DNA of 64,000 bases from Shewanella putrefaciens (GTDB taxonomy: Bacteria; Pseudomonadota; Gammaproteobacteria; Enterobacterales; Shewanellaceae), in NCBI RefSeq assembly GCF_016406305.1, contig NZ_CP066369.1:1630501-1694500 (forward strand). The letters are read 5' to 3'. The position numbers were made by a program, and so were the translations under genes. Under the pieces are notes generated by a model. It had not been told where the DNA came from and made no database searches. It was given only the letters and a program-made list of their open reading frames with translations. Shown here piece by piece: positions 1-64,000 of this stretch. The stretch's first letter is position 1. Each line of letters starts with the position of its first letter.

Positions 1-267
1 CCCAATGTGAAGCGCTCCGCCCTTGTGGGCATCACAGTGGCAAACGAGATAGAGCCGTTAATTTGTATCGAGCTCGACCAATCATTGGTGTGTAATAAGA
101 GCCAGCAGCTGTACCAAGAGTTGATCGCTATCGCTGAGCAATTTGCCCAGACTAAGGGGATAAGGCGTTTTCTTATCCACCCAGACTTCCCCGTGGATGT
201 GCGACATAATGCTAAAATTTTTAGAGAAAAATTAGCCGTTTGGGCACAATCACAGACCAAAGGTTGA
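1..267 (+). CDS. oleC: OleC-type AMP-dependent ligase, C-terminal fragment
   Basis: The reading frame is open from base 1, so this is the 3' end of a gene that starts upstream. The 88 visible codons read like the C-terminal lobe of an acyl-adenylate-forming enzyme ([11 protein letters not shown] near the start, a late [18 protein letters not shown] stretch) and lack the AMP-binding core. The stop lies 7 nt before oleD, so the two are probably co-transcribed. In the Ole pathway OleC acts on the beta-hydroxy acid made by OleA/OleD and forms the beta-lactone that leads to long-chain polyene hydrocarbons. The identification leans on the adjoining oleD; the fragment alone would only support 'AMP-ligase C-terminus'. 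Confidence 0.75.
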
Positions 268-274
268 TACCTAA

Positions 275-1420
275 ATGACAAACAATCCAAGTAAATATGA
301 GGCAATGGCACCATTGGAGCTGCAAGAGCAAACTGCTCTCGCGCAGCTTGCCTTAAAGGTAAGCCATGCCTTTGTCACTGGCGCGGGGGGATTTTTAGGT
401 AAGGCCATATGTTTAAGGTTGTTGGCCGCAGGGATTAAGGTGACAGGTTTTGCCCGTGGAGATTACCCTGAACTTACCTCCCTAGGCGTTGTGATGGTGC
501 AGGGGGATCTTGTCGATAAGGAGCGAGTCCAACAGGCGATGCAGGGCTGCGATATTGTGTTCCATGTGGCATCAAAAGCCGGTGTATGGGGCGATAGAGA
601 CAGCTATTTTTGCCCGAATGTGAAGGGAACGGCTAATGTGATTGCCGCGTGCAAGGCATTAAAAATCAATAAACTAGTCTACACCAGCACGCCGAGTGTG
701 ACCTTTGCTGGGCAGGATGAGTCTGGTATTGATGAATCCACGCCCCATGCGGCTAAATTTCTCAATTATTACGCCCATTCTAAGTCCATCGCCGAGAAGA
801 TGGTGCTCGATGCAAATCAACTAGCAGAGATGCCCCTTGAAAATGCCGATACGACTCCAATCGCTATTCCTGCCTCGACTCAAGTTTCTACACCCTATGC
901 CTTAAAAACCGTCGCTCTGCGGCCGCATTTGATCTGGGGCCCTAATGATCCCCACCTTGTGCCTCGGGTACTGGCGCGTGGCAGTTTAGGTAAGCTTAAG
1001 TTGGTTGGTCGTGAAGATAAGCTGGTCGATACCATTTACATAGATAACGCCGCCTATGCCCATGTGCTCGCCGCGCTCGAACTCTGCGAGCCACAGCCTA
1101 AGTGTCAGGGGAAAGCTTATTTTCTCAGTAACGATGAGCCCATCACTATGGCTAAAATGCTGAACTTGATTTTGGCCTGTGATGGGTTGCCGCCAGTGAC
1201 CAAGCGAGTGTCTCGAACTGTGGCCTATATCGCGGGGGCGGTCCTCGAGGGCGTGTATCTTCTGTTAAAAAAACAGCAGGAACCGCTAATGACTCGCTTT
1301 GTGGCTCGTCAGTTATCCTGCAGCCATTATTTTGATATTAGCGCCGCTAAACGGGATTTAGGCTATCGTCCGCTGATCTCTATCGATGAAGGGATGAAAC
1401 GCCTTAAAGCATCCCGCTAA
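275..1420 (+). CDS. oleD: OleD-type NAD(P)H-dependent 2-alkyl-3-ketoacid reductase
   Basis: This 381-residue protein is an extended short-chain dehydrogenase of the 3-beta-hydroxysteroid dehydrogenase type. The nucleotide-binding motif TGAGGFLG is at residues 35-42, and the catalytic YxxxK is Y166/K170 (YAHSK) with an upstream YTSTPSV strand. In the Ole hydrocarbon pathway OleD reduces the beta-keto acid made by OleA to the beta-hydroxy acid used by OleC. It follows the oleC end by 7 nt, as expected for the Shewanella ole operon. An N-terminal extension of about 30 residues before the Rossmann fold is typical of OleD. A generic NAD-dependent epimerase is the alternative reading. Confidence 0.85.
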   Translation: MTNNPSKYEAMAPLELQEQTALAQLALKVSHAFVTGAGGFLGKAICLRLLAAGIKVTGFARGDYPELTSLGVVMVQGDLVDKERVQQAMQGCDIVFHVASKAGVWGDRDSYFCPNVKGTANVIAACKALKINKLVYTSTPSVTFAGQDESGIDESTPHAAKFLNYYAHSKSIAEKMVLDANQLAEMPLENADTTPIAIPASTQVSTPYALKTVALRPHLIWGPNDPHLVPRVLARGSLGKLKLVGREDKLVDTIYIDNAAYAHVLAALELCEPQPKCQGKAYFLSNDEPITMAKMLNLILACDGLPPVTKRVSRTVAYIAGAVLEGVYLLLKKQQEPLMTRFVARQLSCSHYFDISAAKRDLGYRPLISIDEGMKRLKASR

Positions 1421-1445
1421 ACGGATTGTCGGCATATGAGGTGGC

Positions 1446-1688
1446 ATGATGGGATGTAATGATTGCAACACTTCAATTTTTAAGCAAAAAATTGGCCGTT
1501 GCCGCGCTTGTATGTGGCAACTTGCTGGCTTATCCGCTATCGGTTGGCCCCTGTGGTGGTTTCTCTATTGGGAAACTCCGCGGCAAGTCGACTCCATCGC
1601 ATTATTGTTTTTCTGCTCAGCCTTTACAGGCTTGTTGTTACTGCACCTTGTTGTGTTAGCGCTGCGCCGGATCCAAGGGCGCGAGTAA
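1446..1688 (+). CDS. Small Cys-pair membrane protein (DUF3624-like)
   Basis: The 80-residue protein has two CxxC pairs near its N-terminus (C4/C7 and C19/C22), a possible metal-binding knuckle. Two hydrophobic segments follow, at about 25-41 and 50-72, ending in a basic tail (RRIQGRE). The layout resembles the DUF3624 family of Vibrio and Shewanella, whose function is unknown. A GAGGTGG sequence just upstream serves either of the adjacent ATGs at 1446 and 1449. It starts 25 nt after oleD and may be the last gene of that transcript, but nothing links it to olefin synthesis. The family call is from memory of the pattern. Confidence 0.6.
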   Translation: MMGCNDCNTSIFKQKIGRCRACMWQLAGLSAIGWPLWWFLYWETPRQVDSIALLFFCSAFTGLLLLHLVVLALRRIQGRE

Positions 1689-1904
1689 CCCCTCTTTTTT
1701 AACAAAGGATCAAGCACCAGCGACTGAGTGCGTGCTCGTCTTGAGCTCAATTTTTTGGGGATATTCTTTGGGATATAAACGAATTTTAATCTGATTTTAT
1801 GGTTATTTTATGCTGTTTCACTGATCTTTGTTTAACTAAGCAGTAAGATTACCTACTGTAATTTGGCCGAAAAATGTCGGCGTTTTAGATTGTTAAGGAG
1901 AGGC

Positions 1905-2879
1905 ATGGTGCTTTTTACCATCTTATTTGTGGGCTACCCGATTTGGGTTTGGCTAATGTTCTTTGGCTTTGTATTAGCCCTGTTGGCCTTTGATTTAGGT
2001 GTGTTGCATAAAGATCAACATGAAATCAGTGTCTCAGAAAGCTTAAAACTCTCTGCGTTTTATATTTGCATGGCGATGCTATTTGGCGCTTGGCTTTGGT
2101 GGTATCGGGGACCCACGGCGGGGATGGAATACCTGACGGGTTATCTGATCGAAAAGTCACTGTCTATGGATAACATATTCGTTATCGCGCTTATTTTCAG
2201 TAGCTTAGGTATCCCACGCCTATATCAACATCGAGTGCTGTTCTGGGGCATTATCGGCGTGATTGTATTACGCGCCATTATGATCGGACTCGGGGCCGTG
2301 CTTGTGGCCAAGTATCAGGGCGTTCTAGTATTGTTTGGCCTGTTCTTGATTTTCACCGGCGTGAAGATGTTGTTCTCGCAGGAGGAACATAGAGATATTC
2401 AAGATAATAAGCTTTACAAGTGGTTACGCACTAAGATGCGGTTTACGCCAACCCTGCATGGGGAAAAATTTGTGGTACGTGGTGAAGAGCACCAGCTAAG
2501 TAAAGGCTGGTGGGCGACACCGTTATTGTTGGCGTTAATTCTGGTTGAAACCGCGGATTTAGTCTTTGCGGTTGACAGTATTCCGGCCATATTTGCCATC
2601 ACTCAAGACCCTTTTATTATCTATACCTCAAATATTTTTGCCATTCTGGGCCTTAGAGCCCTGTACTTTGCTTTAGCGGCCATGGTGCACCGCTTCGAGT
2701 ACCTTAAGTATGCCCTGTCGGTGGTGTTGATCTTTATCGGTACTAAGGTCGGCTTAGTGTATTTCTATCATATAGGATTAGTGGGCTTTACTATCCCGAC
2801 GGCCCTTTCTTTAGGGGTGACCTTCGGACTGTTAGTCGCTGGTGTACTCTACTCACTTTGGAAAACCCGCGGGCAATAG
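1905..2879 (+). CDS. alx: TerC/Alx-family integral membrane transporter
   Basis: The start at 1905 is chosen because AAGGAG lies just upstream; a longer frame from TTG 1863 has no such site. The 324-residue product has the TerC pattern: about eight hydrophobic segments, LTGYLIEKSLSMDN in the first half and VETADLVFAVDSIPAI in the second, with the conserved acidic residues in membrane segments. E. coli Alx has the same length and these motifs and is linked to manganese efflux and high-pH response. Many alx genes carry a yybP-ykoY manganese riboswitch; I looked in 1689-1904 and could not identify one. The Alx assignment is strong as a family, and the substrate is inferred. Confidence 0.85.
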   Translation: MVLFTILFVGYPIWVWLMFFGFVLALLAFDLGVLHKDQHEISVSESLKLSAFYICMAMLFGAWLWWYRGPTAGMEYLTGYLIEKSLSMDNIFVIALIFSSLGIPRLYQHRVLFWGIIGVIVLRAIMIGLGAVLVAKYQGVLVLFGLFLIFTGVKMLFSQEEHRDIQDNKLYKWLRTKMRFTPTLHGEKFVVRGEEHQLSKGWWATPLLLALILVETADLVFAVDSIPAIFAITQDPFIIYTSNIFAILGLRALYFALAAMVHRFEYLKYALSVVLIFIGTKVGLVYFYHIGLVGFTIPTALSLGVTFGLLVAGVLYSLWKTRGQ

Positions 2880-2890
2880 ATTGAAAAGTA

Positions 2891-2944
2891 AAGCGGCTTG
2901 GTTTCTGTTGTATTTTTGCTTAAATCCAATGGAATAAGCCGCTT
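2891..2944. terminator. Inverted repeat after alx, weak terminator candidate
   Basis: AAGCGGCTT (2891-2899) and AAGCCGCTT (2936-2944) are perfect complements separated by 36 nt. The long loop and lack of a clear T-run make it a weak terminator; it may instead be an mRNA-stabilising hairpin. The rest of the 2880-3327 gap shows only the tandem repeat listed next and no gene. Confidence 0.35.
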
Positions 2945-3220
2945 TAGCCTCGGCCACAATCTCCTTTCACATCTGCTCATCCTTATTCTTGGTAAAAGTG
3001 TATAAACTGTTCTATTTTTCCTATAGACAGAAACTTTTGGTTAGTGTTTTCAGGCTTAGCAATATTGGGCATGACAATCACTCGCCGCTTGTTTATCTCT
3101 GCCCATTCGCGCCAATAACAATAAATTATTAGCATAATTAAATTAATTACTTAAGCCTTATTCCTACTGATTGACCTGCGGTTGAGCGTGCTTTGGCGTT
3201 CAGGGAAAGGGAGTTTGCAT

Positions 3221-3259
3221 CTATGTCAATTACAGCTATGTCAATTACAGCTATGTCAA
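3221..3259. repeat. 15-bp tandem repeat, 2.6 copies
   Basis: The unit CTATGTCAATTACAG occurs exactly twice (3221-3235 and 3236-3250), followed by a partial third copy. It lies about 70 bp upstream of the 3328 gene in otherwise unremarkable intergenic DNA. Confidence 0.9.
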
Positions 3260-3327
3260 AGAAATTAAAAATGTATAACGCGAGCCAATAGCCTAGTAGG
3301 TTGGTGAGCATAATGAGGAGAAAGATC

Positions 3328-3633
3328 ATGTCTATGGTGAGTGCGAAGGAATTTGCCCATTGGTTAATGAAACGATTTGAAGGGGTTGAAAAGGGCGTTA
3401 GTCTGACAAGGGAGGATATTAATCAGCTGACCGGACGCCAAAATTTTTCGCTCGTGTTTGTCAATGATATTCACTATGAACTGATGCGTTTTGGCATCGC
3501 ATTTGTTACCGATACGAGCCGAGACACTTATTACCTAGTGCGTGTCTTTGATAAGCCTTGGCGAACTCAGCTCGAACAGGAGTCAGAAAAGGATCTATTT
3601 TCTAACGTAGTCTCCATGAATATCTTGCGTTAG
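3328..3633 (+). CDS. Conserved-looking hypothetical protein, 101 residues
   Basis: The start at 3328 is supported by AGGAG seven nt upstream; the frame also opens at TTG 3301 without that support. The soluble protein has about 101 residues, with no signal peptide or membrane segment. A charged helical N-terminal part (VSAKEFAHWLMKRFEGVEKG) is followed by a TREDINQLTGR segment and a beta-rich half ending in FSNVVSMNILR. It could be a small helix-turn-helix-like domain, but I do not recognise it and assign no function. It stands alone, after the alx gap and before the phosphohexomutase gene. Confidence 0.6.
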   Translation: MSMVSAKEFAHWLMKRFEGVEKGVSLTREDINQLTGRQNFSLVFVNDIHYELMRFGIAFVTDTSRDTYYLVRVFDKPWRTQLEQESEKDLFSNVVSMNILR

Positions 3634-3926
3634 CGACGCTAAATTGAATGCGTTACCTTGCGGTGAAAAGATGGATGGGGCTTCCCTTTTGGCGATTCGC
3701 TCGAAGCGCCAGTGATTGTTGACTGCACCTAGGTACTTTAATCTTCTTTATTAATATGAAACTAACTTCACTTTTAACCCAGAGGGAGTGACCCTGTGTC
3801 ATTTCACTTTTGTCCCCTTAGTTAGCCAGTCTTTACACTCAATTGACGCTGAAAAATGCAAATTCACTTGTTCTTCGGTGTACTTTTTCCTAAGGTAATT
3901 GCAAATGATTTTCACTGAGGCGTGCT

Positions 3927-5648
3927 ATGAATACCCCACTGCAATTACAGGTTAAACATTGGCTCGAAAATGATCCCGATCCTGCTACACAGGCGCAATT
4001 ACAAACCCTGCTGGACACCCAGAATGAGGCAGAGCTCAAGGCCCGTTTTGCCGGGCGATTAGAGTTTGGCACCGCCGGATTACGGGGTGTGGTGGGCGCA
4101 GGGCCCATGGGCATGAATCGCCTTGTGATCCGCCAAACTTCAGCGGGCCTTGGCGCCTATTTACTCGAACAGATTAAGGATGCCGCCGAGCGTGGCGTGG
4201 TGATAGGTTACGATGGCCGTCACGATTCACGTACCTTTGCCCATGATACGGCCAGCGTATTGACCGCCATGGGATTTAAGGTGCGGCTTACTAGCAAGGT
4301 GGCGCCGACTCCCTTAGTGGCCTTTGGGGTGAAGCATTTTAATGCGGCGGCGGGCATTGTCGTTACCGCCAGCCATAATCCACCGCAATATAATGGTTAT
4401 AAAGTCTATTGGGAGAATGGCGCCCAGATTATTCCGCCACACGACTCGGGTATTGCCGCGCAAATTGAACAGGCAGCCACCAAGGCCATCCCGTTTTTAG
4501 CGCATAGCGAAGCGGTGGCGCAGGGTAAGTTGATTTGGCTTGAGGACGATTACTACGAAACCTATCGCAGCGGCGTAAAGCAATCACCAATGCTACAAAA
4601 CCATACCGCCCCTGAAAAAGTCAGCCTCGCCTATACGGCGATGCACGGCGTCGGGGCCGACATGGCCGAAACGGTGCTGAAGGATGCGGGTTTTACCCAA
4701 GTCTATTCGGTGGCTGCCCAGCGTGAGCCCGACGGGGATTTCCCAACGGTGAACTTCCCCAATCCCGAAGAAAAGGGCGCGATGGATTTAGTGATTGCCG
4801 AAGCGAAAAAACACGGCGCTATGCTCGCCTGTGCTAACGATCCCGATGCCGACCGTTTTGCGGTGGCGGTGCGTAAGGGAGAGGGCGAATACCAAATGTT
4901 GACGGGGGATCAAGTGGGCGTTCTCCTTGGCCATTATCTGTTGAGCCATGCCCCTGAACATCGCGGCCTAACCGGAACGACCATAGTATCTTCTAGCCTG
5001 TTATCTAAGATCGCCAAGGGTTTTGGCCAGCAAAGTTACACCACGCTCACTGGGTTTAAATGGTTGATGAATGTGGGAATTGTGAAGGATCGGCCCGATA
5101 ATCCATTCCTGTTTGCCTATGAAGAAGCCCTAGGTTACACCGTCGGTAGCATGGTGTGGGATAAAGACGGCCTGTCGGCGCTGGTGGCCTTTGCCCAATT
5201 AACCGCCGAGCTTGCCGCCAATGGGCAAACCATTTGGGATAGACTCGAGCACATCTACCGTGAACATGGATTCCATTTAAATGCGCAGGTGAGTATTGCC
5301 TTAAAACCCGATACGCCGAAGATTGGTGCCTATTTGCGTGAACATCCGCCGCTGAAGATTGGTGAGTTAGATGTACTCTCCACCGATGATTTAAAGGCGC
5401 TTGAGCGGCGTTTTGCCGATGGACGGGTCGAGAAAATCGACTTACCACCCAGTGATGTATTGACCTATTGCTTAGCGGGTGGCGCTCGGGTGATCGTCAG
5501 ACCTTCGGGGACTGAGCCCAAAATCAAATGTTACTACGAAGTGGTCGAGCCCATGACGGCGGATGACTCCCTCATCAGTGCCCAGAGCCGTGCAATCCAG
5601 GCCATGGAGACATTTATCGTGGCCCACCAAGCCAGTTTGCCGAAATAG
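3927..5648 (+). CDS. Alpha-D-phosphohexomutase (phosphoglucomutase/phosphomannomutase family)
   Basis: This 573-residue enzyme moves phosphate between C1 and C6 of hexose phosphates. All family landmarks are present: the GTAGLRG motif near residue 48; the phosphoserine loop TASHNP, with catalytic S149; the metal-binding loop DPDADR at 305-310; the sugar-specificity loop FAYEEALGY; and the C-terminal phosphate-binding RPSGTEPK. Its length fits the PgcA/yeast-PGM2-like branch rather than the 460-residue ManB/GlmM branch, so phosphoglucomutase activity is the likelier one. It stands alone, with a weak GAGG site before the ATG and a strong terminator downstream. The preceding gap (3634-3926) shows no feature I can support. 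Confidence 0.9.
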   Translation: MNTPLQLQVKHWLENDPDPATQAQLQTLLDTQNEAELKARFAGRLEFGTAGLRGVVGAGPMGMNRLVIRQTSAGLGAYLLEQIKDAAERGVVIGYDGRHDSRTFAHDTASVLTAMGFKVRLTSKVAPTPLVAFGVKHFNAAAGIVVTASHNPPQYNGYKVYWENGAQIIPPHDSGIAAQIEQAATKAIPFLAHSEAVAQGKLIWLEDDYYETYRSGVKQSPMLQNHTAPEKVSLAYTAMHGVGADMAETVLKDAGFTQVYSVAAQREPDGDFPTVNFPNPEEKGAMDLVIAEAKKHGAMLACANDPDADRFAVAVRKGEGEYQMLTGDQVGVLLGHYLLSHAPEHRGLTGTTIVSSSLLSKIAKGFGQQSYTTLTGFKWLMNVGIVKDRPDNPFLFAYEEALGYTVGSMVWDKDGLSALVAFAQLTAELAANGQTIWDRLEHIYREHGFHLNAQVSIALKPDTPKIGAYLREHPPLKIGELDVLSTDDLKALERRFADGRVEKIDLPPSDVLTYCLAGGARVIVRPSGTEPKIKCYYEVVEPMTADDSLISAQSRAIQAMETFIVAHQASLPK

Positions 5649-5698
5649 GCTGAGCTGTTTTAAGTCAAAAATCCGCTGTTATTCTTTTACTTTTATAA

Positions 5699-5734
5699 AA
5701 GGCTACTGACATCATGTTGTCAGTAGCCTTGTTT
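5699..5734 (+). terminator. Rho-independent terminator after phosphohexomutase
   Basis: A 12-bp perfect stem AAGGCTACTGAC / GTCAGTAGCCTT (5699-5710, 5719-5730) with an 8-nt loop is followed by GTTTT. It lies 50 nt after the stop codon at 5648. Confidence 0.9.
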
Positions 5735-5814
5735 TATTCTTGTTGTTGCCCGCTGGTGGTCCAGATTAATAACCTTATGGATCATTGGTATTTTTCAACA
5801 AGGAGAAAGTGAAA

Positions 5815-6198
5815 ATGTTATCAATTGCACCGTTAGTTTGGGGTGAAATTCCTGTCAGTGATATGAATCGTGCCATCGCTTTTTATCAGCAGCATTTTGG
5901 GGTTGAGTTTAAGCGTGACGATATGGAAGACATGGAATACGCCACCATAGTGACCGAAGACGTTAGCGCCGCCAGTATTGGGTTAGTCAAATGCAGCATG
6001 AGCCAACCGTCGATGCAGGGCAGCACTGTGTATTTGCATTTCAGCACCCAATTGCAACCCTTAGTGGATAAACTCACCGCGGCTGATGTCAATATTCTGC
6101 TGCCAGTGACCCCGATCAAAGAAGGGGAATGTGGTTATATTGCCCTCTTTGTCGACAGTGAAGGCAATAAAGTGGGTCTGTGGTCTAAGGATAAGTAG
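5815..6198 (+). CDS. VOC (glyoxalase/bleomycin-resistance) superfamily protein
   Basis: The start at 5815 is set by AAGGAG at 5800-5805; an in-frame upstream codon at 5785 lacks this. The 127-residue product is a single VOC module: it opens with a VSDMNRAIAFYQQHFGVEF helix-strand unit and ends with the mirrored GYIALFVDSEGNKVGLWS. Proteins like this bind metal or small hydrophobic substrates and act as lyases, dioxygenases or binding proteins; the substrate cannot be read from sequence. It shares its strand with the GyrI-like gene downstream but is separated from it by a hairpin terminator. Confidence 0.8.
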   Translation: MLSIAPLVWGEIPVSDMNRAIAFYQQHFGVEFKRDDMEDMEYATIVTEDVSAASIGLVKCSMSQPSMQGSTVYLHFSTQLQPLVDKLTAADVNILLPVTPIKEGECGYIALFVDSEGNKVGLWSKDK

Positions 6199-6214
6199 TC
6201 GATTTTTAACCTGA

Positions 6215-6243
6215 TAGAGTCGTGCCCTAAGGGCATGACTCTA
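6215..6243 (+). terminator. Terminator after VOC gene
   Basis: A 13-bp stem with one G-T pair, TAGAGTCGTGCCC / GGGCATGACTCTA, around a 3-nt loop is followed by ATTTA. The U-tract is short, but the stem is strong and begins 17 nt after the stop. Confidence 0.7.
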
Positions 6244-6267
6244 ATTTAGCTATTGGTTTGGGGATAT

Positions 6268-6732
6268 ATGGAAGAAACAATGATGGACCAGGTTTATATT
6301 GATGCTCGACCGCTACTTGGGCTGAGTTGCCGCACCCACAATCGGGCTGAAATGTCCGTCGACAGCGCTAAAATTGGCGACCTGTGGCAAGCCTTTTTTG
6401 AATCATCCCAGCTCACGGCTATGCTCAATTCGCCCATGTACGGCGTGTATTATGACTATGCGTCAGATATGAATGGGGAGTTTTCTGTGCTGGTGGGCAA
6501 GGCTATCGATGCCCCCGTCGATACCAACCCTTTTACACCGCTACAACTCGAAGCGGGCAAGTATCTTAAATTTACGGCCGAGGGGGAAATGCCCCAGTGT
6601 GTTATCGACCTTTGGGGGCAAGTGTGGGGCTATTTTAGTGCCCCAAATTGCCCACATCAGCGGCGTTATCAAACGGATTTTGAACTGTATCTCGGCGCCA
6701 CTGAAGTCGAGATCTATATCGGGATTTTATAA
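6268..6732 (+). CDS. GyrI-like / effector-binding domain protein
   Basis: A standalone small-molecule-binding fold of about 154 residues, like the C-terminal domain of AraC-type activators and E. coli SbmC/GyrI. Landmarks are the GLSCRTHNRAEM strand, MYGVYYDYASDMNGEFSVLVG in the middle, and a C-terminal RRYQTDFELYLG strand followed by VEIYIGIL. It lacks a DNA-binding domain. ATG 6268 is preferred because of the G-rich stretch just upstream; ATG 6280 is the alternative. It lies about 100 nt before the WYL regulator and could be expressed with it. The ligand is unknown. Confidence 0.7.
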   Translation: MEETMMDQVYIDARPLLGLSCRTHNRAEMSVDSAKIGDLWQAFFESSQLTAMLNSPMYGVYYDYASDMNGEFSVLVGKAIDAPVDTNPFTPLQLEAGKYLKFTAEGEMPQCVIDLWGQVWGYFSAPNCPHQRRYQTDFELYLGATEVEIYIGIL

Positions 6733-6833
6733 AGCAGATCTTGAGCTTATCTTAATATTTGGATACGCGAGTTTAAGCGGTTAAGATCCTAACTATTGCT
6801 CGTTACCTCAGTTTTAGGGGCCAATAACAGTCC

Positions 6834-7511
6834 ATGCGCCGCGCCGATCGCCTATTTCAAATAGTGCAAATTCTGAAACATAAACGCCTGACCACAGCCT
6901 TGGAGCTAGCCGAGCGGTTAGAGGTCTCCACGCGCACGATTTACCGCGATGTGCAGGATTTGTGTTTAAGCGGCATTCCCATCGAAGGGGAGGCGGGCGT
7001 GGGCTATTTATTGCGCCACGAGGTTAATGTGCCGCCCCTCATGTTTAACGAAGCCGAATTGGAGGCGATTCAAGTCGGCATGCGTATGGTGCAAACCTGG
7101 GGTGGCAAAGAACTTGGCAGTGCGGCGCGCCAAGCGATGATCAAAGTCGAAGCCGTGTTGCCCAAGAGATTGCAAGCCTATCAATCCTTGATGTTCTCGC
7201 CGGATTTTTATTTAGATTCCAATGAGTTTCAATTCCTTGACCCACTACGTAATGCCGCGCAGCGCCGCGAGTACGTTAAACTCTTCTACCAAGATGTGAA
7301 ACTTGATGTCACCGAGCGGGAAGTGCGGCCGCTTGCCATCTATTTTTGGCGCGGCACTTGGACGCTGCTGACGTGGTGTGAATTGCGGGCCGATTTTCGC
7401 AATTTTAGGGTCGATCGCATTACAGGCCTTGTGCGGTTAAATCGCCATTTTGAGCAATCTCCAGGGCAAGAGCTTGAGGATTATATTTGCCTAATGGATA
7501 AAGAAAAATAG
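6834..7511 (+). CDS. HTH-WYL transcriptional regulator (YafY type)
   Basis: The 225-residue protein opens with a winged helix-turn-helix of the HTH_11 type (RRADRLFQIVQIL, then TTALELAERLEVSTRTIYRDVQDL). A linker follows, and then a WYL-like domain with REVRPLAIYFWRGTWTLLTWCELRADFRNFRVDRI. WYL proteins sense nucleic-acid or small ligands and often repress neighbouring genes. Its 3' end overlaps the convergent azlD by 21 bp, so transcription of the two may interfere. The target cannot be read from sequence; the preceding GyrI-like gene is one candidate. Confidence 0.85.
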   Translation: MRRADRLFQIVQILKHKRLTTALELAERLEVSTRTIYRDVQDLCLSGIPIEGEAGVGYLLRHEVNVPPLMFNEAELEAIQVGMRMVQTWGGKELGSAARQAMIKVEAVLPKRLQAYQSLMFSPDFYLDSNEFQFLDPLRNAAQRREYVKLFYQDVKLDVTEREVRPLAIYFWRGTWTLLTWCELRADFRNFRVDRITGLVRLNRHFEQSPGQELEDYICLMDKEK

Positions 7512-7793
7512 TCCCATACTCAACACAGTGGTCAGCAAGGTATTACGGGTGACGAGTGCGAGTATCGTCGCGACCACGGCGCAGATGAGATAGCTGTTGT
7601 CTAAGCTCAGACCGAGTTGGCCTTCTTGCACAAACACTATGGGCGCGAAGATCGCGGTGAGGACAGCAGGGGCTGAGTAACTTAAAAAAGTTTGGGTGCC
7701 CTTACTTAATCGCAGCGGTAATTTAGGTTCGAGTAGTAAATGACGACTGATAAACACAACCGCCGCCATTGAGAAAATCATTAACCAAATCAT
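7491..7793 (-). CDS. azlD: AzlD-family branched-chain amino acid exporter small subunit
   Basis: A 100-residue membrane protein with four hydrophobic segments and the family pattern RHLLLEPKLPLRLSKGTQTFLSYSAPAVLTAI. AzlD works with AzlC to export branched-chain amino acids or their analogues (LIV-E family). Its start overlaps the azlC stop (7790-7793, ATGA), so the two are translationally coupled. Its last 21 bp overlap the convergent WYL regulator gene. Confidence 0.85.
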   Translation of the reverse strand: MIWLMIFSMAAVVFISRHLLLEPKLPLRLSKGTQTFLSYSAPAVLTAIFAPIVFVQEGQLGLSLDNSYLICAVVATILALVTRNTLLTTVLSMGLFFFIH

Positions 7794-8611
7794 GCTTTTT
7801 CTCCTGATGCTGTGTTTGTCTTAGTCCCAGTTTCTGCTTGGGTTTGTGCGCTTGCTAACTGACTCGCGGATTGTTGTGCGCGTTCCGCTTCCTTAGTCAC
7901 TTTGGCGTAAAGTACACCAGCCGTCATTCCGGCAATGGCGGCGATCAGCAGTCCCGCTTGAATTTCAAACAAGACACATACCACTGCTAGGGTGAGTGAG
8001 ACTAACACACAGATGAGAATCGACGGCTTTTTTACCGTGGGGACAACCAGGGCGATAAAGGTGGCGGCGATGGCGAAATCGAGGCCAAGTTCACCTAAAT
8101 TATCGATAGCATTGCCCGCCACTATGCCAAGTAGGGTCGCGATGTTCCAACCGATATAAAAACTCAAGCCGCCGCCGAGGGCGTACCAAGGGTCGAACCT
8201 ATGTAACTTGCCTTGATTGGCGATGGCAAACAGTTCATCTGTGAGCAAAAAGCCCAATGTCAGGCGCCACTTCAATGGCAAGGGACTGATTTGACTGCGC
8301 ATCGCCATCGCATATAACAGATGGCGCGAGGTGATGAGTAGCGTCGTAATTAAGATACTCCACAGACCAATCCCCGCCTTAACCATGCCGAGTGCCACTA
8401 ACTGAGCCGCGCCCGCAAAGATAATGGCTGACATGGCTTGGCTTTCAATGGGCGTTAGCCCCACCTCAATGGCGAAGGAGCCGGCTAAAATTCCCCAAGG
8501 AACCACTGCTATCGTCAGCGGCAACATGGCCAAGGTGCCTTTTAAAAAAGCCTTGGCTTTGGTGGGATGCGCGGGAGAAACATCAGGTTCTATAAGCTTG
8601 TCGGTGGTCAC
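7790..8611 (-). CDS. azlC: AzlC-family branched-chain amino acid exporter large subunit
   Basis: This 273-residue inner-membrane protein has about seven hydrophobic segments and the AzlC hallmarks: PWGILAGSFAIEVGL, AMSAIIFAGAAQLVALGM, SRHLLYAMAM and LTDELFAIAN. Translation starts at GTG 8611, with AGGAG six nt upstream. The C-terminal tail of about 35 residues is polar and rich in Ala, Gln and Thr, and probably cytoplasmic. It forms an operon with azlD. The AraC gene lies 130 bp upstream on the same strand and is the obvious candidate regulator. Confidence 0.9.
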   Translation of the reverse strand: MTTDKLIEPDVSPAHPTKAKAFLKGTLAMLPLTIAVVPWGILAGSFAIEVGLTPIESQAMSAIIFAGAAQLVALGMVKAGIGLWSILITTLLITSRHLLYAMAMRSQISPLPLKWRLTLGFLLTDELFAIANQGKLHRFDPWYALGGGLSFYIGWNIATLLGIVAGNAIDNLGELGLDFAIAATFIALVVPTVKKPSILICVLVSLTLAVVCVLFEIQAGLLIAAIAGMTAGVLYAKVTKEAERAQQSASQLASAQTQAETGTKTNTASGEKA

Positions 8612-8740
8612 TTTGGCTCCTAAAAATAGCGGCGATGCTAGGGTCGCTGTTAAACAATGAATGCTTGGATCAAGTTTGCTTGCTTAGTTAATCGAGGAGA
8701 AAGCAAGCATGAGCATGGCAGATTAACCTAAAGTGGTTGT

Positions 8741-9577
8741 TTAGGCTTGGATAATATTGCGGCCTATTTCTGTGGCAAATTGCCCCGGGGTTACGCCGAC
8801 GGTCTTTTTAAAATGTCGATTCAAGTGACTTTGATCGTGAAAACCACAATCGAGGGCGACATCGAGCAGCCGTGTGCCTTGTTTGATTTTTCCTTTGGCC
8901 AGCCTGACTCTGGCCTGAATTTGGTAAGCGTGGGGCGGTAAGCCGTAATAACGCTGAAATTGTTTCAGCAAATAATAGGGGCTTAATCCCGCGAGTGTTG
9001 CCAGCTCTTCAAGGGAAATATCGGCTGCAGGATGATCGTCGATAAAGGATTTCACCAGTGCTAACGCAGGCTTAGCGATTACAGCGAGGTCATCGCTTGG
9101 ACGATGTTTGCCATGGCGCGCCATCAACTGTGTCAAGCTTGAATAGATTAAGCTTTCGCGCAGTAAGCGATTGTCCGATGTATCTAAAGTAGTAAAGGTG
9201 AAGCGCAGCAGTTCGGCTAATTCAGGATCGTACACTACGGGCTCAGGGAAATAGGGTGCACCGCTGTTTGATGCTAGCTCACTGTTAATATTGGCAAACT
9301 GCGCGGGGACTGGATACATGGCACGATAGGACCAACCGCCCTCGGTGGCGCTACAACCATTATGGACTTCATCGGCATTGACGAGAATGATGCTGTGCTT
9401 TGGCGCCACATGGTTGCCACCGGTGCGATAAAAACGCTGCGCACCCGTTTCAATCACGCCGACGGTATAACCTTCGTGGGTATGCCGACTGAAATTTTGT
9501 TTATGGTAGTGGGCATTGAGTAACTCGAGGCCACCTAATTCATCGGCAATCTGGTAGGCCGCATGTTCTGTGTTCAT
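8741..9577 (-). CDS. AraC-family transcriptional regulator
   Basis: The start at 9577 is chosen because AAAGGAGG precedes it; the longer frame to 9655 has no such signal. The 278-residue protein has an N-terminal cupin-type ligand domain (HYHKQNFSRHTHEGYTVGV, then an AP-KHSIILVNADEVHNG turn). Two C-terminal AraC helix-turn-helices follow: ISLEELATLAGLSPYYLLKQF, then LLDVALDCGFHDQSHLNRHFKK. AraC regulators of this form next to AzlC or LysE exporters usually sense an amino acid and activate export, which is the inferred role here. Confidence 0.88.
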   Translation of the reverse strand: MNTEHAAYQIADELGGLELLNAHYHKQNFSRHTHEGYTVGVIETGAQRFYRTGGNHVAPKHSIILVNADEVHNGCSATEGGWSYRAMYPVPAQFANINSELASNSGAPYFPEPVVYDPELAELLRFTFTTLDTSDNRLLRESLIYSSLTQLMARHGKHRPSDDLAVIAKPALALVKSFIDDHPAADISLEELATLAGLSPYYLLKQFQRYYGLPPHAYQIQARVRLAKGKIKQGTRLLDVALDCGFHDQSHLNRHFKKTVGVTPGQFATEIGRNIIQA

Positions 9578-9694
9578 CAAGCCTCCTTTCTTGAATAGAT
9601 AAATGGGCGGGTTATGCCTGATAGTAACCCAGAAATCCTCCGCGCTTTTGTACAAAATTGCGCATATTGGATTTTGTTTTGCGCTTAATGGCGG

Positions 9695-9722
9695 TTTCTT
9701 AATGTTTGTTTCTTAATGTTTG
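9695..9722. repeat. 14-bp exact tandem duplication
   Basis: TTTCTTAATGTTTG occurs twice head to tail (9695-9708, 9709-9722), between the AraC and acyltransferase genes. Confidence 0.9.
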
Positions 9723-9778
9723 TTGCTTATTGTTGTCGCTTGAGATTTTTAATCAACCTTGCTCGCGACCTGCTTATC

Positions 9779-10435
9779 TTAGGTCGCTTGCTTTAATTGA
9801 CTCAGATCAGCGCCCGCGATGGCGTGTAGGTGCTGAGTGATTTTCTCTATCGGCCAATCCCACCAAGCGATGGCAACAAGCTCATCTATCACAGTTTGCT
9901 CGAATCTCAGCTTGATCACTGTGGCAGGATTACCGCCAACCACAGCGTAGGGCGGTACATCTTTTGTCACTACGGATTGACTGGCAACAATGGCGCCGTG
10001 GCCAATCTTCACTCCAGGCATAATCGTGGCGTTATAACCAATCCACACATCGTTACCGATACAGGTGTCGCCCTTAAAAGGTAAATCTTCGGGCTTGGGC
10101 GCCGCTTTCTCCCAGCCATTGCCGAAGATATAAAAAGGATAAGTCGAGAAGCCAGATACTTGATGATTTGCGCCATTCATAATGAATTTCACGTCTTTCG
10201 CAATGGCGCAGAATTTACCGATAATCAGTTTATCGCCAATAAAGTCAAAGTGATAAAGTACATTCGACTCGAACCTCTCAGGACCTGCTGGATCGTCATA
10301 ATAAGTGTAATCACCGACGATAATGTTCTCACGGGAAATAAAATTTTTAAGAAAGCCAACCTGGGGAAAGCCTTTCATCGGCGCTTTGTCGTTGGGACTT
10401 GGGCCTAATTGGGCGTGGGTTATTGTGTTAGGCAT
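9779..10435 (-). CDS. CatB/Vat-type hexapeptide acetyltransferase
   Basis: This is a left-handed beta-helix acyltransferase of the xenobiotic (XAT) class. The catalytic His lies in NGANHQVSG; hexapeptide turns follow in [36 protein letters not shown]; and the [15 protein letters not shown] end is typical of CatB. ATG 10435 is preferred (218 residues) because GGAG sits about 7 nt ahead; ATG 10447 would add four residues and overlap that site. Members acetylate chloramphenicol or streptogramins using acetyl-CoA. Chromosomal Shewanella copies may give intrinsic resistance or have another substrate. It stands alone. Confidence 0.85.
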
Positions 10436-10518
10436 AACTGTCTCCATCGTTAAAGTATGTCTTCACTCGTGCATTCTTTTATGCGAATTGATGTGCGAAT
10501 TTGTGGTATCTATTGTTG

Positions 10519-10578
10519 TGTTGATTGCGGTGTTGATTGCGGTGTTGATTGCGGTGTTGATTGCGGTATAAGTTGCGG
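10519..10578. repeat. 12-bp tandem repeat, four exact copies plus one degenerate
   Basis: TGTTGATTGCGG occurs four times in register (10519-10566), and TATAAGTTGCGG follows as a decayed fifth copy. A 12-bp period stays in frame, so several spurious reading frames cross it. It lies upstream of the acyltransferase gene and just beyond the 3' end of the 10590-10907 gene. Confidence 0.95.
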
Positions 10579-10589
10579 GATGAGTCGGA

Positions 10590-10907
10590 CTAATACTCGC
10601 CTGTCACCACAAGTGTATTTTCAATACGCTCAACCACTAAGGCAAGTGTAGTTTTTTCTCGCACAAAGCCGACAGAGCAAATCGCCATGGCGCTATTACC
10701 ACAGGTGATTTCGGGATAATCTTCAATCATTGGCGTTTCATCTTCCGCAACGGGTGCTAACCCCCAGCCAGTCGCCAATAAACTCGATTTCACCTCAGCG
10801 TACTTTTTACCCCATAACGCACTGTTGTCCTGTGCTGGAGCATATAGAGGCAATGCGCCAAGACTTAGCATGATCAGTGGGAGAATTATCTGTTGCATGG
10901 AAAACAT
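10590..10907 (-). CDS. Small secreted hypothetical protein
   Basis: The 105-residue product starts with a signal peptide (hydrophobic core IILPLIMLSLGALPLY, probable cleavage near APAQ-DN). The mature part has two cysteines (in ITCGNSA and AICSVGF) that could form a disulfide, and ends in a beta-rich VERIENTLVVTGEY. AGGA lies seven nt before the ATG. I do not recognise the family and assign no function. The protein is probably periplasmic and stands alone at the edge of the accessory region. Confidence 0.65.
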   Translation of the reverse strand: MFSMQQIILPLIMLSLGALPLYAPAQDNSALWGKKYAEVKSSLLATGWGLAPVAEDETPMIEDYPEITCGNSAMAICSVGFVREKTTLALVVERIENTLVVTGEY

Positions 10908-11004
10908 CTTAGTTCCTATGTGGTCCAGGGCTAGTGGACGAGTGAGTTGTCATGTCACTTATCCCATATCAGCCTTGATTAAACTTAGGCTAGTTAATCG
11001 TATG

Positions 11005-11379
11005 CTAGCTGTAAATAGCTGAATAAATTAATAATAAAGATAGTTGGATGGAAAGTAGACCGATAAAACGGAATTTATTGTTGAAGTAGTGCGCCGACCA
11101 TAGGGCAAACTTTCTATGCAAGCTCGGAGGTGTGAACGCCAAGCCCACTCCTACACAAACTAAGACAATACCGATTGCAATAATGGCCTGCGGAAACCGA
11201 GTATCGGCTGCGTAAATGATAAAAATTAAACCCGCAATCATTCGGCTCACCACTTCCATAATATGGAAATAGGGCTGCTCGCTAAATGCAATAATGCCCT
11301 TAGAGAAAGACTCAGGTTTTACCGCCATCACTAGGCTTAATAACAACATCACTAGTCCAAAAGCTGCAATAAAGTACAT
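11005..11379 (-). CDS. Small four-helix membrane protein, copy A
   Basis: A 124-residue protein with four hydrophobic segments (about 1-19, 43-60, 66-84, 100-121) and short charged loops such as VKPESFSKG and PSLHRKFALWSAHYF. A second copy is encoded at 14095-14469; the two differ at nine residues, and the sequence around them is duplicated as well. Retention of both frames with mostly conservative changes suggests both may still be translated. I do not recognise a function. Copy A reads toward the gap before the 105-residue gene. Confidence 0.7.
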   Translation of the reverse strand: MYFIAAFGLVMLLLSLVMAVKPESFSKGIIAFSEQPYFHIMEVVSRMIAGLIFIIYAADTRFPQAIIAIGIVLVCVGVGLAFTPPSLHRKFALWSAHYFNNKFRFIGLLSIQLSLLLIYSAIYS

Positions 11380-11700
11380 AGTTATCCTTGATATAGCGAT
11401 GCTTTGATGTTGAAACTATAAATCCAGCGCCACAATTAAGCACTCTCATTCCAGTGACACGCCCTGCTTAAATCATAAAAAGTCATCCCTGAGGGCTCGA
11501 CGGCGGCATCTGCTGTATATGGATGTGCGAATGCCGCGGTCACATGGTCAATTGTGTTCCCGGCATAATAGTGACATTCCCCATATCCCTATGGGTCAGA
11601 TGTGAAAGAGCGGCCATGCCGCCAACGGTCACTTCCATGAGAGTGCTTTATTTCGTTAATTCCTGTGCATTTCTTAGCGGCAGTTTTCACACAATCATCT
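11008..11700. repeat. Long direct repeat, copy A
   Basis: This segment matches 14098-14790 closely over its whole length. It holds the 124-residue gene and the upstream structured element at 11438-11648. The match resumes at about 11881-12030, which corresponds to 14725-14861 in copy B, so copy A has gained an interrupting segment (about 11701-11880) that includes another palindromic element. The two copies are in the same orientation and bracket the VOC and LysR genes. Confidence 0.9.
11438..11648. repeat. Expanded palindromic element (12-bp outer arms)
   Basis: The outer arms AAGCACTCTCAT (11438-11449) and ATGAGAGTGCTT (11637-11648) are perfect inverted repeats. Inside lie the same pieces as in the compact element at 11795-11896: GTGACACGCC, TCATCCCTGAGGGCTC, GGCGGCAT, then ATGCCGCC and GGTCAC. 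Here two inserted stretches separate them, the larger (about 100 nt) placed at the tip of the main hairpin. It contains no gene. Confidence 0.8.
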
Positions 11701-11794
11701 TTTATTTTCAAGTAGATGCTTTAGATGCACACTTTTTCATCTCAGAAATATGTGGGTGCTGTCTTTTCATTTGAGACTATAAGTCCGGCTGTAC

Positions 11795-11896
11795 AATTAA
11801 GCACTCTCATTCCAGTGACACGCCATGAACTCATCCCTGAGGGCTCGACGGCGGCATCCATGCCGCCAACGGTCACTTCCATAAGAGTGCTTAATT
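11795..11896. repeat. Compact structured element with hairpin core
   Basis: The outer arms AATTAAGCACTCTCAT (11795-11810) and ATAAGAGTGCTTAATT (11881-11896) pair with one mismatch. Inside, GTGAC (11815-11819) pairs with GTCAC (11872-11876). The core holds two hairpins: a weak one, CTCA/TGAG, and a strong one, GGCGGCAT / ATGCCGCC (11850-11857, 11860-11867). The 62-nt core is homologous, in reverse orientation, to the core of the element at 18869-18964, while the outer arms are unrelated to it. Confidence 0.85.
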
Positions 11897-11981
11897 TTGT
11901 TAATTGCTGTGTATTTTTTAGCCAGTTTCCACACTATCAATTTCTATTTTCAAGTCGGCATATCAGGGTGAAAATTCACTT

Positions 11982-12015
11982 TTAGCCTTAAAAATATGTG
12001 GATGTCCTCACTCTT
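11982..12015. repeat. 34-bp dispersed repeat, copy 1 of 3
   Basis: This sequence runs from TTAGCCTTAAAAATATG to GTCCTCACTCTT. It recurs exactly at 12394-12427 and 14828-14861. It marks the distal end of each duplicated block and is non-coding. Because copies sit on both sides of the VOC/LysR pair, it offers homology for recombination. Confidence 0.9.
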
Positions 12016-12057
12016 CTTATCACTCTTCAGTTCCTTGTTATTCAAGACTAAAACAAC

Positions 12058-12300
12058 GTCGTGGGGCTTCACCCCACACCCGACCAAGGAGGACTGCTCG
12101 TCCTATCCTCCTTGGATGCTCCAAGACGCCCCCAACGGAGTTGAAAGCCCCTTGGGCATTTAGCGTCCTTATGCTATCGCGTCAGACGCTCGTCCCTGAT
12201 TCGACTGACGCTATCTCGGCATCCATGCCTCGCTCACGCAACGAACACAAATGCCCTGCGGCAACTCCGAGGGGAAGGTGAACTCCTGTAGTTTTGGTGT
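12058..12300. repeat. Array of hairpins, probable repeat element
   Basis: The stretch is non-coding and packed with stems: GTGGGG/CCCCAC (12061-12066, 12072-12077); CCAAGGAGGA/TCCTCCTTGG (12084-12093, 12106-12115); GCGTCAG/CTGACGC near 12180-12213; and GGCATCCATGCC near 12220. Its distal end, around GCGGCAACTCCGAGGGGA, recurs at about 14898-14918 after copy B, where the rest is missing. It is probably a high-copy intergenic element that has lost its middle in copy B. The CATCCATG hairpin resembles those in the other structured elements. Confidence 0.65.
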
Positions 12301-12334
12301 TGATTGTGAATCTCAAAAGGGTACTGCTGTTCCA

Positions 12335-12389
12335 AAAGACTTCTGCCTGTCCTATCTTTTATTAAAGACTTCTGCCTGTCCTATCTTTT
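12335..12389. repeat. 26-bp unit in tandem (29-bp period)
   Basis: AAAGACTTCTGCC, continuing to CTATCTTTT, is present at 12335-12360 and again at 12364-12389 without change. It lies just before the 12394 copy of the 34-bp repeat, at the 3' side of the VOC gene. Confidence 0.9.
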
Positions 12390-12393
12390 CTTG

Positions 12394-12427
12394 TTAGCCT
12401 TAAAAATATGTGGATGTCCTCACTCTT
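12394..12427. repeat. 34-bp dispersed repeat, copy 2 of 3
   Basis: Identical to 11982-12015 and 14828-14861. It ends 11 bp before the stop codon of the minus-strand VOC gene, so the VOC/LysR cassette begins directly at this repeat. Confidence 0.9.
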
Positions 12428-12438
12428 TATCTTTTCAA

Positions 12439-12942
12439 TTACTTGTATGCGCCGCTGGCGTAATGCAATTCGTAGCTGTGACTGTATATTTCTAAAATAT
12501 TGCCAAAGGGATCTTCCATGTAAATCATGCGGTAAGGTTTTTCGCCCGGATAGTAATAACGGGGAGCCTTCATGCGTTTTTTACCGCCTGCCGCTACAAT
12601 TTTTTCGGCTAATTCTTCCACGTTCGGATCTTGTACGCAGAAATGGAAGATACCCGTTTTCCAGTATTCAAAATTGTTCTCTGGGTTGACTTGATTGGCA
12701 AATTGAAACAATTCGACCCCAATTCTATCGCCCGTTGATAAGTGGGCAATTTTGAACGAACCCCAATTGGGTCCAAAGACATCAGTACACATTTGTCCGA
12801 TTGCCGAGTCGTCTTCGACGATTTCTGTCGGTTCCATAATGAGATACCACCCGAGGACTTCGGTGTAGAATTTTACCGCAGCGTCTAAATCGGGTACTGA
12901 AATACCAATATGGGAAAAGGTACGTGGATAAGGTTGATTCAT
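12439..12942 (-). CDS. VOC-superfamily lyase/dioxygenase-like protein
   Basis: The 167-residue protein holds two VOC half-modules: FSHIGISVPDLDAAVKFYTEVLGW at the N-terminus, and IFHFCVQDPNVEELAEKIVAAGG followed by RMIYMEDPFGNILEIYSHSYE. The family's metal ligands are represented by the His of FSHIG, the Glu of GVELFQF, the His of IFHFC and the Glu of ILEIYS. It starts at ATG 12942, with GAGGAG seven nt before it. It is divergent from the LysR gene, with a palindrome between them, so it is the expected regulatory target. The substrate is unknown; lactoylglutathione-lyase-like isomerases and ring-cleavage enzymes share this fold. Confidence 0.85.
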   Translation of the reverse strand: MNQPYPRTFSHIGISVPDLDAAVKFYTEVLGWYLIMEPTEIVEDDSAIGQMCTDVFGPNWGSFKIAHLSTGDRIGVELFQFANQVNPENNFEYWKTGIFHFCVQDPNVEELAEKIVAAGGKKRMKAPRYYYPGEKPYRMIYMEDPFGNILEIYSHSYELHYASGAYK

Positions 12943-13047
12943 GGTGACTCCTCATAAGTAAACTGTGATTGTCAGCTAAAACCAGTGCTGAGTTTGTGGT
13001 ACTGCCGATTGAATGAGCTCAGTTTACTGTGGGAAAGTTGTAATTAA

Positions 13048-13078
13048 AAATTATCAATAATTCTAATGTTGATAATTT
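13048..13078. promoter_or_regulatory. LysR-type operator, T-N11-A palindrome
   Basis: AAATTATCAA (13048-13057) and TTGATAATTT (13069-13078) are perfect 10-bp inverted repeats separated by 11 nt, the classic LysR box spacing. A further half-site, AAATTATCA, follows at 13080-13088. It lies between the divergent VOC gene and the LysR gene, 63-93 bp upstream of the LysR start, which fits autoregulation and divergent control. Confidence 0.8.
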
Positions 13079-13140
13079 AAAATTATCATAATATGTTTTT
13101 TGTAGCTACACTCATCGTTTAACAATGACTGTCTGGGACT

Positions 13141-14088
13141 ATGATGCTAAATCAACAATGGCTAATGACTTTTATGACCTTGGTTGAGGTGGGGCATTTT
13201 ACCCGTACAGCCCATAAACTCTTTATGACCCAGCCTGGTGTCAGTCAGCACATTAAAAAGCTAGAGCAGCAGGTCGGTGCGCCATTATTGCAACGAATAG
13301 GTAAGCGTTTTGAATTAACTCCCGCGGGTGAGCTCCTTTATCGTTATGCCCGCCAGCGAGCAGTTGATGAAACTCAGCTACTGAGTCAGTTGCAAACCGA
13401 CCATGAATATGTGGGCGATTGTCGTTTTGGTTGCTCAGGTGCGGTTGCGAGTTTGCTTTATCCGCATTTTCTTGAGTATCAGATACAACACTCTGGGCTG
13501 ACGGTCACTATGGAGGCTGCACCGAATAAACGAATTTTGGCAGCCATTCTAGATAACCAGTTAGATATCGGCATTGTCACTCGGGTAGATGATGGAGTTG
13601 AACTGAATTATGAGGCGATAGGTTATGCGTCTTTGTCGTTAGTATTACCCAGTCAGTATCGAAGCAAAGTGGTAGATATAGCGTTGTTAAATCGCATTGG
13701 TTTTATTAATCACCCTGATGGTGAATATTATTTGCAGCAAGTATTACAAACTAACTTCCAAGACTTGTCTGAGGGCACAGCTACAACGACAGCGGCAGCT
13801 CAAGATTTTCACAAACAATCACTTAAAATTGCACCTATTCGCTGCGCAGGATATGTGAATCAACTTAGCCAAATTTTATTACCTGTATCGAAAGGCTTAG
13901 GCTTTACCGTTCTGCCACAAAGTACAGTGGATGCCTTTATTGCACAGGAAAGTTTATGGTCTGTAAGGTTAGTGCAATCGGTGCGTGAACCACATTACCT
14001 TGTTTATAAGTCACATAGAACACTGCCGAGGCGTTACCATGGCTTTATTAATCTAATTGGCCAATTAATGGGTAAGCCAGTTGAATAA
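13141..14088 (+). CDS. LysR-family transcriptional regulator
   Basis: This 315-residue protein has an N-terminal winged helix-turn-helix (LMTFMTLVEVGHFTRTAHKLFMTQPGVSQHIKKLEQQVGAPLLQR) and a periplasmic-binding-like effector domain (FGCSGAVASLLYPHFLEY, then LDIGIVTRVDDG). Tandem ATGs at 13141 and 13144 are both possible starts. It is divergent from the VOC gene across a clear T-N11-A operator, so local regulation is likely; the co-inducer is unknown. The pair sits exactly between the two copies of the long direct repeat, with the LysR stop only 10 bp from copy B. Confidence 0.9.
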   Translation: MMLNQQWLMTFMTLVEVGHFTRTAHKLFMTQPGVSQHIKKLEQQVGAPLLQRIGKRFELTPAGELLYRYARQRAVDETQLLSQLQTDHEYVGDCRFGCSGAVASLLYPHFLEYQIQHSGLTVTMEAAPNKRILAAILDNQLDIGIVTRVDDGVELNYEAIGYASLSLVLPSQYRSKVVDIALLNRIGFINHPDGEYYLQQVLQTNFQDLSEGTATTTAAAQDFHKQSLKIAPIRCAGYVNQLSQILLPVSKGLGFTVLPQSTVDAFIAQESLWSVRLVQSVREPHYLVYKSHRTLPRRYHGFINLIGQLMGKPVE

Positions 14089-14094
14089 TTGTCT

Positions 14095-14469
14095 TTAAAT
14101 GTAAGTCGCTGAATAAATTAACAATAAAGATAGTGGGATGGAAAGTAGCCCGATAAAACGGAATTTATTGTTGAAGTAGTGCGCCGACCATAGGGCAAAC
14201 TTTCTATGCAATCTGGGTGGCGTGAGCGCCAATCCTACTCCGACGCAAATTAAGACAATACCTATTGCAAAAATGGCCTGCGGAAACCGAGTGTCGGCTG
14301 CATAAATGATAAAAATTAAACCCGCAATCATTCGGCTAACCACTTCCACAATATGGAAATAGGGCTGCTCGCTGAATGCAATAATGCCCTTAGAGAAAGA
14401 CTCAGGTCTTACCGCCATCACTAGGCTTAATAACAACATCACTAGTCCAAAAGCTGCAATAAAGTACAT
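14095..14469 (-). CDS. Small four-helix membrane protein, copy B
   Basis: The 124 residues differ from copy A (11005-11379) at nine positions, including K21R, M41V, I67F, F82L, S86R and Q112P. Length, start and the four hydrophobic segments are unchanged. It is convergent with the LysR gene, with only 6 bp between stops. Its presence together with identical flanking DNA shows it arose by segmental duplication. Function unknown. Confidence 0.7.
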   Translation of the reverse strand: MYFIAAFGLVMLLLSLVMAVRPESFSKGIIAFSEQPYFHIVEVVSRMIAGLIFIIYAADTRFPQAIFAIGIVLICVGVGLALTPPRLHRKFALWSAHYFNNKFRFIGLLSIPLSLLLIYSATYI

Positions 14470-14527
14470 AGTGATCCTTAATATAGCGATGCTTTGATGT
14501 TGAAACTATAAATCCAGCGCCACAATT

Positions 14528-14738
14528 AAGCACTCTCATTCCAGTGATACGCCCTGCTTAAATCATAAAAAGTCATCCTTGAGGGCTCGACGGCGGCATC
14601 TGCTGCATATGGATGTGCGAATGCCGCGGCCACATGGTCAATTGTGTTCCCGACATAATAGTGACATTCCCCATATCCCTATGGGTCAGATGTGAAAGAG
14701 CGGCCATGCCGTCAACGGTCACTTCCATGAGCGTGCTT
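14528..14738. repeat. Expanded palindromic element, copy in block B
   Basis: Counterpart of 11438-11648 with arms AAGCACTCTCAT (14528-14539) and ATGAGCGTGCTT (14727-14738), now with one mismatch. The internal parts differ from copy A at scattered bases only, so both kept the same two insertions relative to the compact element. Confidence 0.8.
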
Positions 14739-14827
14739 AATTTCGTTAATCCCTGTGTATCTTTTAGCCAGTTTCCACACTATCAATTTCTATTTTCAAG
14801 TCGGCATATCAGGGCAAAAATTCACTT

Positions 14828-14861
14828 TTAGCCTTAAAAATATGTGGATGTCCTCACTCTT
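14828..14861. repeat. 34-bp dispersed repeat, copy 3 of 3
   Basis: Exact match to 11982-12015 and 12394-12427, at the distal end of block B and 160 bp before the SIR2/NB-ARC gene. Confidence 0.9.
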
Positions 14862-15020
14862 CTATGCTGAGACTCACGCAATTTTTCTATTCGCCCTGCG
14901 GCAACTCCGAGGGGAGGTGTATTCTGTTACTTCGGAGTAAATTGTTAATCCTAAGATATTCAAGCCTATCCTATTTTTTCGTGATATATTCAAGTTAATC
15001 ATCAGGTTTGGAAATTCACC

Positions 15021-18000
15021 ATGTCACAAATATCATCTAACCATTTCCTCAAAAAAGCCATAGAAAATCACACTCTAATTCCATTGGTTGGTGCTGGTGT
15101 ATCCATGTCAATTAAAAATATAAATGGTGATAGGGTTTTTCCGAGCTGGAAAGAGTTATTGCAAAGAGCTACCGAGAAATTACAGCCTGATATTGCCAAA
15201 CTAGTAAACCAAGCGGTAGATGCTGGGATGTTATTAGACGCAGCTGAAGAAGCAAAAAAACATCTCAGAGGTGATAGTTGGTTCAAATTTCTCGAATCTC
15301 AATTTGATCCTGATTTGAATAGTCTAGAGCAAAGCAGCTTTGATTTGCCAGCTGCATTATGGAAACTTAGCAGTCGAGTTATGACATTGAATTACGACAG
15401 AGTACTAGACCATGCTTCGGGAGTGTCTAATCTTAAAAGAATAACAAACTCATCTAATGCTACGTTAAATGCATTTCGCTCGCCGGCAGATCAAAAAATG
15501 ATTTGGCATCTACATGGTCATATAGATGAGCCTGAAAAACTCATTTTGACTTTTGATAGTTATAAAGATTTTTACGTGAATAAGAATGAATACGAACCTG
15601 CGATGCAAGTTCTGCAATCAATACTTGCGACTCAGAGCCTATTATTTGTGGGATGTAGCCTTAATGATGCGGATTTACTTGCGGAGCTGAGTAAACAGTA
15701 TGAATTATTTTCTGGTAATACTGCGGTACATTTTGCTCTCGTGCATCAAGATGACGAACCTCTTATTAGGATGAAACTTAGAAACTTAAAAAACATTGAA
15801 ATACTTACTTTTTCAGATTTTGGACAGCCTTTAATTGACACTGTAAATGAAATCGCATCATTGAAAACAGTAAAAAATCAGCTAGAAAATATGATCGTTC
15901 ATCAACCTTCAGCTGCAATAGTAAACAAACCACAAATAGCCTATCTAAGTGCAAAACCATTTGGCCTAACTTTAGGTGCCTTTGATGCTGTTGAAAAAGA
16001 ACTTAAGAAAAAGCCGCCATATGACATTGATAGCTTTACTCTTTCTTTAGAAAACTTACAGTCACTAAGTGACTTTAACTACCTAGTTCTGGCTTGTCAC
16101 ATAAAAAATGACAAACTCATCATTGAAAATGAATGGTGTGGTAGCGAGCGGGTTTCACTTGAACAGCTAGAAGAAAATCTCGATCTCGATGAGCTGAAAG
16201 GTATTATCATTATTTGTGATCAACTACCATCACAAGATGCTTTAAAATATGTTAATCTCCCGATCATATTTATCCCTGAACTATTGTCAGTTAATAATTT
16301 AAACAATCTTTGGTTCCAGCTATTCAAAAAACAATCATATCTTACACCCGAAAAAAATTGCATCATATGTAATGCTAGTCAATTTGATCTAGGTGAAAAA
16401 GTTAAATCATTTGATGGTAAGAGTCCTCTAAAAAAACTCAAGCTCCCAACTGAATTGTCTAAAGATGAAGTAGCTAAGTTCATTGGTCGTAAGCAGGATA
16501 TTGAAGAGGCTAGTCGTAAGCTTTTTGAAGCAAAGGCGCAAAATGAATGTCTAACCATTCTTGGAGCAGGAGGTTTGGGGAAAACTTCTTTAGTAAAAAA
16601 ACTTGCATATGAATATAACGAACGAAATCTGTTTGATTGTGGAATTTTCTTTATAGACTGTGAGCATTTAACCAGTTATCAACAGTTTCATCGTCATATT
16701 GCTGGCGCATTTGAATTAGCAGATTCGGTTGATGTTATTGAACATGTCAGTGAAAACCCTGAATTTAGGCATGGCGAGCGCCTTATCATTATCGATAACG
16801 CAGAAAGTTTACTGTTACTGAGCGAAAAAAACAAAATTCTCCATCTGCTTGGCAGAGTAAATGAGCTCGCGACTCTTATTGTTACTAGTAGAGAAAGTCT
16901 TGATATTCCTTCAGAATCGACCTACCAATTGCGAGATTTTGTCGCAGATGAAGCTTTTGAACTTTTTGAAAGCAAGGCTAAAAGACAGTTTTTAACTGAA
17001 GAAGCATTATTTTTAAAAGAACATATTTTGAAAGAATATCTAGATCATAATCCTCTTGCTATTTCATTAGTATCTAGCGCTATGATCAGAGGTAAAAATT
17101 TAGAAGAATTAAGGGATGATTTAAAAGAAAACTTCTTTGAACTAACACGAAAAGACCAAGGTAGTTCAATAAATCCAGAAGATAGAAATATTGATCGTAG
17201 AAGTTCTATTTACAATAGTATCGATTACTCTTATAAGCATCTTGCACTACAATCAAAAGAAGCGCTAATCAAACTTTCATATTTCCCAGATGGTATTGAT
17301 CTGGTTAATTTTAAGAAATTAACAGAGCAAGATGCCAAGTCAAAAGGTAAGGCTCCAATTAAAGATGTAACAATTAAGGCGTTGCAAGATAAATCCTTAG
17401 TGCAAACTAGCCAACACTATATTCGCTTACATCCGCTCGTTGCCCGTTTTGCTAAAAGCAAAGTGAATCCAGAAGATGAAGCAACTTACTTGCAGACTAT
17501 TTTTGAATTTCAGCTTAGTTTTGTAAAGTCGTTGGCATTATTAGGTCGTGATTATAATTTAGATAAACAAGTGTTGGCGAAAAAAATTGCAAACACGCAA
17601 ATAAATAACTTTTGCTTTATGTTGGAGAAACTTTCGCCGAATTTTAATGAACAAGATATTGCTGACTACTATGGGAGTTTATCGTCTTTACTTGGCAGAC
17701 TGGAAATATATCAAGATTTGTATGATGCACTTACGCTATCTGTAGAGCGATTTAAAAATAATACTGCACTATATCGACTCATTAATATCGGTCGCTTAAG
17801 TAATGAGTACTACTTAGGTAATTTTAATTTAGCTTATTTGAAACTACATGATTTATTGCCAGTTAAAAACTGGCTAGCTCTTGATTATAACAATAATATT
17901 GAAAGAGCTACTTTTGTTGCTGCATCAGCAATATACGGGAATGAAGGTATGGAGATAGAGGAGGCCATTTATTATAAAAAGCATGGTATTAAAGACAGAT

Positions 18001-18599
18001 GTTATGATTCAGCACTAAGAAATATTGGAGTTCTTAGCCAGAAATGGGCTCAAGTGTGTATGAAAAATGCTGAGTCACTCTATGTGAAATGGACAATGAG
18101 CGAGTTGACGCTTGAAGAGTTAAATGATTATTTTGAACATATGCACCCTAAAGCTCATATCCAAATTGCAGTAACACTGACACTAAAAGCCAAGTTGACT
18201 CGTCTTAATAAAGACGAAATTAGTAAATTAGTTGTTGTTAACCCTTATACGCAGGGTGTTAAGTACTTGTTAGGTGCTATGAGTGCAGAAAATACCGCTG
18301 AAGCTAAAAAGTTATTTAAACAAGCTTTACCTGAGCTTAAACATATCAAGTTTGCTTATACAGAAGCGCTACTGGAATATGCAACTTGGTTAGATACTCA
18401 AGGAGATTCTGAATTTGAGACTGTTTATAACGAAGGATTAGCATCTGCAAGACAGTACCATTATCGTTTTTTACAACATGGCTTTTTACAAATCAAAATG
18501 GATACTAAGATCGCCTACAACGAAGCCGACTACCCACTACCAGACGATGAGGATTTTAGCTCTTACATTAAGCAACTTATAGGGTATTGTGAAAAATAA
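15021..18599 (+). CDS. SIR2 + CHAT-like + NB-ARC/STAND + helical-repeat protein, probable anti-phage effector
   Basis: The 1192-residue protein has four parts. Residues 1-280 are a SIR2-type domain: GAGVS at 24-28, TLNYD with N124, WHLHG with H165, and VGCSLND at 210-216. N124 and H165 correspond to the catalytic pair of NAD-consuming defence SIR2 domains. Residues 305-440 look like a CHAT/caspase-fold domain, with H360 in LACH and C399 in IIICDQ. Residues 485-815 are an NB-ARC-type ATPase: P-loop GAGGLGKTS at 515-523, Walker B IIIDN at 589-593, TSRES at 622-626, HNPLA at 676-680, and winged-helix LHPLV at 803-807. Residues 820-1192 are helical, probably TPR-like, as the sensor. There are no membrane segments. 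SIR2-STAND proteins sense phage proteins and deplete NAD. It is clearly AT-richer than its neighbours, a single-gene unit in a repeat-rich accessory region. The CHAT call is inference. Confidence 0.85.
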   Translation: MSQISSNHFLKKAIENHTLIPLVGAGVSMSIKNINGDRVFPSWKELLQRATEKLQPDIAKLVNQAVDAGMLLDAAEEAKKHLRGDSWFKFLESQFDPDLNSLEQSSFDLPAALWKLSSRVMTLNYDRVLDHASGVSNLKRITNSSNATLNAFRSPADQKMIWHLHGHIDEPEKLILTFDSYKDFYVNKNEYEPAMQVLQSILATQSLLFVGCSLNDADLLAELSKQYELFSGNTAVHFALVHQDDEPLIRMKLRNLKNIEILTFSDFGQPLIDTVNEIASLKTVKNQLENMIVHQPSAAIVNKPQIAYLSAKPFGLTLGAFDAVEKELKKKPPYDIDSFTLSLENLQSLSDFNYLVLACHIKNDKLIIENEWCGSERVSLEQLEENLDLDELKGIIIICDQLPSQDALKYVNLPIIFIPELLSVNNLNNLWFQLFKKQSYLTPEKNCIICNASQFDLGEKVKSFDGKSPLKKLKLPTELSKDEVAKFIGRKQDIEEASRKLFEAKAQNECLTILGAGGLGKTSLVKKLAYEYNERNLFDCGIFFIDCEHLTSYQQFHRHIAGAFELADSVDVIEHVSENPEFRHGERLIIIDNAESLLLLSEKNKILHLLGRVNELATLIVTSRESLDIPSESTYQLRDFVADEAFELFESKAKRQFLTEEALFLKEHILKEYLDHNPLAISLVSSAMIRGKNLEELRDDLKENFFELTRKDQGSSINPEDRNIDRRSSIYNSIDYSYKHLALQSKEALIKLSYFPDGIDLVNFKKLTEQDAKSKGKAPIKDVTIKALQDKSLVQTSQHYIRLHPLVARFAKSKVNPEDEATYLQTIFEFQLSFVKSLALLGRDYNLDKQVLAKKIANTQINNFCFMLEKLSPNFNEQDIADYYGSLSSLLGRLEIYQDLYDALTLSVERFKNNTALYRLINIGRLSNEYYLGNFNLAYLKLHDLLPVKNWLALDYNNNIERATFVAASAIYGNEGMEIEEAIYYKKHGIKDRCYDSALRNIGVLSQKWAQVCMKNAESLYVKWTMSELTLEELNDYFEHMHPKAHIQIAVTLTLKAKLTRLNKDEISKLVVVNPYTQGVKYLLGAMSAENTAEAKKLFKQALPELKHIKFAYTEALLEYATWLDTQGDSEFETVYNEGLASARQYHYRFLQHGFLQIKMDTKIAYNEADYPLPDDEDFSSYIKQLIGYCEK

Positions 18600-18613
18600 A
18601 ATAAGCTTAAGTA

Positions 18614-18700
18614 GCGCTACAGTCGCGATAAATTACCGTCTACAGTAGATTATAAGTTCCGTAAATCGCCATTTATGGCGGCAATAATACACTGTAGTGC
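18614..18700. repeat. Palindromic element downstream of the SIR2 gene
   Basis: GCGCTACAGT (18614-18623) and ACTGTAGTGC (18691-18700) pair with one G-T wobble. An inner perfect hairpin, CGCCAT-TT-ATGGCG, is at 18667-18680. A second CTACAGT inside (18640-18646) could pair alternatively with the right arm. There is no T-run, so it is not a standard terminator. Confidence 0.6.
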
Positions 18701-18868
18701 TGTTTCTCAAGTAGAAGATTGAATACGCCTAAACCCTTAATGGCCGTTCTTCACAGATAATCTATATCTATAATGGAATGTCGCTACTTAGTGAGAAGAA
18801 TCATTCACGATATAAGTTTGAGATTTTAGTTTCCACATGCTACAGATTACGCATAATGTTAGCTAAGG

Positions 18869-18964
18869 CGAATTCAACTGCTGACGTGACCTTCGATGAC
18901 ATGGATGTCATCGTAGAGCCGCCATGGATGGCTTCACGGCGAGTCACGGAAGCAGTTGAATTCG
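18869..18964. repeat. Compact structured element, three-way-junction type
   Basis: Perfect 14-bp outer arms CGAATTCAACTGCT (18869-18882) and AGCAGTTGAATTCG (18951-18964) enclose GTGAC (18886-18890) / GTCAC (18943-18947). Within are two hairpins, CGATGACAT-GG-ATGTCATCG (18894-18913) and GCCAT-GG-ATGGC (18921-18932). The core is 62 nt, the same length as in 11795-11896, and aligns with that core when reversed (46 of 62 identical). It has no coding sense; the rest of the 18600-19154 gap holds only the other palindrome and the terminator. Confidence 0.85.
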
Positions 18965-19056
18965 GCGTACAAACGAGTGACATATTAAGTGTTTAATCAT
19001 ATGCAGGTTGCTAGGACGGAGTAATTTTGTCTCTTTAACGTGCAGCTAATTCATTG

Positions 19057-19106
19057 TCTAATAGCAAAACAGCCGCAAAAATCTTTGCGGCTGTTTTGCT
19101 ATTAGA
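19057..19106 (-). terminator. Very strong terminator, 23-bp perfect stem
   Basis: Arms 19057-19079 and 19084-19106 are perfectly complementary with a 4-nt loop; the GC part is CAGCCGC. A/T-rich outer parts let it work in both directions. It lies 48 bp after the panP stop on the minus strand. Confidence 0.85.
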
Positions 19107-19154
19107 AACTTTTTATCTGAAAGCCGCTATTTGAAACTCATCATCCCAAACTTG

Positions 19155-20804
19155 CTATTCAGCAACCATTGCCAATAACGCAGGTAAAAACTCGTTATCT
19201 AATGCGGCGATTTCGCTTTGTTCGACCAGCACTTGATTGAGAATGTCATGGCTGGTGAGGGGGTTAGCGAGCACTACGCGAAACACCACGGTCGCTTGCC
19301 TAAAGTAGCGGGCAGGCTGAATGCGGGTGCGGGAGACGAAGGATTTTCCCTGTTCGCGTTGGTGCTTTTGAATAAACTGGGTGAGACCATCGAGCAGCTC
19401 ATTAAAGCGCGCAAGTTTTGCCGTATCTGCTTGCTCACAGGCAAGCTGCATGGCGGCTTGCACTTTAGCGGGAACATAACGATAGGTTAGCAGGCAAAGC
19501 TCTGGCTCAGTAACCAGCTCAAAATCCTGATGGGTTTTGATTTGTTCGGCAAAATAGCGGGCTTTTTCAAGGCTATTATTGATTAAGATTTCATAGCCAT
19601 CGCGGCCGATAATCTGCAAGCAAGCGTGCACTAACATCGCCATGCCGGGGCGTGAACCTTCCAGCGTTTGACTGCCGAGATCCTTTGAACCGCGGCGCAG
19701 AATATATTCGGCGTGGTGGGCAATGGCGTGGGCGAACTCAGGGTCTTTAAATAACACCATGCCCGCGCCCATGGGCACATACATTTGTTTGTGTGCATCG
19801 ATAGTGACAGAGTCAGCAAGCTCGATACCTGCGAGTAAGTGGCGGTATTTATTGGATAATAAACTCGCGCCGCCCCAGGCTGCATCCACATGGAAATGAC
19901 AATTTAACTCTGTTGCCAGTGCCGCTAACTCAATCAGCGGGTCAACATTACCTGTCTCAGTAGTGCCAGCCACGCCAACAATCGCTAATACTTTGATGTT
20001 TTTATTAGCAAGTTCAAGGGCCGCTTGGCGCATTTGGGCCACATCGACCTTGTTATCGCTGCCCGTGGGAATGCTGATGATATTGTCGCGGCCAATGCCA
20101 AGCAGATCGACGGCTTTGCCCAGCGAATAATGGCCTCGCTCCGAGACTAAAATCGCTAAATCATCATAACCATAATGACGCAGTGCCTTGAGTAAGCCTT
20201 CGCGGCTGACACCCTTAAAATCGCCATCCGCCTTCAATAACTGGTTACGGGCAATCCACAACGCCGTGATATTGGCGACCGTACCACCGGAGCAAAAGGC
20301 GCCGAGGGAATGATTGGCGCTGTGCATCCAGCTTTGATAAAAATCCGTGTCTTGGGCGTAAATCAAATGGTGCATCATACCGAGCACTTGGCGCTCAAGG
20401 GGCGTAAATGCCTTTGAGGTTTCGATTTTGACCAGATTTTGATTCAGTCCCACCATCATTTTCGACAGCGGCAACACAAAATAGGGCAGTGCCGACGTCA
20501 TATGGCCGATAAAACTCGGCGCCGCAGTATGCACCGAATGGGCCACCAGATTTTGCATGATTTCGTCGGTGTAATCGGAGACAAAACGCGGCTGAGTTGG
20601 GATCTCAAAGGCTTGAAAATCGGTTTCAATTTCCGATAACGGCTTTTCGAGCGCGGCAATGCTGTCACCCAAAAAGCCTGCTAAATCCTCGGAAAGCTTC
20701 TGCTCGATAATACTTAAGGTCGATTCTGCATCTTCCGGCACAGTAAATATGCGCATTAGGCTTTCTTCAGATGCCGTGGCTTGGCGAGGGAGTTTTTGGG
20801 TCAT
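19155..20804 (-). CDS. panP: PLP-dependent aspartate 1-decarboxylase, PanP type
   Basis: This 549-residue group II decarboxylase has the PLP lysine K339 in DAHKQ, the HVDAAWGG cofactor-aspartate motif at 305-312 and CSGGTVANITAL at 171-182. The sequence and length match the PanP family, long annotated as glutamate decarboxylase. That family makes beta-alanine from aspartate for pantothenate in bacteria lacking PanD. It is monocistronic, with its own very strong terminator. Glutamate or other acidic amino acids remain possible substrates. Confidence 0.85.
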   Translation of the reverse strand: MTQKLPRQATASEESLMRIFTVPEDAESTLSIIEQKLSEDLAGFLGDSIAALEKPLSEIETDFQAFEIPTQPRFVSDYTDEIMQNLVAHSVHTAAPSFIGHMTSALPYFVLPLSKMMVGLNQNLVKIETSKAFTPLERQVLGMMHHLIYAQDTDFYQSWMHSANHSLGAFCSGGTVANITALWIARNQLLKADGDFKGVSREGLLKALRHYGYDDLAILVSERGHYSLGKAVDLLGIGRDNIISIPTGSDNKVDVAQMRQAALELANKNIKVLAIVGVAGTTETGNVDPLIELAALATELNCHFHVDAAWGGASLLSNKYRHLLAGIELADSVTIDAHKQMYVPMGAGMVLFKDPEFAHAIAHHAEYILRRGSKDLGSQTLEGSRPGMAMLVHACLQIIGRDGYEILINNSLEKARYFAEQIKTHQDFELVTEPELCLLTYRYVPAKVQAAMQLACEQADTAKLARFNELLDGLTQFIQKHQREQGKSFVSRTRIQPARYFRQATVVFRVVLANPLTSHDILNQVLVEQSEIAALDNEFLPALLAMVAE

Positions 20805-21000
20805 GGGGCTTGCCGTCTATTAATTCTTATAGTGAAACCGCAAATTTGTTCAAAGAGTATAACCAAATCAGTGACTCTCGAAAGCAATCAAGGCGGATTA
20901 CCAAAAAGGGAGCTCACTTTACTGCAAGGCCTTTTAGGCATCAAGCATTAAAATATCAAGCTCTCAAATATAACGCAGGCACGGCGGAGGAGTTAAAAAC

Positions 21001-21021
21001 AAGGCGCCATTTGGGCGCCTT
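21001..21021 (-). terminator. Terminator after glycerate kinase gene
   Basis: AAGGCGCC / GGCGCCTT with a 5-nt loop; read on the minus strand it is followed by TTGTTTTTAAC. It lies 27 bp beyond the kinase stop codon. Confidence 0.8.
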
Positions 21022-21047
21022 TGCTCGATTTCCCCTCAGCCTTATGG

Positions 21048-22232
21048 CTAAGGTTTACCTAACATCAGTACCGCACCGATATTTCGGGCGGTATTACAAA
21101 GATTTAGCTTGGCATTGGCCAGCACATCCTCAAGCGGACTTAAGTGCGGGATGATAGGGAAAATAGCCGACATGCCTTGATCCAGAATGGCATTGGCGTT
21201 TTCACCTAGGCAGCCCGCAATACCGATAGTGGGAATGCCCTGCAGCTTGGCTTGCTTTAACACGCCCATCGGGGTTTTGCCAAATACGGTTTGACCATCG
21301 ATGCGGCCTTCACCTGTGATCACTAGATTGGCGCCGCGAATTTTGTCAGCAAGGCCAACGGTTTGCATTACAATCTCGACACCGGGTTTAAGCTCGGCAT
21401 TTAAAAAAGCCATCACGCCAAGGCCCATACCGCCCGCGGCCCCCGCGCCAGCTTGCCCACGGTGATCGGCAATGCCAGTTTGGACTATGATATCGGCGTA
21501 GTGGGCAAGGGCCGTATCGAGCTGCTTAACCATCTCGGGTGTCGCGCCCTTTTGCGGACCAAAAATCGCCGAAGCACCACGCTCGCCGCACAATGGATTG
21601 TCAACATCGCAGGCGACTTCGAAGGTGCATTGACTCAGGAGTGGATGGGCGTTGGTGATATCGATACGGGCTAGATTGGCCAGCACCGCGCCGCCAGAAG
21701 GCAAGGTTTTACCTTGGCTATCGAGCAATAAAATATCCAGCGCCTGGGCCATACCCGCACCGCCATCGTTGGTGGCACTGCCGCCTAAGCCCAAAATAAT
21801 GTGCTTTATTCCCCGATTAAGCGCATCACAAATCAGCTCACCCGTACCATAACTGGTGGTGAGCAGCGGATTTCGTTGCTCCCTTGGCACATGGTGCAGC
21901 CCTGAGGCAGAAGCCATTTCAATCACGGCAATGGCTGCATGGTTTGCATGAGTCGCCGCGCTACCATTTGAACAATCGCCGAGGATACCGCCAAGGATGC
22001 CATAGTGCGCCTGGACTCTATTTCCAAGTGGGCCCATGACCTCTAAATTGACTATGCTGCCGCCCGTAGCATCGACCATAGACTGCACTGTGCCTTCGCC
22101 GCCATCGGCAACGGGAATTTTGACTATTTCGCAGTCGGGGATCACTTGCCTTAAGCCCTGTTCAATCGCGTTGGCAACTTCGAGTGCGCTTAAACTTTCT
22201 TTAAAGGAGTCGGGGGCGATAACTATTTTCAT
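21048..22232 (-). CDS. garK: Glycerate kinase (GarK/GlxK type I)
   Basis: The start is placed at ATG 22232, where AGGA precedes it; the longer frame to 22277 has no support. The 394-residue product opens MKIVIAPDSFKESLSA, the family signature. It contains VADGGEGTVQSMVDATGG, ILGLGGSATNDGGAGMAQALG-like and LVITGEGRIDGQTVFGK motifs. It phosphorylates D-glycerate to 2-phosphoglycerate for glycolysis. It follows the GntP-type permease gene by 82 bp on the same strand, and a CdaR-type regulator is nearby, so the group is a glycerate-use operon. Confidence 0.92.
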   Translation of the reverse strand: MKIVIAPDSFKESLSALEVANAIEQGLRQVIPDCEIVKIPVADGGEGTVQSMVDATGGSIVNLEVMGPLGNRVQAHYGILGGILGDCSNGSAATHANHAAIAVIEMASASGLHHVPREQRNPLLTTSYGTGELICDALNRGIKHIILGLGGSATNDGGAGMAQALDILLLDSQGKTLPSGGAVLANLARIDITNAHPLLSQCTFEVACDVDNPLCGERGASAIFGPQKGATPEMVKQLDTALAHYADIIVQTGIADHRGQAGAGAAGGMGLGVMAFLNAELKPGVEIVMQTVGLADKIRGANLVITGEGRIDGQTVFGKTPMGVLKQAKLQGIPTIGIAGCLGENANAILDQGMSAIFPIIPHLSPLEDVLANAKLNLCNTARNIGAVLMLGKP

Positions 22233-22285
22233 TAAAAATCCTACAACTAAATGGGCGCGGTATGCGCCCAAGGACACAATATCGA

Positions 22286-22312
22286 ATCAAGGTCAAATCA
22301 AGGTCAAATCAA
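22286..22312. repeat. 11-bp tandem repeat, 2.5 copies
   Basis: ATCAAGGTCAA repeats at 22286-22296 and 22297-22307, then ATCAA. It fills the gap between the permease and kinase genes. Confidence 0.9.
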
Positions 22313-22314
22313 TA

Positions 22315-23673
22315 TTAGAGCAAGACTAAGCTCAGCACATACACAGTCACCATGGCGGTAACACCTTGGATCAGCGTCGCCATAGTTTGTGCCTTATAGG
22401 CTTGCTTGACGCTCATGCGGCTAAATTGGGTCACGACCCAGAAGAAGCTGTCATTGGCGTGGGAAACCGTCATAGCGCCAGCACCAATCGCCATTACCGT
22501 TAATACTCGGCCCATATCGCTACCAAGGCCAATATCGCCCAGCATAGGCGCAACCAGTGCCGAGGTTGCGACTAAGGCCACAGTCGATGAGCCTTGGGCT
22601 GATTTAAGCGCCGCGGCAACGATAAAAGGCATAAAGATACCGACCCCGAGTGCCGACAGTGAAGTGCCTAAAAAGTCACCAATAGGTGTGGCTTTTAAGA
22701 CTGCACCAAAGGCGCCGCCTGCACCTGTGATCAAAATAATCGGCGCTGCCGCGACTAAACCTTGGCTAATGCGTTCGCTAAATTCACTGATCTTATTCTC
22801 ACCCTTTAACAGCAGCAGGGATAAAAATAGTCCAATCATCAGGGCATTAACGGGTTGGCCGAGGAACACGAGCGCGTCAAACAACCCTTCTTTACCCAAA
22901 GGCGCTGAGGGGAAGTTAGCGATAGAACCTAAACAAATTAATACGATAGGCACAAAAATCGGCGCGAAGGCTTTGAGTGGGCTGGGCAGAGTGCCATAGC
23001 TTTTCTTTAGGGTGTCATAGTCATTGGCCTGTGCTTTTAGCTCCTCTGCGCCTTCACCATCGGGCTCAACATCGGCAAAACGGTTCGCCCATAACATGCC
23101 CGCTAAGGAGGCTACGGCGGCGACAAATAGGCCCACGCCGATCACTAAACCTAAATTAGACTCTAAACCTAAGTTACCCGCGGCGGCGATAGGGCCAGGT
23201 GTTGGCGGCACAAAGGTGTGTGTAGCGTAAAGCCCAGTGGCTAAGGCCACACTCATGGAGACGCTGGAGACCTTCATGCGGTTCGCCATCGATTGTTTGA
23301 GCGAGTTTAAGATCACAAAGCCCGAGTCACAGAATACGGGGATAGAAACGAGGTAACCGATAATCGACATAGTGAGCGTCGGGAAGCGTTGACCCAATAG
23401 TTTGATCACTACGTCGGCCATGGTAATGGCGGCGCCGCTCTTTTCGAGAATAATTCCGATAATAGTCCCGAGCACGATCACAAGGCCGATATAACCTAAA
23501 ATATTGCCAAAGCCCGTGGTAATGGTTTTGGCTATTTCACCGCTTGGCAAACCATAGGCGAAGGCCGCGATAAAGGCGGCCAGAATTAAGGTTAAAAAGG
23601 GGTGGAGTTTAAATTTTGAGGTCGCGATAACAATAAATGCAATCACGCCGATAAGAATAAGCACTAAGTTCAT
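22315..23673 (-). CDS. GntP-family permease, probable D-glycerate transporter
   Basis: The 452-residue protein has about twelve hydrophobic segments and GntP-family motifs: FGNILGYIGLVIVLGTIIGIILEKSGAA, FVPPTPGPIAAAGNLG, LITGAGGAFGAVL and SHANDSFFWVVTQFS. The family moves gluconate or related sugar acids with protons. Adjacent glycerate kinase and a sugar-diacid-type regulator point to D-glycerate; in Shewanella this gene has been called grtP. A 9-bp-arm palindrome about 195 bp upstream is a candidate operator. Confidence 0.88.
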   Translation of the reverse strand: MNLVLILIGVIAFIVIATSKFKLHPFLTLILAAFIAAFAYGLPSGEIAKTITTGFGNILGYIGLVIVLGTIIGIILEKSGAAITMADVVIKLLGQRFPTLTMSIIGYLVSIPVFCDSGFVILNSLKQSMANRMKVSSVSMSVALATGLYATHTFVPPTPGPIAAAGNLGLESNLGLVIGVGLFVAAVASLAGMLWANRFADVEPDGEGAEELKAQANDYDTLKKSYGTLPSPLKAFAPIFVPIVLICLGSIANFPSAPLGKEGLFDALVFLGQPVNALMIGLFLSLLLLKGENKISEFSERISQGLVAAAPIILITGAGGAFGAVLKATPIGDFLGTSLSALGVGIFMPFIVAAALKSAQGSSTVALVATSALVAPMLGDIGLGSDMGRVLTVMAIGAGAMTVSHANDSFFWVVTQFSRMSVKQAYKAQTMATLIQGVTAMVTVYVLSLVLL

Positions 23674-23867
23674 AGTTTGTCCCGTTCAGTTCTTGGCTGA
23701 AGTTTTTGAGTAAGTTTCTTTAGTGAGTTTTGACGGATATTGTAGGGCGCAGTGTTGATTTGGGCCTGAACCCAAATGAAAACTGCTTTAAGGTCAGCTT
23801 ATTATTGAATACTGCGGATTGAATAGCTTTGGCTAAAACCACGGAATTACCGCGTTGTGATGGGGTG

Positions 23868-23889
23868 TTTTTGTGCCCACGCACAAAAA
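23868..23889. promoter_or_regulatory. Palindrome, candidate operator of the glycerate operon
   Basis: TTTTTGTGC (23868-23876) and GCACAAAAA (23881-23889) are perfect inverted repeats with CCAC between. It is in the 337-bp gap upstream of the permease gene and beyond the stop of the catalase-like gene. The form suits a dimeric regulator such as the CdaR-type protein encoded at 25227-26456. No other feature was seen in this gap. Confidence 0.55.
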
Positions 23890-24010
23890 TCGTCGGCTGA
23901 ATTCGAATGTTATAGGGGCGTTTTGTCGATAAAGGGCTTGTCGAGAGGCGTTGGCAAATAGACTCATTTGCCAACGTTAAAAAGGAATGTTTGGGTTTAG
24001 CTCACCGTCT

Positions 24011-25018
24011 TTATTGACGACGAATAAAGGACTCTACATAGGCGGCGGTGCGGGCATTGAGTATCGGATCGGCCGATGGGGCAATACCCTTAGGTAATAA
24101 CAGCGGGTTGAAAATACCTTTATCGCACTGTTGAACTTGGGGATCGCTGTCTCGCTCACCGTTAATCACCACTTGGCCTACCAGTAAACGCTGGCGAGTC
24201 TCAGGCCAGATAACCGTTGGGTCATTAATTTCATCACCCGTTTCGGCGAGTTGAATATAGAGATTCCATTGTGCTGGCTGGGTTTTAATGCGCTCGAGTA
24301 ATTCGGCTTTTAAAAAATCGTCACTAAGATTAGCCAGTTCGCTGGCGGATAACGCCGCTGTGCCTGCAACGGGTTCAAAAATCCATTTACCCGCAACAAT
24401 TTTACCCTGTTGTTCAGCGTTTTTTGCGGTGCTAAACAGGAAGCTATTTACGCCATAGTAGCGACTGTTGGCAAAACTTGGGCTGGGAGGCAGCTGTTTT
24501 ACATAATCAAAAAAGGCTTTGGCGCTGGGTTGATTGTCAATAAGCCATTGTTTACCTTCAGCGCCCTGTTTCACTTTGGTCTGAAAGGTAAAAAAGTCTT
24601 CTAGATTACTGGCGAAGAAAACGGGGACGTTAGTGGTGACAAAGTTAAGGTTTTCTTTATCGCCATCAATTTTGAGTGACATAAAGCGCCCTGGGGTTTT
24701 ATCAGAAATCTGAGGGTTAGTACCGCCAAGGGAAAAGCGGGCTGTCACCTTAATAACATCTTGATTAAAAAATGGAATCGCCAAGGTTTGTTGTAATTGC
24801 GGATCGGGTTTAAAACTGCCCGAAGTACAAAATCCCTTAGTGTGATTACGCAGTTTAACCTTTTTAGCCGCTTCGCGACTGGCTGCATCGGGTGTGCCAT
24901 TGACGGCATCGACCAGTTCGGGAATGGTTTTCTCGGCGGCGATTAATGTCGGCGAAGTCAGTGCAATGCCGCTAATAAGGCAAGCCTTGGCGAGTAAAGT
25001 CAGTTTGATTGGGTACAT
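24011..25018 (-). CDS. Periplasmic catalase-related peroxidase (SrpA-like)
   Basis: The 335-residue protein has a signal peptide (about 1-28, ending TLIAA) and a minimal catalase core. The distal histidine is H59 in LRNHTKGFC. The strand pattern RFSLGGTNPQISDKTPGRFMSLK follows. The proximal haem-ligand tyrosine is likely Y327 in RTAAYVESF at the C-terminus. Such shortened catalases (SrpA, KatP-like) show peroxidase activity and use haem. It lies between the permease gene and the regulator, but a role in glycerate use is not evident; export to the periplasm suggests peroxide defence near the respiratory chain. Confidence 0.85.
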   Translation of the reverse strand: MYPIKLTLLAKACLISGIALTSPTLIAAEKTIPELVDAVNGTPDAASREAAKKVKLRNHTKGFCTSGSFKPDPQLQQTLAIPFFNQDVIKVTARFSLGGTNPQISDKTPGRFMSLKIDGDKENLNFVTTNVPVFFASNLEDFFTFQTKVKQGAEGKQWLIDNQPSAKAFFDYVKQLPPSPSFANSRYYGVNSFLFSTAKNAEQQGKIVAGKWIFEPVAGTAALSASELANLSDDFLKAELLERIKTQPAQWNLYIQLAETGDEINDPTVIWPETRQRLLVGQVVINGERDSDPQVQQCDKGIFNPLLLPKGIAPSADPILNARTAAYVESFIRRQ

Positions 25019-25226
25019 AGCAATTCCTTTCGATGGACTGAATCGAGCGTTCTAGAATATAGACGCGATATCTTATGAAACGATAGGAAAGGGGATACGG
25101 TATAAATCTTTCAATCGATCTGTTAATAAATGCCAAATTTTACTCAATGGTGCAGAAATAACGCCAGCGCCGCCAGCCGCTGGTGTGTTTTAGGCTATTC
25201 GTGTCAATGGTTAAGCCATTTTGGCG

Positions 25227-26456
25227 TTAAGTTGAGCGAGTCGAAGTATCAATCAATTGCCCCAGATACAGGCTCAATAGCCCGTGCAGGGATTGGATAT
25301 CTGTTTTAGTGAGCTGCTGAATTTTATCAAGGCGATACCTTAAGGTATTACGGTGAATAAACAAGGCATTAGCACATTGCTGCGCATCACCAAAGTGGGT
25401 GATATAGGCGGCTAAGGTTTTGCGCAACTGGCCGTTTTTATCCGCCTTGGCGAGTTGCTGATAGGGTGTTGCCAGTGCCTGTCCACGCCAGTCATGTTTA
25501 AGCCCAGCGAGTAACACTTGCAGGGAATAATCTTCGAACAGGTATTTAGTGCCTCCGGGGTGGAGTTGTTTACCTAGGCTCAAGGTTTCCTGCGCTGTTT
25601 GGTAAGAGCGCGCGATACCGCCTTTTTCGGGGAAAAAATGGCCTAGGGCAATCTTAAAGTTTAAATCCATCTGGGCGGGTAAACGTTGCAGTAACTTATC
25701 GATGCGCTGGTTTTCAAGCTCAGGATCCCATTGTTTTCCATCTAAAAAAGCCGGTTTTAAGATGACTAACTGCGACATAGATGTCATGGCGATTAAGTTA
25801 CCGCGATCCGGGTTTTGCAGTAGATGTAACACTTGCTTTAGGGTTTCGCTCACGCGGGGATTTTGTCCATCAATGCTCTGCTCTGCATTGCTTAACCCAT
25901 TAAAAGGGTTACTGACCTCGACAGGGGGTTGTCGGTGCTTTTCACTGACCTCAATAATGGCCGCCACCCGTGGCAGGCTGATATCAATGTCCAGTTGTTT
26001 AGCCCAGCGGTGTAGCTGCTCATCGTCAGCGGTTTGCGCCTTGATAAGCTGCAGAATAAATTCTTCCCGCTGGCGGTTCTCCCACTGCAATTTATCCTGC
26101 AGGTTGGCTTGTTCGACAATCATTTCGGCGGTCATTTTGAGCAACTCGCCGTAATGGGTTAACTCACTGGGATCGCCAGTAATACCGATAACACCAATGA
26201 TTTGTCCTTGATAATGCAGGGGTAAATTGATGCCGGGCTTAACACCGTGGAGCCCTGAGGCAACTTGCTGACTGATTTCCACATTGCGATTTTGTGCAAT
26301 GGCCAGCAGTGCGCCTTCGTGGGTAGAACCAATACGTTTAGGATCGCCTGAACCTAGGATAACCCCTTGGCCGTTCATCACATTGATATTGTGGCCGATA
26401 ATTTTCATCGTACGACTCACAATTTGTTTGGCGATTTGCTGATCTAAAACGTACAT
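25227..26456 (-). CDS. cdaR: CdaR/SdaR-family sugar-diacid (glycerate) regulator
   Basis: The 409-residue protein starts with the diacid-recognition domain (LDQQIAKQIVSRTMKIIGHNINVMNGQGVILGSGDPKRIGSTHEGA). It ends in a PucR-type helix-turn-helix (AAYITHFGDAQQCANALFIHRNTLRYRLDKIQQLT). E. coli CdaR activates genes for glucarate, galactarate and glycerate. Here the neighbours are the glycerate permease and kinase genes, so it is the expected activator. The catalase-like gene lies in between on the same strand. Confidence 0.88.
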   Translation of the reverse strand: MYVLDQQIAKQIVSRTMKIIGHNINVMNGQGVILGSGDPKRIGSTHEGALLAIAQNRNVEISQQVASGLHGVKPGINLPLHYQGQIIGVIGITGDPSELTHYGELLKMTAEMIVEQANLQDKLQWENRQREEFILQLIKAQTADDEQLHRWAKQLDIDISLPRVAAIIEVSEKHRQPPVEVSNPFNGLSNAEQSIDGQNPRVSETLKQVLHLLQNPDRGNLIAMTSMSQLVILKPAFLDGKQWDPELENQRIDKLLQRLPAQMDLNFKIALGHFFPEKGGIARSYQTAQETLSLGKQLHPGGTKYLFEDYSLQVLLAGLKHDWRGQALATPYQQLAKADKNGQLRKTLAAYITHFGDAQQCANALFIHRNTLRYRLDKIQQLTKTDIQSLHGLLSLYLGQLIDTSTRST

Positions 26457-26659
26457 AACTAACCTTAGATTTCAATCTATTAATAAATATTGCGTGGCTA
26501 GATTTACTGATAATTAAGCCAATAGCAAGCGCCTTTAAAAAAGCAGGCGTTTTTATAATCTTCTATAATCACATTGTATTGATGTTGTTAAATTGTTAAC
26601 TGTAGCGTAACAAAGTCGTTTGTAAGCTCGTTTTATTTCTGACACTTTGTATCCGCTGA

Positions 26660-28189
<1,530 letters not shown>

Positions 28190-28216
28190 TGCACTGATTT
28201 GAATCTCCCTAAGACT

Positions 28217-28247
28217 AAAGCCTCGAGCCATTAACTCGGGGCTTTTT
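28217..28247 (+). terminator. Terminator between M4 protease and convergent UDG gene
   Basis: AAAGCCTCGAG / CTCGGGGCTTT with a 7-nt loop and one G-T pair, then a T-run. It touches the stop of the convergent gene at 28246 and could serve both directions. Confidence 0.85.
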
Positions 28248-28980
28248 AGTTTGATGGGGGATGTGAAACCTCGAGCAATGTTGCGATTCTTTGCCTCAGC
28301 CTTGGCAGCATATCGCGTTCAAATTCGGGGTGCTGCTTAAGCCAGAGATTATTACGTGGGCTAGGGTGTGGCAAAACCATAAACTTGGGCCAATATTGCT
28401 GCCACTGCGGCGTTGCCTGAGTCACTGTGATGCTCTTTGCTTTAGCTTTTGCTTGAGTATTGGGCGTCGATGCGGGGCTTGTGTTTACCTGAGTCTCTAA
28501 AGCTGTGATATCCACCTGATTAGTGGCTAAGTGGTAATCGATGGCGTATTGGCCGAGGATCACGACTAACTCTATCTGTGGCATTAGCGCCAGTAGTTGC
28601 CTATGCCAAGTGGCGGCGCATTCTGGCCGCGGTGGTTTATCACCTTGCTTCTTACCATTTCTCTCAATACTGCCCGGAAAACAAAATCCCATTGGCACTA
28701 TGGCAAATAGGGCAGGGTCGTAAAATTGCTCCCGGGTGACATTTAACCAAGTGCGTAGCCGCTCACCGCTGACATCATCAAAAGGAATGCCCTTATGGTG
28801 GGTTTTTATGCCCGGAGCTTGGCCGGCAATTAAAATCCGTGCCTGGTGACTGGCCTGCAAAATAGGTTTAGCTGGCAAAGGCAAATAGGCCTGACAGAGT
28901 GTGCAGGCCCTGACTTTTAGCAATAGCGCGTCCATGGCGGTTAAGCCTATTGGTTCTGGCGGTTGTGCTTGTTTCACCAT
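28246..28980 (-). CDS. Uracil-DNA glycosylase family protein
   Basis: The 244-residue protein carries the family-4/5-like UDG fold: CTLCQAYLPLPAKP at the start, ILIAGQAPGIKTHHKGIPFDDVSGERLRTWL (motif A), VVILGQYAIDYHL in the middle and VLPHPSPRNN (motif B). Family members remove uracil or damaged bases. Only two cysteines sit in the N-terminal motif, so an iron-sulfur cluster as in family 4 is doubtful. A low-complexity stretch rich in Ala, Thr and Lys (about 160-185) interrupts the fold between the core strand and motif B. The protein may have diverged in substrate; similar proteins are common in Shewanella and Vibrio. Confidence 0.85.
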   Translation of the reverse strand: MVKQAQPPEPIGLTAMDALLLKVRACTLCQAYLPLPAKPILQASHQARILIAGQAPGIKTHHKGIPFDDVSGERLRTWLNVTREQFYDPALFAIVPMGFCFPGSIERNGKKQGDKPPRPECAATWHRQLLALMPQIELVVILGQYAIDYHLATNQVDITALETQVNTSPASTPNTQAKAKAKSITVTQATPQWQQYWPKFMVLPHPSPRNNLWLKQHPEFERDMLPRLRQRIATLLEVSHPPSN

Positions 28981-29022
28981 AATGGGTATCTAAGCTTTAT
29001 ACCTAGGCCGAGTATCTAAGCT

Positions 29023-29637
29023 CTAGGCCATTGAGGATTGAAACATCACTAGCGTTTGGTATAGCCAGTAGCCAAATAGGCCATAGCCACCCACTAAAGC
29101 TAAATAATTTAACAGCTTAGGTATTTGTTTCGGTGTAGAGGCCAAGCCAATATGAGCAACGACAATGGCAAAAAGTGCGAGCGGGGCAATGATATAGCTT
29201 AAGCCTAAAATCGTTAATGCCCCAAAGCTGAGGATCCAGTCGGCTTTTGCATGGACGGTTTTATTGATTTGATGGAGCTGCAATGGCAGCAGGATAAGCC
29301 CGGTACCTATGCAGATAATGCCGACATTGAGGGCGAAATCGCTCCAGCCCCTATGGTCATAAATGGCAAGGGCGAGGGCAATCAGCGGCACAAGTAAGGC
29401 ACTGAGCACATGGCGCTTGGTAAATGTGTGGCTGCTATAGCGGCCGGCAAAGAAAAATAATCCCTGCAAAAGAAGATTGATTAAGGTAAAGCCACCAAGG
29501 CCTAAAATGATAAATAGGCTGGCCGTGCCACCCGAGGGATCGAAGGCAATGGCGGGCAGTGGGAGTAAACTTAGCCCGAGTAATGCGGGTATCGATGCGA
29601 GACGTTGGGGTTGGGTGTGCGAAAAATGATTCAACAT
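29023..29637 (-). CDS. Hypothetical inner-membrane protein
   Basis: The 204-residue protein has a signal-anchor-like N-terminus and about five further hydrophobic segments (LFIILGLGGFTLINLLLQGLFF, LLVPLIALALAIY, VGIICIGTGLILLPL, LTILGLSYIIAPLALFAIVV, YLALVGGYGLFGYWLY). Loops are short and weakly charged. I do not recognise the family. It lies 42 bp upstream of the UDG-like gene on the same strand and may share its transcript. Confidence 0.7.
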   Translation of the reverse strand: MLNHFSHTQPQRLASIPALLGLSLLPLPAIAFDPSGGTASLFIILGLGGFTLINLLLQGLFFFAGRYSSHTFTKRHVLSALLVPLIALALAIYDHRGWSDFALNVGIICIGTGLILLPLQLHQINKTVHAKADWILSFGALTILGLSYIIAPLALFAIVVAHIGLASTPKQIPKLLNYLALVGGYGLFGYWLYQTLVMFQSSMA

Positions 29638-29806
29638 GGTTTTAGACGATTAACGAAAAGATTGAATTAAGATCCGCTAAAGTGACTTAAAACTCAAGGA
29701 ATAAGCTTTTTATGGGCGGATTTTCGCGCCAGAGTCTGATCTTATTCAAGAATTTGGCTTTTGGATTGCCACACGTATTGTCACAATCCTTAAAATACAT
29801 ATAAAC

Positions 29807-29830
29807 AAAAGCCCGCAGCAGCGGGCTTTT
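29807..29830 (-). terminator. Terminator at the end of mtrCAB
   Basis: AAAAGCCCGC / GCGGGCTTTT (10 bp, perfect) around a 4-nt loop; on the minus strand a TTTTGTTTAT tract follows. It begins 20 bp after the mtrB stop and closes the electron-transfer locus. Confidence 0.92.
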
Positions 29831-29850
29831 GGATGAAAGCGAACCGTGCG

Positions 29851-31938
29851 CTAGAGTTTGTAACTCATACTGAGCATGATCATCTGTGCCGTGTAGTCAT
29901 GGCTATTGCTACCAAAGCCTACGACGTTCCAGATCCCATCGACGGCGATATCATTGGCGGCGTCATTGTCCTTATAGTTCTCAACTTTGTAATCCAAGCG
30001 CAACGCCATTTTGTCGGTGGCTTGATATTGAGCATATAAGTTAATGTTATGTACTTTGGCAAAATAATCGCCATAGTCGCCTGTGATACCTTGTCTGACT
30101 TGGGTGTTACTGTCGGAGTCTGAATAAGTGTAATCCAGTCCTAAACGTAACTTGTTCTCGAGCAGGTTGTTGTAGCTGATACCTGCGCCAAGGACGTCCA
30201 CTTTATCCTCAATGAAGCCTGTCCAAGTTGGGGTGCTGTAACTGCTGCTTCCCGCCTGTTCAGATTCAATGGTTTGGTGGTTGTAGAAGGCCGTTGCCAG
30301 TAAATCTGCGGTGATCATATAGCTGATATTGGCATCATAACTGGTGTCTTTTGACTCAGTTAAACCAATCTCAGTATCGGTATAATCATCGAGCGCGTAA
30401 CGGGCACCGAAGTCGAGGGTCAGGCTGTCAATCGGCGTATGAGTGACGCGGGCTTCTACTTGGGTTCTGTCACGATCCGCTAGGTTGTACTTACGTAACA
30501 AACTGTTGGTTTCGGACGAGGTCCACTCAGAGGCTTGATATTGCGAGCCATCACGTTTGCCGTAGCTGCCCTTAACCCACATGTCCCACATCTCGAAGCT
30601 GTTGACTCTAAAACGTGCCCACACTGTGTTTTCGTCCGTGGTTTCACGGTCTTGATAATCACGTTCGTCACGTTTGAAATCATAACCGCCGTCTAGCTTC
30701 ATGCCTTGGGTAATACGGTAATCTGCGGCCACTTTGAAGCGTTGACTGCGATTATCGTAAGGGGTGTTATAGGCCACCTTACCGTTGACATTATTGACGC
30801 TGATCTGGGTCCATTCTTCGATTTGGGTGTTGTTATCGCGGTCGTGGTAGTCATAACTACCGCTTAAGCGCACGGAATTACTCACTTTACTGACGACTTT
30901 GAGGTTCATCCCGAGCAGATCCACTTTGGCATCGACTGCTTCTGTGGGCACCTGATAACCATAGCCAGAGGTGACTAAGGCTTGATCTTGACTCATTTGC
31001 CCTGCCAGTATGCGACCCGATAACACATTAGTGCTGTCGTTGTATTGACCCATTAATGTCACTGTGTGTGACTGGTTGTCTGGGTCAAGGGCGATAGCAC
31101 CTGAGGTTTGGGCACCAAAGGTTGGGTTGAATGCGCTGTCAAAATTTAGCTGGTTATATTCGTTTTTGAAAATAGAACCATTGTAGTTAAGTGCAGTGAA
31201 CCAACGATCGCCTTTAAGCTTAACGCCAGCCTCTATGGTATCTGTGGTGTAATCCACAGGTTCGGCGAGCATCATCGATTGGTTGAAGAAACTACCTGAG
31301 GTTTGTTTTAAACCGGTTTTTTCTTCACGCATATAATTTACATAGGTGCTCCACAGGGATTCGCCTTGGTATTCAAAGCCTAAACCTGTACGTTCGCGCT
31401 TGAGTGATAGCTCCAGAGAGTTCAGGCTATCCATCAATAGTGGCATTTGGCCGCTCGAACCTGCGGTAATCCAGTTATCGGGCAGGGTCAAATGGTCGCT
31501 ACCCACACCAGAGTAGGGCGTTAGGGCGCTGTTGCTGTCATAGGTGGCAATTTGGCGGTAGTTAACATTGATATTGTACTGGCCTTGTTTGCCCGCATTC
31601 ACATCTAAGCGGCCGCCATCCATACCCAGTTGATAGGCTTCAACACTGGCACGGTAACCTTTTTCCCCTTTGTAGCTTAAATCGGCGTCGAGTTTACCCG
31701 CCACTTCATTGGATGTACCAAAGGCATTGGCGGAGCGAATATCATCTTCACTGTTATAGCCTACACCCACACCGACTGTGCCGGATGTGCCGGTTTCAAC
31801 GACGCAGCCTTTACAGCTCCAAGCGGAGAGTTTGACTTTGTCAGTATTGGCATTACTGATGCCATAACCATCTGCTGCCACTGCAAAACCTGTGTTTGCC
31901 AATAACGCCAGAGTGATCAAATTGAGTTTAAATTTCAT
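29851..31938 (-). CDS. mtrB: Outer-membrane beta-barrel porin MtrB
   Basis: The 695-residue protein (697 in S. oneidensis) forms a 26-28-strand barrel that sheathes MtrA, so that haems cross the outer membrane and meet MtrC. It has a signal peptide (ending GFAVA), then the diagnostic CxxC at C42/C45 (WSCKGC). Alternating beta strands rich in aromatic residues run to a terminal MIMLSMSYKL. AAGGAG precedes the ATG, and the gene starts 12 bp after mtrA, the order expected for mtrCAB. Its paralogue MtrE is encoded at 39684-41822. Confidence 0.97.
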   Translation of the reverse strand: MKFKLNLITLALLANTGFAVAADGYGISNANTDKVKLSAWSCKGCVVETGTSGTVGVGVGYNSEDDIRSANAFGTSNEVAGKLDADLSYKGEKGYRASVEAYQLGMDGGRLDVNAGKQGQYNINVNYRQIATYDSNSALTPYSGVGSDHLTLPDNWITAGSSGQMPLLMDSLNSLELSLKRERTGLGFEYQGESLWSTYVNYMREEKTGLKQTSGSFFNQSMMLAEPVDYTTDTIEAGVKLKGDRWFTALNYNGSIFKNEYNQLNFDSAFNPTFGAQTSGAIALDPDNQSHTVTLMGQYNDSTNVLSGRILAGQMSQDQALVTSGYGYQVPTEAVDAKVDLLGMNLKVVSKVSNSVRLSGSYDYHDRDNNTQIEEWTQISVNNVNGKVAYNTPYDNRSQRFKVAADYRITQGMKLDGGYDFKRDERDYQDRETTDENTVWARFRVNSFEMWDMWVKGSYGKRDGSQYQASEWTSSETNSLLRKYNLADRDRTQVEARVTHTPIDSLTLDFGARYALDDYTDTEIGLTESKDTSYDANISYMITADLLATAFYNHQTIESEQAGSSSYSTPTWTGFIEDKVDVLGAGISYNNLLENKLRLGLDYTYSDSDSNTQVRQGITGDYGDYFAKVHNINLYAQYQATDKMALRLDYKVENYKDNDAANDIAVDGIWNVVGFGSNSHDYTAQMIMLSMSYKL

Positions 31939-31950
31939 TTTCTCGTCTCC

Positions 31951-32952
31951 TTAGCGCTGTAATAGCTTGCCAGATGGATGGTTAGAACCATGGACCTGAC
32001 TATGGCAATTTAAGCAGCTTCTTCCACCCGTAAAGGCATTGTCACCGACGTTAGAACCTAAACCAGTGTTACCTAAGTAGGCGTTGCTGGCGTGGCCATC
32101 ACTGGCGTGACATTGCTGACACAGCTGCGGTGCGCGGGTTTTTAGCATGGCATCATTCACACTACCGTGAGGATTATGGCAGGTGACACAATTCTCAGTG
32201 ACGGGTGCATGCTCCCAGAGTTTTGGGCCGCGTTTTTCGGCGTGGCAGGAGTAACAGGTATCATTAACGCTAGGTTTGTTAAGATCGGAATCTGTCATGC
32301 TCCCATGGGGATTATGGCAATCGCTACAGGTCATTTGCGCCCATTTGAGTGGGTGACTTGAGCGTTTGTTCATATCCGCTTTTTGCTTGGTATGGCAGCT
32401 GGTACAGACTTCCATCTCAGTGTTTTTTGATAACACAGGATCTTTGGCGACATGCACTTGGTGACAAGAGGCACAAGCAACATCGGCGTTGTCATGGTGA
32501 CCGCCATTCCAAGACATGCGTTTATCGTCTTGGTGACAGCTCATACACACGCTGTTTTGCTTGTCCGCACTTAAGGTCGATTGCTTACCGAAAGTGATCA
32601 TCGGCTCGTTGCCGCCCTTGTTGTGCTGACCCATAGGGCCGTGGCACGCCTCACATTGTAGGCCAGCCATTGGGCTCTTGGAGGAGTCAATGGTGCCGTG
32701 GACACCTTTGAAAAGGTCCATGACTTTTTCGGATTTCTTATGGCACATCAAGCAAGAATCGGCGCCTTTAGGTGAGTAGTTGCCTTCGGCAAACTTCTTA
32801 TCTAAGGTCGCTTCCACTTGCTCTGGGGTCATTTTTTCATCCCACTTGGAGGCGTGAGCACTCGGTGCGATGCATAAAGACATCACTGCAGACATTGCCA
32901 TGGAGATGACAAGTGCCGGCAGTAGGTTTTTCATTTTGTGGCTGTTCTTCAT
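31951..32952 (-). CDS. mtrA: Periplasmic decahaem c-type cytochrome MtrA
   Basis: The start is set at ATG 32952, giving 333 residues as in S. oneidensis; the longer frame to 32982 is not needed. After the signal peptide (cleavage near SAHAS) there are exactly ten CxxCH haem sites: CLMCH, CEACH, CMSCH, CASCH, CTSCH, CSDCH, CYSCH, CVTCH, CQQCH and CLNCH. MtrA takes electrons from periplasmic carriers (CymA via STC or FccA) and, inside MtrB, carries them to MtrC. It ends with HPSGKLLQR, shared with its paralogue MtrD. Co-transcribed with mtrC and mtrB. Confidence 0.98.
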
Positions 32953-33020
32953 AATAGGCTTCCCAATTTGTCCCAACAACATTCAAGAAAGGGGGAGCGA
33001 ACTCCCCCTGCTTGGGCAAA

Positions 33021-34973
33021 TTACATTTTCACTTGAGTGTGATCTGTTGGTGTGGGTTTGTGACAGTAGAAACAGGTTTCTGACTGCGCCGCTTGGTTCG
33101 CTTGAACATAGTCGCCATTCACAATCGCACCCATATTTTCTAGGCCGTGGCCGATAGATTCTGGCGCATGGCAAGAAGTACAAGTTGCGGTAATTGGGGT
33201 GGTGTATTTACCTGCTGAAGTTGCCAGCGCACCTTTGACCTTGAATGCATCGAGGTTGAAGTCGTTATGGCACTGAGTACATTCTTTGATAACACCTTGC
33301 TCACCGTGAACAATGTGCAGTTTCATTTCGAAACCACCTTTGTTCGCACCGCTCGCATAGGTACCGTCAGGAGTATGACAGGCCACACAAGCATCGACAC
33401 CGACTATAGGGTTACCATTGGCATCTTTAGTATGTGACACTTGTTCAGTCATCACAAAGCCTGAATGGTGACCTTTGTGAAGCTCGAAGGTATCACTGTG
33501 ACAGCCTTGGCAAGTGCTGAAGTTAACCGAATTTACATGGCGCATGCTTGGGGCATTACCGGATTTAGTACCAAAGACTAAGTCCGCTTTCATACTCGTG
33601 GTTGCGCTGTCTGCAGTACATGCCGTGAGTGTGGTGCCTGTATTACACATTTCTAAACCGATGAAGGTAAAGGCTGTGTCGGTATCGCCAGCGCCAAAGG
33701 GCAGTGCAGGTGTCGTGAAAACAAACTTACCCTCTACGACGGTCACGCCCGCTTGCAGTGCACCATCTTTGACTAAGTCTTTCGCTATTTTCGCAGCACC
33801 ACTACCTGGGCTTGGGTTGTAGCCCATGATCGGGAAGTTAGGGCCGACGTTGGTGATGGTTTCAAGGCGTTTGATCTTATCTTGAACCGCTGCGGCATCC
33901 ATGGCTTGACCGTTTTGGTCAAGGATAGATACGGTCAATACTGCCGTGTCATCGGCTTGACCGGCCAGTGTGGCTGACATACCTAACTGAGCGATAACGG
34001 CTTTTTTATCCGCGGTCTTGCCAGTGTGAAGTTCAGTCGTCCAATCGCTGTTATGGCAGGCGATACAGTTGGAGTTGTCTAGCTGTTGTGAATGACCGTT
34101 ACCCGCAGCAAAATCGACGGCGGTATGACAACTTCCACAAGTGGCGGCAGTGGGGATACGAGACCAATTGCTCCAATCTGGCGCGGCGTCATGTTGCGTA
34201 TGACAGCTTTGGCAACTTTCTAATGAACCTAAGGTTAAGTCTTTGTGTTTAGCGTGGACCAGAACGTTAAATTCTTTACCTACGCCCACTTTGCCCGCCG
34301 TGTGGCAAGTTGCACAGTAGTTCACATCGGAATAAGCACCACCGTGTTTCACATTGGCTAAGTCTTGGTGGCAAGTGTTACAGCTTTCAGTAGCAACAAT
34401 TTTGCGGCTGTATGTCGGGGTTGCACCCGTATCGGCAGTGAAGTCGACAAAGGCGTTACTATTTGGAATCGGAGTACCATCGAGTAACGGGGTGTTATAG
34501 GCACGAATTAACACACGTTGGGCTAATTGTGAATTGTACGTGACCTTAGCGTTTGCGGTCAGGTTCATTTTGAAGGTATAGCTGTAGTGACCGTTTTTCT
34601 GGTCAACAAAAGTACCCGGGCAAGTGGCGGCAAGATCACAGGTTTCATCGCCAAAGTATTGCCACTGTGAGGCATTGCCAGCACCCGTAGCACCCTGCGG
34701 GATCAGCTGCGCTGCGGCAAAGCGCATTTTTTGCAGACCAATCACAGGTAAGTCATCTTCGTTAGTGACAGTGAACTCAACACTAGGCACACCGTTGGTC
34801 ACGACTGATTTGTTAAAGGTAAAATTAAGGGTTTGGATCGCTGGTGCAGGCTCGCCACCATCAGTACCATCATTGCCATCTTTACCATCGCTGCCACCAC
34901 AACCGGCTAAGGCCACGGTGACTGCACTTGCTGCCAGCAGCAGTGCGATTTTAGATTTTTGTGCGTTCATCAT
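33021..34973 (-). CDS. mtrC: Outer-membrane decahaem lipoprotein MtrC
   Basis: The 650-residue precursor has a lipobox LAGC (C25), then a Gly/Asp-rich tether. Ten CxxCH sites lie in two pentahaem groups: CNTCH, CATCH, CQSCH, CGSCH, CIACH, then CQGCH, CVACH, CTQCH, CTSCH, CFYCH. MtrC receives electrons from MtrAB and reduces Fe(III)/Mn(IV) oxides, flavins and electrodes outside the cell. It is first in mtrCAB, with a CRP-like site about 175 bp upstream. The C-terminus (ETCFYCHKPTPTDHTQVKM) is MtrC-like. The N-terminal beta domain around 85-135, including the Cys pair C112/C118, instead resembles MtrF from this same window. Position and C-terminus support the mtrC name. Confidence 0.92.
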   Translation of the reverse strand: MMNAQKSKIALLLAASAVTVALAGCGGSDGKDGNDGTDGGEPAPAIQTLNFTFNKSVVTNGVPSVEFTVTNEDDLPVIGLQKMRFAAAQLIPQGATGAGNASQWQYFGDETCDLAATCPGTFVDQKNGHYSYTFKMNLTANAKVTYNSQLAQRVLIRAYNTPLLDGTPIPNSNAFVDFTADTGATPTYSRKIVATESCNTCHQDLANVKHGGAYSDVNYCATCHTAGKVGVGKEFNVLVHAKHKDLTLGSLESCQSCHTQHDAAPDWSNWSRIPTAATCGSCHTAVDFAAGNGHSQQLDNSNCIACHNSDWTTELHTGKTADKKAVIAQLGMSATLAGQADDTAVLTVSILDQNGQAMDAAAVQDKIKRLETITNVGPNFPIMGYNPSPGSGAAKIAKDLVKDGALQAGVTVVEGKFVFTTPALPFGAGDTDTAFTFIGLEMCNTGTTLTACTADSATTSMKADLVFGTKSGNAPSMRHVNSVNFSTCQGCHSDTFELHKGHHSGFVMTEQVSHTKDANGNPIVGVDACVACHTPDGTYASGANKGGFEMKLHIVHGEQGVIKECTQCHNDFNLDAFKVKGALATSAGKYTTPITATCTSCHAPESIGHGLENMGAIVNGDYVQANQAAQSETCFYCHKPTPTDHTQVKM

Positions 34974-35145
34974 TTTTTTCCCTGCATAGGTTTGGCATTG
35001 CTTAAGTTTTTATGTTCTAGATCCGACAGATTCTATGTCTGTGTTTTTGGTCACTAGAGGCGACTTAAGTTGATGCTGGAAATAGAATTCCCCAAGGAAA
35101 GGCTAACCTAACATGCCGTTAAAATCTTCAAGGCCTTTGCTAATG

Positions 35146-35161
35146 TGTGACTTGGATCTTT
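35146..35161. promoter_or_regulatory. CRP-like site upstream of mtrC
   Basis: On the plus strand TGTGA (35146-35150), a 6-nt spacer, then TCTTT; the right half is weak. The site is part of a 34-bp block (35146-35179: TGTGA-N4-GATCT-N2-CTATTTCT-N5-GGTAG) found with identical spacing upstream of omcA. CRP control of mtr genes is known in S. oneidensis. The rest of the 332-bp gap holds only the omcA terminator. Confidence 0.6.
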
Positions 35162-35244
35162 CTATTTCTAAAGAGGTAGTTAAACCAGATGGGAAAAATG
35201 ATTTTAGATCAAAAAAACAGCGAGTTTTGACGTTGAGATAATAA

Positions 35245-35272
35245 AAAGAGAGAGGTTTTATCCTCTCTCTTT
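35245..35272 (-). terminator. Terminator after omcA
   Basis: AAAGAGAGAGG / CCTCTCTCTTT, an 11-bp perfect stem with a 6-nt loop; on the minus strand it runs into TTTTAT. It starts 33 bp after the omcA stop and separates omcA from mtrCAB. Confidence 0.9.
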
Positions 35273-35305
35273 AAAATGGTCACTTTACTTTAGTAAGTAT
35301 TATGA

Positions 35306-37480
35306 CTAATTACCGTGAACTTCACGTAATTGAGTTGGTGTATGGCAAACGGCACAGCTTTCCGATGCGCGAGTTTGAACATCGGCTGCACTGCTACCAT
35401 TTAAGATACCACCGTTAGTCTCAATATGAGATTTAGCAGAATCAGACAGATACTTCTGATGGCAGCTTAAACAAGCGCCAGCATCAGACGATACCCAAAT
35501 ATCAGCACCATTGTTATTAGTATCACCATAACGCCATGTACGTTCTGGAGCACGTCCTAAGGTAATACCTTGATCGGTATGACAGGTTGAACAATCAGTT
35601 TTTAGTACAGTACCTGATTGAACTCCACCATACTTCAGATAATGGCCTTCACGTTCGTGGGCCTTCCAAGCAAAGCTAGTTGGGATTTTGCCACCTGGAT
35701 AGCTTGAATTACCTGTCAAAGTCTTATCCGATGTATGGCATGTTTGGCAGTTTACGCCATTGTCATAGTGGTGGATTTCTTGATTATGACAGCCTTGACA
35801 CTTAGCTGGGTCAATGATTTCACGGCGTGTTTTGGCTGTTGCAGAGCTATCTACACCAGTATCTTTCCAGACAAAGTGATATGGCGCTTCTTTAACTTGC
35901 ACTTTACGTACGTTAGCGACACTACAATCGGTCGGAGCGATATCGGCAACACCGTAACCACCATTGTTAAAACACACTGCTAATGCAGACCAGAGTTCAA
36001 ACGTTTTACCGTTAGCATCGGCAGGTAAGTTGAACTTAGTACCTGTTAATGAATAGGTTTTGGTCGCTTCATTATAGGTGCCTTCGCTTAGAGCGATACG
36101 ACGGTTGCTATAAGACGCAGCAGTATAGCTTGGGAAATCTTTATCAGAATCCCAGGCCACTACAACGCGTGAGCCTTGGTCTAAAAAGACTTTATCGATT
36201 GCATTGCCATCTTTATCGACAACTTGAACATCAAAAGTGATTTTGCCTGTGTCATTTACGCCAACATTGCTGAACTTCACGCCCATTGCTTCAGCATCTG
36301 TGTAAGCTTTTAGTACATCACCATGACGCTTAGCCGCACTGCCTGTGCCGCCATATGGCTCGGTAGCATTGTGGCAAGATGTACAATCACTGCTGCTATG
36401 GTGAGATGATGGTTTTTCAGTATGGCAACCAATACAAGCTTGATTACTTAAATCGGCTTTAAATAGATCGGCATTGGCTGGAGCGCCAGTTCCTTCAACG
36501 TGACAAGCTGAACACTCAGCCGCAGGTTTTAATGGGAAACCGACTTTACCGTAGTCAATGACTTTACCGCCATAGCCGACAATTTTATAGGGAGCTGGTA
36601 CTTCTGCACCTGTTGCATCAAAGGTATGGCGTTCGCCACCTTTGTGGATAGCATGGATCATGTAAGTGAATTCAATGCTATTGCCTGACTCTGGATCGCC
36701 TGAGGTCGCAGTATGGCAAGATGCACAGTTTTCAATATCGACACGACGGCCACCGTGCAGTTCTAGACTTTCAGGTTGGTGACAGGTGTAACAAGCTTGG
36801 ATTGAAACGACATTGCGGGTTTGAATGCCTTCTGTTTTACCTGTTGATGGTTGCCAATCTAAGTGAGCATTTGCCGCCAATTGTGGTAATTCAAGTTCTA
36901 ACGTAGCTCGCTGGGTTGCGTCTGCATTATAAGTGACGGTTAAAGGCTCAGTCACAGTCGCAATATTAGTTTGATAGGTGTAGCTATAACTACCATCGCC
37001 ATTGTCTACTAAGCATGTATCACACTTACTGGCTGATTCGACGTTAGCTTGATATTGTGCCGAAGGGTTTAAGTTATCGACATCTGCTGGCGCAGTGCCA
37101 GGTTCTTTTTTGGCATTGATATAGGCTTGCCATTGGAAGCCACGATCAGCAGGTTTCGCTGGATCGGCTGTTGCTTCAGTAACGTGAGTCAGCTGTGCGA
37201 TACCAAAACGTATGTCGTGATCTTTCGTTAAACCAAGAACGGCAACACCGTTAGCATTTTCTAATGTAAAGTTAACAGTCACTTTACCCGCATCGACCGT
37301 AGCATTGGTAAAGTTTGCTTTAAGTGTTGAAGTAGAGTCGATATTTACACCGACAACTCCTGGTTTACCATCTTCACCATCTTTACCATCATCACCACCG
37401 CAACCGGCGAGTAGGAGTGAAAGTAAACCGGCACCCAACATCGCTTTTGTTGCGGTATTGAAATTGAACCGTTTCATCAT
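35306..37480 (-). CDS. omcA: Outer-membrane decahaem lipoprotein OmcA
   Basis: The start is placed at ATG 37480 (MMKRFNF), with AGGGA six nt upstream. The 724-residue precursor has lipobox LAGC (C27) and a short DGKDG tether. There are ten CxxCH sites (CYTCH, CASCH, CSACH, CIGCH, CTSCH, CQGCH, CQTCH, CSTCH, CLSCH, CAVCH). The N-terminal part closely follows S. oneidensis OmcA (735 residues). It works with MtrC on the cell surface in mineral and electrode reduction. It has its own promoter region and terminator, so it is a separate transcription unit. Confidence 0.97.
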   Translation of the reverse strand: MMKRFNFNTATKAMLGAGLLSLLLAGCGGDDGKDGEDGKPGVVGVNIDSTSTLKANFTNATVDAGKVTVNFTLENANGVAVLGLTKDHDIRFGIAQLTHVTEATADPAKPADRGFQWQAYINAKKEPGTAPADVDNLNPSAQYQANVESASKCDTCLVDNGDGSYSYTYQTNIATVTEPLTVTYNADATQRATLELELPQLAANAHLDWQPSTGKTEGIQTRNVVSIQACYTCHQPESLELHGGRRVDIENCASCHTATSGDPESGNSIEFTYMIHAIHKGGERHTFDATGAEVPAPYKIVGYGGKVIDYGKVGFPLKPAAECSACHVEGTGAPANADLFKADLSNQACIGCHTEKPSSHHSSSDCTSCHNATEPYGGTGSAAKRHGDVLKAYTDAEAMGVKFSNVGVNDTGKITFDVQVVDKDGNAIDKVFLDQGSRVVVAWDSDKDFPSYTAASYSNRRIALSEGTYNEATKTYSLTGTKFNLPADANGKTFELWSALAVCFNNGGYGVADIAPTDCSVANVRKVQVKEAPYHFVWKDTGVDSSATAKTRREIIDPAKCQGCHNQEIHHYDNGVNCQTCHTSDKTLTGNSSYPGGKIPTSFAWKAHEREGHYLKYGGVQSGTVLKTDCSTCHTDQGITLGRAPERTWRYGDTNNNGADIWVSSDAGACLSCHQKYLSDSAKSHIETNGGILNGSSAADVQTRASESCAVCHTPTQLREVHGN

Positions 37481-37628
37481 GATATTTCCCTGCAATAGTT
37501 GTAATCATCATCAAACACTTTGGTAGATAAGAATAAATCTCATTACCCGCATAAGATGTGTGGAATTAGTTTTCCATCTGTAAGGCTAACTAAGTCACTG
37601 GTATTTATCAGTCATTTTAAGTGGGTAA

Positions 37629-37644
37629 TGTGACTGAGATCTGA
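37629..37644. promoter_or_regulatory. CRP-like site upstream of omcA
   Basis: TGTGA (37629-37633), six nt, then TCTGA; about 150 bp before the omcA start. It lies in the same 34-bp block as at mtrC (here 37629-37662), with GATCT, CTATTTCT and GGTAG at the same offsets. Confidence 0.6.
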
Positions 37645-37728
37645 CTATTTCTTTAGGGGTAGATGACTGCATAGTATGAGTTCCTTTTATATCTGCAGTT
37701 GCTGGCCTTTTAGACCAGCATCAGAGGG

Positions 37729-39648
37729 TTAGTTTATAGGGTGTATTTTAAGTACGTCGGCCACGGCACCTTGTCCATGACAGAAAGTGCAGGTTTCGGT
37801 GCCAGCGGTCGCATCGGCTTTGGTCCCCGCAAACACTGCACCTTGTTGCATCATGTGGCTATGGGTTGCATCGCTGGCGTGGCAGTTACTGCACACCGCT
37901 GCAATGGGGCTAGTGAATGTACCGTTATTGAGGGCTAGGGGTTGTACGGCTGGATTGAGCGGCAAGGCAACCGTAGAGACACCCGCGGCATCTTTGACAT
38001 GGCACTGGGCACAGTTACCGATTTCCCCTGGGTAGTTTAGGCTTTCAAAGCCTGCAAACTGGCTCGTGTGAATACCGTGGATCAGCTGTTTAAAATCAAA
38101 GGATGTCGCCGAAGGATTCACAGCTGTGGGATCGGCAAGCATATTGGCGTTATGGCAAAGCTGACATTGTCCTTCAAGATCATTACGCGAGCCGTGAATA
38201 TTAAGCTTTTGATCGCCGTGGCAATGACCACAGGAGGCATTACTGACGACAGTCCGGCGTCCTTCGGTGCTTAGGGCCGACATATCAAAATAGCTGTGGC
38301 TGGACTTAATCACTAGTACTTCTGCTAGTTCAGTACTGCAGTCCACCAGAACGCTGTCTTTAGCACAAATTCTACCTTGAATCGCCAATCCGCCACGGTC
38401 TGCTTCTGTGCCCGCTGGCACGGTAAGACCCGATATCGTATAGGTATAAGTACCATTGGCACCCGATACGGGGAGGGATTCAAGGAGTTTGATTGAGCGA
38501 GCCGAGCTCGTTGAATAATCAAAGCTGGTCCCCCAGTTAGCATAAACTCTGAGGTCATTGATGAATTTGAGCTTATCTGCACTCTCGTTATAAACGCTTC
38601 CTGTGGTTGGGTTCATCAGTGTCACGGCGACTGTGACAGTACCATTGGCATCCATACTGGCACTGGTGATGCTAGGGCTAAATTGCTTGAGTGCTGCGGT
38701 TTGCTCTTCATCGCTGTGTACACTGGCGGTCCACTCTGCGTTATGGCAAGCCACGCAATTACTGTTATCCATTTGTACAGGATGGCCTTCTCCCGCGGGG
38801 AAGTTTATTTGTGTGTGACAGGCGCCACAAGCTTGCATTGTCGGGACTCTATGCCAGTTTTGCTGTTCGGCTAACTCTGGATTATCGGCATGGCAAGTTT
38901 GGCAGTCACTCGTCGATTGTGGGAATCCGGTTAAATGTTTGCTGTGGATCATCTGTGGGAAAATATCCGCAGGGTTACTGACTTTTTTACTGTTATGGCA
39001 GGTGACGCAGGTTTCTACTTGGTTATATTTACCGCCGTGGAAGGTCAGGTCACTGTGGCAACTGTTACAGGTTTCTATGGTGACTAAGTTACGGGTGTAG
39101 GCGACGGTTTGTCCGGATGATTGCCAGTCATAGTGTTGATTCGTGGTCGGTAATGGGGTGCTATCGGCAAGGGTATCACCACCGATTTTGACCACCATTC
39201 GTTGGGTCGCATCGGGGATAAAAGTCACACCATTCATGCCATTGAACGGGGCGCTGAAGGTGTAAGTGTAGTGACCGTTTTTATGATCTGTCAGGCTGCC
39301 TGGGCAACTTGCCGCGCAGGTTTCGGCGGTAAAGTGTTGCCATTCGCTGCTATTTCCCGCCCCCGTAAAACCTTGGGGAAGCAATTGCGCAGCGATAAAG
39401 GTGGCCGATGGAATACCAATAATGGCTTCGTCATCTTGGTTACTCACTTGAAAGTCAACTTGAGCAATGCCTTCCTGCAGCGTGACTTTATCCACTATCA
39501 GGTTCAGAGCGGTAATGGTGAGGGCTGGGGGCTTGCCAGGTTCACCTGGATTGCCATCTTTTCCATCATCACCACCGCAGGCGGTAAATAGGGTGACTAA
39601 GGCCAGCATCAGACTGAATTGAGTGCTAAATTTTGCAAACTTGTTCAT
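37729..39648 (-). CDS. mtrF: Outer-membrane decahaem lipoprotein MtrF
   Basis: A 639-residue precursor, the same length as S. oneidensis MtrF. The lipobox ends in C24 (FTAC) and is followed by a DGKDGNPGEPGKP tether. Ten CxxCH sites are present (CNSCH, CVTCH, CQTCH, CGACH, CVACH, CGHCH, CQLCH, CAQCH, CSNCH, CTFCH). MtrF is the MtrC paralogue, paired with MtrD and MtrE; its structure is the model for the staggered-cross haem arrangement. It starts 35 bp after mtrE, so mtrDEF is one operon. A short hairpin near 37701-37719 could be a weak terminator. Confidence 0.96.
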   Translation of the reverse strand: MNKFAKFSTQFSLMLALVTLFTACGGDDGKDGNPGEPGKPPALTITALNLIVDKVTLQEGIAQVDFQVSNQDDEAIIGIPSATFIAAQLLPQGFTGAGNSSEWQHFTAETCAASCPGSLTDHKNGHYTYTFSAPFNGMNGVTFIPDATQRMVVKIGGDTLADSTPLPTTNQHYDWQSSGQTVAYTRNLVTIETCNSCHSDLTFHGGKYNQVETCVTCHNSKKVSNPADIFPQMIHSKHLTGFPQSTSDCQTCHADNPELAEQQNWHRVPTMQACGACHTQINFPAGEGHPVQMDNSNCVACHNAEWTASVHSDEEQTAALKQFSPSITSASMDANGTVTVAVTLMNPTTGSVYNESADKLKFINDLRVYANWGTSFDYSTSSARSIKLLESLPVSGANGTYTYTISGLTVPAGTEADRGGLAIQGRICAKDSVLVDCSTELAEVLVIKSSHSYFDMSALSTEGRRTVVSNASCGHCHGDQKLNIHGSRNDLEGQCQLCHNANMLADPTAVNPSATSFDFKQLIHGIHTSQFAGFESLNYPGEIGNCAQCHVKDAAGVSTVALPLNPAVQPLALNNGTFTSPIAAVCSNCHASDATHSHMMQQGAVFAGTKADATAGTETCTFCHGQGAVADVLKIHPIN

Positions 39649-39683
39649 ATTTCTATCCTTGGAATACGCTGTAAATGCCTAAG

Positions 39684-41822
39684 TTACATTTGGTAGCTTA
39701 AGGTCAAGCCTAGGTAATGGGCGTTATAGTCATGGTTCATATCGCCAAAACTGAGCACATTGGGGATGCTATCCCACATTGTGCCTTGGTTTTGCCAGTT
39801 CGCATCTTGATATTTCTCGAATAACCAATCGACGCGCAGCGACATGCTCTCGGCAAATTTATATTTGGCGTAGGCATTAATATTGTGTTTGCGGGCGTAG
39901 TAGTCGCCGTAGGGACTGGCTATGCCATAGGTGACGTCGGTGTCACTCTGACCATCGGAGTAGCTATAGTCCAAGCCGATGTCGAGGAGGTTGTCGAATA
40001 GATTTTGATAGATGATACCCGCGCCAATGAGGGTGGATTTTTCTTCGGACGTACTGTACCAGTCGGGGGTGGAGAAGGTGTTACTTCCTGCTTGGTCCGA
40101 GTCGCGCCAATCCTGATTCAGGTAAGCATTTAAACTAAGATCATTACTGAAGGCGTATTGCGCCGACATGTCATAACCTAGGTAGGATACTTGGGTTAAA
40201 CCCACTGAGGTGTGGTGATAATCATCGTCGACACTGTGTAAACTTGCGCCAAGAGAGAGCCCCATATCGCTTTGATAATCCGTGTGTAAGGTGACTTTTT
40301 GTCTTTTCCTGTCCGCAAGGTAGGATTTTCGTAACCAAGGGTTACTGGGACTCTGGGTTGTAGTTACAGGATCGTATTCACTGCCATCACGCTCCAGTGC
40401 TTCTCCTTTTAACCAGGCAGACCAGCTGGGTGAGTAGCGATAACTCAGTTTCGCAAATACGCCGTACTCATCGATGGATTGCCGATCAAGCTCGGTGTAG
40501 TCATTTTCATCACGGGTGTAACCCGCTTCGGCATAGGCCGATGATGTGAAACGGTATTTCCCCTTAAGTTCGAACTTTTTAGTTTGTTTATCATAAAGAC
40601 TGTTTTGCGCCGTGCCCTGATGAAAACTGTCGGTGATAACCTGTGGGAAGTCTAACTTCTCAGTTTTATTGTCCCTATCTTGATAGTTGTAGTTTGCCTG
40701 CACGCTGAAATCTTGGGTGATCCGGCCTGAATATTTGAGGATCATCTCGAGGATATCCACTTGGCCATTTAGGCTATCTGTGGGTAATGCAGGTGAGGGA
40801 CCATTGATAGTCGCAGGAATAAACACCTCATCTTGGGACATGCTGCTAAAACCTGCGTGCATCAGCACATTGTGACCATTGGCACCACCACCCGCTTGCG
40901 CCGCCACTCGGTAGGCCTTATTGTCAGGGTCAACTGCATTTTGCCCTGCGTATGCGGCACCAAAGGTGGGCGTGTATGCCGATTGCCACTGCAATGCTTG
41001 ATGATCATTTTTATATTGGCTCATCTGGCTATTGATTCCAGCCTGCCAACCCGTACCACTAAAATAAACGCGAGCGTCGACTTGATCGTTACTGTCATCA
41101 ATGGGTTGAGCAAGCATCACACTATTGGTAAGAATATTCGCGCTGGTTTTTTTGGCACCGCTGCGGTCTTCATGTTGGTAGCTTAGTGAAGCTTTATATC
41201 GGCTGCTCGATGATATTTTGCCAGCGTAGTAACCACCGAGTGTGAAGCGATCCCGCTGCAGGCTTAAATCTTGATTAACAAGGCTGCTCTGTAACATAGG
41301 CATAGTTTGCGTGGTGCCGCCCGTGACCCAGTTATCGGGTAACAGCATCTTATCTTGTTCTGCAACGTAGGGGCTCTTTAACTGATTGTGGTTATAGTTT
41401 GCTAAGCCCCGATAACCTAAGTTGATTTGATAGTTGCCCGGTCTTCCCGTGGTGAGTTTGGCAGAACTTGCATCATAACCTAAGTTATCGACAACGAGTT
41501 CAGTTTGATAACCCGTCGGTGTTTTGTACTGCATATCGGCACCGACGGCGCCAACGAGGCCGTCCTTGTCGGTACCTGTCATATTGCCGAAGCGACTGTC
41601 TTCGCCGTCATTGTAGGCGAGGGTGGCACTTACCTCGCCAATATGGCCCGTTTTAGGTTGGCATTGCTTACAACTCCAGGCCGCAGTTTTAATGCTATCC
41701 CGATTGGCTTTTTGTAGTTCATAGCCTTCGGCATGGGCTTGAGTGAGGGCACTACTTATCGCCCAAGCAAGCAAAGTGACTGAAAAACAAGCGCTATGAT
41801 GAGAAATTTTAGCTATTTGCAT
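39684..41822 (-). CDS. mtrE: Outer-membrane beta-barrel porin MtrE
   Basis: The start is taken as ATG 41822, preceded by AAGGGA at about six nt. A frame to 41888 would overlap mtrD and lacks a site. The 712-residue precursor has a signal peptide (ending TQAHA), a CxxC at C51/C54 (WSCKQC) matching C42/C45 of MtrB, and the same barrel pattern ending YLGLTLSYQM. It is the sheath for MtrD in the second electron conduit. It begins 13 bp downstream of mtrD. Confidence 0.95.
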   Translation of the reverse strand: MQIAKISHHSACFSVTLLAWAISSALTQAHAEGYELQKANRDSIKTAAWSCKQCQPKTGHIGEVSATLAYNDGEDSRFGNMTGTDKDGLVGAVGADMQYKTPTGYQTELVVDNLGYDASSAKLTTGRPGNYQINLGYRGLANYNHNQLKSPYVAEQDKMLLPDNWVTGGTTQTMPMLQSSLVNQDLSLQRDRFTLGGYYAGKISSSSRYKASLSYQHEDRSGAKKTSANILTNSVMLAQPIDDSNDQVDARVYFSGTGWQAGINSQMSQYKNDHQALQWQSAYTPTFGAAYAGQNAVDPDNKAYRVAAQAGGGANGHNVLMHAGFSSMSQDEVFIPATINGPSPALPTDSLNGQVDILEMILKYSGRITQDFSVQANYNYQDRDNKTEKLDFPQVITDSFHQGTAQNSLYDKQTKKFELKGKYRFTSSAYAEAGYTRDENDYTELDRQSIDEYGVFAKLSYRYSPSWSAWLKGEALERDGSEYDPVTTTQSPSNPWLRKSYLADRKRQKVTLHTDYQSDMGLSLGASLHSVDDDYHHTSVGLTQVSYLGYDMSAQYAFSNDLSLNAYLNQDWRDSDQAGSNTFSTPDWYSTSEEKSTLIGAGIIYQNLFDNLLDIGLDYSYSDGQSDTDVTYGIASPYGDYYARKHNINAYAKYKFAESMSLRVDWLFEKYQDANWQNQGTMWDSIPNVLSFGDMNHDYNAHYLGLTLSYQM

Positions 41823-41835
41823 GATCATTCCCTTG

Positions 41836-42801
41836 TTATCTCTGTAGTAACTTGCCCGATGGATGGTTTGAACCATGTACTTGCCCATGGCAATTCATAC
41901 AGGAATTTCCAGAGGTGAAGGCATTGGTTTGATTGCCGAAGTAAGCATTGCTGCTATGGCCATCTGACGCGTGACACTGTTGACACAACTGGGGTGGCTT
42001 ACTAATTAACATTGCCTCATTCACGCTACCATGGGGGTTATGGCAATTGGCACAGTTGTCTGTGACTGGGGCATGTTCCCATAGCTTGGGCCCTCGTTTT
42101 TCGGCGTGGCAGCTATAGCAATTTTCATTCACACTCATTTGTTTCAAGCTCGAATCGTTCAAGCTGCCATGGGGGTTATGGCAATCGCTACACACCATTT
42201 GTTGCCACTGTAATGGATGGGCTGAGCGTTTGTGGATGTCGGCCTTTTGCTGGGTATGACATTGGCTACAGATGGCAACTTCATTGGCTTTATCCTTGAT
42301 GGGATCCTTGGCCGTGTGTACTTGGTGGCAGCTGCTGCAGGCAATATCGGCGTTATCGTGGTGGTTGCCTTTCCAGGCAGCGCGTTGATCGTCATTGTGG
42401 CAACTCATACAAACACTATTTTGTTTCTGAGCAGGTACTGGAGAATCTTGGCCAAAGGTGATCATCGGCTCTTTGCCACCTTTATTATGGGTACCGAGCG
42501 GGCCGTGGCAGGCTTCACACTGCAAATCAGCCATAGGGGAGTCTTTAACATTGGGGTTGCCATGCACGCCATCAAATATTGCCATTACTACAGCACTTTT
42601 TTTGTGGCACATCAGGCAAGTATCAGCCCCCTTTGCAGAGTACTGACCTTCGGCAAATTTTTTGTCTAATGTTGCTACCACTTCCTCTGGGCTTTTATCA
42701 TCCCAGGGGGTTGCGGGGGCCGAAAGGCTCACTATTGCCAACATAACAGCAAACATAGCTTTCACTATGTCATTGAACTTTAGCCTTATATCCATGTTCA
42801 T
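41836..42801 (-). CDS. mtrD: Periplasmic decahaem c-type cytochrome MtrD
   Basis: This 321-residue paralogue of MtrA has a signal peptide (ending LSAPATP) and ten CxxCH sites (CLMCH, CEACH, CMSCH, CSSCH, CSQCH, CSDCH, CYSCH, CANCH, CQQCH, CMNCH). Its C-terminus, HPSGKLLQR, is identical to that of MtrA. ATG 42801 has GGGA four nt upstream; the third codon is also ATG and is better spaced, so the true start may be 42795. First gene of mtrDEF. The divergent gap to feoA (42802-43226) contains a CRP site. Confidence 0.96.
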
Positions 42802-42964
42802 CTTTTCCCGAGTGCGTTTTATTTGTTATTTTTCAAGCTTTCGATATTGCTAATTTAGCTTAATTAAGCTGATTAATATTAGAACATCTTTGTGACAACC
42901 GCTTAACATTTTGGCGAGGTTTTGACAGTAAAGAGGGATGATTTCGCTGGTTATAATGACTAAG

Positions 42965-42980
42965 TGTGATTTAGATCACG
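42965..42980. promoter_or_regulatory. CRP site between mtrD and feoA
   Basis: TGTGA-TTTAGA-TCACG matches the CRP consensus in nine of ten key bases. It lies 164 bp from the mtrD start and 247 bp from the feoA start, so it can serve either or both. No clear Fur box or well-spaced sigma70 promoter was found in the rest of this gap. Confidence 0.8.
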
Positions 42981-43226
42981 CTCGTGTTCGGTGACGATTT
43001 GTTTACCTTCTTTTTAACGTTGTGGAGCGGATGAGGTTGAATATGAATTTTTATTTTAAGCTGGCCGTTTATTCATGGGGATTTTTGTCACATAATACCC
43101 AACACAATTGAAAACTATTATCGTTACCAGTCAAAAATATTGATCTAGGTAAAATTATTCGGTTTATGGCTCAGTTACAATGGGCACAGTTTTTCAAGCT
43201 GAAGCGGTTGCAAGGTGGAATACGTA

Positions 43227-43466
43227 ATGAAGTTAAGCGAGCTCAGTCCCGGTGATCGTGGCATTATTTCTGAAATCGGGCGATTAGATCTGCCGCAAAC
43301 AGTGAAGCGCAAATTATTATCTATGGGGATCACGCCGAATACTCGATTTGCTTTGATCCGACGAGCGCCTATGGGCTCAGGTTTAGAATTGGATATTCGT
43401 GGTAGTAAACTTTGTATGCGCAGAGACTTGGCAGACATCATTGAGGTGGAAAAGGCGAATGACTAA
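43227..43466 (+). CDS. feoA: Ferrous iron transport accessory protein FeoA
   Basis: The start is ATG 43227, with AAGGTGG nine nt upstream; the frame extends to GTG 43215. The 79-residue SH3-like protein shows the family pattern MKLSELSPGDRGIISEIG, LLSMGITPNTRF and the basic end CMRRDLADIIEV. FeoA helps FeoB, probably by binding its cytoplasmic domain. Its end overlaps the feoB start by 8 bp, indicating translational coupling. No feoC was found downstream. Confidence 0.93.
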   Translation: MKLSELSPGDRGIISEIGRLDLPQTVKRKLLSMGITPNTRFALIRRAPMGSGLELDIRGSKLCMRRDLADIIEVEKAND

Positions 43467-45753
43467 GCAGTTTCATTGCGTCACCGTCGGTAACCCTAAT
43501 GCGGGTAAATCGACACTCTTTAACGCGCTGACTGGCGCCAATCAACAGGTCGGTAACTGGTCCGGTGTGACAGTTGAGAAGAAAACGGGTCATTTCACCT
43601 TAAATGGTGCCGATGTCTATCTGACGGACTTGCCCGGCATTTATGATTTATTGCCCGCGGGCAGCAGTTGTGATTGTTCCCTCGATGAGCAAATCGCTCA
43701 ACAATATATAGCCGAGCAAAGGGTTGATGGCATTATCAATTTAGTCGATGCCACTAACATTGAGCGGCATTTATACCTTACGGCCCAACTGCGAGAGCTC
43801 GCGATTCCTATGGTGGTCGTGCTCAATAAAATTGATGCGGCGATCAAACGCGGCATTAAAGTCGATGTGCAGAAAATGAGCCAAGAGCTGGGATGTCCAG
43901 TCATCGGTGTTTGCTCACGGGATAGCGCCGATGTCGCTAAAGTACAAGCACAAGTACTGGATTTGCTTCAAGGCAAAGTGTCTGAAGCACCATTAATGCT
44001 CAATTATGATGCGCAAATTGAAGCGGGTGTGAGCTTACTTTGCAGCAAAGATCCCCAATTAAGCCGCGGCCGTGCCTTGGCTATGCTCGGAAATGGATCG
44101 GGTTGCGGTAGTTGCAAGAATGCAGAACTGCAGGATGAAGTGAATACGTGCACGGCACAAATATCGTCGCAAGGCCATGATATTGAAGTGATGGTTGCCA
44201 CTACAAGGTTCGATTTTGTTGAGCGTGTTTTTAAAAGCTCAGTGAAAGCCGATGACTTTCTAACACTGACCGACAAACTCGATAAGCTGGTGTTGCATCC
44301 CGTGCTTGGCATTCCCGTGTTTTTATTTGTCATGTACTTAATGTTTATGTTCAGCATCAATATCGGCAGTGCCTTTATCGATTTCTTCGATGTGTTTGCT
44401 GGCGCACTTTTTGTCGATCACTTCGGTTCATTCTTGACGAGCATTGGTTCTCCTGCTTGGTTGGTCACTATCTTAGCGGGTGGTGTTGGCCAAGGTATTC
44501 AAACGGTATCGACCTTTATTCCTGTGATTGCCGCGCTGTTCCTCGGTTTGTCGGTGCTTGAGGGTTCGGGTTATATGGCTCGTGCCGCATTTGTGGTCGA
44601 TGGTTTAATGCGCCGTATCGGTCTGCCTGGCAAAGCCTTTGTGCCTATGATTGTGGGCTTTGGTTGTTCAGTACCTGCGATTATGGCAACACGAACCCTA
44701 GGCAGTGAGCGTGAGCGTATTGTTACAGGTATGATGGCGCCCTTTATGTCCTGCGGTGCTCGTTTACCCGTTTATGCACTCTTTGCTGCGGCCTTTTTCC
44801 CCGACTCTGGGCAGAACTTGGTTTTTTTACTCTATATCCTGGGCATTTTTGCCGCGATTGGCACAGGCTTGTTGTTAAGAAGCACCTTATTACCGGGCAC
44901 TAGCAGTGCGGTGGTGATGGAGCTACCCAGTTACGAATTGCCTAAGCTTAAGGCTGTCATGGTCCGTACAGGTAAACGCACTAAGAGCTTTATTCTCGGT
45001 GCGGGCAAAACGATTGTGCTGGTGGTGACTTTATTAAACTTTATCAATGCCATTGGTGTTGATGGCACCTTCGGCCATGAGGATAGCCAAGCATCCTTGC
45101 TGAGTGTCGCGAGCCAAAAAATCACGCCAATCTTCTCACCTATGGGAATCGAGCAGGAAAACTGGCCAGCCACGGTGGGAATTATTACGGGGATTTTTGC
45201 GAAAGAAGCCGTAGTCGGTACCTTAAACAGCTTGTACAGCACTGCAGCGCCCGCTGATGAAGAACTGACACCATTGAGTGAAAGTTTTAATGCAGCTCTG
45301 GCGACGATTCCTGCAAACTTGTTTGGAATAGATCTGGAAGATCCGCTCAAGTTATCGGTTGGTGATTTGACCAATAAAGAAGCGATAGCAGAAGAGCAAG
45401 GTGTGGCGACATCGACCTTCGGTGCTTTGCAAACTGGTTTCAGTGGTCAAATTGCTGCGTTCTCTTACTTGCTATTTATCTTGTTGTATACCCCTTGTGT
45501 TGCGGCTATGGGGGCTTTAGTCAACGAATTTGGTTCTCGCTGGGCAACCTTTGCCGCGACTTGGACTTTTGCTCTGGCCTATGGCTCGGCCACCGTTGTG
45601 TACCAAGGGGCGACCTTTAGTGCGCATCCGCTGCAATCGAGCCTGTGGATTGGTTTCTTCCTATTGGCTTTAGCGGGGTTCTACCTTTGGCTTAAACGTA
45701 AGGGAAAAAGAACGCAGCAGATCATTCCTGGGATCCGTATCATTACTGAATAA
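43459..45753 (+). CDS. feoB: Ferrous iron transporter FeoB
   Basis: The start is ATG 43459, inside the feoA end; an upstream in-frame codon at 43399 reads through feoA and is rejected. The 764-residue protein begins with the G domain: G1 GNPNAGKST, G3 DLPGIYDL, G4 NKID. The membrane part follows, with two Gate motifs (VPAIMATRTLGSERERIVTGMMAPFMSCGARLPVYA and FAKEAVVGTLNSLYS). It moves Fe(II) into the cytoplasm. Location beside the metal-reduction genes suits use of Fe(II) made by mineral reduction. Confidence 0.97.
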   Translation: MTKQFHCVTVGNPNAGKSTLFNALTGANQQVGNWSGVTVEKKTGHFTLNGADVYLTDLPGIYDLLPAGSSCDCSLDEQIAQQYIAEQRVDGIINLVDATNIERHLYLTAQLRELAIPMVVVLNKIDAAIKRGIKVDVQKMSQELGCPVIGVCSRDSADVAKVQAQVLDLLQGKVSEAPLMLNYDAQIEAGVSLLCSKDPQLSRGRALAMLGNGSGCGSCKNAELQDEVNTCTAQISSQGHDIEVMVATTRFDFVERVFKSSVKADDFLTLTDKLDKLVLHPVLGIPVFLFVMYLMFMFSINIGSAFIDFFDVFAGALFVDHFGSFLTSIGSPAWLVTILAGGVGQGIQTVSTFIPVIAALFLGLSVLEGSGYMARAAFVVDGLMRRIGLPGKAFVPMIVGFGCSVPAIMATRTLGSERERIVTGMMAPFMSCGARLPVYALFAAAFFPDSGQNLVFLLYILGIFAAIGTGLLLRSTLLPGTSSAVVMELPSYELPKLKAVMVRTGKRTKSFILGAGKTIVLVVTLLNFINAIGVDGTFGHEDSQASLLSVASQKITPIFSPMGIEQENWPATVGIITGIFAKEAVVGTLNSLYSTAAPADEELTPLSESFNAALATIPANLFGIDLEDPLKLSVGDLTNKEAIAEEQGVATSTFGALQTGFSGQIAAFSYLLFILLYTPCVAAMGALVNEFGSRWATFAATWTFALAYGSATVVYQGATFSAHPLQSSLWIGFFLLALAGFYLWLKRKGKRTQQIIPGIRIITE

Positions 45754-45780
45754 CAAATGTCAGCCCAGTGAAGACAAAGA

Positions 45781-45811
45781 TAAAAGCAGCTTTCATGGCT
45801 GCTTTTATTGT
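45781..45811 (+). terminator. Terminator after feoB
   Basis: TAAAAGCAGC / GCTGCTTTTA (10 bp, perfect) with a 7-nt loop, then TTGTTTT. It begins 28 bp after the feoB stop. Confidence 0.9.
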
Positions 45812-45942
45812 TTTACTATCACGGCAATAACCCCTGACTGCCTAAAAGCCAGAGTTTTTAGCACTAGGCATTGTAACTAGTAGTGATCTGTAGGATCATG
45901 CTGGTTTTCTTAAAATTGCCATTGTTCGCAAAGAGGAATTCC

Positions 45943-47613
45943 ATGAGTCATGTGGACACTGAAGTACGTCCGAGTAACTTTATTCGTAATATCATAGATG
46001 AGGATCTGCAAAGTGGTAAGCACACGAGTGTGCAGACCCGTTTCCCGCCAGAACCGAATGGCTACTTACATATAGGCCATGCAAAGTCTATCTGCCTAAA
46101 TTTTGGCATAGCGCGTGACTATAACGGTCTATGCAATTTACGTTTTGACGATACCAATCCTGAAAAAGAAGACATAGATTATGTTAATTCTATTCAGGCG
46201 GATGTGCGTTGGCTTGGATTCCAATGGGATGGTGATGTTCGTTATTCATCCAATTATTTTGACCAGTTACATCAATATGCGGTGGAACTGATCAATAAAG
46301 GTTTGGCCTATGTGTGTTTCTTGAATGCCGATGAAACCCGTGAATACCGTGGCACTCTAAAAGAGCCGGGCAAAAATAGCCCATATCGCGATACTTCCGT
46401 GGAAGAGAATCTGCGTTTATTTGAAAAAATGCGTTTGGGTGAATTCAAAGAAGGTGAATGTGCGCTGCGTGCCAAGATAGATATGGCATCGCCCTTTATG
46501 TGTATGCGCGATCCGGTTATTTACCGCATTCGCTTTGCACACCATCATCAAACCGGTGATAAGTGGTGCATATATCCTATGTACGATTTTACCCACTGTA
46601 TTTCCGATGCGCTGGAGCATATTACCCATTCGCTGTGTACATTAGAGTTCCAAGACAACCGCCGTTTATACGACTGGGTGCTCGATAATTTAGATGATTT
46701 CCAAGCACCAAACCGTACCCGCCAGTACGAGTTTTCCCGCTTGAATCTCGAATATACCTTGATGTCTAAGCGTAAACTTAACGATCTTGTGACTCGCAAA
46801 CTCGTCTCAGGCTGGGATGATCCACGTATGCCAACGATTGCTGGCCTACGTCGCCGGGGTTACACACCCGCATCAATCCGTGAGTTTTGTCAGCGCATTG
46901 GCATTACTAAGCAAGAGAATATGATTGAAGCGGCTATGCTCGATGCCTGTATCCGTGAGGAGCTCAATGAGCATGCACCGCGTGCAATGGCCGTTTTACG
47001 CCCATTAAAAGTGGTGATTGAGAATTATCCAGAAGGACAAATTGAGACCATTCAAGCGGCTTCTCACCCAAGTGATGAGAGCATGGGCACCCGTGAACTC
47101 GCCTTTGGCCGTGAAATATTGATTGATGTCGCCGATTTTAAAGAAGAAGCCAACAAGCAATACAAACGCTTAGTTACCGGTAAAGAAGTGCGTTTGCGTA
47201 ATGCCTATGTGATTAAAGCGGAACGTTGTGAGAAAGACAGCGAAGGCAACATCACGACGGTTTACTGTACTTATGATCCTGAAACCTTAGGTAAAAACCC
47301 TGCAGATGGTCGTAAAGTCAAAGGTGTCATTCACTGGGTTGAGGCATCTACTGCCAAACCTGCTGAATTCCGTCTCTATCAGCGCTTATTTACCGATCCA
47401 AACCCTGCAGCGGCAGAGACTGTGGATGAAGTATTAAATCCTGAGTCTTTAGTGGTGGTAAATGGGGTGGTTGAGGCGAGTCTAGTGAATGCACCAGCCG
47501 AGAAGGCTTATCAGTTTGAGCGTGAAGGTTATTTCTGCGCCGATAATAAAGACTCAACGCCACAGCATTTAGTCTTTAACCTCACGGTTGCACTGCGCGA
47601 CTCTTTTGAATAA
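45943..47613 (+). CDS. glnS: Glutaminyl-tRNA synthetase
   Basis: The start is ATG 45943, with AGAGGAA upstream; the longer frame to 45883 is unsupported. The 556-residue class I synthetase has HIGH at 43-46 (YLHIGHAKS), MSKRKL as the KMSKS loop, and the [23 protein letters not shown] signature that separates GlnRS from GluRS. It charges tRNA-Gln with glutamine. It stands alone between terminators. Confidence 0.98.
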
Positions 47614-47684
47614 CAGTTTGAATAAGCGTTGCCTGATATGTTGACTGAGCGTTAGGTCAAGCTCGACGACTCACCGATAAAAGA

Positions 47685-47724
47685 GAAGGCCCATAGATAT
47701 TATCTAGGGGCCTTCTTTATTTTT
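47685..47724 (+). terminator. Terminator after glnS
   Basis: GAAGGCCC / GGGCCTTC (47685-47692, 47708-47715), with a smaller AGAT/ATCT stem in the loop, then TTTATTTTT. Confidence 0.88.
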
Positions 47725-47794
47725 ACGGTTTTTTTATTTTCCGGAATAGGACAAGCTAGTGCCAATAGGCTTTCGCCGTTATAGATATTGGTCG

Positions 47795-48391
47795 CTATTG
47801 ATACATAGGTCCAAATCCTAAACTCCAAAGGATCACACTCGCCGCCATTAATCCCACGAGGAGCACAAGACCCGCAGTAACCATGGAACTGGCGTAGATA
47901 AAGCCTTTCTCTTCAGGAATATTCATAATGATAGGCACGCCAGCGTAGAGCAAGTAGACCGAATAGGCCAAGCCAATCAGCCCAACAATCATAATAAACC
48001 AGAGTACGGGATAAAGTGCTGCCAGTCCTACCATAAACAAGGGGGTTGCAGTGTAGGAAGCAAGCTCTAATGCTTGAGTAAAAGTGGGCTGTGCATCGAA
48101 GGTTTTTGCCATCCAGTAGGCTAAATAGGCGAGGGCGAATACACCGCCAATCAGACCTAGATACATACCCGCTGACATAAACATCGCGCTTTGAGGTGTA
48201 AGGTAAATAGGATCGCCAGCCCCAGGATTCCAGCCTATATATGCCGTGGCAATAAAACTGCAAATCGCAGGAATTAAGGCAATAAGTAACACATGACTTA
48301 AGCTACTTTTGAGTGCCTCATGGTTCTTTTCAATTGTTTGCCACTCTTGTTTTGGATGAGTGTATAGCCCCATTAAGTGATTTAGTATCAT
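47795..48391 (-). CDS. Yip1-family inner-membrane protein
   Basis: A 198-residue protein with five hydrophobic segments after an amphipathic N-terminus (GLYTHPKQEWQTIEKNHEA). That opening, and the YTATPLFMVGLAALYPVLWF and MNIPEEKGFIYASSMVTAG segments, match the bacterial Yip1/DUF1282 pattern. The function in bacteria is unknown. It is divergent from miaE; the 278-bp gap contains an inverted repeat. Confidence 0.82.
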   Translation of the reverse strand: MILNHLMGLYTHPKQEWQTIEKNHEALKSSLSHVLLIALIPAICSFIATAYIGWNPGAGDPIYLTPQSAMFMSAGMYLGLIGGVFALAYLAYWMAKTFDAQPTFTQALELASYTATPLFMVGLAALYPVLWFIMIVGLIGLAYSVYLLYAGVPIIMNIPEEKGFIYASSMVTAGLVLLVGLMAASVILWSLGFGPMYQ

Positions 48392-48458
48392 TATAATTAT
48401 CCTTGTTCAGCATTGATGGATGGCTCGCCAAACGTCAGACGAGCTGATAACAGCTCCG

Positions 48459-48502
48459 CAATTGGGGTTAAAACGATCTCCTGTCTTTTTTAACCCAATT
48501 GG
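48459..48502. repeat. Near-perfect inverted repeat in the yip1-miaE gap
   Basis: CAATTGGGGTTAAAA (48459-48473) pairs with TTTTAACCCAATTG (48488-48501) with one bulged G and a 14-nt loop. Position between divergent genes argues against a terminator. No other feature was found in this gap. Confidence 0.6.
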
Positions 48503-48669
48503 TTTCACCCTTAGGATCCGTCTTAGTGATCCGGATCTCAGTTCTTTAGAGTGTAGATTATTTATTGGACAAAAAGTTCAGGCCGTCAAGTTTACTGAAA
48601 GCTAATGCTATAGCTTATGGCTAAATATGCGTAAAATAGCCTGATTTTTTTAATGAGGTTGAGTGAGCT

Positions 48670-49434
48670 ATGCAGCAATTATTGGCCCCTATTCATGCTT
48701 TTCTTCGTTGTGAAACGCCCCAAACTTGGATTGATATCGCACGTGCAGAGGCTTCTTTAGACGAGTTACTAATAGACCACTGTAATTGCGAGCTAAAGGC
48801 CGCTCAGACCGCAATGTTCTTGTTAAGACGTTATGCCTTGAGTAAGGACAGTGGCCGCTCGCTATTAACTTGGGCTAAACCCTATGAGGAGTTTGTGTAT
48901 CTTAAGGATCGCAATATTGAGCAATTTCTTGCCCGGGATGTAAAAAAGAATGAATTGGTCGCACAGTTGCTGCCTAATGAGCACTTTACATTTGCACAAG
49001 ACCTCATTCCACCACTGATCCGATTGATTAAGGAAGAGTTCCACCACTTCGAGCAAGTATTGGAATTGATGCACGCCAGACACATTCCTTACCGAAATAT
49101 CCGAGCAGGCCGTTACGCCAAGGGCATGATGAGCCATGTGACAACCCATGAAAAAGATATCCTGAGGGATAAACTCATTGTCGGGGCATATATCGAAGCG
49201 CGCTCCTGCGAGCGTTTCGCTAAGCTTGCGCCTTATTTAGATGCGGAATTAGGCAAATTTTATGTGTCTTTGCTGCGCTCAGAGGCGAGGCATTATGAAG
49301 ACTATTTAAGTTTGGCTCAGTTAGTTTCACCTGAGGATATCAGTGAGCGGGTGGCCTATTTTGGTGAGCGGGAAGCAGAGCTGATTATGGCCGCGGATGA
49401 TGAATTTCGGTTTCATAGCGGGCAACCTTTATAA
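48670..49434 (+). CDS. miaE: tRNA 2-methylthio-N6-isopentenyladenosine hydroxylase MiaE
   Basis: This 254-residue non-haem diiron protein hydroxylates the isopentenyl group of ms2i6A37 in tRNAs reading UNN codons. Diiron ligands are visible as Glu/His pairs in the helices EASLDELLIDHCNCELKAAQ, LIKEEFHHFEQVLELM and YIEARSCERFAKL, then LLRSEARHYEDY. The length and sequence fit MiaE. It is a single gene with a hairpin after it. Confidence 0.93.
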   Translation: MQQLLAPIHAFLRCETPQTWIDIARAEASLDELLIDHCNCELKAAQTAMFLLRRYALSKDSGRSLLTWAKPYEEFVYLKDRNIEQFLARDVKKNELVAQLLPNEHFTFAQDLIPPLIRLIKEEFHHFEQVLELMHARHIPYRNIRAGRYAKGMMSHVTTHEKDILRDKLIVGAYIEARSCERFAKLAPYLDAELGKFYVSLLRSEARHYEDYLSLAQLVSPEDISERVAYFGEREAELIMAADDEFRFHSGQPL

Positions 49435-49478
49435 CCTTGCCCATGCATAATCGAGTGACGTAAATGGTTGTGATAATG

Positions 49479-49504
49479 ATTAACGGCTCTGTCGAGCCGT
49501 TAAT
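49479..49504. terminator. Terminator between convergent miaE and lpxH
   Basis: ATTAACGGCTC / GAGCCGTTAAT (11 bp, perfect), loop TGTC. It sits midway between two convergent stops and probably serves both genes, though it lacks a long U-tract. Confidence 0.75.
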
Positions 49505-49520
49505 ATGCTGTATTGTTTGT

Positions 49521-50264
49521 CTATGGTGTTGAATCGAGTGGTAAAGGTGCAGAATCGAAGGGTAAATGCATCAAATTAATGCCTTCGGGACTCACACTGA
49601 GCACACTGCCTTGTTCGTACCAATCTCCGACCACAATACGCTTATTGCCATTATCAAGTTGATGAATAGCAGGTCTATGGGTATGACCATGGATCATATG
49701 TTGAGTGTGTGTCTTGGCAAATAGCGCATCGACAGCATTGGGCTCTACATCCATGATAGTGTAGCTTTTTTGCTTGTTACTGCTCTTGCTTTTGCTACGG
49801 ATCTTATCGGCAATACCCTGGCGCCTTTTTTTAGACAGGCAACCGTAAAGCCAACGGGCGAGAGCAAAACTACGTAATTTTCTAAAGCGTTGATAGGCTT
49901 TATCTAAGGTACATAAGCTATCGCCATGTAAAATTACCGTTTTTACTCCGTATAAATTCAGGCAGGTGACTTCGGGTAAAATTTGCACGCCAGCAGCGCG
50001 GGCAAAGTGTTTGCCTAGCATAAAGTCACGATTACCGTGGATAAAATACACCGGCAGCTTATGTGACACTTGCTTAAGTTTTTCGGCGAGTTCGAGGGCA
50101 AAAGGTGCGGCGATATCATCACCCACCCAGACCTCAAACAAATCACCAAGAATATAAAGCGCCTCGGCATCATCGAGCCCAGTGTCGAGGAAACGAGTAA
50201 AAGCTTGAGTAATATCAAGGCGATCTGCACTTAAATGTAGATCGCCTATAAATAGAGTTCGCAT
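49521..50264 (-). CDS. lpxH: UDP-2,3-diacylglucosamine diphosphatase LpxH
   Basis: The 247-residue calcineurin-like hydrolase cleaves UDP-2,3-diacylglucosamine to lipid X in lipid A synthesis at the inner membrane. Metal-binding motifs are in order: GDLHLS near the start, [29 protein letters not shown] and HGHTHRPA. It lies 9 bp downstream of ppiB and is probably in the same operon. Confidence 0.96.
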
Positions 50265-50273
50265 TCGCAGGGA

Positions 50274-50768
50274 TTATACCGCTGTGCTGACTTTTTCGAT
50301 CACAACGGCTTCTAATGGCACGTCCTGATGCATGCCGCGATTGCCTGTGCTCACCGCTTTGATTTTTTCGATAACGTCCATACCTTCAACGACTTCACCG
50401 AATACACAGTAGCCCCAGCCTTGGGTCGTTTCTGATTTAAAATCGAGGAAAGTATTGTCGTTCACGTTAATGAAAAACTGCGCTGTAGCTGAATGGGGAT
50501 CAGAGGTGCGCGCCATGGCGATAGTGCCAGTGCGATTTGATAAGCCATTGTTCGCTTCATTTTTTACTGGCTCACTGCAACGTTTTTGGTTCATATCCGC
50601 AGTGAAACCGCCACCTTGGATCATAAAGCCATCAATTACACGGTGGAAAATCGTGCCGTCGAAGAAACCGTCATCAACATATTTCATGAAGTTTGCTACG
50701 GTTAATGGAGCTTTTTCAGCATTCAGTTGCAGTTTAACGTCGCCAAAATTGGTGTGTAATGTGATCAT
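50274..50768 (-). CDS. ppiB: Cytoplasmic cyclophilin-type peptidyl-prolyl isomerase
   Basis: The 164-residue protein has no signal peptide and has the cyclophilin core: [15 protein letters not shown] with the catalytic Arg, [16 protein letters not shown], and [16 protein letters not shown]. It speeds proline isomerisation during folding. First gene of a ppiB-lpxH pair, divergent from cysS. Confidence 0.96.
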
Positions 50769-50908
50769 GTTTTCATACTCTCAGTAAATAGTGGCGCGAT
50801 TCTAACTTATCTCGGATTGCGCGCAAAGTGCAGTATTCAAAAGCCGTCCGGCCATGATAAACTGACCCCTTGATTTTACTCCTGAATGTACTATTGAAGA
50901 GAATGCCG

Positions 50909-52288
50909 ATGTTGAAGATTTACAACAGTATTACCCGCCAAAAACAGGAATTTAAGCCAATCAATCCCGGAAAAATTGGGATGTACGTGTGTGGTGTGAC
51001 CATATACGATCTCTGTCATATTGGTCACGGGCGTACTTTTGTTTCCTTTGACATGATAGTGCGTTACCTGCGTTATGTGGGCTATGAGGTGAATTTTCAG
51101 CGCAATATTACCGATGTCGATGACAAAATTATTAAACGCGCTAACGAAAATAATGAAAGTTGCGAGGCCTTAACCGAGCGTTTGATCGGTGAGATGCATC
51201 GGGATTTTGATGCCTTAAATATGCTGCGCCCTGACTTTGAGCCGCGGGCAACTCTACATATTGAAGAAATTATTGATATGGTTGAGCGTTTGCTTGAGCG
51301 TGGTCATGCCTATGTTGCGAGCGATGGCGATGTGCTATTTAGCGTGGCATCTTACCCTGATTATGGCCGTTTATCCGGGCAGAATTTAGATCAACTGCAA
51401 GCCGGTGCGCGAGTTGAAGTCGACGAAAATAAACAAAATCCAATGGATTTTGTGCTGTGGAAAATGTCTAAACCCGGCGAGCCAACGTGGGAATCACCAT
51501 GGGGACCGGGTCGCCCTGGCTGGCATATCGAATGCTCTGCCATGAACAGCAAGCACTTAGGGCTGCATTTTGATATTCATGGCGGCGGCTCGGACTTACA
51601 GTTCCCACACCATGAGAACGAAATCGCCCAGTCCTGCTGTGCCCATGACACGCCCTATGTGAACTACTGGATGCACACGGGCATGGTGATGGTTGACCGT
51701 GAAAAAATGTCAAAATCCTTGGGCAACTTCTTCACCATTCGTGATGTGCTCGGTCATTACGATGCCGAGACAGTGCGTTACTTCCTGTTATCGGGTCACT
51801 ATCGCAGCCAATTGAATTACTCCGAAGAGAATTTAAAACAAGCTCGCTCAGCCTTAGAACGTTTGTATACGGCGATTAAAGATGTTGATTTGACCGTTGC
51901 TGCCGATCCTGCACAGGAGTTTGTCGCTAAATTTAAAGCGGCAATGGACGATGATTTCAATACACCTGAAGCTTACTCAGTGCTGTTTGATATGGTGCGT
52001 GAAATTAATCGCCTAAAAGCGACGGATATTGCTAAGGCGTCGGCCCTTGCGGTGGCGATGAAGCAACTAGCCGATGTACTGGGGCTGTTAAGTCAAGAGC
52101 CTGAAGCTTTCTTTAAAGGTGAGGGCAGTGACGATGAAGTGGCTGAAATTGAAGCCTTAATCGTTGAACGTAACCGTGCTCGCAGCGAAAAAGATTGGCC
52201 AGCGGCAGATGTGGCTCGTAATCGTTTGAATGAGCTTGGCGTAGTTTTGGAAGATGGCCCAAGTGGCACCACTTGGCGTAAGAAATAA
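50909..52288 (+). CDS. cysS: Cysteinyl-tRNA synthetase
   Basis: The start is ATG 50909, with GAAGAGA at 50896-50902; ATG 50903 lies too close to that site and an in-frame codon at 50870 is unsupported. The 459-residue class I enzyme has zinc ligand C28 in YVCGVT, HIGH at 37-40, [10 protein letters not shown] and HHENEIAQS for the remaining zinc ligands, and the loop KMSKSLGN. It has its own terminator. Confidence 0.98.
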
Positions 52289-52331
52289 GCGGATTAGCTA
52301 TATTCTTAACCCCGGATAAGCTTCAGCCAAT

Positions 52332-52360
52332 AAAAAAACCTGCATTATGCAGGTTTTTTT
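52332..52360. terminator. Terminator between convergent cysS and folD
   Basis: A7-CCTGCA / TGCAGG-T7 with loop TTA. The A and T runs on both sides make it bidirectional. Confidence 0.93.
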
Positions 52361-52370
52361 ATGCTTGCCG

Positions 52371-52412
52371 AACCTAGAACCTAGAACCTAGAACCTAGAA
52401 CCTAGAACCTAG
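52371..52412. repeat. 7-bp tandem repeat, six exact copies
   Basis: AACCTAG is repeated six times without change and ends 3 bp before the folD stop. CTAG is generally rare in gammaproteobacteria, so the array stands out. The period of seven breaks any reading frame. Confidence 0.97.
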
Positions 52413-52415
52413 ACT

Positions 52416-53270
52416 TTAGTCATGATACTGCTCTGCTGCATATAAGGTGTTTTCTAATAGGCTCGCAATCGTCATCGGGCCAACGCCGCCGGGAACGGGA
52501 GTGATAAAGCTGGCATTTTGCGCGGCCACTTCATATTGCACGTCGCCGACTAAGGTGCCGTTATCTAAACGGTTAATACCCACATCGATCACAATCGCAC
52601 CGGGTTTTATCCACTCACCGGGAATAAAACCGGGTTTACCCACAGCAACCACCACTAAATCAGCTTGGCGGATTTTTTGCTCAAGGTTCTTAGTAAAACG
52701 ATGACATGTGGTCGTTGTGCAGCCCGCCAGCAGTAGTTCTAAGGTCATAGGGCGGCCGACAATATTCGACGCACCAACCACAACCGCATCTAAGCCATAG
52801 GTATCGACGCCAGTGGATTTAATGAGCGTCATAATACCCATCGGTGTGCAAGAGCGCAGCACTGGAATACGTTGTGCTAAACGGCCAACGTTATAGGGGT
52901 GGAATCCATCGACATCTTTATCGGGGCGAATTCGCTCGATGACCTTTGAGTCTTCAATATGGGCTGGTAAGGGGAGTTGCACTAAGATGCCGTCGATGGT
53001 TGGATCATCATTGAGGTCATCGATGAGTTTAAGTAGTGCTTCTTCGGTGCAGCTTGTCTCGAGATCATATGAACGGGAAATAAAGCCGACTTCTTCACAG
53101 GCCTTACGTTTGCTTCCAACATAAACCTGGGAGGCAGGATCGGCTCCCACTAATATGACGGCTAAACCCGGTACGCGTTGTCCAGCCTCTTTGCGGGCGG
53201 TGACTTTTTCACGAAGTTGAGTGCGGATGGATTGAGCAATCGCCTTGCCGTCGATTATTTGGGCTGTCAT
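52416..53270 (-). CDS. folD: Methylenetetrahydrofolate dehydrogenase/cyclohydrolase FolD
   Basis: The start is ATG 53270 ([13 protein letters not shown]), giving the usual 284 residues; the longer frame to 53381 is not family-like. Motifs include the catalytic-lysine strand [35 protein letters not shown] and the NADP site [12 protein letters not shown], ending [13 protein letters not shown]. It interconverts one-carbon folates. Confidence 0.97.
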
Positions 53271-53451
53271 GGGTGTAGGATATCCTTTATATGGGCGATG
53301 GTTAAAACGGTAGTTAACACAGAGATTGGCAATCGCGGCTATTTTAACAGGGCCCAGCAATTGTGTCATGGTTAAAGCCAAGGTCTAATAGACAAAAAAA
53401 GCCGTATTAGCCTGATAATTCAGCACCTAGAGTCAATCACTAAAAAAATCG

Positions 53452-53480
53452 TTGACGGGTGTAAAGTGAGGGGATAAGAT
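53452..53480 (+). promoter_or_regulatory. Sigma70 promoter of the tRNA operon
   Basis: TTGACG (53452-53457), 17 nt, TAAGAT (53475-53480), then a GC-rich discriminator GCGCTCCG typical of stringently controlled stable-RNA promoters. Transcripts would start near 53488 and pass through the degenerate tRNA-Pro copies before the real tRNAs. Confidence 0.75.
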
Positions 53481-53523
53481 GCGCTCCGTTCTCAGGCAGA
53501 TGTATTCATCTCGCGCTGAAAAT

Positions 53524-53713
53524 GTAAGACCTTCGGTGATTAGCGCAGTCCGGTAGCGCATCCAGATTTTGGATGGGAGCGGACCAGAGGGAACCATCTG
53601 AGTTAGTGCCAAATAAAGTAAGACCTTCGGCGATTAGCGCAGTCCGGTAGCGCATCCAGATTTTGGATGAGAGTGGACCAGAGGAAACCCTCTGAGTTGA
53701 TACCAAATAAAAT
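53524..53713 (+). pseudogene. Two degenerate tandem copies of the tRNA-Pro gene region
   Basis: Two units of 94-96 bp (from 53524 and 53618) precede the intact gene in the same phase. Each starts GTAAGACCTTCGG and keeps the tRNA-Pro 5' half: D arm CAGTCCGGTAGCGCATC in full, tRNA-like starts at 53534 and 53628. Each also keeps GGACCAGAGG from the 3' side of the anticodon stem. Each has gained about 10 nt in the anticodon region and lost the T arm and acceptor 3' strand. They cannot fold as normal tRNAs. Confidence 0.8.
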
Positions 53714-53723
53714 GTAAGACCTT

Positions 53724-53800
<77 letters not shown>

Positions 53801-53903
53801 CTTTATTGTTATTTGCTCGCAGAATTGAATTCGGATGAGTGAATAGCATGGATAGCCAAACGCTATCCAACGCCGGTTAGGATGCAGATATTCTGTAAAC
53901 CAT

Positions 53904-53980
53904 GCGCCCGTAGCTCAGTTGGATAGAGCACCCGCCTTCTAAGCGGGTGGTCGCAGGTTCGAATCCTGCCGGGCGTACCA
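53904..53980 (+). tRNA. tRNA-Arg (anticodon TCT)
   Basis: A 77-nt cloverleaf: acceptor GCGCCCG / CGGGCGT, D arm with GCTCAGTTGGATAGAGC, anticodon loop CTTCTAA (TCT), T arm GCAGGTTCGAATCCTGC, encoded CCA. It reads AGA codons. Confidence 0.97.
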
Positions 53981-53988
53981 GTTTCAGT

Positions 53989-54065
53989 GGTGATTGTAGC
54001 TCAGTTGGTAGAGTCCCGGATTGTGATTCCGGTTGTCGTGGGTTCGAGCCCCATCAGTCACCCCA
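53989..54065 (+). tRNA. tRNA-His (anticodon GTG)
   Basis: A 77-nt gene including the extra G(-1) that tRNA-His needs, opposite C73. Acceptor GTGATTG / CAGTCAC has one G-T pair; the anticodon loop is TTGTGAT (GTG); the T arm is GTGGGTTCGAGCCCCAT; CCA is encoded. It follows tRNA-Arg by 8 bp. Confidence 0.97.
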
Positions 54066-54090
54066 TTTTTAGTACTTAGAGTACAAAATA

Positions 54091-54118
54091 AAAAAAGCGA
54101 CCTCGGGTCGCTTTTTTT
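54091..54118 (+). terminator. Terminator of the tRNA operon
   Basis: AAAAAAGCGACC / GGTCGCTTTTTT with a 3-nt loop and a long T-run, 25 bp after tRNA-His. Confidence 0.95.
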
Positions 54119-54326
54119 ATACCCCAGATTCGGCTGTTGAGGCTCGACTCTGCAGAAAACGGTGGCTATAATGTCGCGTCTTGATAGATATCAACTATGA
54201 GCGACCTGTGCCAAAAGCCAGTAGTGGTGGGCATTGTAGTCAAATTTAATGATCAAGAAACGAATACCTGAATAGTTGATGACTCGGCTATTACAAAGGA
54301 CGTTAGACAAATTTCGAGGTAAAACA

Positions 54327-55631
54327 ATGCAAGTTTCTGTTGAAGCAACCCAAGGCCTAGAGCGTCGCCTGACCATTTCTGTTCCTGCGGAACAAATTGA
54401 AAAGCTGGTTAAAGACAGTTTACAACGTGAAGCTAAGCGTGCTCGTATCCCAGGTTTCCGTCCTGGTAAAGTGCCTGTCACTGTCATTAACAAACGTTAT
54501 GGCGCGGCAATTCGTCAAGATATCACCGGTGAAGTCATGCAACGCAACTTCATCGAAGCCATCATTGCTGAGAAATTAAACCCAGCGGGTGCACCGACTT
54601 TTGTTCCTGGTTCTACTGATGGCGAAAAATTCGAATTTATCGCTACCTTTGAAATCTACCCAGAAGTAGCACTAAAAGGCTTAGAAGCGATTGAAGTTGA
54701 ACAACCAAAAGCACAAGTCACTGATGCTGACGTTGACACTATGATCGAAACTTTACGTAAACAACACGCGACTTTCGCGGCTGTTGAGCGCGAAGCTGCC
54801 GATGGCGACAAAGTAAAAATGAACTTTGTTGGCTCAGTTGACGGTGAAGAATTCGAAGGCGGCAAAGCGGACGATTTCGAACTGCAATTAGGTAGCGGCC
54901 GTATGATCCCAGGCTTTGAAGCCGGTATCTTAGGTCACAAAGCGGGCGAAGAATTTGTTATTGACGTGACTTTCCCAGAAGAATATCACGCTGAAAACCT
55001 AAAAGGTAAAGCAGCTAAATTCGCCATTACACTGACTGAAGTGCAAGCGGCTAACCTGCCAGAAGTGAACGATGAGTTTGCAGCTCTGTTCGGTATCAGC
55101 GAAGGTGGTTTAGAAGCGCTGAAAACTGAAATCCGTAAAAACATGAACCGTGAACTTGAGCAAGCGTTAAAAGCTAACGTGAAAGAGCAAGTGATCGCAG
55201 GTCTGTTAGCAAACAACGACATCGAACTGCCAAAAGCATTGATCGATGGCGAAGTTAATGTACTGCGTCAACAGGCTATGCAACGTTTTGGCGGTCAAGC
55301 GGCTAATATGCCAGAACTGCCAGCTGAACTGTTCACTGAACAAGCAGCTCGTCGCGTTAAAATCGGTCTGCTATTAGGTGAAGTCATCAAGACTAACGAA
55401 CTGAAAGCCGAAGACGAGCGCGTACAAGGTTTGATCGCTTCTATGGCTTCTGCTTACGAAGATCCAAGTGAAGTTATCGCTTATTACAACAGCAACAAAG
55501 AACTGATGCAGAACATGCGCAACGTTGCTTTAGAAGAGCAAGCGGTTGAAGCACTGCTTAAATCTGCCAAAGTGACCGAGAAAGAAGTTGCTTTTGAAGA
55601 ATTTATGAACAAGGCTACCGGTCGCGCATAA
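54327..55631 (+). CDS. tig: Trigger factor
   Basis: The start is ATG 54327 ([15 protein letters not shown]), with GAGGT upstream. The 434-residue ribosome-associated chaperone has the ribosome-binding signature (GFRPGKVP) near residue 50 and the central FKBP-type isomerase domain ([33 protein letters not shown] region). A helical C-terminal cradle ends [12 protein letters not shown]. It opens the proteostasis block tig-clpP-clpX-lon. Confidence 0.97.
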
Positions 55632-55666
55632 GCTAAGCTTGACTTGATTGGCAGTTCGCCATTTAT

Positions 55667-55705
55667 AATGGCTCGTATGAGGCTCCTCATGCGAGCCATT
55701 TTTAT
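55667..55705 (+). terminator. Terminator between tig and clpP
   Basis: A 16-bp stem with one G-T pair, AATGGCTCGTATGAGG / CCTCATGCGAGCCATT, and a 2-nt loop, then TTTTATTT. It separates tig from clpP. Confidence 0.9.
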
Positions 55706-55720
55706 TTAGGGAAGTGAATA

Positions 55721-56329
55721 ATGCATAATGCGTCAGACATACAAAGTGCTTTAGTGCCTATGGTGATCGAACAGACTGCTAAGGGTGAACGTTCATACGA
55801 TATTTATTCTCGTCTATTGAAAGAGCGGATTATCTTTTTGGTGGGTCAAGTTGAAGAACATATGGCTAACCTGATTGTGGCGCAGTTGTTATTCTTGGAA
55901 TCAGAAAGCCCTGATAAAGATATTTTCTTATATATCAACTCACCCGGCGGCTCAGTGACTGCGGGTATGGCGATTTATGATACCATGCAATTTATTAAGC
56001 CTAACGTGAGCACTGTGTGTATTGGCCAAGCGGCCAGCATGGGCGCTTTCCTGTTAGCGGGTGGCGAGAAGGGTAAACGTTTCTGTTTGCCAAACTCTCG
56101 GGTGATGATCCATCAACCACTGGGTGGTTTCCAAGGTCAGGCTTCCGATATCGCTATTCACGCACAAGAAATTATCGGCATCAAGAATAAGCTCAACCTG
56201 ATGCTTGCCGAGCACACTGGCCAGCCACTCGAAGTGATTGAGCGTGATACCGATCGCGACAACTTCATGAGTGCGACTCAAGCCGTGGATTACGGTTTAG
56301 TTGACGCCGTGATGACAAAACGCGGCTGA
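55721..56329 (+). CDS. clpP: ATP-dependent Clp protease proteolytic subunit
   Basis: The 202-residue serine protease has its catalytic triad at S106 (GQAASMGAF), H131 (MIHQPLGG) and D180 (DTDRDN). Fourteen subunits form the chamber fed by ClpX or ClpA. It lies 85 bp before clpX on the same strand. Confidence 0.98.
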
Positions 56330-56414
56330 TTTTTGCTTTTGACTGGGCTATGCTCTGTAAAAGGTTAAGCAAGTTTAAGACTGGCAGTAGAGCAGACTGC
56401 AAATGAGGTAATTA

Positions 56415-57695
56415 ATGGGCGACAACAAAAATAATGGTGACAGCGGTAAATTGCTGTACTGCTCTTTTTGCGGTAAGAGCCAGCATGAAGTGAGAAAACT
56501 GATTGCTGGTCCATCTGTATACGTATGCGATGAATGCGTTGAATTATGTAACGACATTATTCGTGAAGAGATTAAAGAGATCTCTCCAAAACGTGATAAC
56601 GATAAATTGCCAACGCCACATGAGTTGCGTGCGCATTTAGACGATTATGTGATTGGCCAAGACCGAGCTAAAAAAGTGCTCTCTGTTGCGGTTTATAACC
56701 ACTATAAGCGCTTAAAAAATTCATCACCTAAAGATGGGGTTGAATTAGGCAAAAGTAACATTTTGCTGATTGGCCCAACGGGTAGTGGTAAAACGCTGCT
56801 AGCAGAGACTCTGGCGCGCTCATTAAACGTACCTTTCACCATGGCCGATGCCACCACTTTGACCGAAGCGGGTTATGTGGGTGAAGACGTTGAGAACATC
56901 ATTCAAAAATTGCTGCAAAAGTGCGATTACGATGTTGAGAAAGCGCAGCGCGGTATCGTTTATATCGATGAAATCGATAAAATTAGCCGTAAATCAGACA
57001 ATCCATCGATCACCCGTGACGTTTCGGGTGAAGGTGTGCAGCAAGCACTGCTAAAGCTGATTGAAGGCACTGTTGCCGCGGTTCCACCCCAAGGTGGCCG
57101 TAAGCATCCGCAGCAGGAATTCTTACAGGTAGATACCTCTAAGATCCTGTTTATCTGTGGTGGCGCGTTCGCTGGGCTTGAAAAAGTGATTGAGCAGCGT
57201 GCCCACGTTGGCTCGGGTATCGGTTTCGGTGCGCAGGTAAAAGGCGAAAAAGAGAAGGCGACGATTTCTGAAACCTTATCTCAAGTTGAACCCGGTGATT
57301 TAGTCAAATATGGCTTGATCCCTGAGTTTATCGGACGTCTACCTGTGGTTGCGACGCTGACTGAGCTGGACGAAGAAGCCCTAGTGCAAATTCTATCTCA
57401 ACCTAAAAATGCCCTGACTAAGCAATACAGTGCGTTATTTGAGATGGAAGGCGTAGAGCTTGAGTTCCGTGAAGATGCACTAAAGGCGATTGCCCATAAA
57501 GCCATGTCCCGTAAGACAGGTGCCCGTGGTCTGCGTTCAATTGTTGAAGGCATTTTACTCGATACTATGTACGACATTCCTTCAACCGAAGGCGTGGTGA
57601 AGGCCGTCGTTGATGAGTCTGTGGTCAATGGTGAGTCTGCACCTATCCTGATTTATGAGCGAAATGAGGCTCAAGCAGCTTCCGGCGAGCAATAA
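56415..57695 (+). CDS. clpX: ClpX unfoldase, ATPase subunit of ClpXP
   Basis: A 426-residue AAA+ protein with an N-terminal four-cysteine zinc domain (CSFCGKSQ, then VCDECVELC), Walker [11 protein letters not shown], Walker [10 protein letters not shown], pore loop GYVGED and the ClpP-binding IGF-type loop ([10 protein letters not shown]). It unfolds tagged substrates for ClpP. Terminator downstream. Confidence 0.98.
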
Positions 57696-57724
57696 TCGTA
57701 CTGTTTGAAAATAAACTGAAAAAC

Positions 57725-57749
57725 AAGGAGCCCAATGGGCTCCTTTTTT
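57725..57749 (+). terminator. Terminator after clpX
   Basis: AAGGAGCCC / GGGCTCCTT (9 bp, perfect), loop AAT, then a run of T. Confidence 0.93.
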
Positions 57750-57760
57750 CGTATTGACCA

Positions 57761-57787
57761 TTGAAACTGATTAAACCGTCCCAATAT
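57761..57787 (+). promoter_or_regulatory. Sigma32-type heat-shock promoter of lon
   Basis: TTGAAA (57761-57766), 13 nt, CCCAATAT (57780-57787) fits the RpoH consensus closely and lies 40 bp before the lon start. Heat-shock control of lon is established in E. coli. Confidence 0.75.
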
Positions 57788-57827
57788 ACTCCATTATCAA
57801 TCCCATTCACCAAAACGGAATCGAACT

Positions 57828-60185
57828 ATGACCCTAGAGCGTGAAGCGCATATCGAACTCCCCGTGCTGCCACTGCGAGATGTGGTGGTCTATCCCCATA
57901 TGGTAATTCCGTTGTTCGTTGGCCGAGAAAAATCGATTCGTTGTCTCGAAACGGCAATGGCCCAGGATAAACAGATTATTTTAGTGGCGCAGCGAGATGC
58001 CGAGCTCGATGAACCCACCAAAGATGATATTTTCGATGTTGGTACAGTTGCCTCTATTTTGCAGTTATTGAAATTGCCAGATGGTACGGTAAAAGTGCTG
58101 GTTGAAGGTGGCCGTCGCGCCCGTATCACCCGTTATACCCAAGAGACTGAATTCTTTGTGGCTAAGGCTGAGTATCTGGAGTCAGAGCCGCTGGAAGACA
58201 AAGAAGAAGAAGTGCTAGTGCGCAGTGCCATTGGTCAGTTTGAAGGTTATATCAAGCTGAACAAGAAGATCCCGCCAGAAGTCTTAACCTCTTTATCGGG
58301 TATCGATGAAGCGGCGCGTCTGGCCGATACTATGGCCGCACACATGCCACTTAAGCTTGAAGACAAGCAGTCTGTGCTTGAGATGGTCAACGTCGGCGAA
58401 CGTCTGGAATATTTAATGGCGATGATGGAATCGGAGATCGACCTACTGCAGGTTGAGAAACGTATCCGCACCCGCGTTAAAAAACAGATGGAAAAAAGCC
58501 AGCGCGAGTATTATCTGAACGAACAGATGAAAGCTATCCAAAAAGAACTGGGTGACCTAGATGAAGGCCATGATGAGTTTGAAGCCTTAAATCGTAAGAT
58601 TGAAGAGGCTAACATGCCAAGCGAAGCGAAGGAAAAAGCCTTAGCCGAGCTGAACAAATTACGCATGATGTCACCCATGTCGGCGGAAGCTACAGTTGTG
58701 CGCAGCTATGTGGATTGGATGACATCAGTGCCTTGGAGCCAACGTTCTAAAATCAAACGTGATTTAGCTAAAGCCCAAGAAGTGCTCGATACCGACCACT
58801 ATGGTCTGGAAAAGGTTAAAGAACGTATTTTGGAATACCTCGCGGTGCAGAGCCGTGTTCGCCAGCTTAAAGGACCAATCCTGTGTCTCGTTGGGCCACC
58901 AGGTGTGGGTAAAACTTCGCTCGGTCAATCCATTGCTAAGGCAACGGGTCGTAAGTATGTGCGTGTTGCCTTAGGCGGCGTGCGTGATGAAGCGGAAATC
59001 CGCGGACATCGCCGTACTTATATTGGCTCTATGCCGGGTAAAGTCATTCAAAAGATGGCTAAAGTGGGTGTGAAGAACCCGTTATTCCTGCTCGATGAAA
59101 TCGACAAGATGAGTTCTGATATGCGCGGCGATCCCGCTTCTGCGTTATTAGAAGTATTAGATCCTGAGCAAAACGCGACCTTTAACGACCATTACCTCGA
59201 GGTCGATTACGACTTATCCGATGTGATGTTCGTGGCCACGTCTAACTCTATGGACATTCCTGGGCCGCTGCTGGACCGTATGGAAGTCATCCGTCTGTCG
59301 GGTTACACCGAAGATGAGAAGTTAAACATTGCTAAGCAGCATTTGTTGACCAAACAAATCGAGCGTAACGGTCTAAAAGCCAATGAAATCCATGTGGATG
59401 ACAGCGCGATTGTCGGCATTATCCGCTATTACACCCGTGAAGCGGGTGTGCGTTCGCTTGAGCGTGAATTATCTAAGATTTGCCGTAAGGTCGTGAAAAT
59501 GATCCTGCTCGACAAATCAGTCAAGTCGGTGACTGTCAATCAAGAGAATCTTAAGTCTTTCCTTGGGGTGCAACGTTTTGATTACGGTAAAGCGGAATCG
59601 AAGAACCAAATCGGTCAAGTGACGGGTTTAGCTTGGACACAGGTAGGCGGCGATTTACTCACCATTGAAGCTACCTCAGTGCCAGGTAAAGGCAAGTTGA
59701 CTTACACAGGCTCCCTTGGCGATGTGATGCAAGAGTCGATTCAAGCGGCGATGACCGTTGTTCGCGCCCGCGCCGAGCAGTTAGGTATCAACGGCGACTT
59801 TTACGAGAAGCGTGATATCCATGTGCATGTGCCAGAAGGTGCAACGCCTAAAGATGGTCCATCGGCTGGTGCGGCCATGTGTACCGCTTTAGTTTCAAGC
59901 TTAACGGGTAACCCAGTACGTGCCGATGTAGCCATGACAGGTGAAATTACCTTACGTGGTGAAGTGTTACCTATCGGCGGTTTGAAAGAAAAACTGCTGG
60001 CAGCACACCGCGGTGGCATAAAATTAGTGCTTATTCCAAAAGAAAACGAGCGTGATTTGGAAGAAATTCCTGCCAATGTGATTGCCGATTTAGAAATTCG
60101 CCCCGTGCGTTGGGTCGATGAAGTGTTAAAACTGGCCCTAGAAAGACCAGTTGAAGGCTTCGAAGTGGTTAAAAACTTGGCATAA
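57828..60185 (+). CDS. lon: ATP-dependent protease Lon
   Basis: The 785-residue LonA protease has an N-terminal substrate domain ([24 protein letters not shown]) and a coiled middle. The AAA+ module has Walker [10 protein letters not shown] and Walker B FLLDEID. The protease domain has its catalytic Ser in KDGPSAGAA and Lys in [10 protein letters not shown]. It degrades misfolded and regulatory proteins. A sigma32-type promoter lies just upstream. Confidence 0.98.
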
Positions 60186-60241
60186 CGCAAGAAAATGCGC
60201 TACCACGCTAAAAAAAGTGAAAAAAGGGGCTTAACAAAGCG

Positions 60242-60304
60242 CAGACCTGTGGTAGCCTAGGTCTGTGGAGAGCCAGCTGCTCCAAGCCCTTGGCGCAACT
60301 GGCT
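60242..60304 (+). other. Paired hairpins in the lon-hupB gap
   Basis: CAGACCT / AGGTCTG (60242-60248, 60259-60265), then AGCCAG / CTGGCT (60271-60276, 60299-60304) enclosing CCAA/TTGG. Neither has a T-run, so these are not plain terminators; they may lie in the lon 3' end or the hupB leader. Confidence 0.4.
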
Positions 60305-60445
60305 TTGAGCTGTATCCAGTTTTATTTCTTTGGTTTTCGAACTCAGCTTGAACTTTGAATTCAAGCTTGTTATAAAAGCCTCCGCAGACCGCTCTAGAGA
60401 CGGATTTGGTTGCGGCGCAAAAAAAATTACATTCAAGGGGATGAC

Positions 60446-60718
60446 ATGAACAAATCTGAACTAATCGAGAAAATCGCTTCTGGTGCTGACATTTCTAAAG
60501 CCGCTGCTGGCCGTGCACTGGATTCTTTTATCGCTGCTGTGACTGAAGGTCTGAAAGAAGGCGATAAAATTTCTCTTGTTGGTTTTGGTACTTTTGAAGT
60601 GCGTGAGCGCGCTGAGCGTACTGGTCGCAACCCACAAACGGGTGAAGAAATCAAAATCGCAGCAGCAAAAATTCCTGCATTTAAAGCAGGTAAAGCTCTG
60701 AAAGACGCTGTCAATTAA
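60446..60718 (+). CDS. hupB: DNA-binding protein HU-beta
   Basis: The start is ATG 60446 ([11 protein letters not shown]), with AAGGGGATG ahead of it. The 90-residue histone-like protein has the family core [27 protein letters not shown], the beta arm that inserts into the DNA minor groove. The lon-hupB-ppiD order is widely conserved. Confidence 0.98.
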
Positions 60719-60757
60719 TTTTTGATATCGTAGCCTTTGTAAGGCATTCGTAATGAT

Positions 60758-60782
60758 AAGCACTGTTTAATCAGTGCTTTTT
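60758..60782 (+). terminator. Terminator after hupB
   Basis: AAGCACTG / CAGTGCTT (8 bp, perfect) with a 6-nt loop and a T-run, 40 bp after the stop. Confidence 0.85.
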
Positions 60783-60882
60783 ACGAATTGAAAGTAATGG
60801 ATTTTGACGTTTTACATCAACCATTACTCGGGGTTTTAGCACTTACCTGTGGTAGCGTCTGAATTATCCCCATAAATTACAG

Positions 60883-60916
60883 AAAGGCGCATCTCAAACT
60901 GATGCGCCTTTTTATT
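60883..60916 (+). terminator. Second hairpin-T-run upstream of ppiD
   Basis: AAAGGCGCATC / GATGCGCCTTT (11 bp, perfect), loop of 7 nt, then TTATTTTG. It lies 29 bp before the ppiD start and 165 bp after hupB, so it could be an attenuator for ppiD rather than a second hupB terminator. Confidence 0.75.
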
Positions 60917-60944
60917 TTGTTAATCGCAACAAGCGAGAAATCTG

Positions 60945-62810
60945 ATGTTAGAAAAGATCCGCGACGGTTCGCAAGGCGTGATAGCTAAAGGCATTCTCGT
61001 ACTTGTGATTTTATCTTTTGCATTTGCAGGTGTCAGTAGCTACTTAGGCTCAACAACTGACGTACCCGCCGCAGAAGTCAATGGTGACAAGATCACTAAA
61101 GCCGAGTTAGAGCAAGCCTACCAGAGTGAACGCTCTCGTATGGAGCAACAACTGGGTGAAATGTTTGCTGCATTATCTGCCGACGAAAAATACCTAGAAA
61201 GCATAAAGCAGAGCGTGTTAGAACGTTTAGTTGCCGACAAACTCATCGACCAAGCCGCACATGCTATGGGCCTGAGAGTGTCTGATGAGCAAATTATTGC
61301 TGCTATTAAAACAGAACCTGCTTTTCAAACTGACGGTAAATTTGATAACGAACGTTATCAAGCGATTTTGCGCCAGTTAGGCTATCAGCCACAAACCTTT
61401 AGAAGCATGATGCGCGTCGATATGACTCGTCGCCAGCTGACTGCGGCCTTAGTGGGGACAGAGTTTGTGTTACCCGGTGAAGCTAAGCAATTAGCCGAAC
61501 TGCAAGGTCAAACCCGTGATATTCGTTACTTGGTGGTGGATTCTGCGCCATTCCTTGCTAATGCCAGTGTTACCGATGAGCAAGTGAAAAACTACTACGA
61601 TGCTAACCAAGGGCAATTTATGAGCCCAGAAAAGGTTAGCCTAGAGTATGTTGAGCTAAATGCGGCTGATTTTGCTAAAAATAGCCCTATTTCGGACGAA
61701 GAAGCGCAGGCTTATTACGATGAGCACAAAGCCCAATATGTGGCGAATGAAAAGCGTCTAGCGGCTCATATTCTGGTCACTATCGATAGCGATGAAGCTG
61801 CTGCAAAAGCCAAGGCGGAAGATTTGGCTAAGCAATTAGACAATGGCGCCGATTTTGCTGAATTAGCGAAAGCTAACTCCGATGATACCCTAAGTGCAGA
61901 GCAGGGCGGTAAGCTGGAGTGGTTTGAACCCGGTGTGATGGACCCAACCTTCGATGCCGCGTTATTTGCGTTAAATAAGGGTGAACATTCAGGGGTTGTT
62001 AAAACCGATTTTGGTTTCCACATTATTAAATTACTCGATGTGCAAGCGGGTGCAACAGTGCCTTTTGCCGACGTGAAAGCTAAAATTGTGGCCCAGTTGC
62101 AGGACAAGAAGGCTGTCGACCAATTCTACAGTTTGCAAAGTAAGTTGGCCGATACCAGCTACGAGGTACCAGATACCTTAGCTGAAACGGCAAAAGCCGT
62201 AGGTATTGCGGTTAAAACCACTGCACTCTTTTCCCGCGATGATGTTCCCGCTGAGTTTAATAAGCCGGATTTTGTGAAGGCAGCCTTCTCTGAAACTGTG
62301 ATGTTAAAGGGCTTGAACAGCGAAGTGATTGAACTTGCGCCTAACCACGTGATTGTTATCCGTGCCAAAGAGCATCAGGATGCAGGCACTTTGCCATTAG
62401 CGACTGTGAAGGCCGATATCACGGAACGTTTGAAGCAAGATCAGGCGAACGATGCCGCCCGTGCGAAAGCGCAGGAAATACTGTCACAGGTTAAAGCGGG
62501 TGCGACCGATATCGCGCTAATCGCTAAAGCTAAATTGGGCCGTGGTGAGCAAACTATTGACCCTGCCATAGTGGGTAAAGTGTTCCAAATGCCAACACCG
62601 AGTACGACCTCTGTGGTAGATACTGTGGCTTTAGCCAATGGTTATGCCGTGGTTGCGCTGGATAAAGTCAATGCCGCTGAGAGTGTTAGCGATGAGCTAG
62701 TCAATGCGCTTAAGCAACGTTTGAACGCGCAATACAGTGAAGCAGACTACCGTGGCTTGATCGACTCACTCAAAGCCAATGCCGAGGTATTGTACCCGGT
62801 AGAGGGTTAA
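60945..62810 (+). CDS. ppiD: Periplasmic folding factor PpiD (SurA-like chaperone)
   Basis: A 621-residue inner-membrane-anchored protein. One transmembrane helix (GILVLVILSFAFAGVSSYL, about 16-34) is followed by a SurA_N-like helical region (residues 36-210), a parvulin domain (about 265-360, with AAHILV, GGKLEWFEPGVMDPTFDAALFAL and TDFGFHIIKL) and a long C-terminal helical part. It assists proteins leaving the Sec translocon; its parvulin domain has little isomerase activity. Confidence 0.95.
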   Translation: MLEKIRDGSQGVIAKGILVLVILSFAFAGVSSYLGSTTDVPAAEVNGDKITKAELEQAYQSERSRMEQQLGEMFAALSADEKYLESIKQSVLERLVADKLIDQAAHAMGLRVSDEQIIAAIKTEPAFQTDGKFDNERYQAILRQLGYQPQTFRSMMRVDMTRRQLTAALVGTEFVLPGEAKQLAELQGQTRDIRYLVVDSAPFLANASVTDEQVKNYYDANQGQFMSPEKVSLEYVELNAADFAKNSPISDEEAQAYYDEHKAQYVANEKRLAAHILVTIDSDEAAAKAKAEDLAKQLDNGADFAELAKANSDDTLSAEQGGKLEWFEPGVMDPTFDAALFALNKGEHSGVVKTDFGFHIIKLLDVQAGATVPFADVKAKIVAQLQDKKAVDQFYSLQSKLADTSYEVPDTLAETAKAVGIAVKTTALFSRDDVPAEFNKPDFVKAAFSETVMLKGLNSEVIELAPNHVIVIRAKEHQDAGTLPLATVKADITERLKQDQANDAARAKAQEILSQVKAGATDIALIAKAKLGRGEQTIDPAIVGKVFQMPTPSTTSVVDTVALANGYAVVALDKVNAAESVSDELVNALKQRLNAQYSEADYRGLIDSLKANAEVLYPVEG

Positions 62811-62858
62811 TCTAAGTATGGATAGCGGCCAAGGCTGTTATCCTCTAATAGATTGAAT

Positions 62859-62891
62859 AAAAAGGCCAAGTGAATTCACTTGGCCTTTTTT
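62859..62891. terminator. Terminator, 32-bp perfect palindrome
   Basis: Arms 62859-62874 and 62875-62890 are perfect complements around a GTGAATTCAC centre, with flanking A and T runs. It lies between the convergent ppiD and mop stops and should work in both directions. Confidence 0.92.
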
Positions 62892-62925
62892 GTTAGCGTG
62901 TTTCTCTAGGATTTAAATCGAAGGA

Positions 62926-63138
62926 TTAATCATCCACTCCAATCATAACGCTGCTCGCTTTGATAAGTGCATAAGCTGAATCGCCAACTTTAAGCCCTAA
63001 ACGTTCGCAGGATGCTTTAGTAACCACAGAGGTGAGCACTACGCCCGGTGCGAGTTCAATCGTGACCTCGTTATTCACTGAGCCGATTTCGATGGCGGTA
63101 ATTGTGCCACTAAGGGTATTGCGTGCACTGATCTTCAT
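62926..63138 (-). CDS. mop: Molbindin-type molybdate-binding protein (Mop/TOBE domain)
   Basis: This 70-residue protein is a single TOBE/Mop domain: MKISARNTLSGTITAIEIGSVNNEV, then GVVLTSVVTKASCERLGLKVGD and YALIKASSVMIG. Such molbindins form hexamers that store molybdate or tungstate in the cytoplasm. It lies downstream of fabV on the same strand, separated by a terminator. Confidence 0.9.
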   Translation of the reverse strand: MKISARNTLSGTITAIEIGSVNNEVTIELAPGVVLTSVVTKASCERLGLKVGDSAYALIKASSVMIGVDD

Positions 63139-63208
63139 TTTTTGTCCTTATGCTACCTGTGAAAAGTCATGCTAGTTTAGCTTATCGACCTAGTTTTGCA
63201 GCAAATAA

Positions 63209-63232
63209 AAACGCCACCCGAAGGTGGCGTTT
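63209..63232 (-). terminator. Terminator after fabV
   Basis: AAACGCCACC / GGTGGCGTTT (10 bp, perfect) with a 4-nt loop; on the minus strand the loop is TTCG and a TTTTTATTTG tract follows. Confidence 0.92.
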
Positions 63233-63259
63233 AGTATTAACGCTGGTAATTCACGGGAA

Positions 63260-64000
63260 TTAGAGTTCGATCACATCAAATTCAACGTAAGGATTTACAT
63301 CCGCGTCGTAATCAATCCCTTCAATGCCAAAGCCGAAGAGTTTAATAAATTCAGCCTTGTATTCTTGATAGTCAGTAAGCTCAGAGAGGTTCTCTGTGGT
63401 GACTTGCGGCCATAAATCGCGACAATGTTGCTGAATATCTTCACGCAGTTCCCAGTCGTCTAAACGTAGGCGATTGTCGCTGTCGGTTTCAGGCTTGGCA
63501 CCGTCGGCGCGGAACAGACGCTCGCTGAACATACGATAGATTTGCTCCATACAACCTTCGTGGAGTCCTTCTTGGCGCATTTTCTTAAATACCATAGCGA
63601 TATACAGTGGCATTACAGGGATAGCTGAACTCGCTTGAGTCACAACGCTCTTTAGTACCGCTACATTCGCGCTACCACCGGTTGCGGACAGTTGCTCATT
63701 TAAGGCTTTTGCTGCGCGGTCCAGATCCATCTTGGCCTTGCCAAGGGCGCCATGCCAGTAGATTGGCCAGGTCAGCTCAGTGCCGATATAGCTATAGGCT
63801 ACTGTTTTGCAGTTATCGGCTAAGACACCGGCTTCTGATAAGGCTTTAATCCACAGTTCCCAATCTTCGCCGCCCATAACAGTGACGGTATCGGCAATTT
63901 CCTGCTCAGTTGCGGGCTCAACGGTCGCTTCTATAATGCAGTCTTTATTGGTATCAACGGCAGTTGCGGTATAGGTTTCGCCAATGGGTTTTAAAGCTGA
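63260..64000 (-). CDS. fabV: Enoyl-ACP/trans-2-enoyl-CoA reductase FabV, 3' part
   Basis: Only the C-terminal 246 codons are in the window; the frame stays open to base 64000 on the minus strand. The sequence is clearly Fab[17 protein letters not shown] at the edge, [24 protein letters not shown], then [24 protein letters not shown], which holds the active-site Yx8K-type tyrosine-lysine, and a C-terminal [11 protein letters not shown]. FabV reduces enoyl-ACP with NADH in fatty acid synthesis and is insensitive to triclosan. The NADH-binding part lies outside the window. Confidence 0.95.

Follow-up and report, generated by a model that had tools for sequence, protein, structure and literature searches.

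The window, meaning the whole 64,000-nt stretch of the Shewanella putrefaciens chromosome analysed here, contains copies of a structured repeat that we call the Y element, two of which flank a large gene. The features discussed below are as follows:

11434..11652, plus strand: long A1-type Y element, from sequence and fold (arms 11434-11458 and 11628-11652)
11795..11896, plus strand: A1-type Y element, arms and core 11815-11876 (94.7 bits)
14524..14741, plus strand: second long A1-type element, from sequence, with end coordinates set by offset
15021..18599, plus strand: SIR2/NB-ARC (STAND-like) cargo gene, 1192 aa, from Pfam and PADLOC
18866..18967, minus strand: D-type Y element, arms and core 18886-18947 (83.7 bits)

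The element at 14524..14741 is the left end of the SIR2 island and the D-type element is its inward-facing right end. The long element at 11434..11652 has the arms and stem of the A1-type element at 11795..11896; it differs in its longer minor hairpin and in an additional multi-hairpin insertion at the main-hairpin apex, and its genome BLAST match was split. A 704-bp segment was found in two copies of 94% identity (11010-11713 and 14100-14801), each with an ORF of 124 aa, which has no Pfam match, and a long A1-type Y element behind it; the left end of the island is part of this duplication. Just beyond the D-type element, a near-perfect long hairpin (GCAAAACAGCCGC..., 19060-19101) was noted that is retained in genome G002. 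No Rfam family matched the Y elements at the gathering threshold, and the window's Rfam matches were three tRNAs only.

We sought to characterize the structure shared by these elements. As the preliminary description had stated, the cores at 11815-11876 (plus) and 18886-18947 (minus) align without gaps and are identical at 46 of 62 positions. The compensatory nature of the differences was borne out as well: 12 of the 16 form six compensated pairs (16-27, 17-26, 33-56, 37-52, 38-51 and 40-49), namely the five named earlier and 33-56 (G-C to T-A). Folded as DNA, both copies lie far below dinucleotide shuffles (z = -7.0 and -8.9; 0 of 200 shuffles were as stable), and the RNA folds of the elements are very stable on either strand. 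Across 140 aligned copies from several Shewanella genomes, standard pairs occupied 95.4% of pair cells and 18 of 21 pairs had changes on both sides. The covariation score was 0.649; sliding the 3' partner by 1-3 columns gave no more than 0.107, and shuffles gave 0.189. This alignment was fitted to a covariance model, which favours pairing, and the distance to the slid and shuffled controls is too large for such fitting to explain the covariation. It is near certain that the Y elements are a real structured family. Selection on structure, one of two interpretations offered earlier, is strongly supported by these 140 copies; the other, flanks made from target DNA, was not supported. In some copies (L045, L052, L054 and L206) and at 11434-11652 in the window, the main hairpin apex carries an extra 50 nt or more that forms more hairpins with ATGGATG apices, and the fork appears to grow by hairpin addition.

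The family is large. BLAST with the first copy found 42 places in the 4.58-Mb host genome, and the core covariance model search proposed in the preliminary description, with a model built on the core alone and the arms left out, returned 59 host-genome matches at E < 1 (46 at E <= 0.001), or 52 loci once tandem copies were merged. Neither a lack of further copies nor differences that break pairing, the outcomes that would have spoken against the family, were encountered. The elements are dispersed and intergenic, with 9-56 matches in 22 of 24 genomes of the genus (host included), and four genomes from other families of the order gave 7-62 covariance-model matches. We found no earlier description of them in the open-access literature, most subscription journals lying outside its scope.

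The copies sort into subfamilies by arm and stem, as follows:

A1: arms GATTAAGCACTGTCATTCCA / TTACATGACAGTGCTTAATC
A2: arms ATTGTCATTGTTTCCCC / GTTGCAACAATGCCAAT
B: arms and stem GCCATGGTGTTCGCTCA-CCGAC / GTCGT-CTCGCTAATCACCATGGC
C: arms and stem GCAGGGTATCGCACG-CAGGC / GCCTG-CTTACCGATACCCTGC
D: the copy at 18866-18967

The foot of the element is a paired stem of GTGAC/GTCAC type that differs between subfamilies. With both outer arms taken from one copy, 13.7 of 24 positions paired; the values were 9.0 for arms of different copies and 8.3 after shuffling. The arms had been called unrelated, which is correct between subfamilies and does not hold within them, as the AATTAAGCACTCT-type arm was seen again in about ten host-genome copies with compensated changes (for example CACTAT/ATAGTG and TACTTG/CAAGTA). 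Because arms recur at unrelated sites, they are part of the element and not of the target: they are inherited parts that stay self-complementary despite sequence drift. The suggested mobility mechanism that creates inverted flanks from target DNA is not supported, given this travel of arms with the element to unrelated sites, and the proposed comparison with empty sites likewise found no arm sequence at the unoccupied sites examined in related genomes. Type C copies seem to terminate in CTAAATA...TATTTAG, and at the orthologous site of one of them the element is missing in two relatives. One insertion sequence, whose ORF was read as an IS110-type transposase, sits at the minor-hairpin apex (CATCATCC|CTGGATG) of five Y elements of G000 (L040, 780841; L041, 2831932; L043, 3316199; L044, 1188434; L050, 3839905); the fork therefore seems to be a preferred target of this insertion sequence.

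The most distinctive trend, and one absent from the preliminary description, was the orientation of neighbouring copies. Within 6 kb, the 52 host loci formed 12 inward, 0 outward and 3 tandem pairs; orientation shuffles gave a mean of 3.7 inward pairs and none of 20,000 attained 12. The 15 close pairs compare to 3.3 expected with random positions. Five further Shewanella genomes gave 30 inward, 1 outward and 8 tandem pairs within 7.5 kb. Roughly half of the loci are solitary, and G028, one of these five Shewanella genomes, has 55 copies with zero inward pairs; its element population looks solitary, so solitary copies can predominate. One host pair (618128/623904, A1 and C) encloses ORFs resembling the core-like genes ubiD and fre and is probably coincidental. 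The expectation that an island's two ends would resemble each other most proved false: they are no more similar than ends of different islands and often come from different subfamilies. In host islands with a B end, the opposite end was A-type, which fits distinct left and right ends. Islands of G018 often have, at both ends, two or three units in tandem with a spacing of about 290 bp, as if islands had nested repeatedly at one place.

The inward pairs enclose about 1-6 kb of unrelated genes, among which defense genes were frequently encountered. These included Gabija (L044; GajA 9e-269 and GajB 9e-252, both also in L204), ShosTA (L049; ShosA 7e-46), an NsnA/GmrSD-N protein with a HEPN protein (L052), a type IV restriction enzyme (mREase IV; L213), PDC-M65AB (L215), PDC-M02AB (L173), a CARF6 protein with ORC/CDC6-like and phosphoesterase partners (L192) and, at the domain level, HSDR_N (L051), Schlafen (L200) and a DpnII-like nuclease (L191). 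The 1192-aa protein in the window matched Pfam SIR2_2 (3.6e-25) and NB-ARC (1e-7), with PADLOC matches to LmuA and the ThsA N-terminal; judged from these matches, its gene is probably anti-phage. A small control took ten chromosomal proteins from flanks that were either nearby or orthologous; PADLOC matched none of them over its full length to a dedicated defense gene and gave only partial or weak matches, the largest of which covered 42% of a DpdF profile. Other islands hold non-defense genes or genes of no known function, and the elements are not confined to defense cargo. One Y-bounded island (L191, 1016-1975; G018 1023418-1024374) has an integron-type integrase gene inside it, followed by genes including the DpnII-like nuclease.

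Comparison between relatives revealed both absence of islands and exchange of their cargo. A 5.2-kb tnpA-bearing island of G000 is absent from G002 and G006, where the flanking genes are about 100 bp apart. The orthologous site of a 3.7-kb G018 island is empty in G002, G004, G006 and G007, and that of another G018 island is empty in G003; both lie in intergenic DNA directly after an intrinsic terminator and are the two best-resolved cases. At the GmrSD site, both A1 ends and both flanks are kept in G000 and G006 with different cargo (GmrSD_N and HEPN proteins in G000; a ParE-type toxin and a 214-aa protein in G006), a third cargo adjoins the same flanking gene in G020, and only part of the left arm remains in G002. 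At the window site, the D end and its flank are conserved in G002, with an HNH nuclease gene beside the D end where the window has the SIR2 gene; in G006 the D end is present in partly decayed form. Base-exact empty sites or insertion borders were sought in the related genomes and none were obtained, because these relatives are too diverged in intergenic gaps.

An intriguing question is which enzyme could act on such ends. No gene common to the islands, and no shared transposase, was found that could serve as mobiliser. A search for a RAYT via PF01797 gave only a plain IS200-type gene. Inside the inward pair L050, in which the left A2 element is split by the IS110-like insertion and the right element is of type B, an ORF beside the B element encodes a 348-aa protein with NHYH and YVDLNP. 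TnpA_REP subclass 2.3, an HUH transposase reported without REP partners, is characterized by NHYH and YVDLNP, a length of about 325 aa and occurrence in Alteromonadales (Quentin 2018, PMC6006769); the candidate agrees with this in motifs and size and was found in Shewanella and Photobacterium. It had no Pfam match and a weak NCBIfam match (4e-11, under the cut-off). Its profile found nothing among solved structures, and Foldseek with a low-confidence model (mean pLDDT 54.6) returned mostly IS200/IS605 transposases, none significant. In Shewanella sp. ANA-3 (L093) the gene likewise lies between an A1 and a B element, so that A2...B and A1...B pairs both enclose it, with movement of the gene by those ends being putative; a distant relative (46% identity, NHLH) lies within an element pair of G018 (L193).

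Y elements were found 144-516 bp downstream of tnpA 2.3 in nine loci. Of the 23 Y matches in the tnpA loci, 11 lay downstream of the gene at a distance of no more than 600 bp, each of them on the minus strand, compared to 0.9 expected, an approximate value since the Shewanella locus number is itself approximate and related loci are not independent. Many tnpA 2.3 copies have no detectable Y element; the gene is absent at E <= 1e-30 from the element-bearing genomes G006, G017, G020, G021 and G022, and is present in G001, where elements are undetectable. Over 40 genomes its presence tracked the elements poorly, and the gene appears to have separate borders (GGGGACAG...GTCCC); the enzyme is therefore a candidate only. 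Mobilization of the islands by TnpA_REP subclass 2.3 is the best candidate mechanism, and a tentative one. A scan of the 3' flanks of tnpA for perfect hairpins (stem >= 7) was uninformative because Y elements are imperfect. In several genomes (L083, L089, L092, L093, L100 and L104), the tnpA 2.3 unit has its first 50-300 bp tandemly repeated upstream of the gene.

We consider it moderately probable (about 0.6) that Y elements form the structured termini of small mobile cargo islands that are non-autonomous. An end would be a long imperfect palindrome in which a variable, self-complementary outer arm leads to a stem (GTGAC/GTCAC or a variant of it) and a two-hairpin fork with apices of ATCC type; two such ends, facing inward, would enclose about 1-6 kb of cargo, in many cases a defense system. 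An HUH-type single-strand nuclease may recognise the folded ends in trans and move or amplify them. Solitary copies would then be MITE-like single ends, and cargo at old sites could be exchanged via the shared ends.

The main rival is that single MITE- or REP-like palindromes spread and that pairs merely offer shared homology for RecA-dependent swapping of whatever lies between. Fixed ends with changing cargo at the GmrSD, HSDR and SIR2 sites, the numerous solitary copies (all unpaired in G028) and the frequent mixture of subfamilies at one island's ends all speak for it. Alone, however, swapping yields neither the strict inward orientation nor the absence of whole islands, both ends included, at orthologous sites. 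We regard it as unlikely as the sole explanation, roughly one chance in a handful, and such exchange may act alongside mobility. A function at the RNA level, in which the fold is selected because the elements insulate acquired operons by bidirectional termination or mRNA stabilisation, agrees with the stable RNA folds of both strands and with the intergenic location beside terminators, and could coexist with mobility. Termination, however, needs neither forked heads with conserved loop sequence nor strict inward orientation, no T-tract rule was apparent and solitary copies are common; we consider this improbable as the explanation of the family. The similarity of the cargo to cassette genes and the integron-type tyrosine integrase (PF00589 with PF13495) in one G018 island recall attC-like sites of an integron integrase. 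That integrase was not found (E <= 1e-40) in G000, G002, G006 or G016, genomes with 24-46 elements apiece, and the elements face each other, unlike direct-repeat attC; as integrase distribution and element orientation contradict it, the integron hypothesis was rejected as very improbable.

Returning to mobile islands, these results suggest an undescribed bacterial route for moving defense genes. A more specific reading, which we hold tentatively and at clearly less than even odds, is an undescribed transposon class, HUH-mobilised, with forked covarying ends and exchange of anti-phage cargo, in which the Y element is the missing DNA partner of TnpA_REP 2.3. Where no phage, plasmid or ICE serves as vector, the turnover of defense genes among close relatives is largely unexplained. 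A recognisable DNA end at both borders makes islands findable from sequence alone, including those with uncharacterised cargo and possibly new defense systems, and Y elements offer a testable substrate for a transposase subclass reported to have none.

Among known systems, REPs and REPINs with their TnpA_REP (RAYT) enzymes (Quentin 2018, PMC6006769; Di Nocera 2013, PMC3733652) are likewise dispersed intergenic palindromes with many copies, inverted pairs and linkage to an HUH Y1 tnpA gene. A REP is a single hairpin of 20-40 bp, whereas Y elements are about 100 bp with a two-hairpin fork, lack the GTAG foot and the unpaired GTAG/GTRG (or CGTC) tag by which REPs are defined, bracket kilobases of cargo as pairs, and are linked to a tnpA of subclass 2.3, reported without REPs. 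TIRtrons (TIRYT) combine a Y1-type tnpA with terminal repeats related to GGGGWSAS (PMC3733652). They resemble the present case in this combination and in having genomic families of such repeats, whereas Y elements stand apart from the gene's GGGGACAG borders and surround unrelated cargo. Mobile insertion cassettes carry passenger genes between transposon ends with the transposase absent, and these ends match those found on an active autonomous transposon; Y islands are similarly non-autonomous, with passengers between an end pair and no shared transposase gene, but their ends are covarying forked palindromes rather than DDE-type terminal inverted repeats, and the parent transposon is putative. 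In the minimal mobile elements of Neisseria, cassettes that frequently hold restriction genes alternate at a single chromosomal site, an alternation of cargo shared with Y islands; their borders are conserved genes, whereas Y islands are bordered by a structured repeat that is dispersed. Integron attC sites, which lie in direct-repeat arrays served by an IntI, also keep a folded single-strand structure over sequence and flank cassette-like cargo, but Y elements do not fit them in orientation, in integrase distribution or in end motifs.
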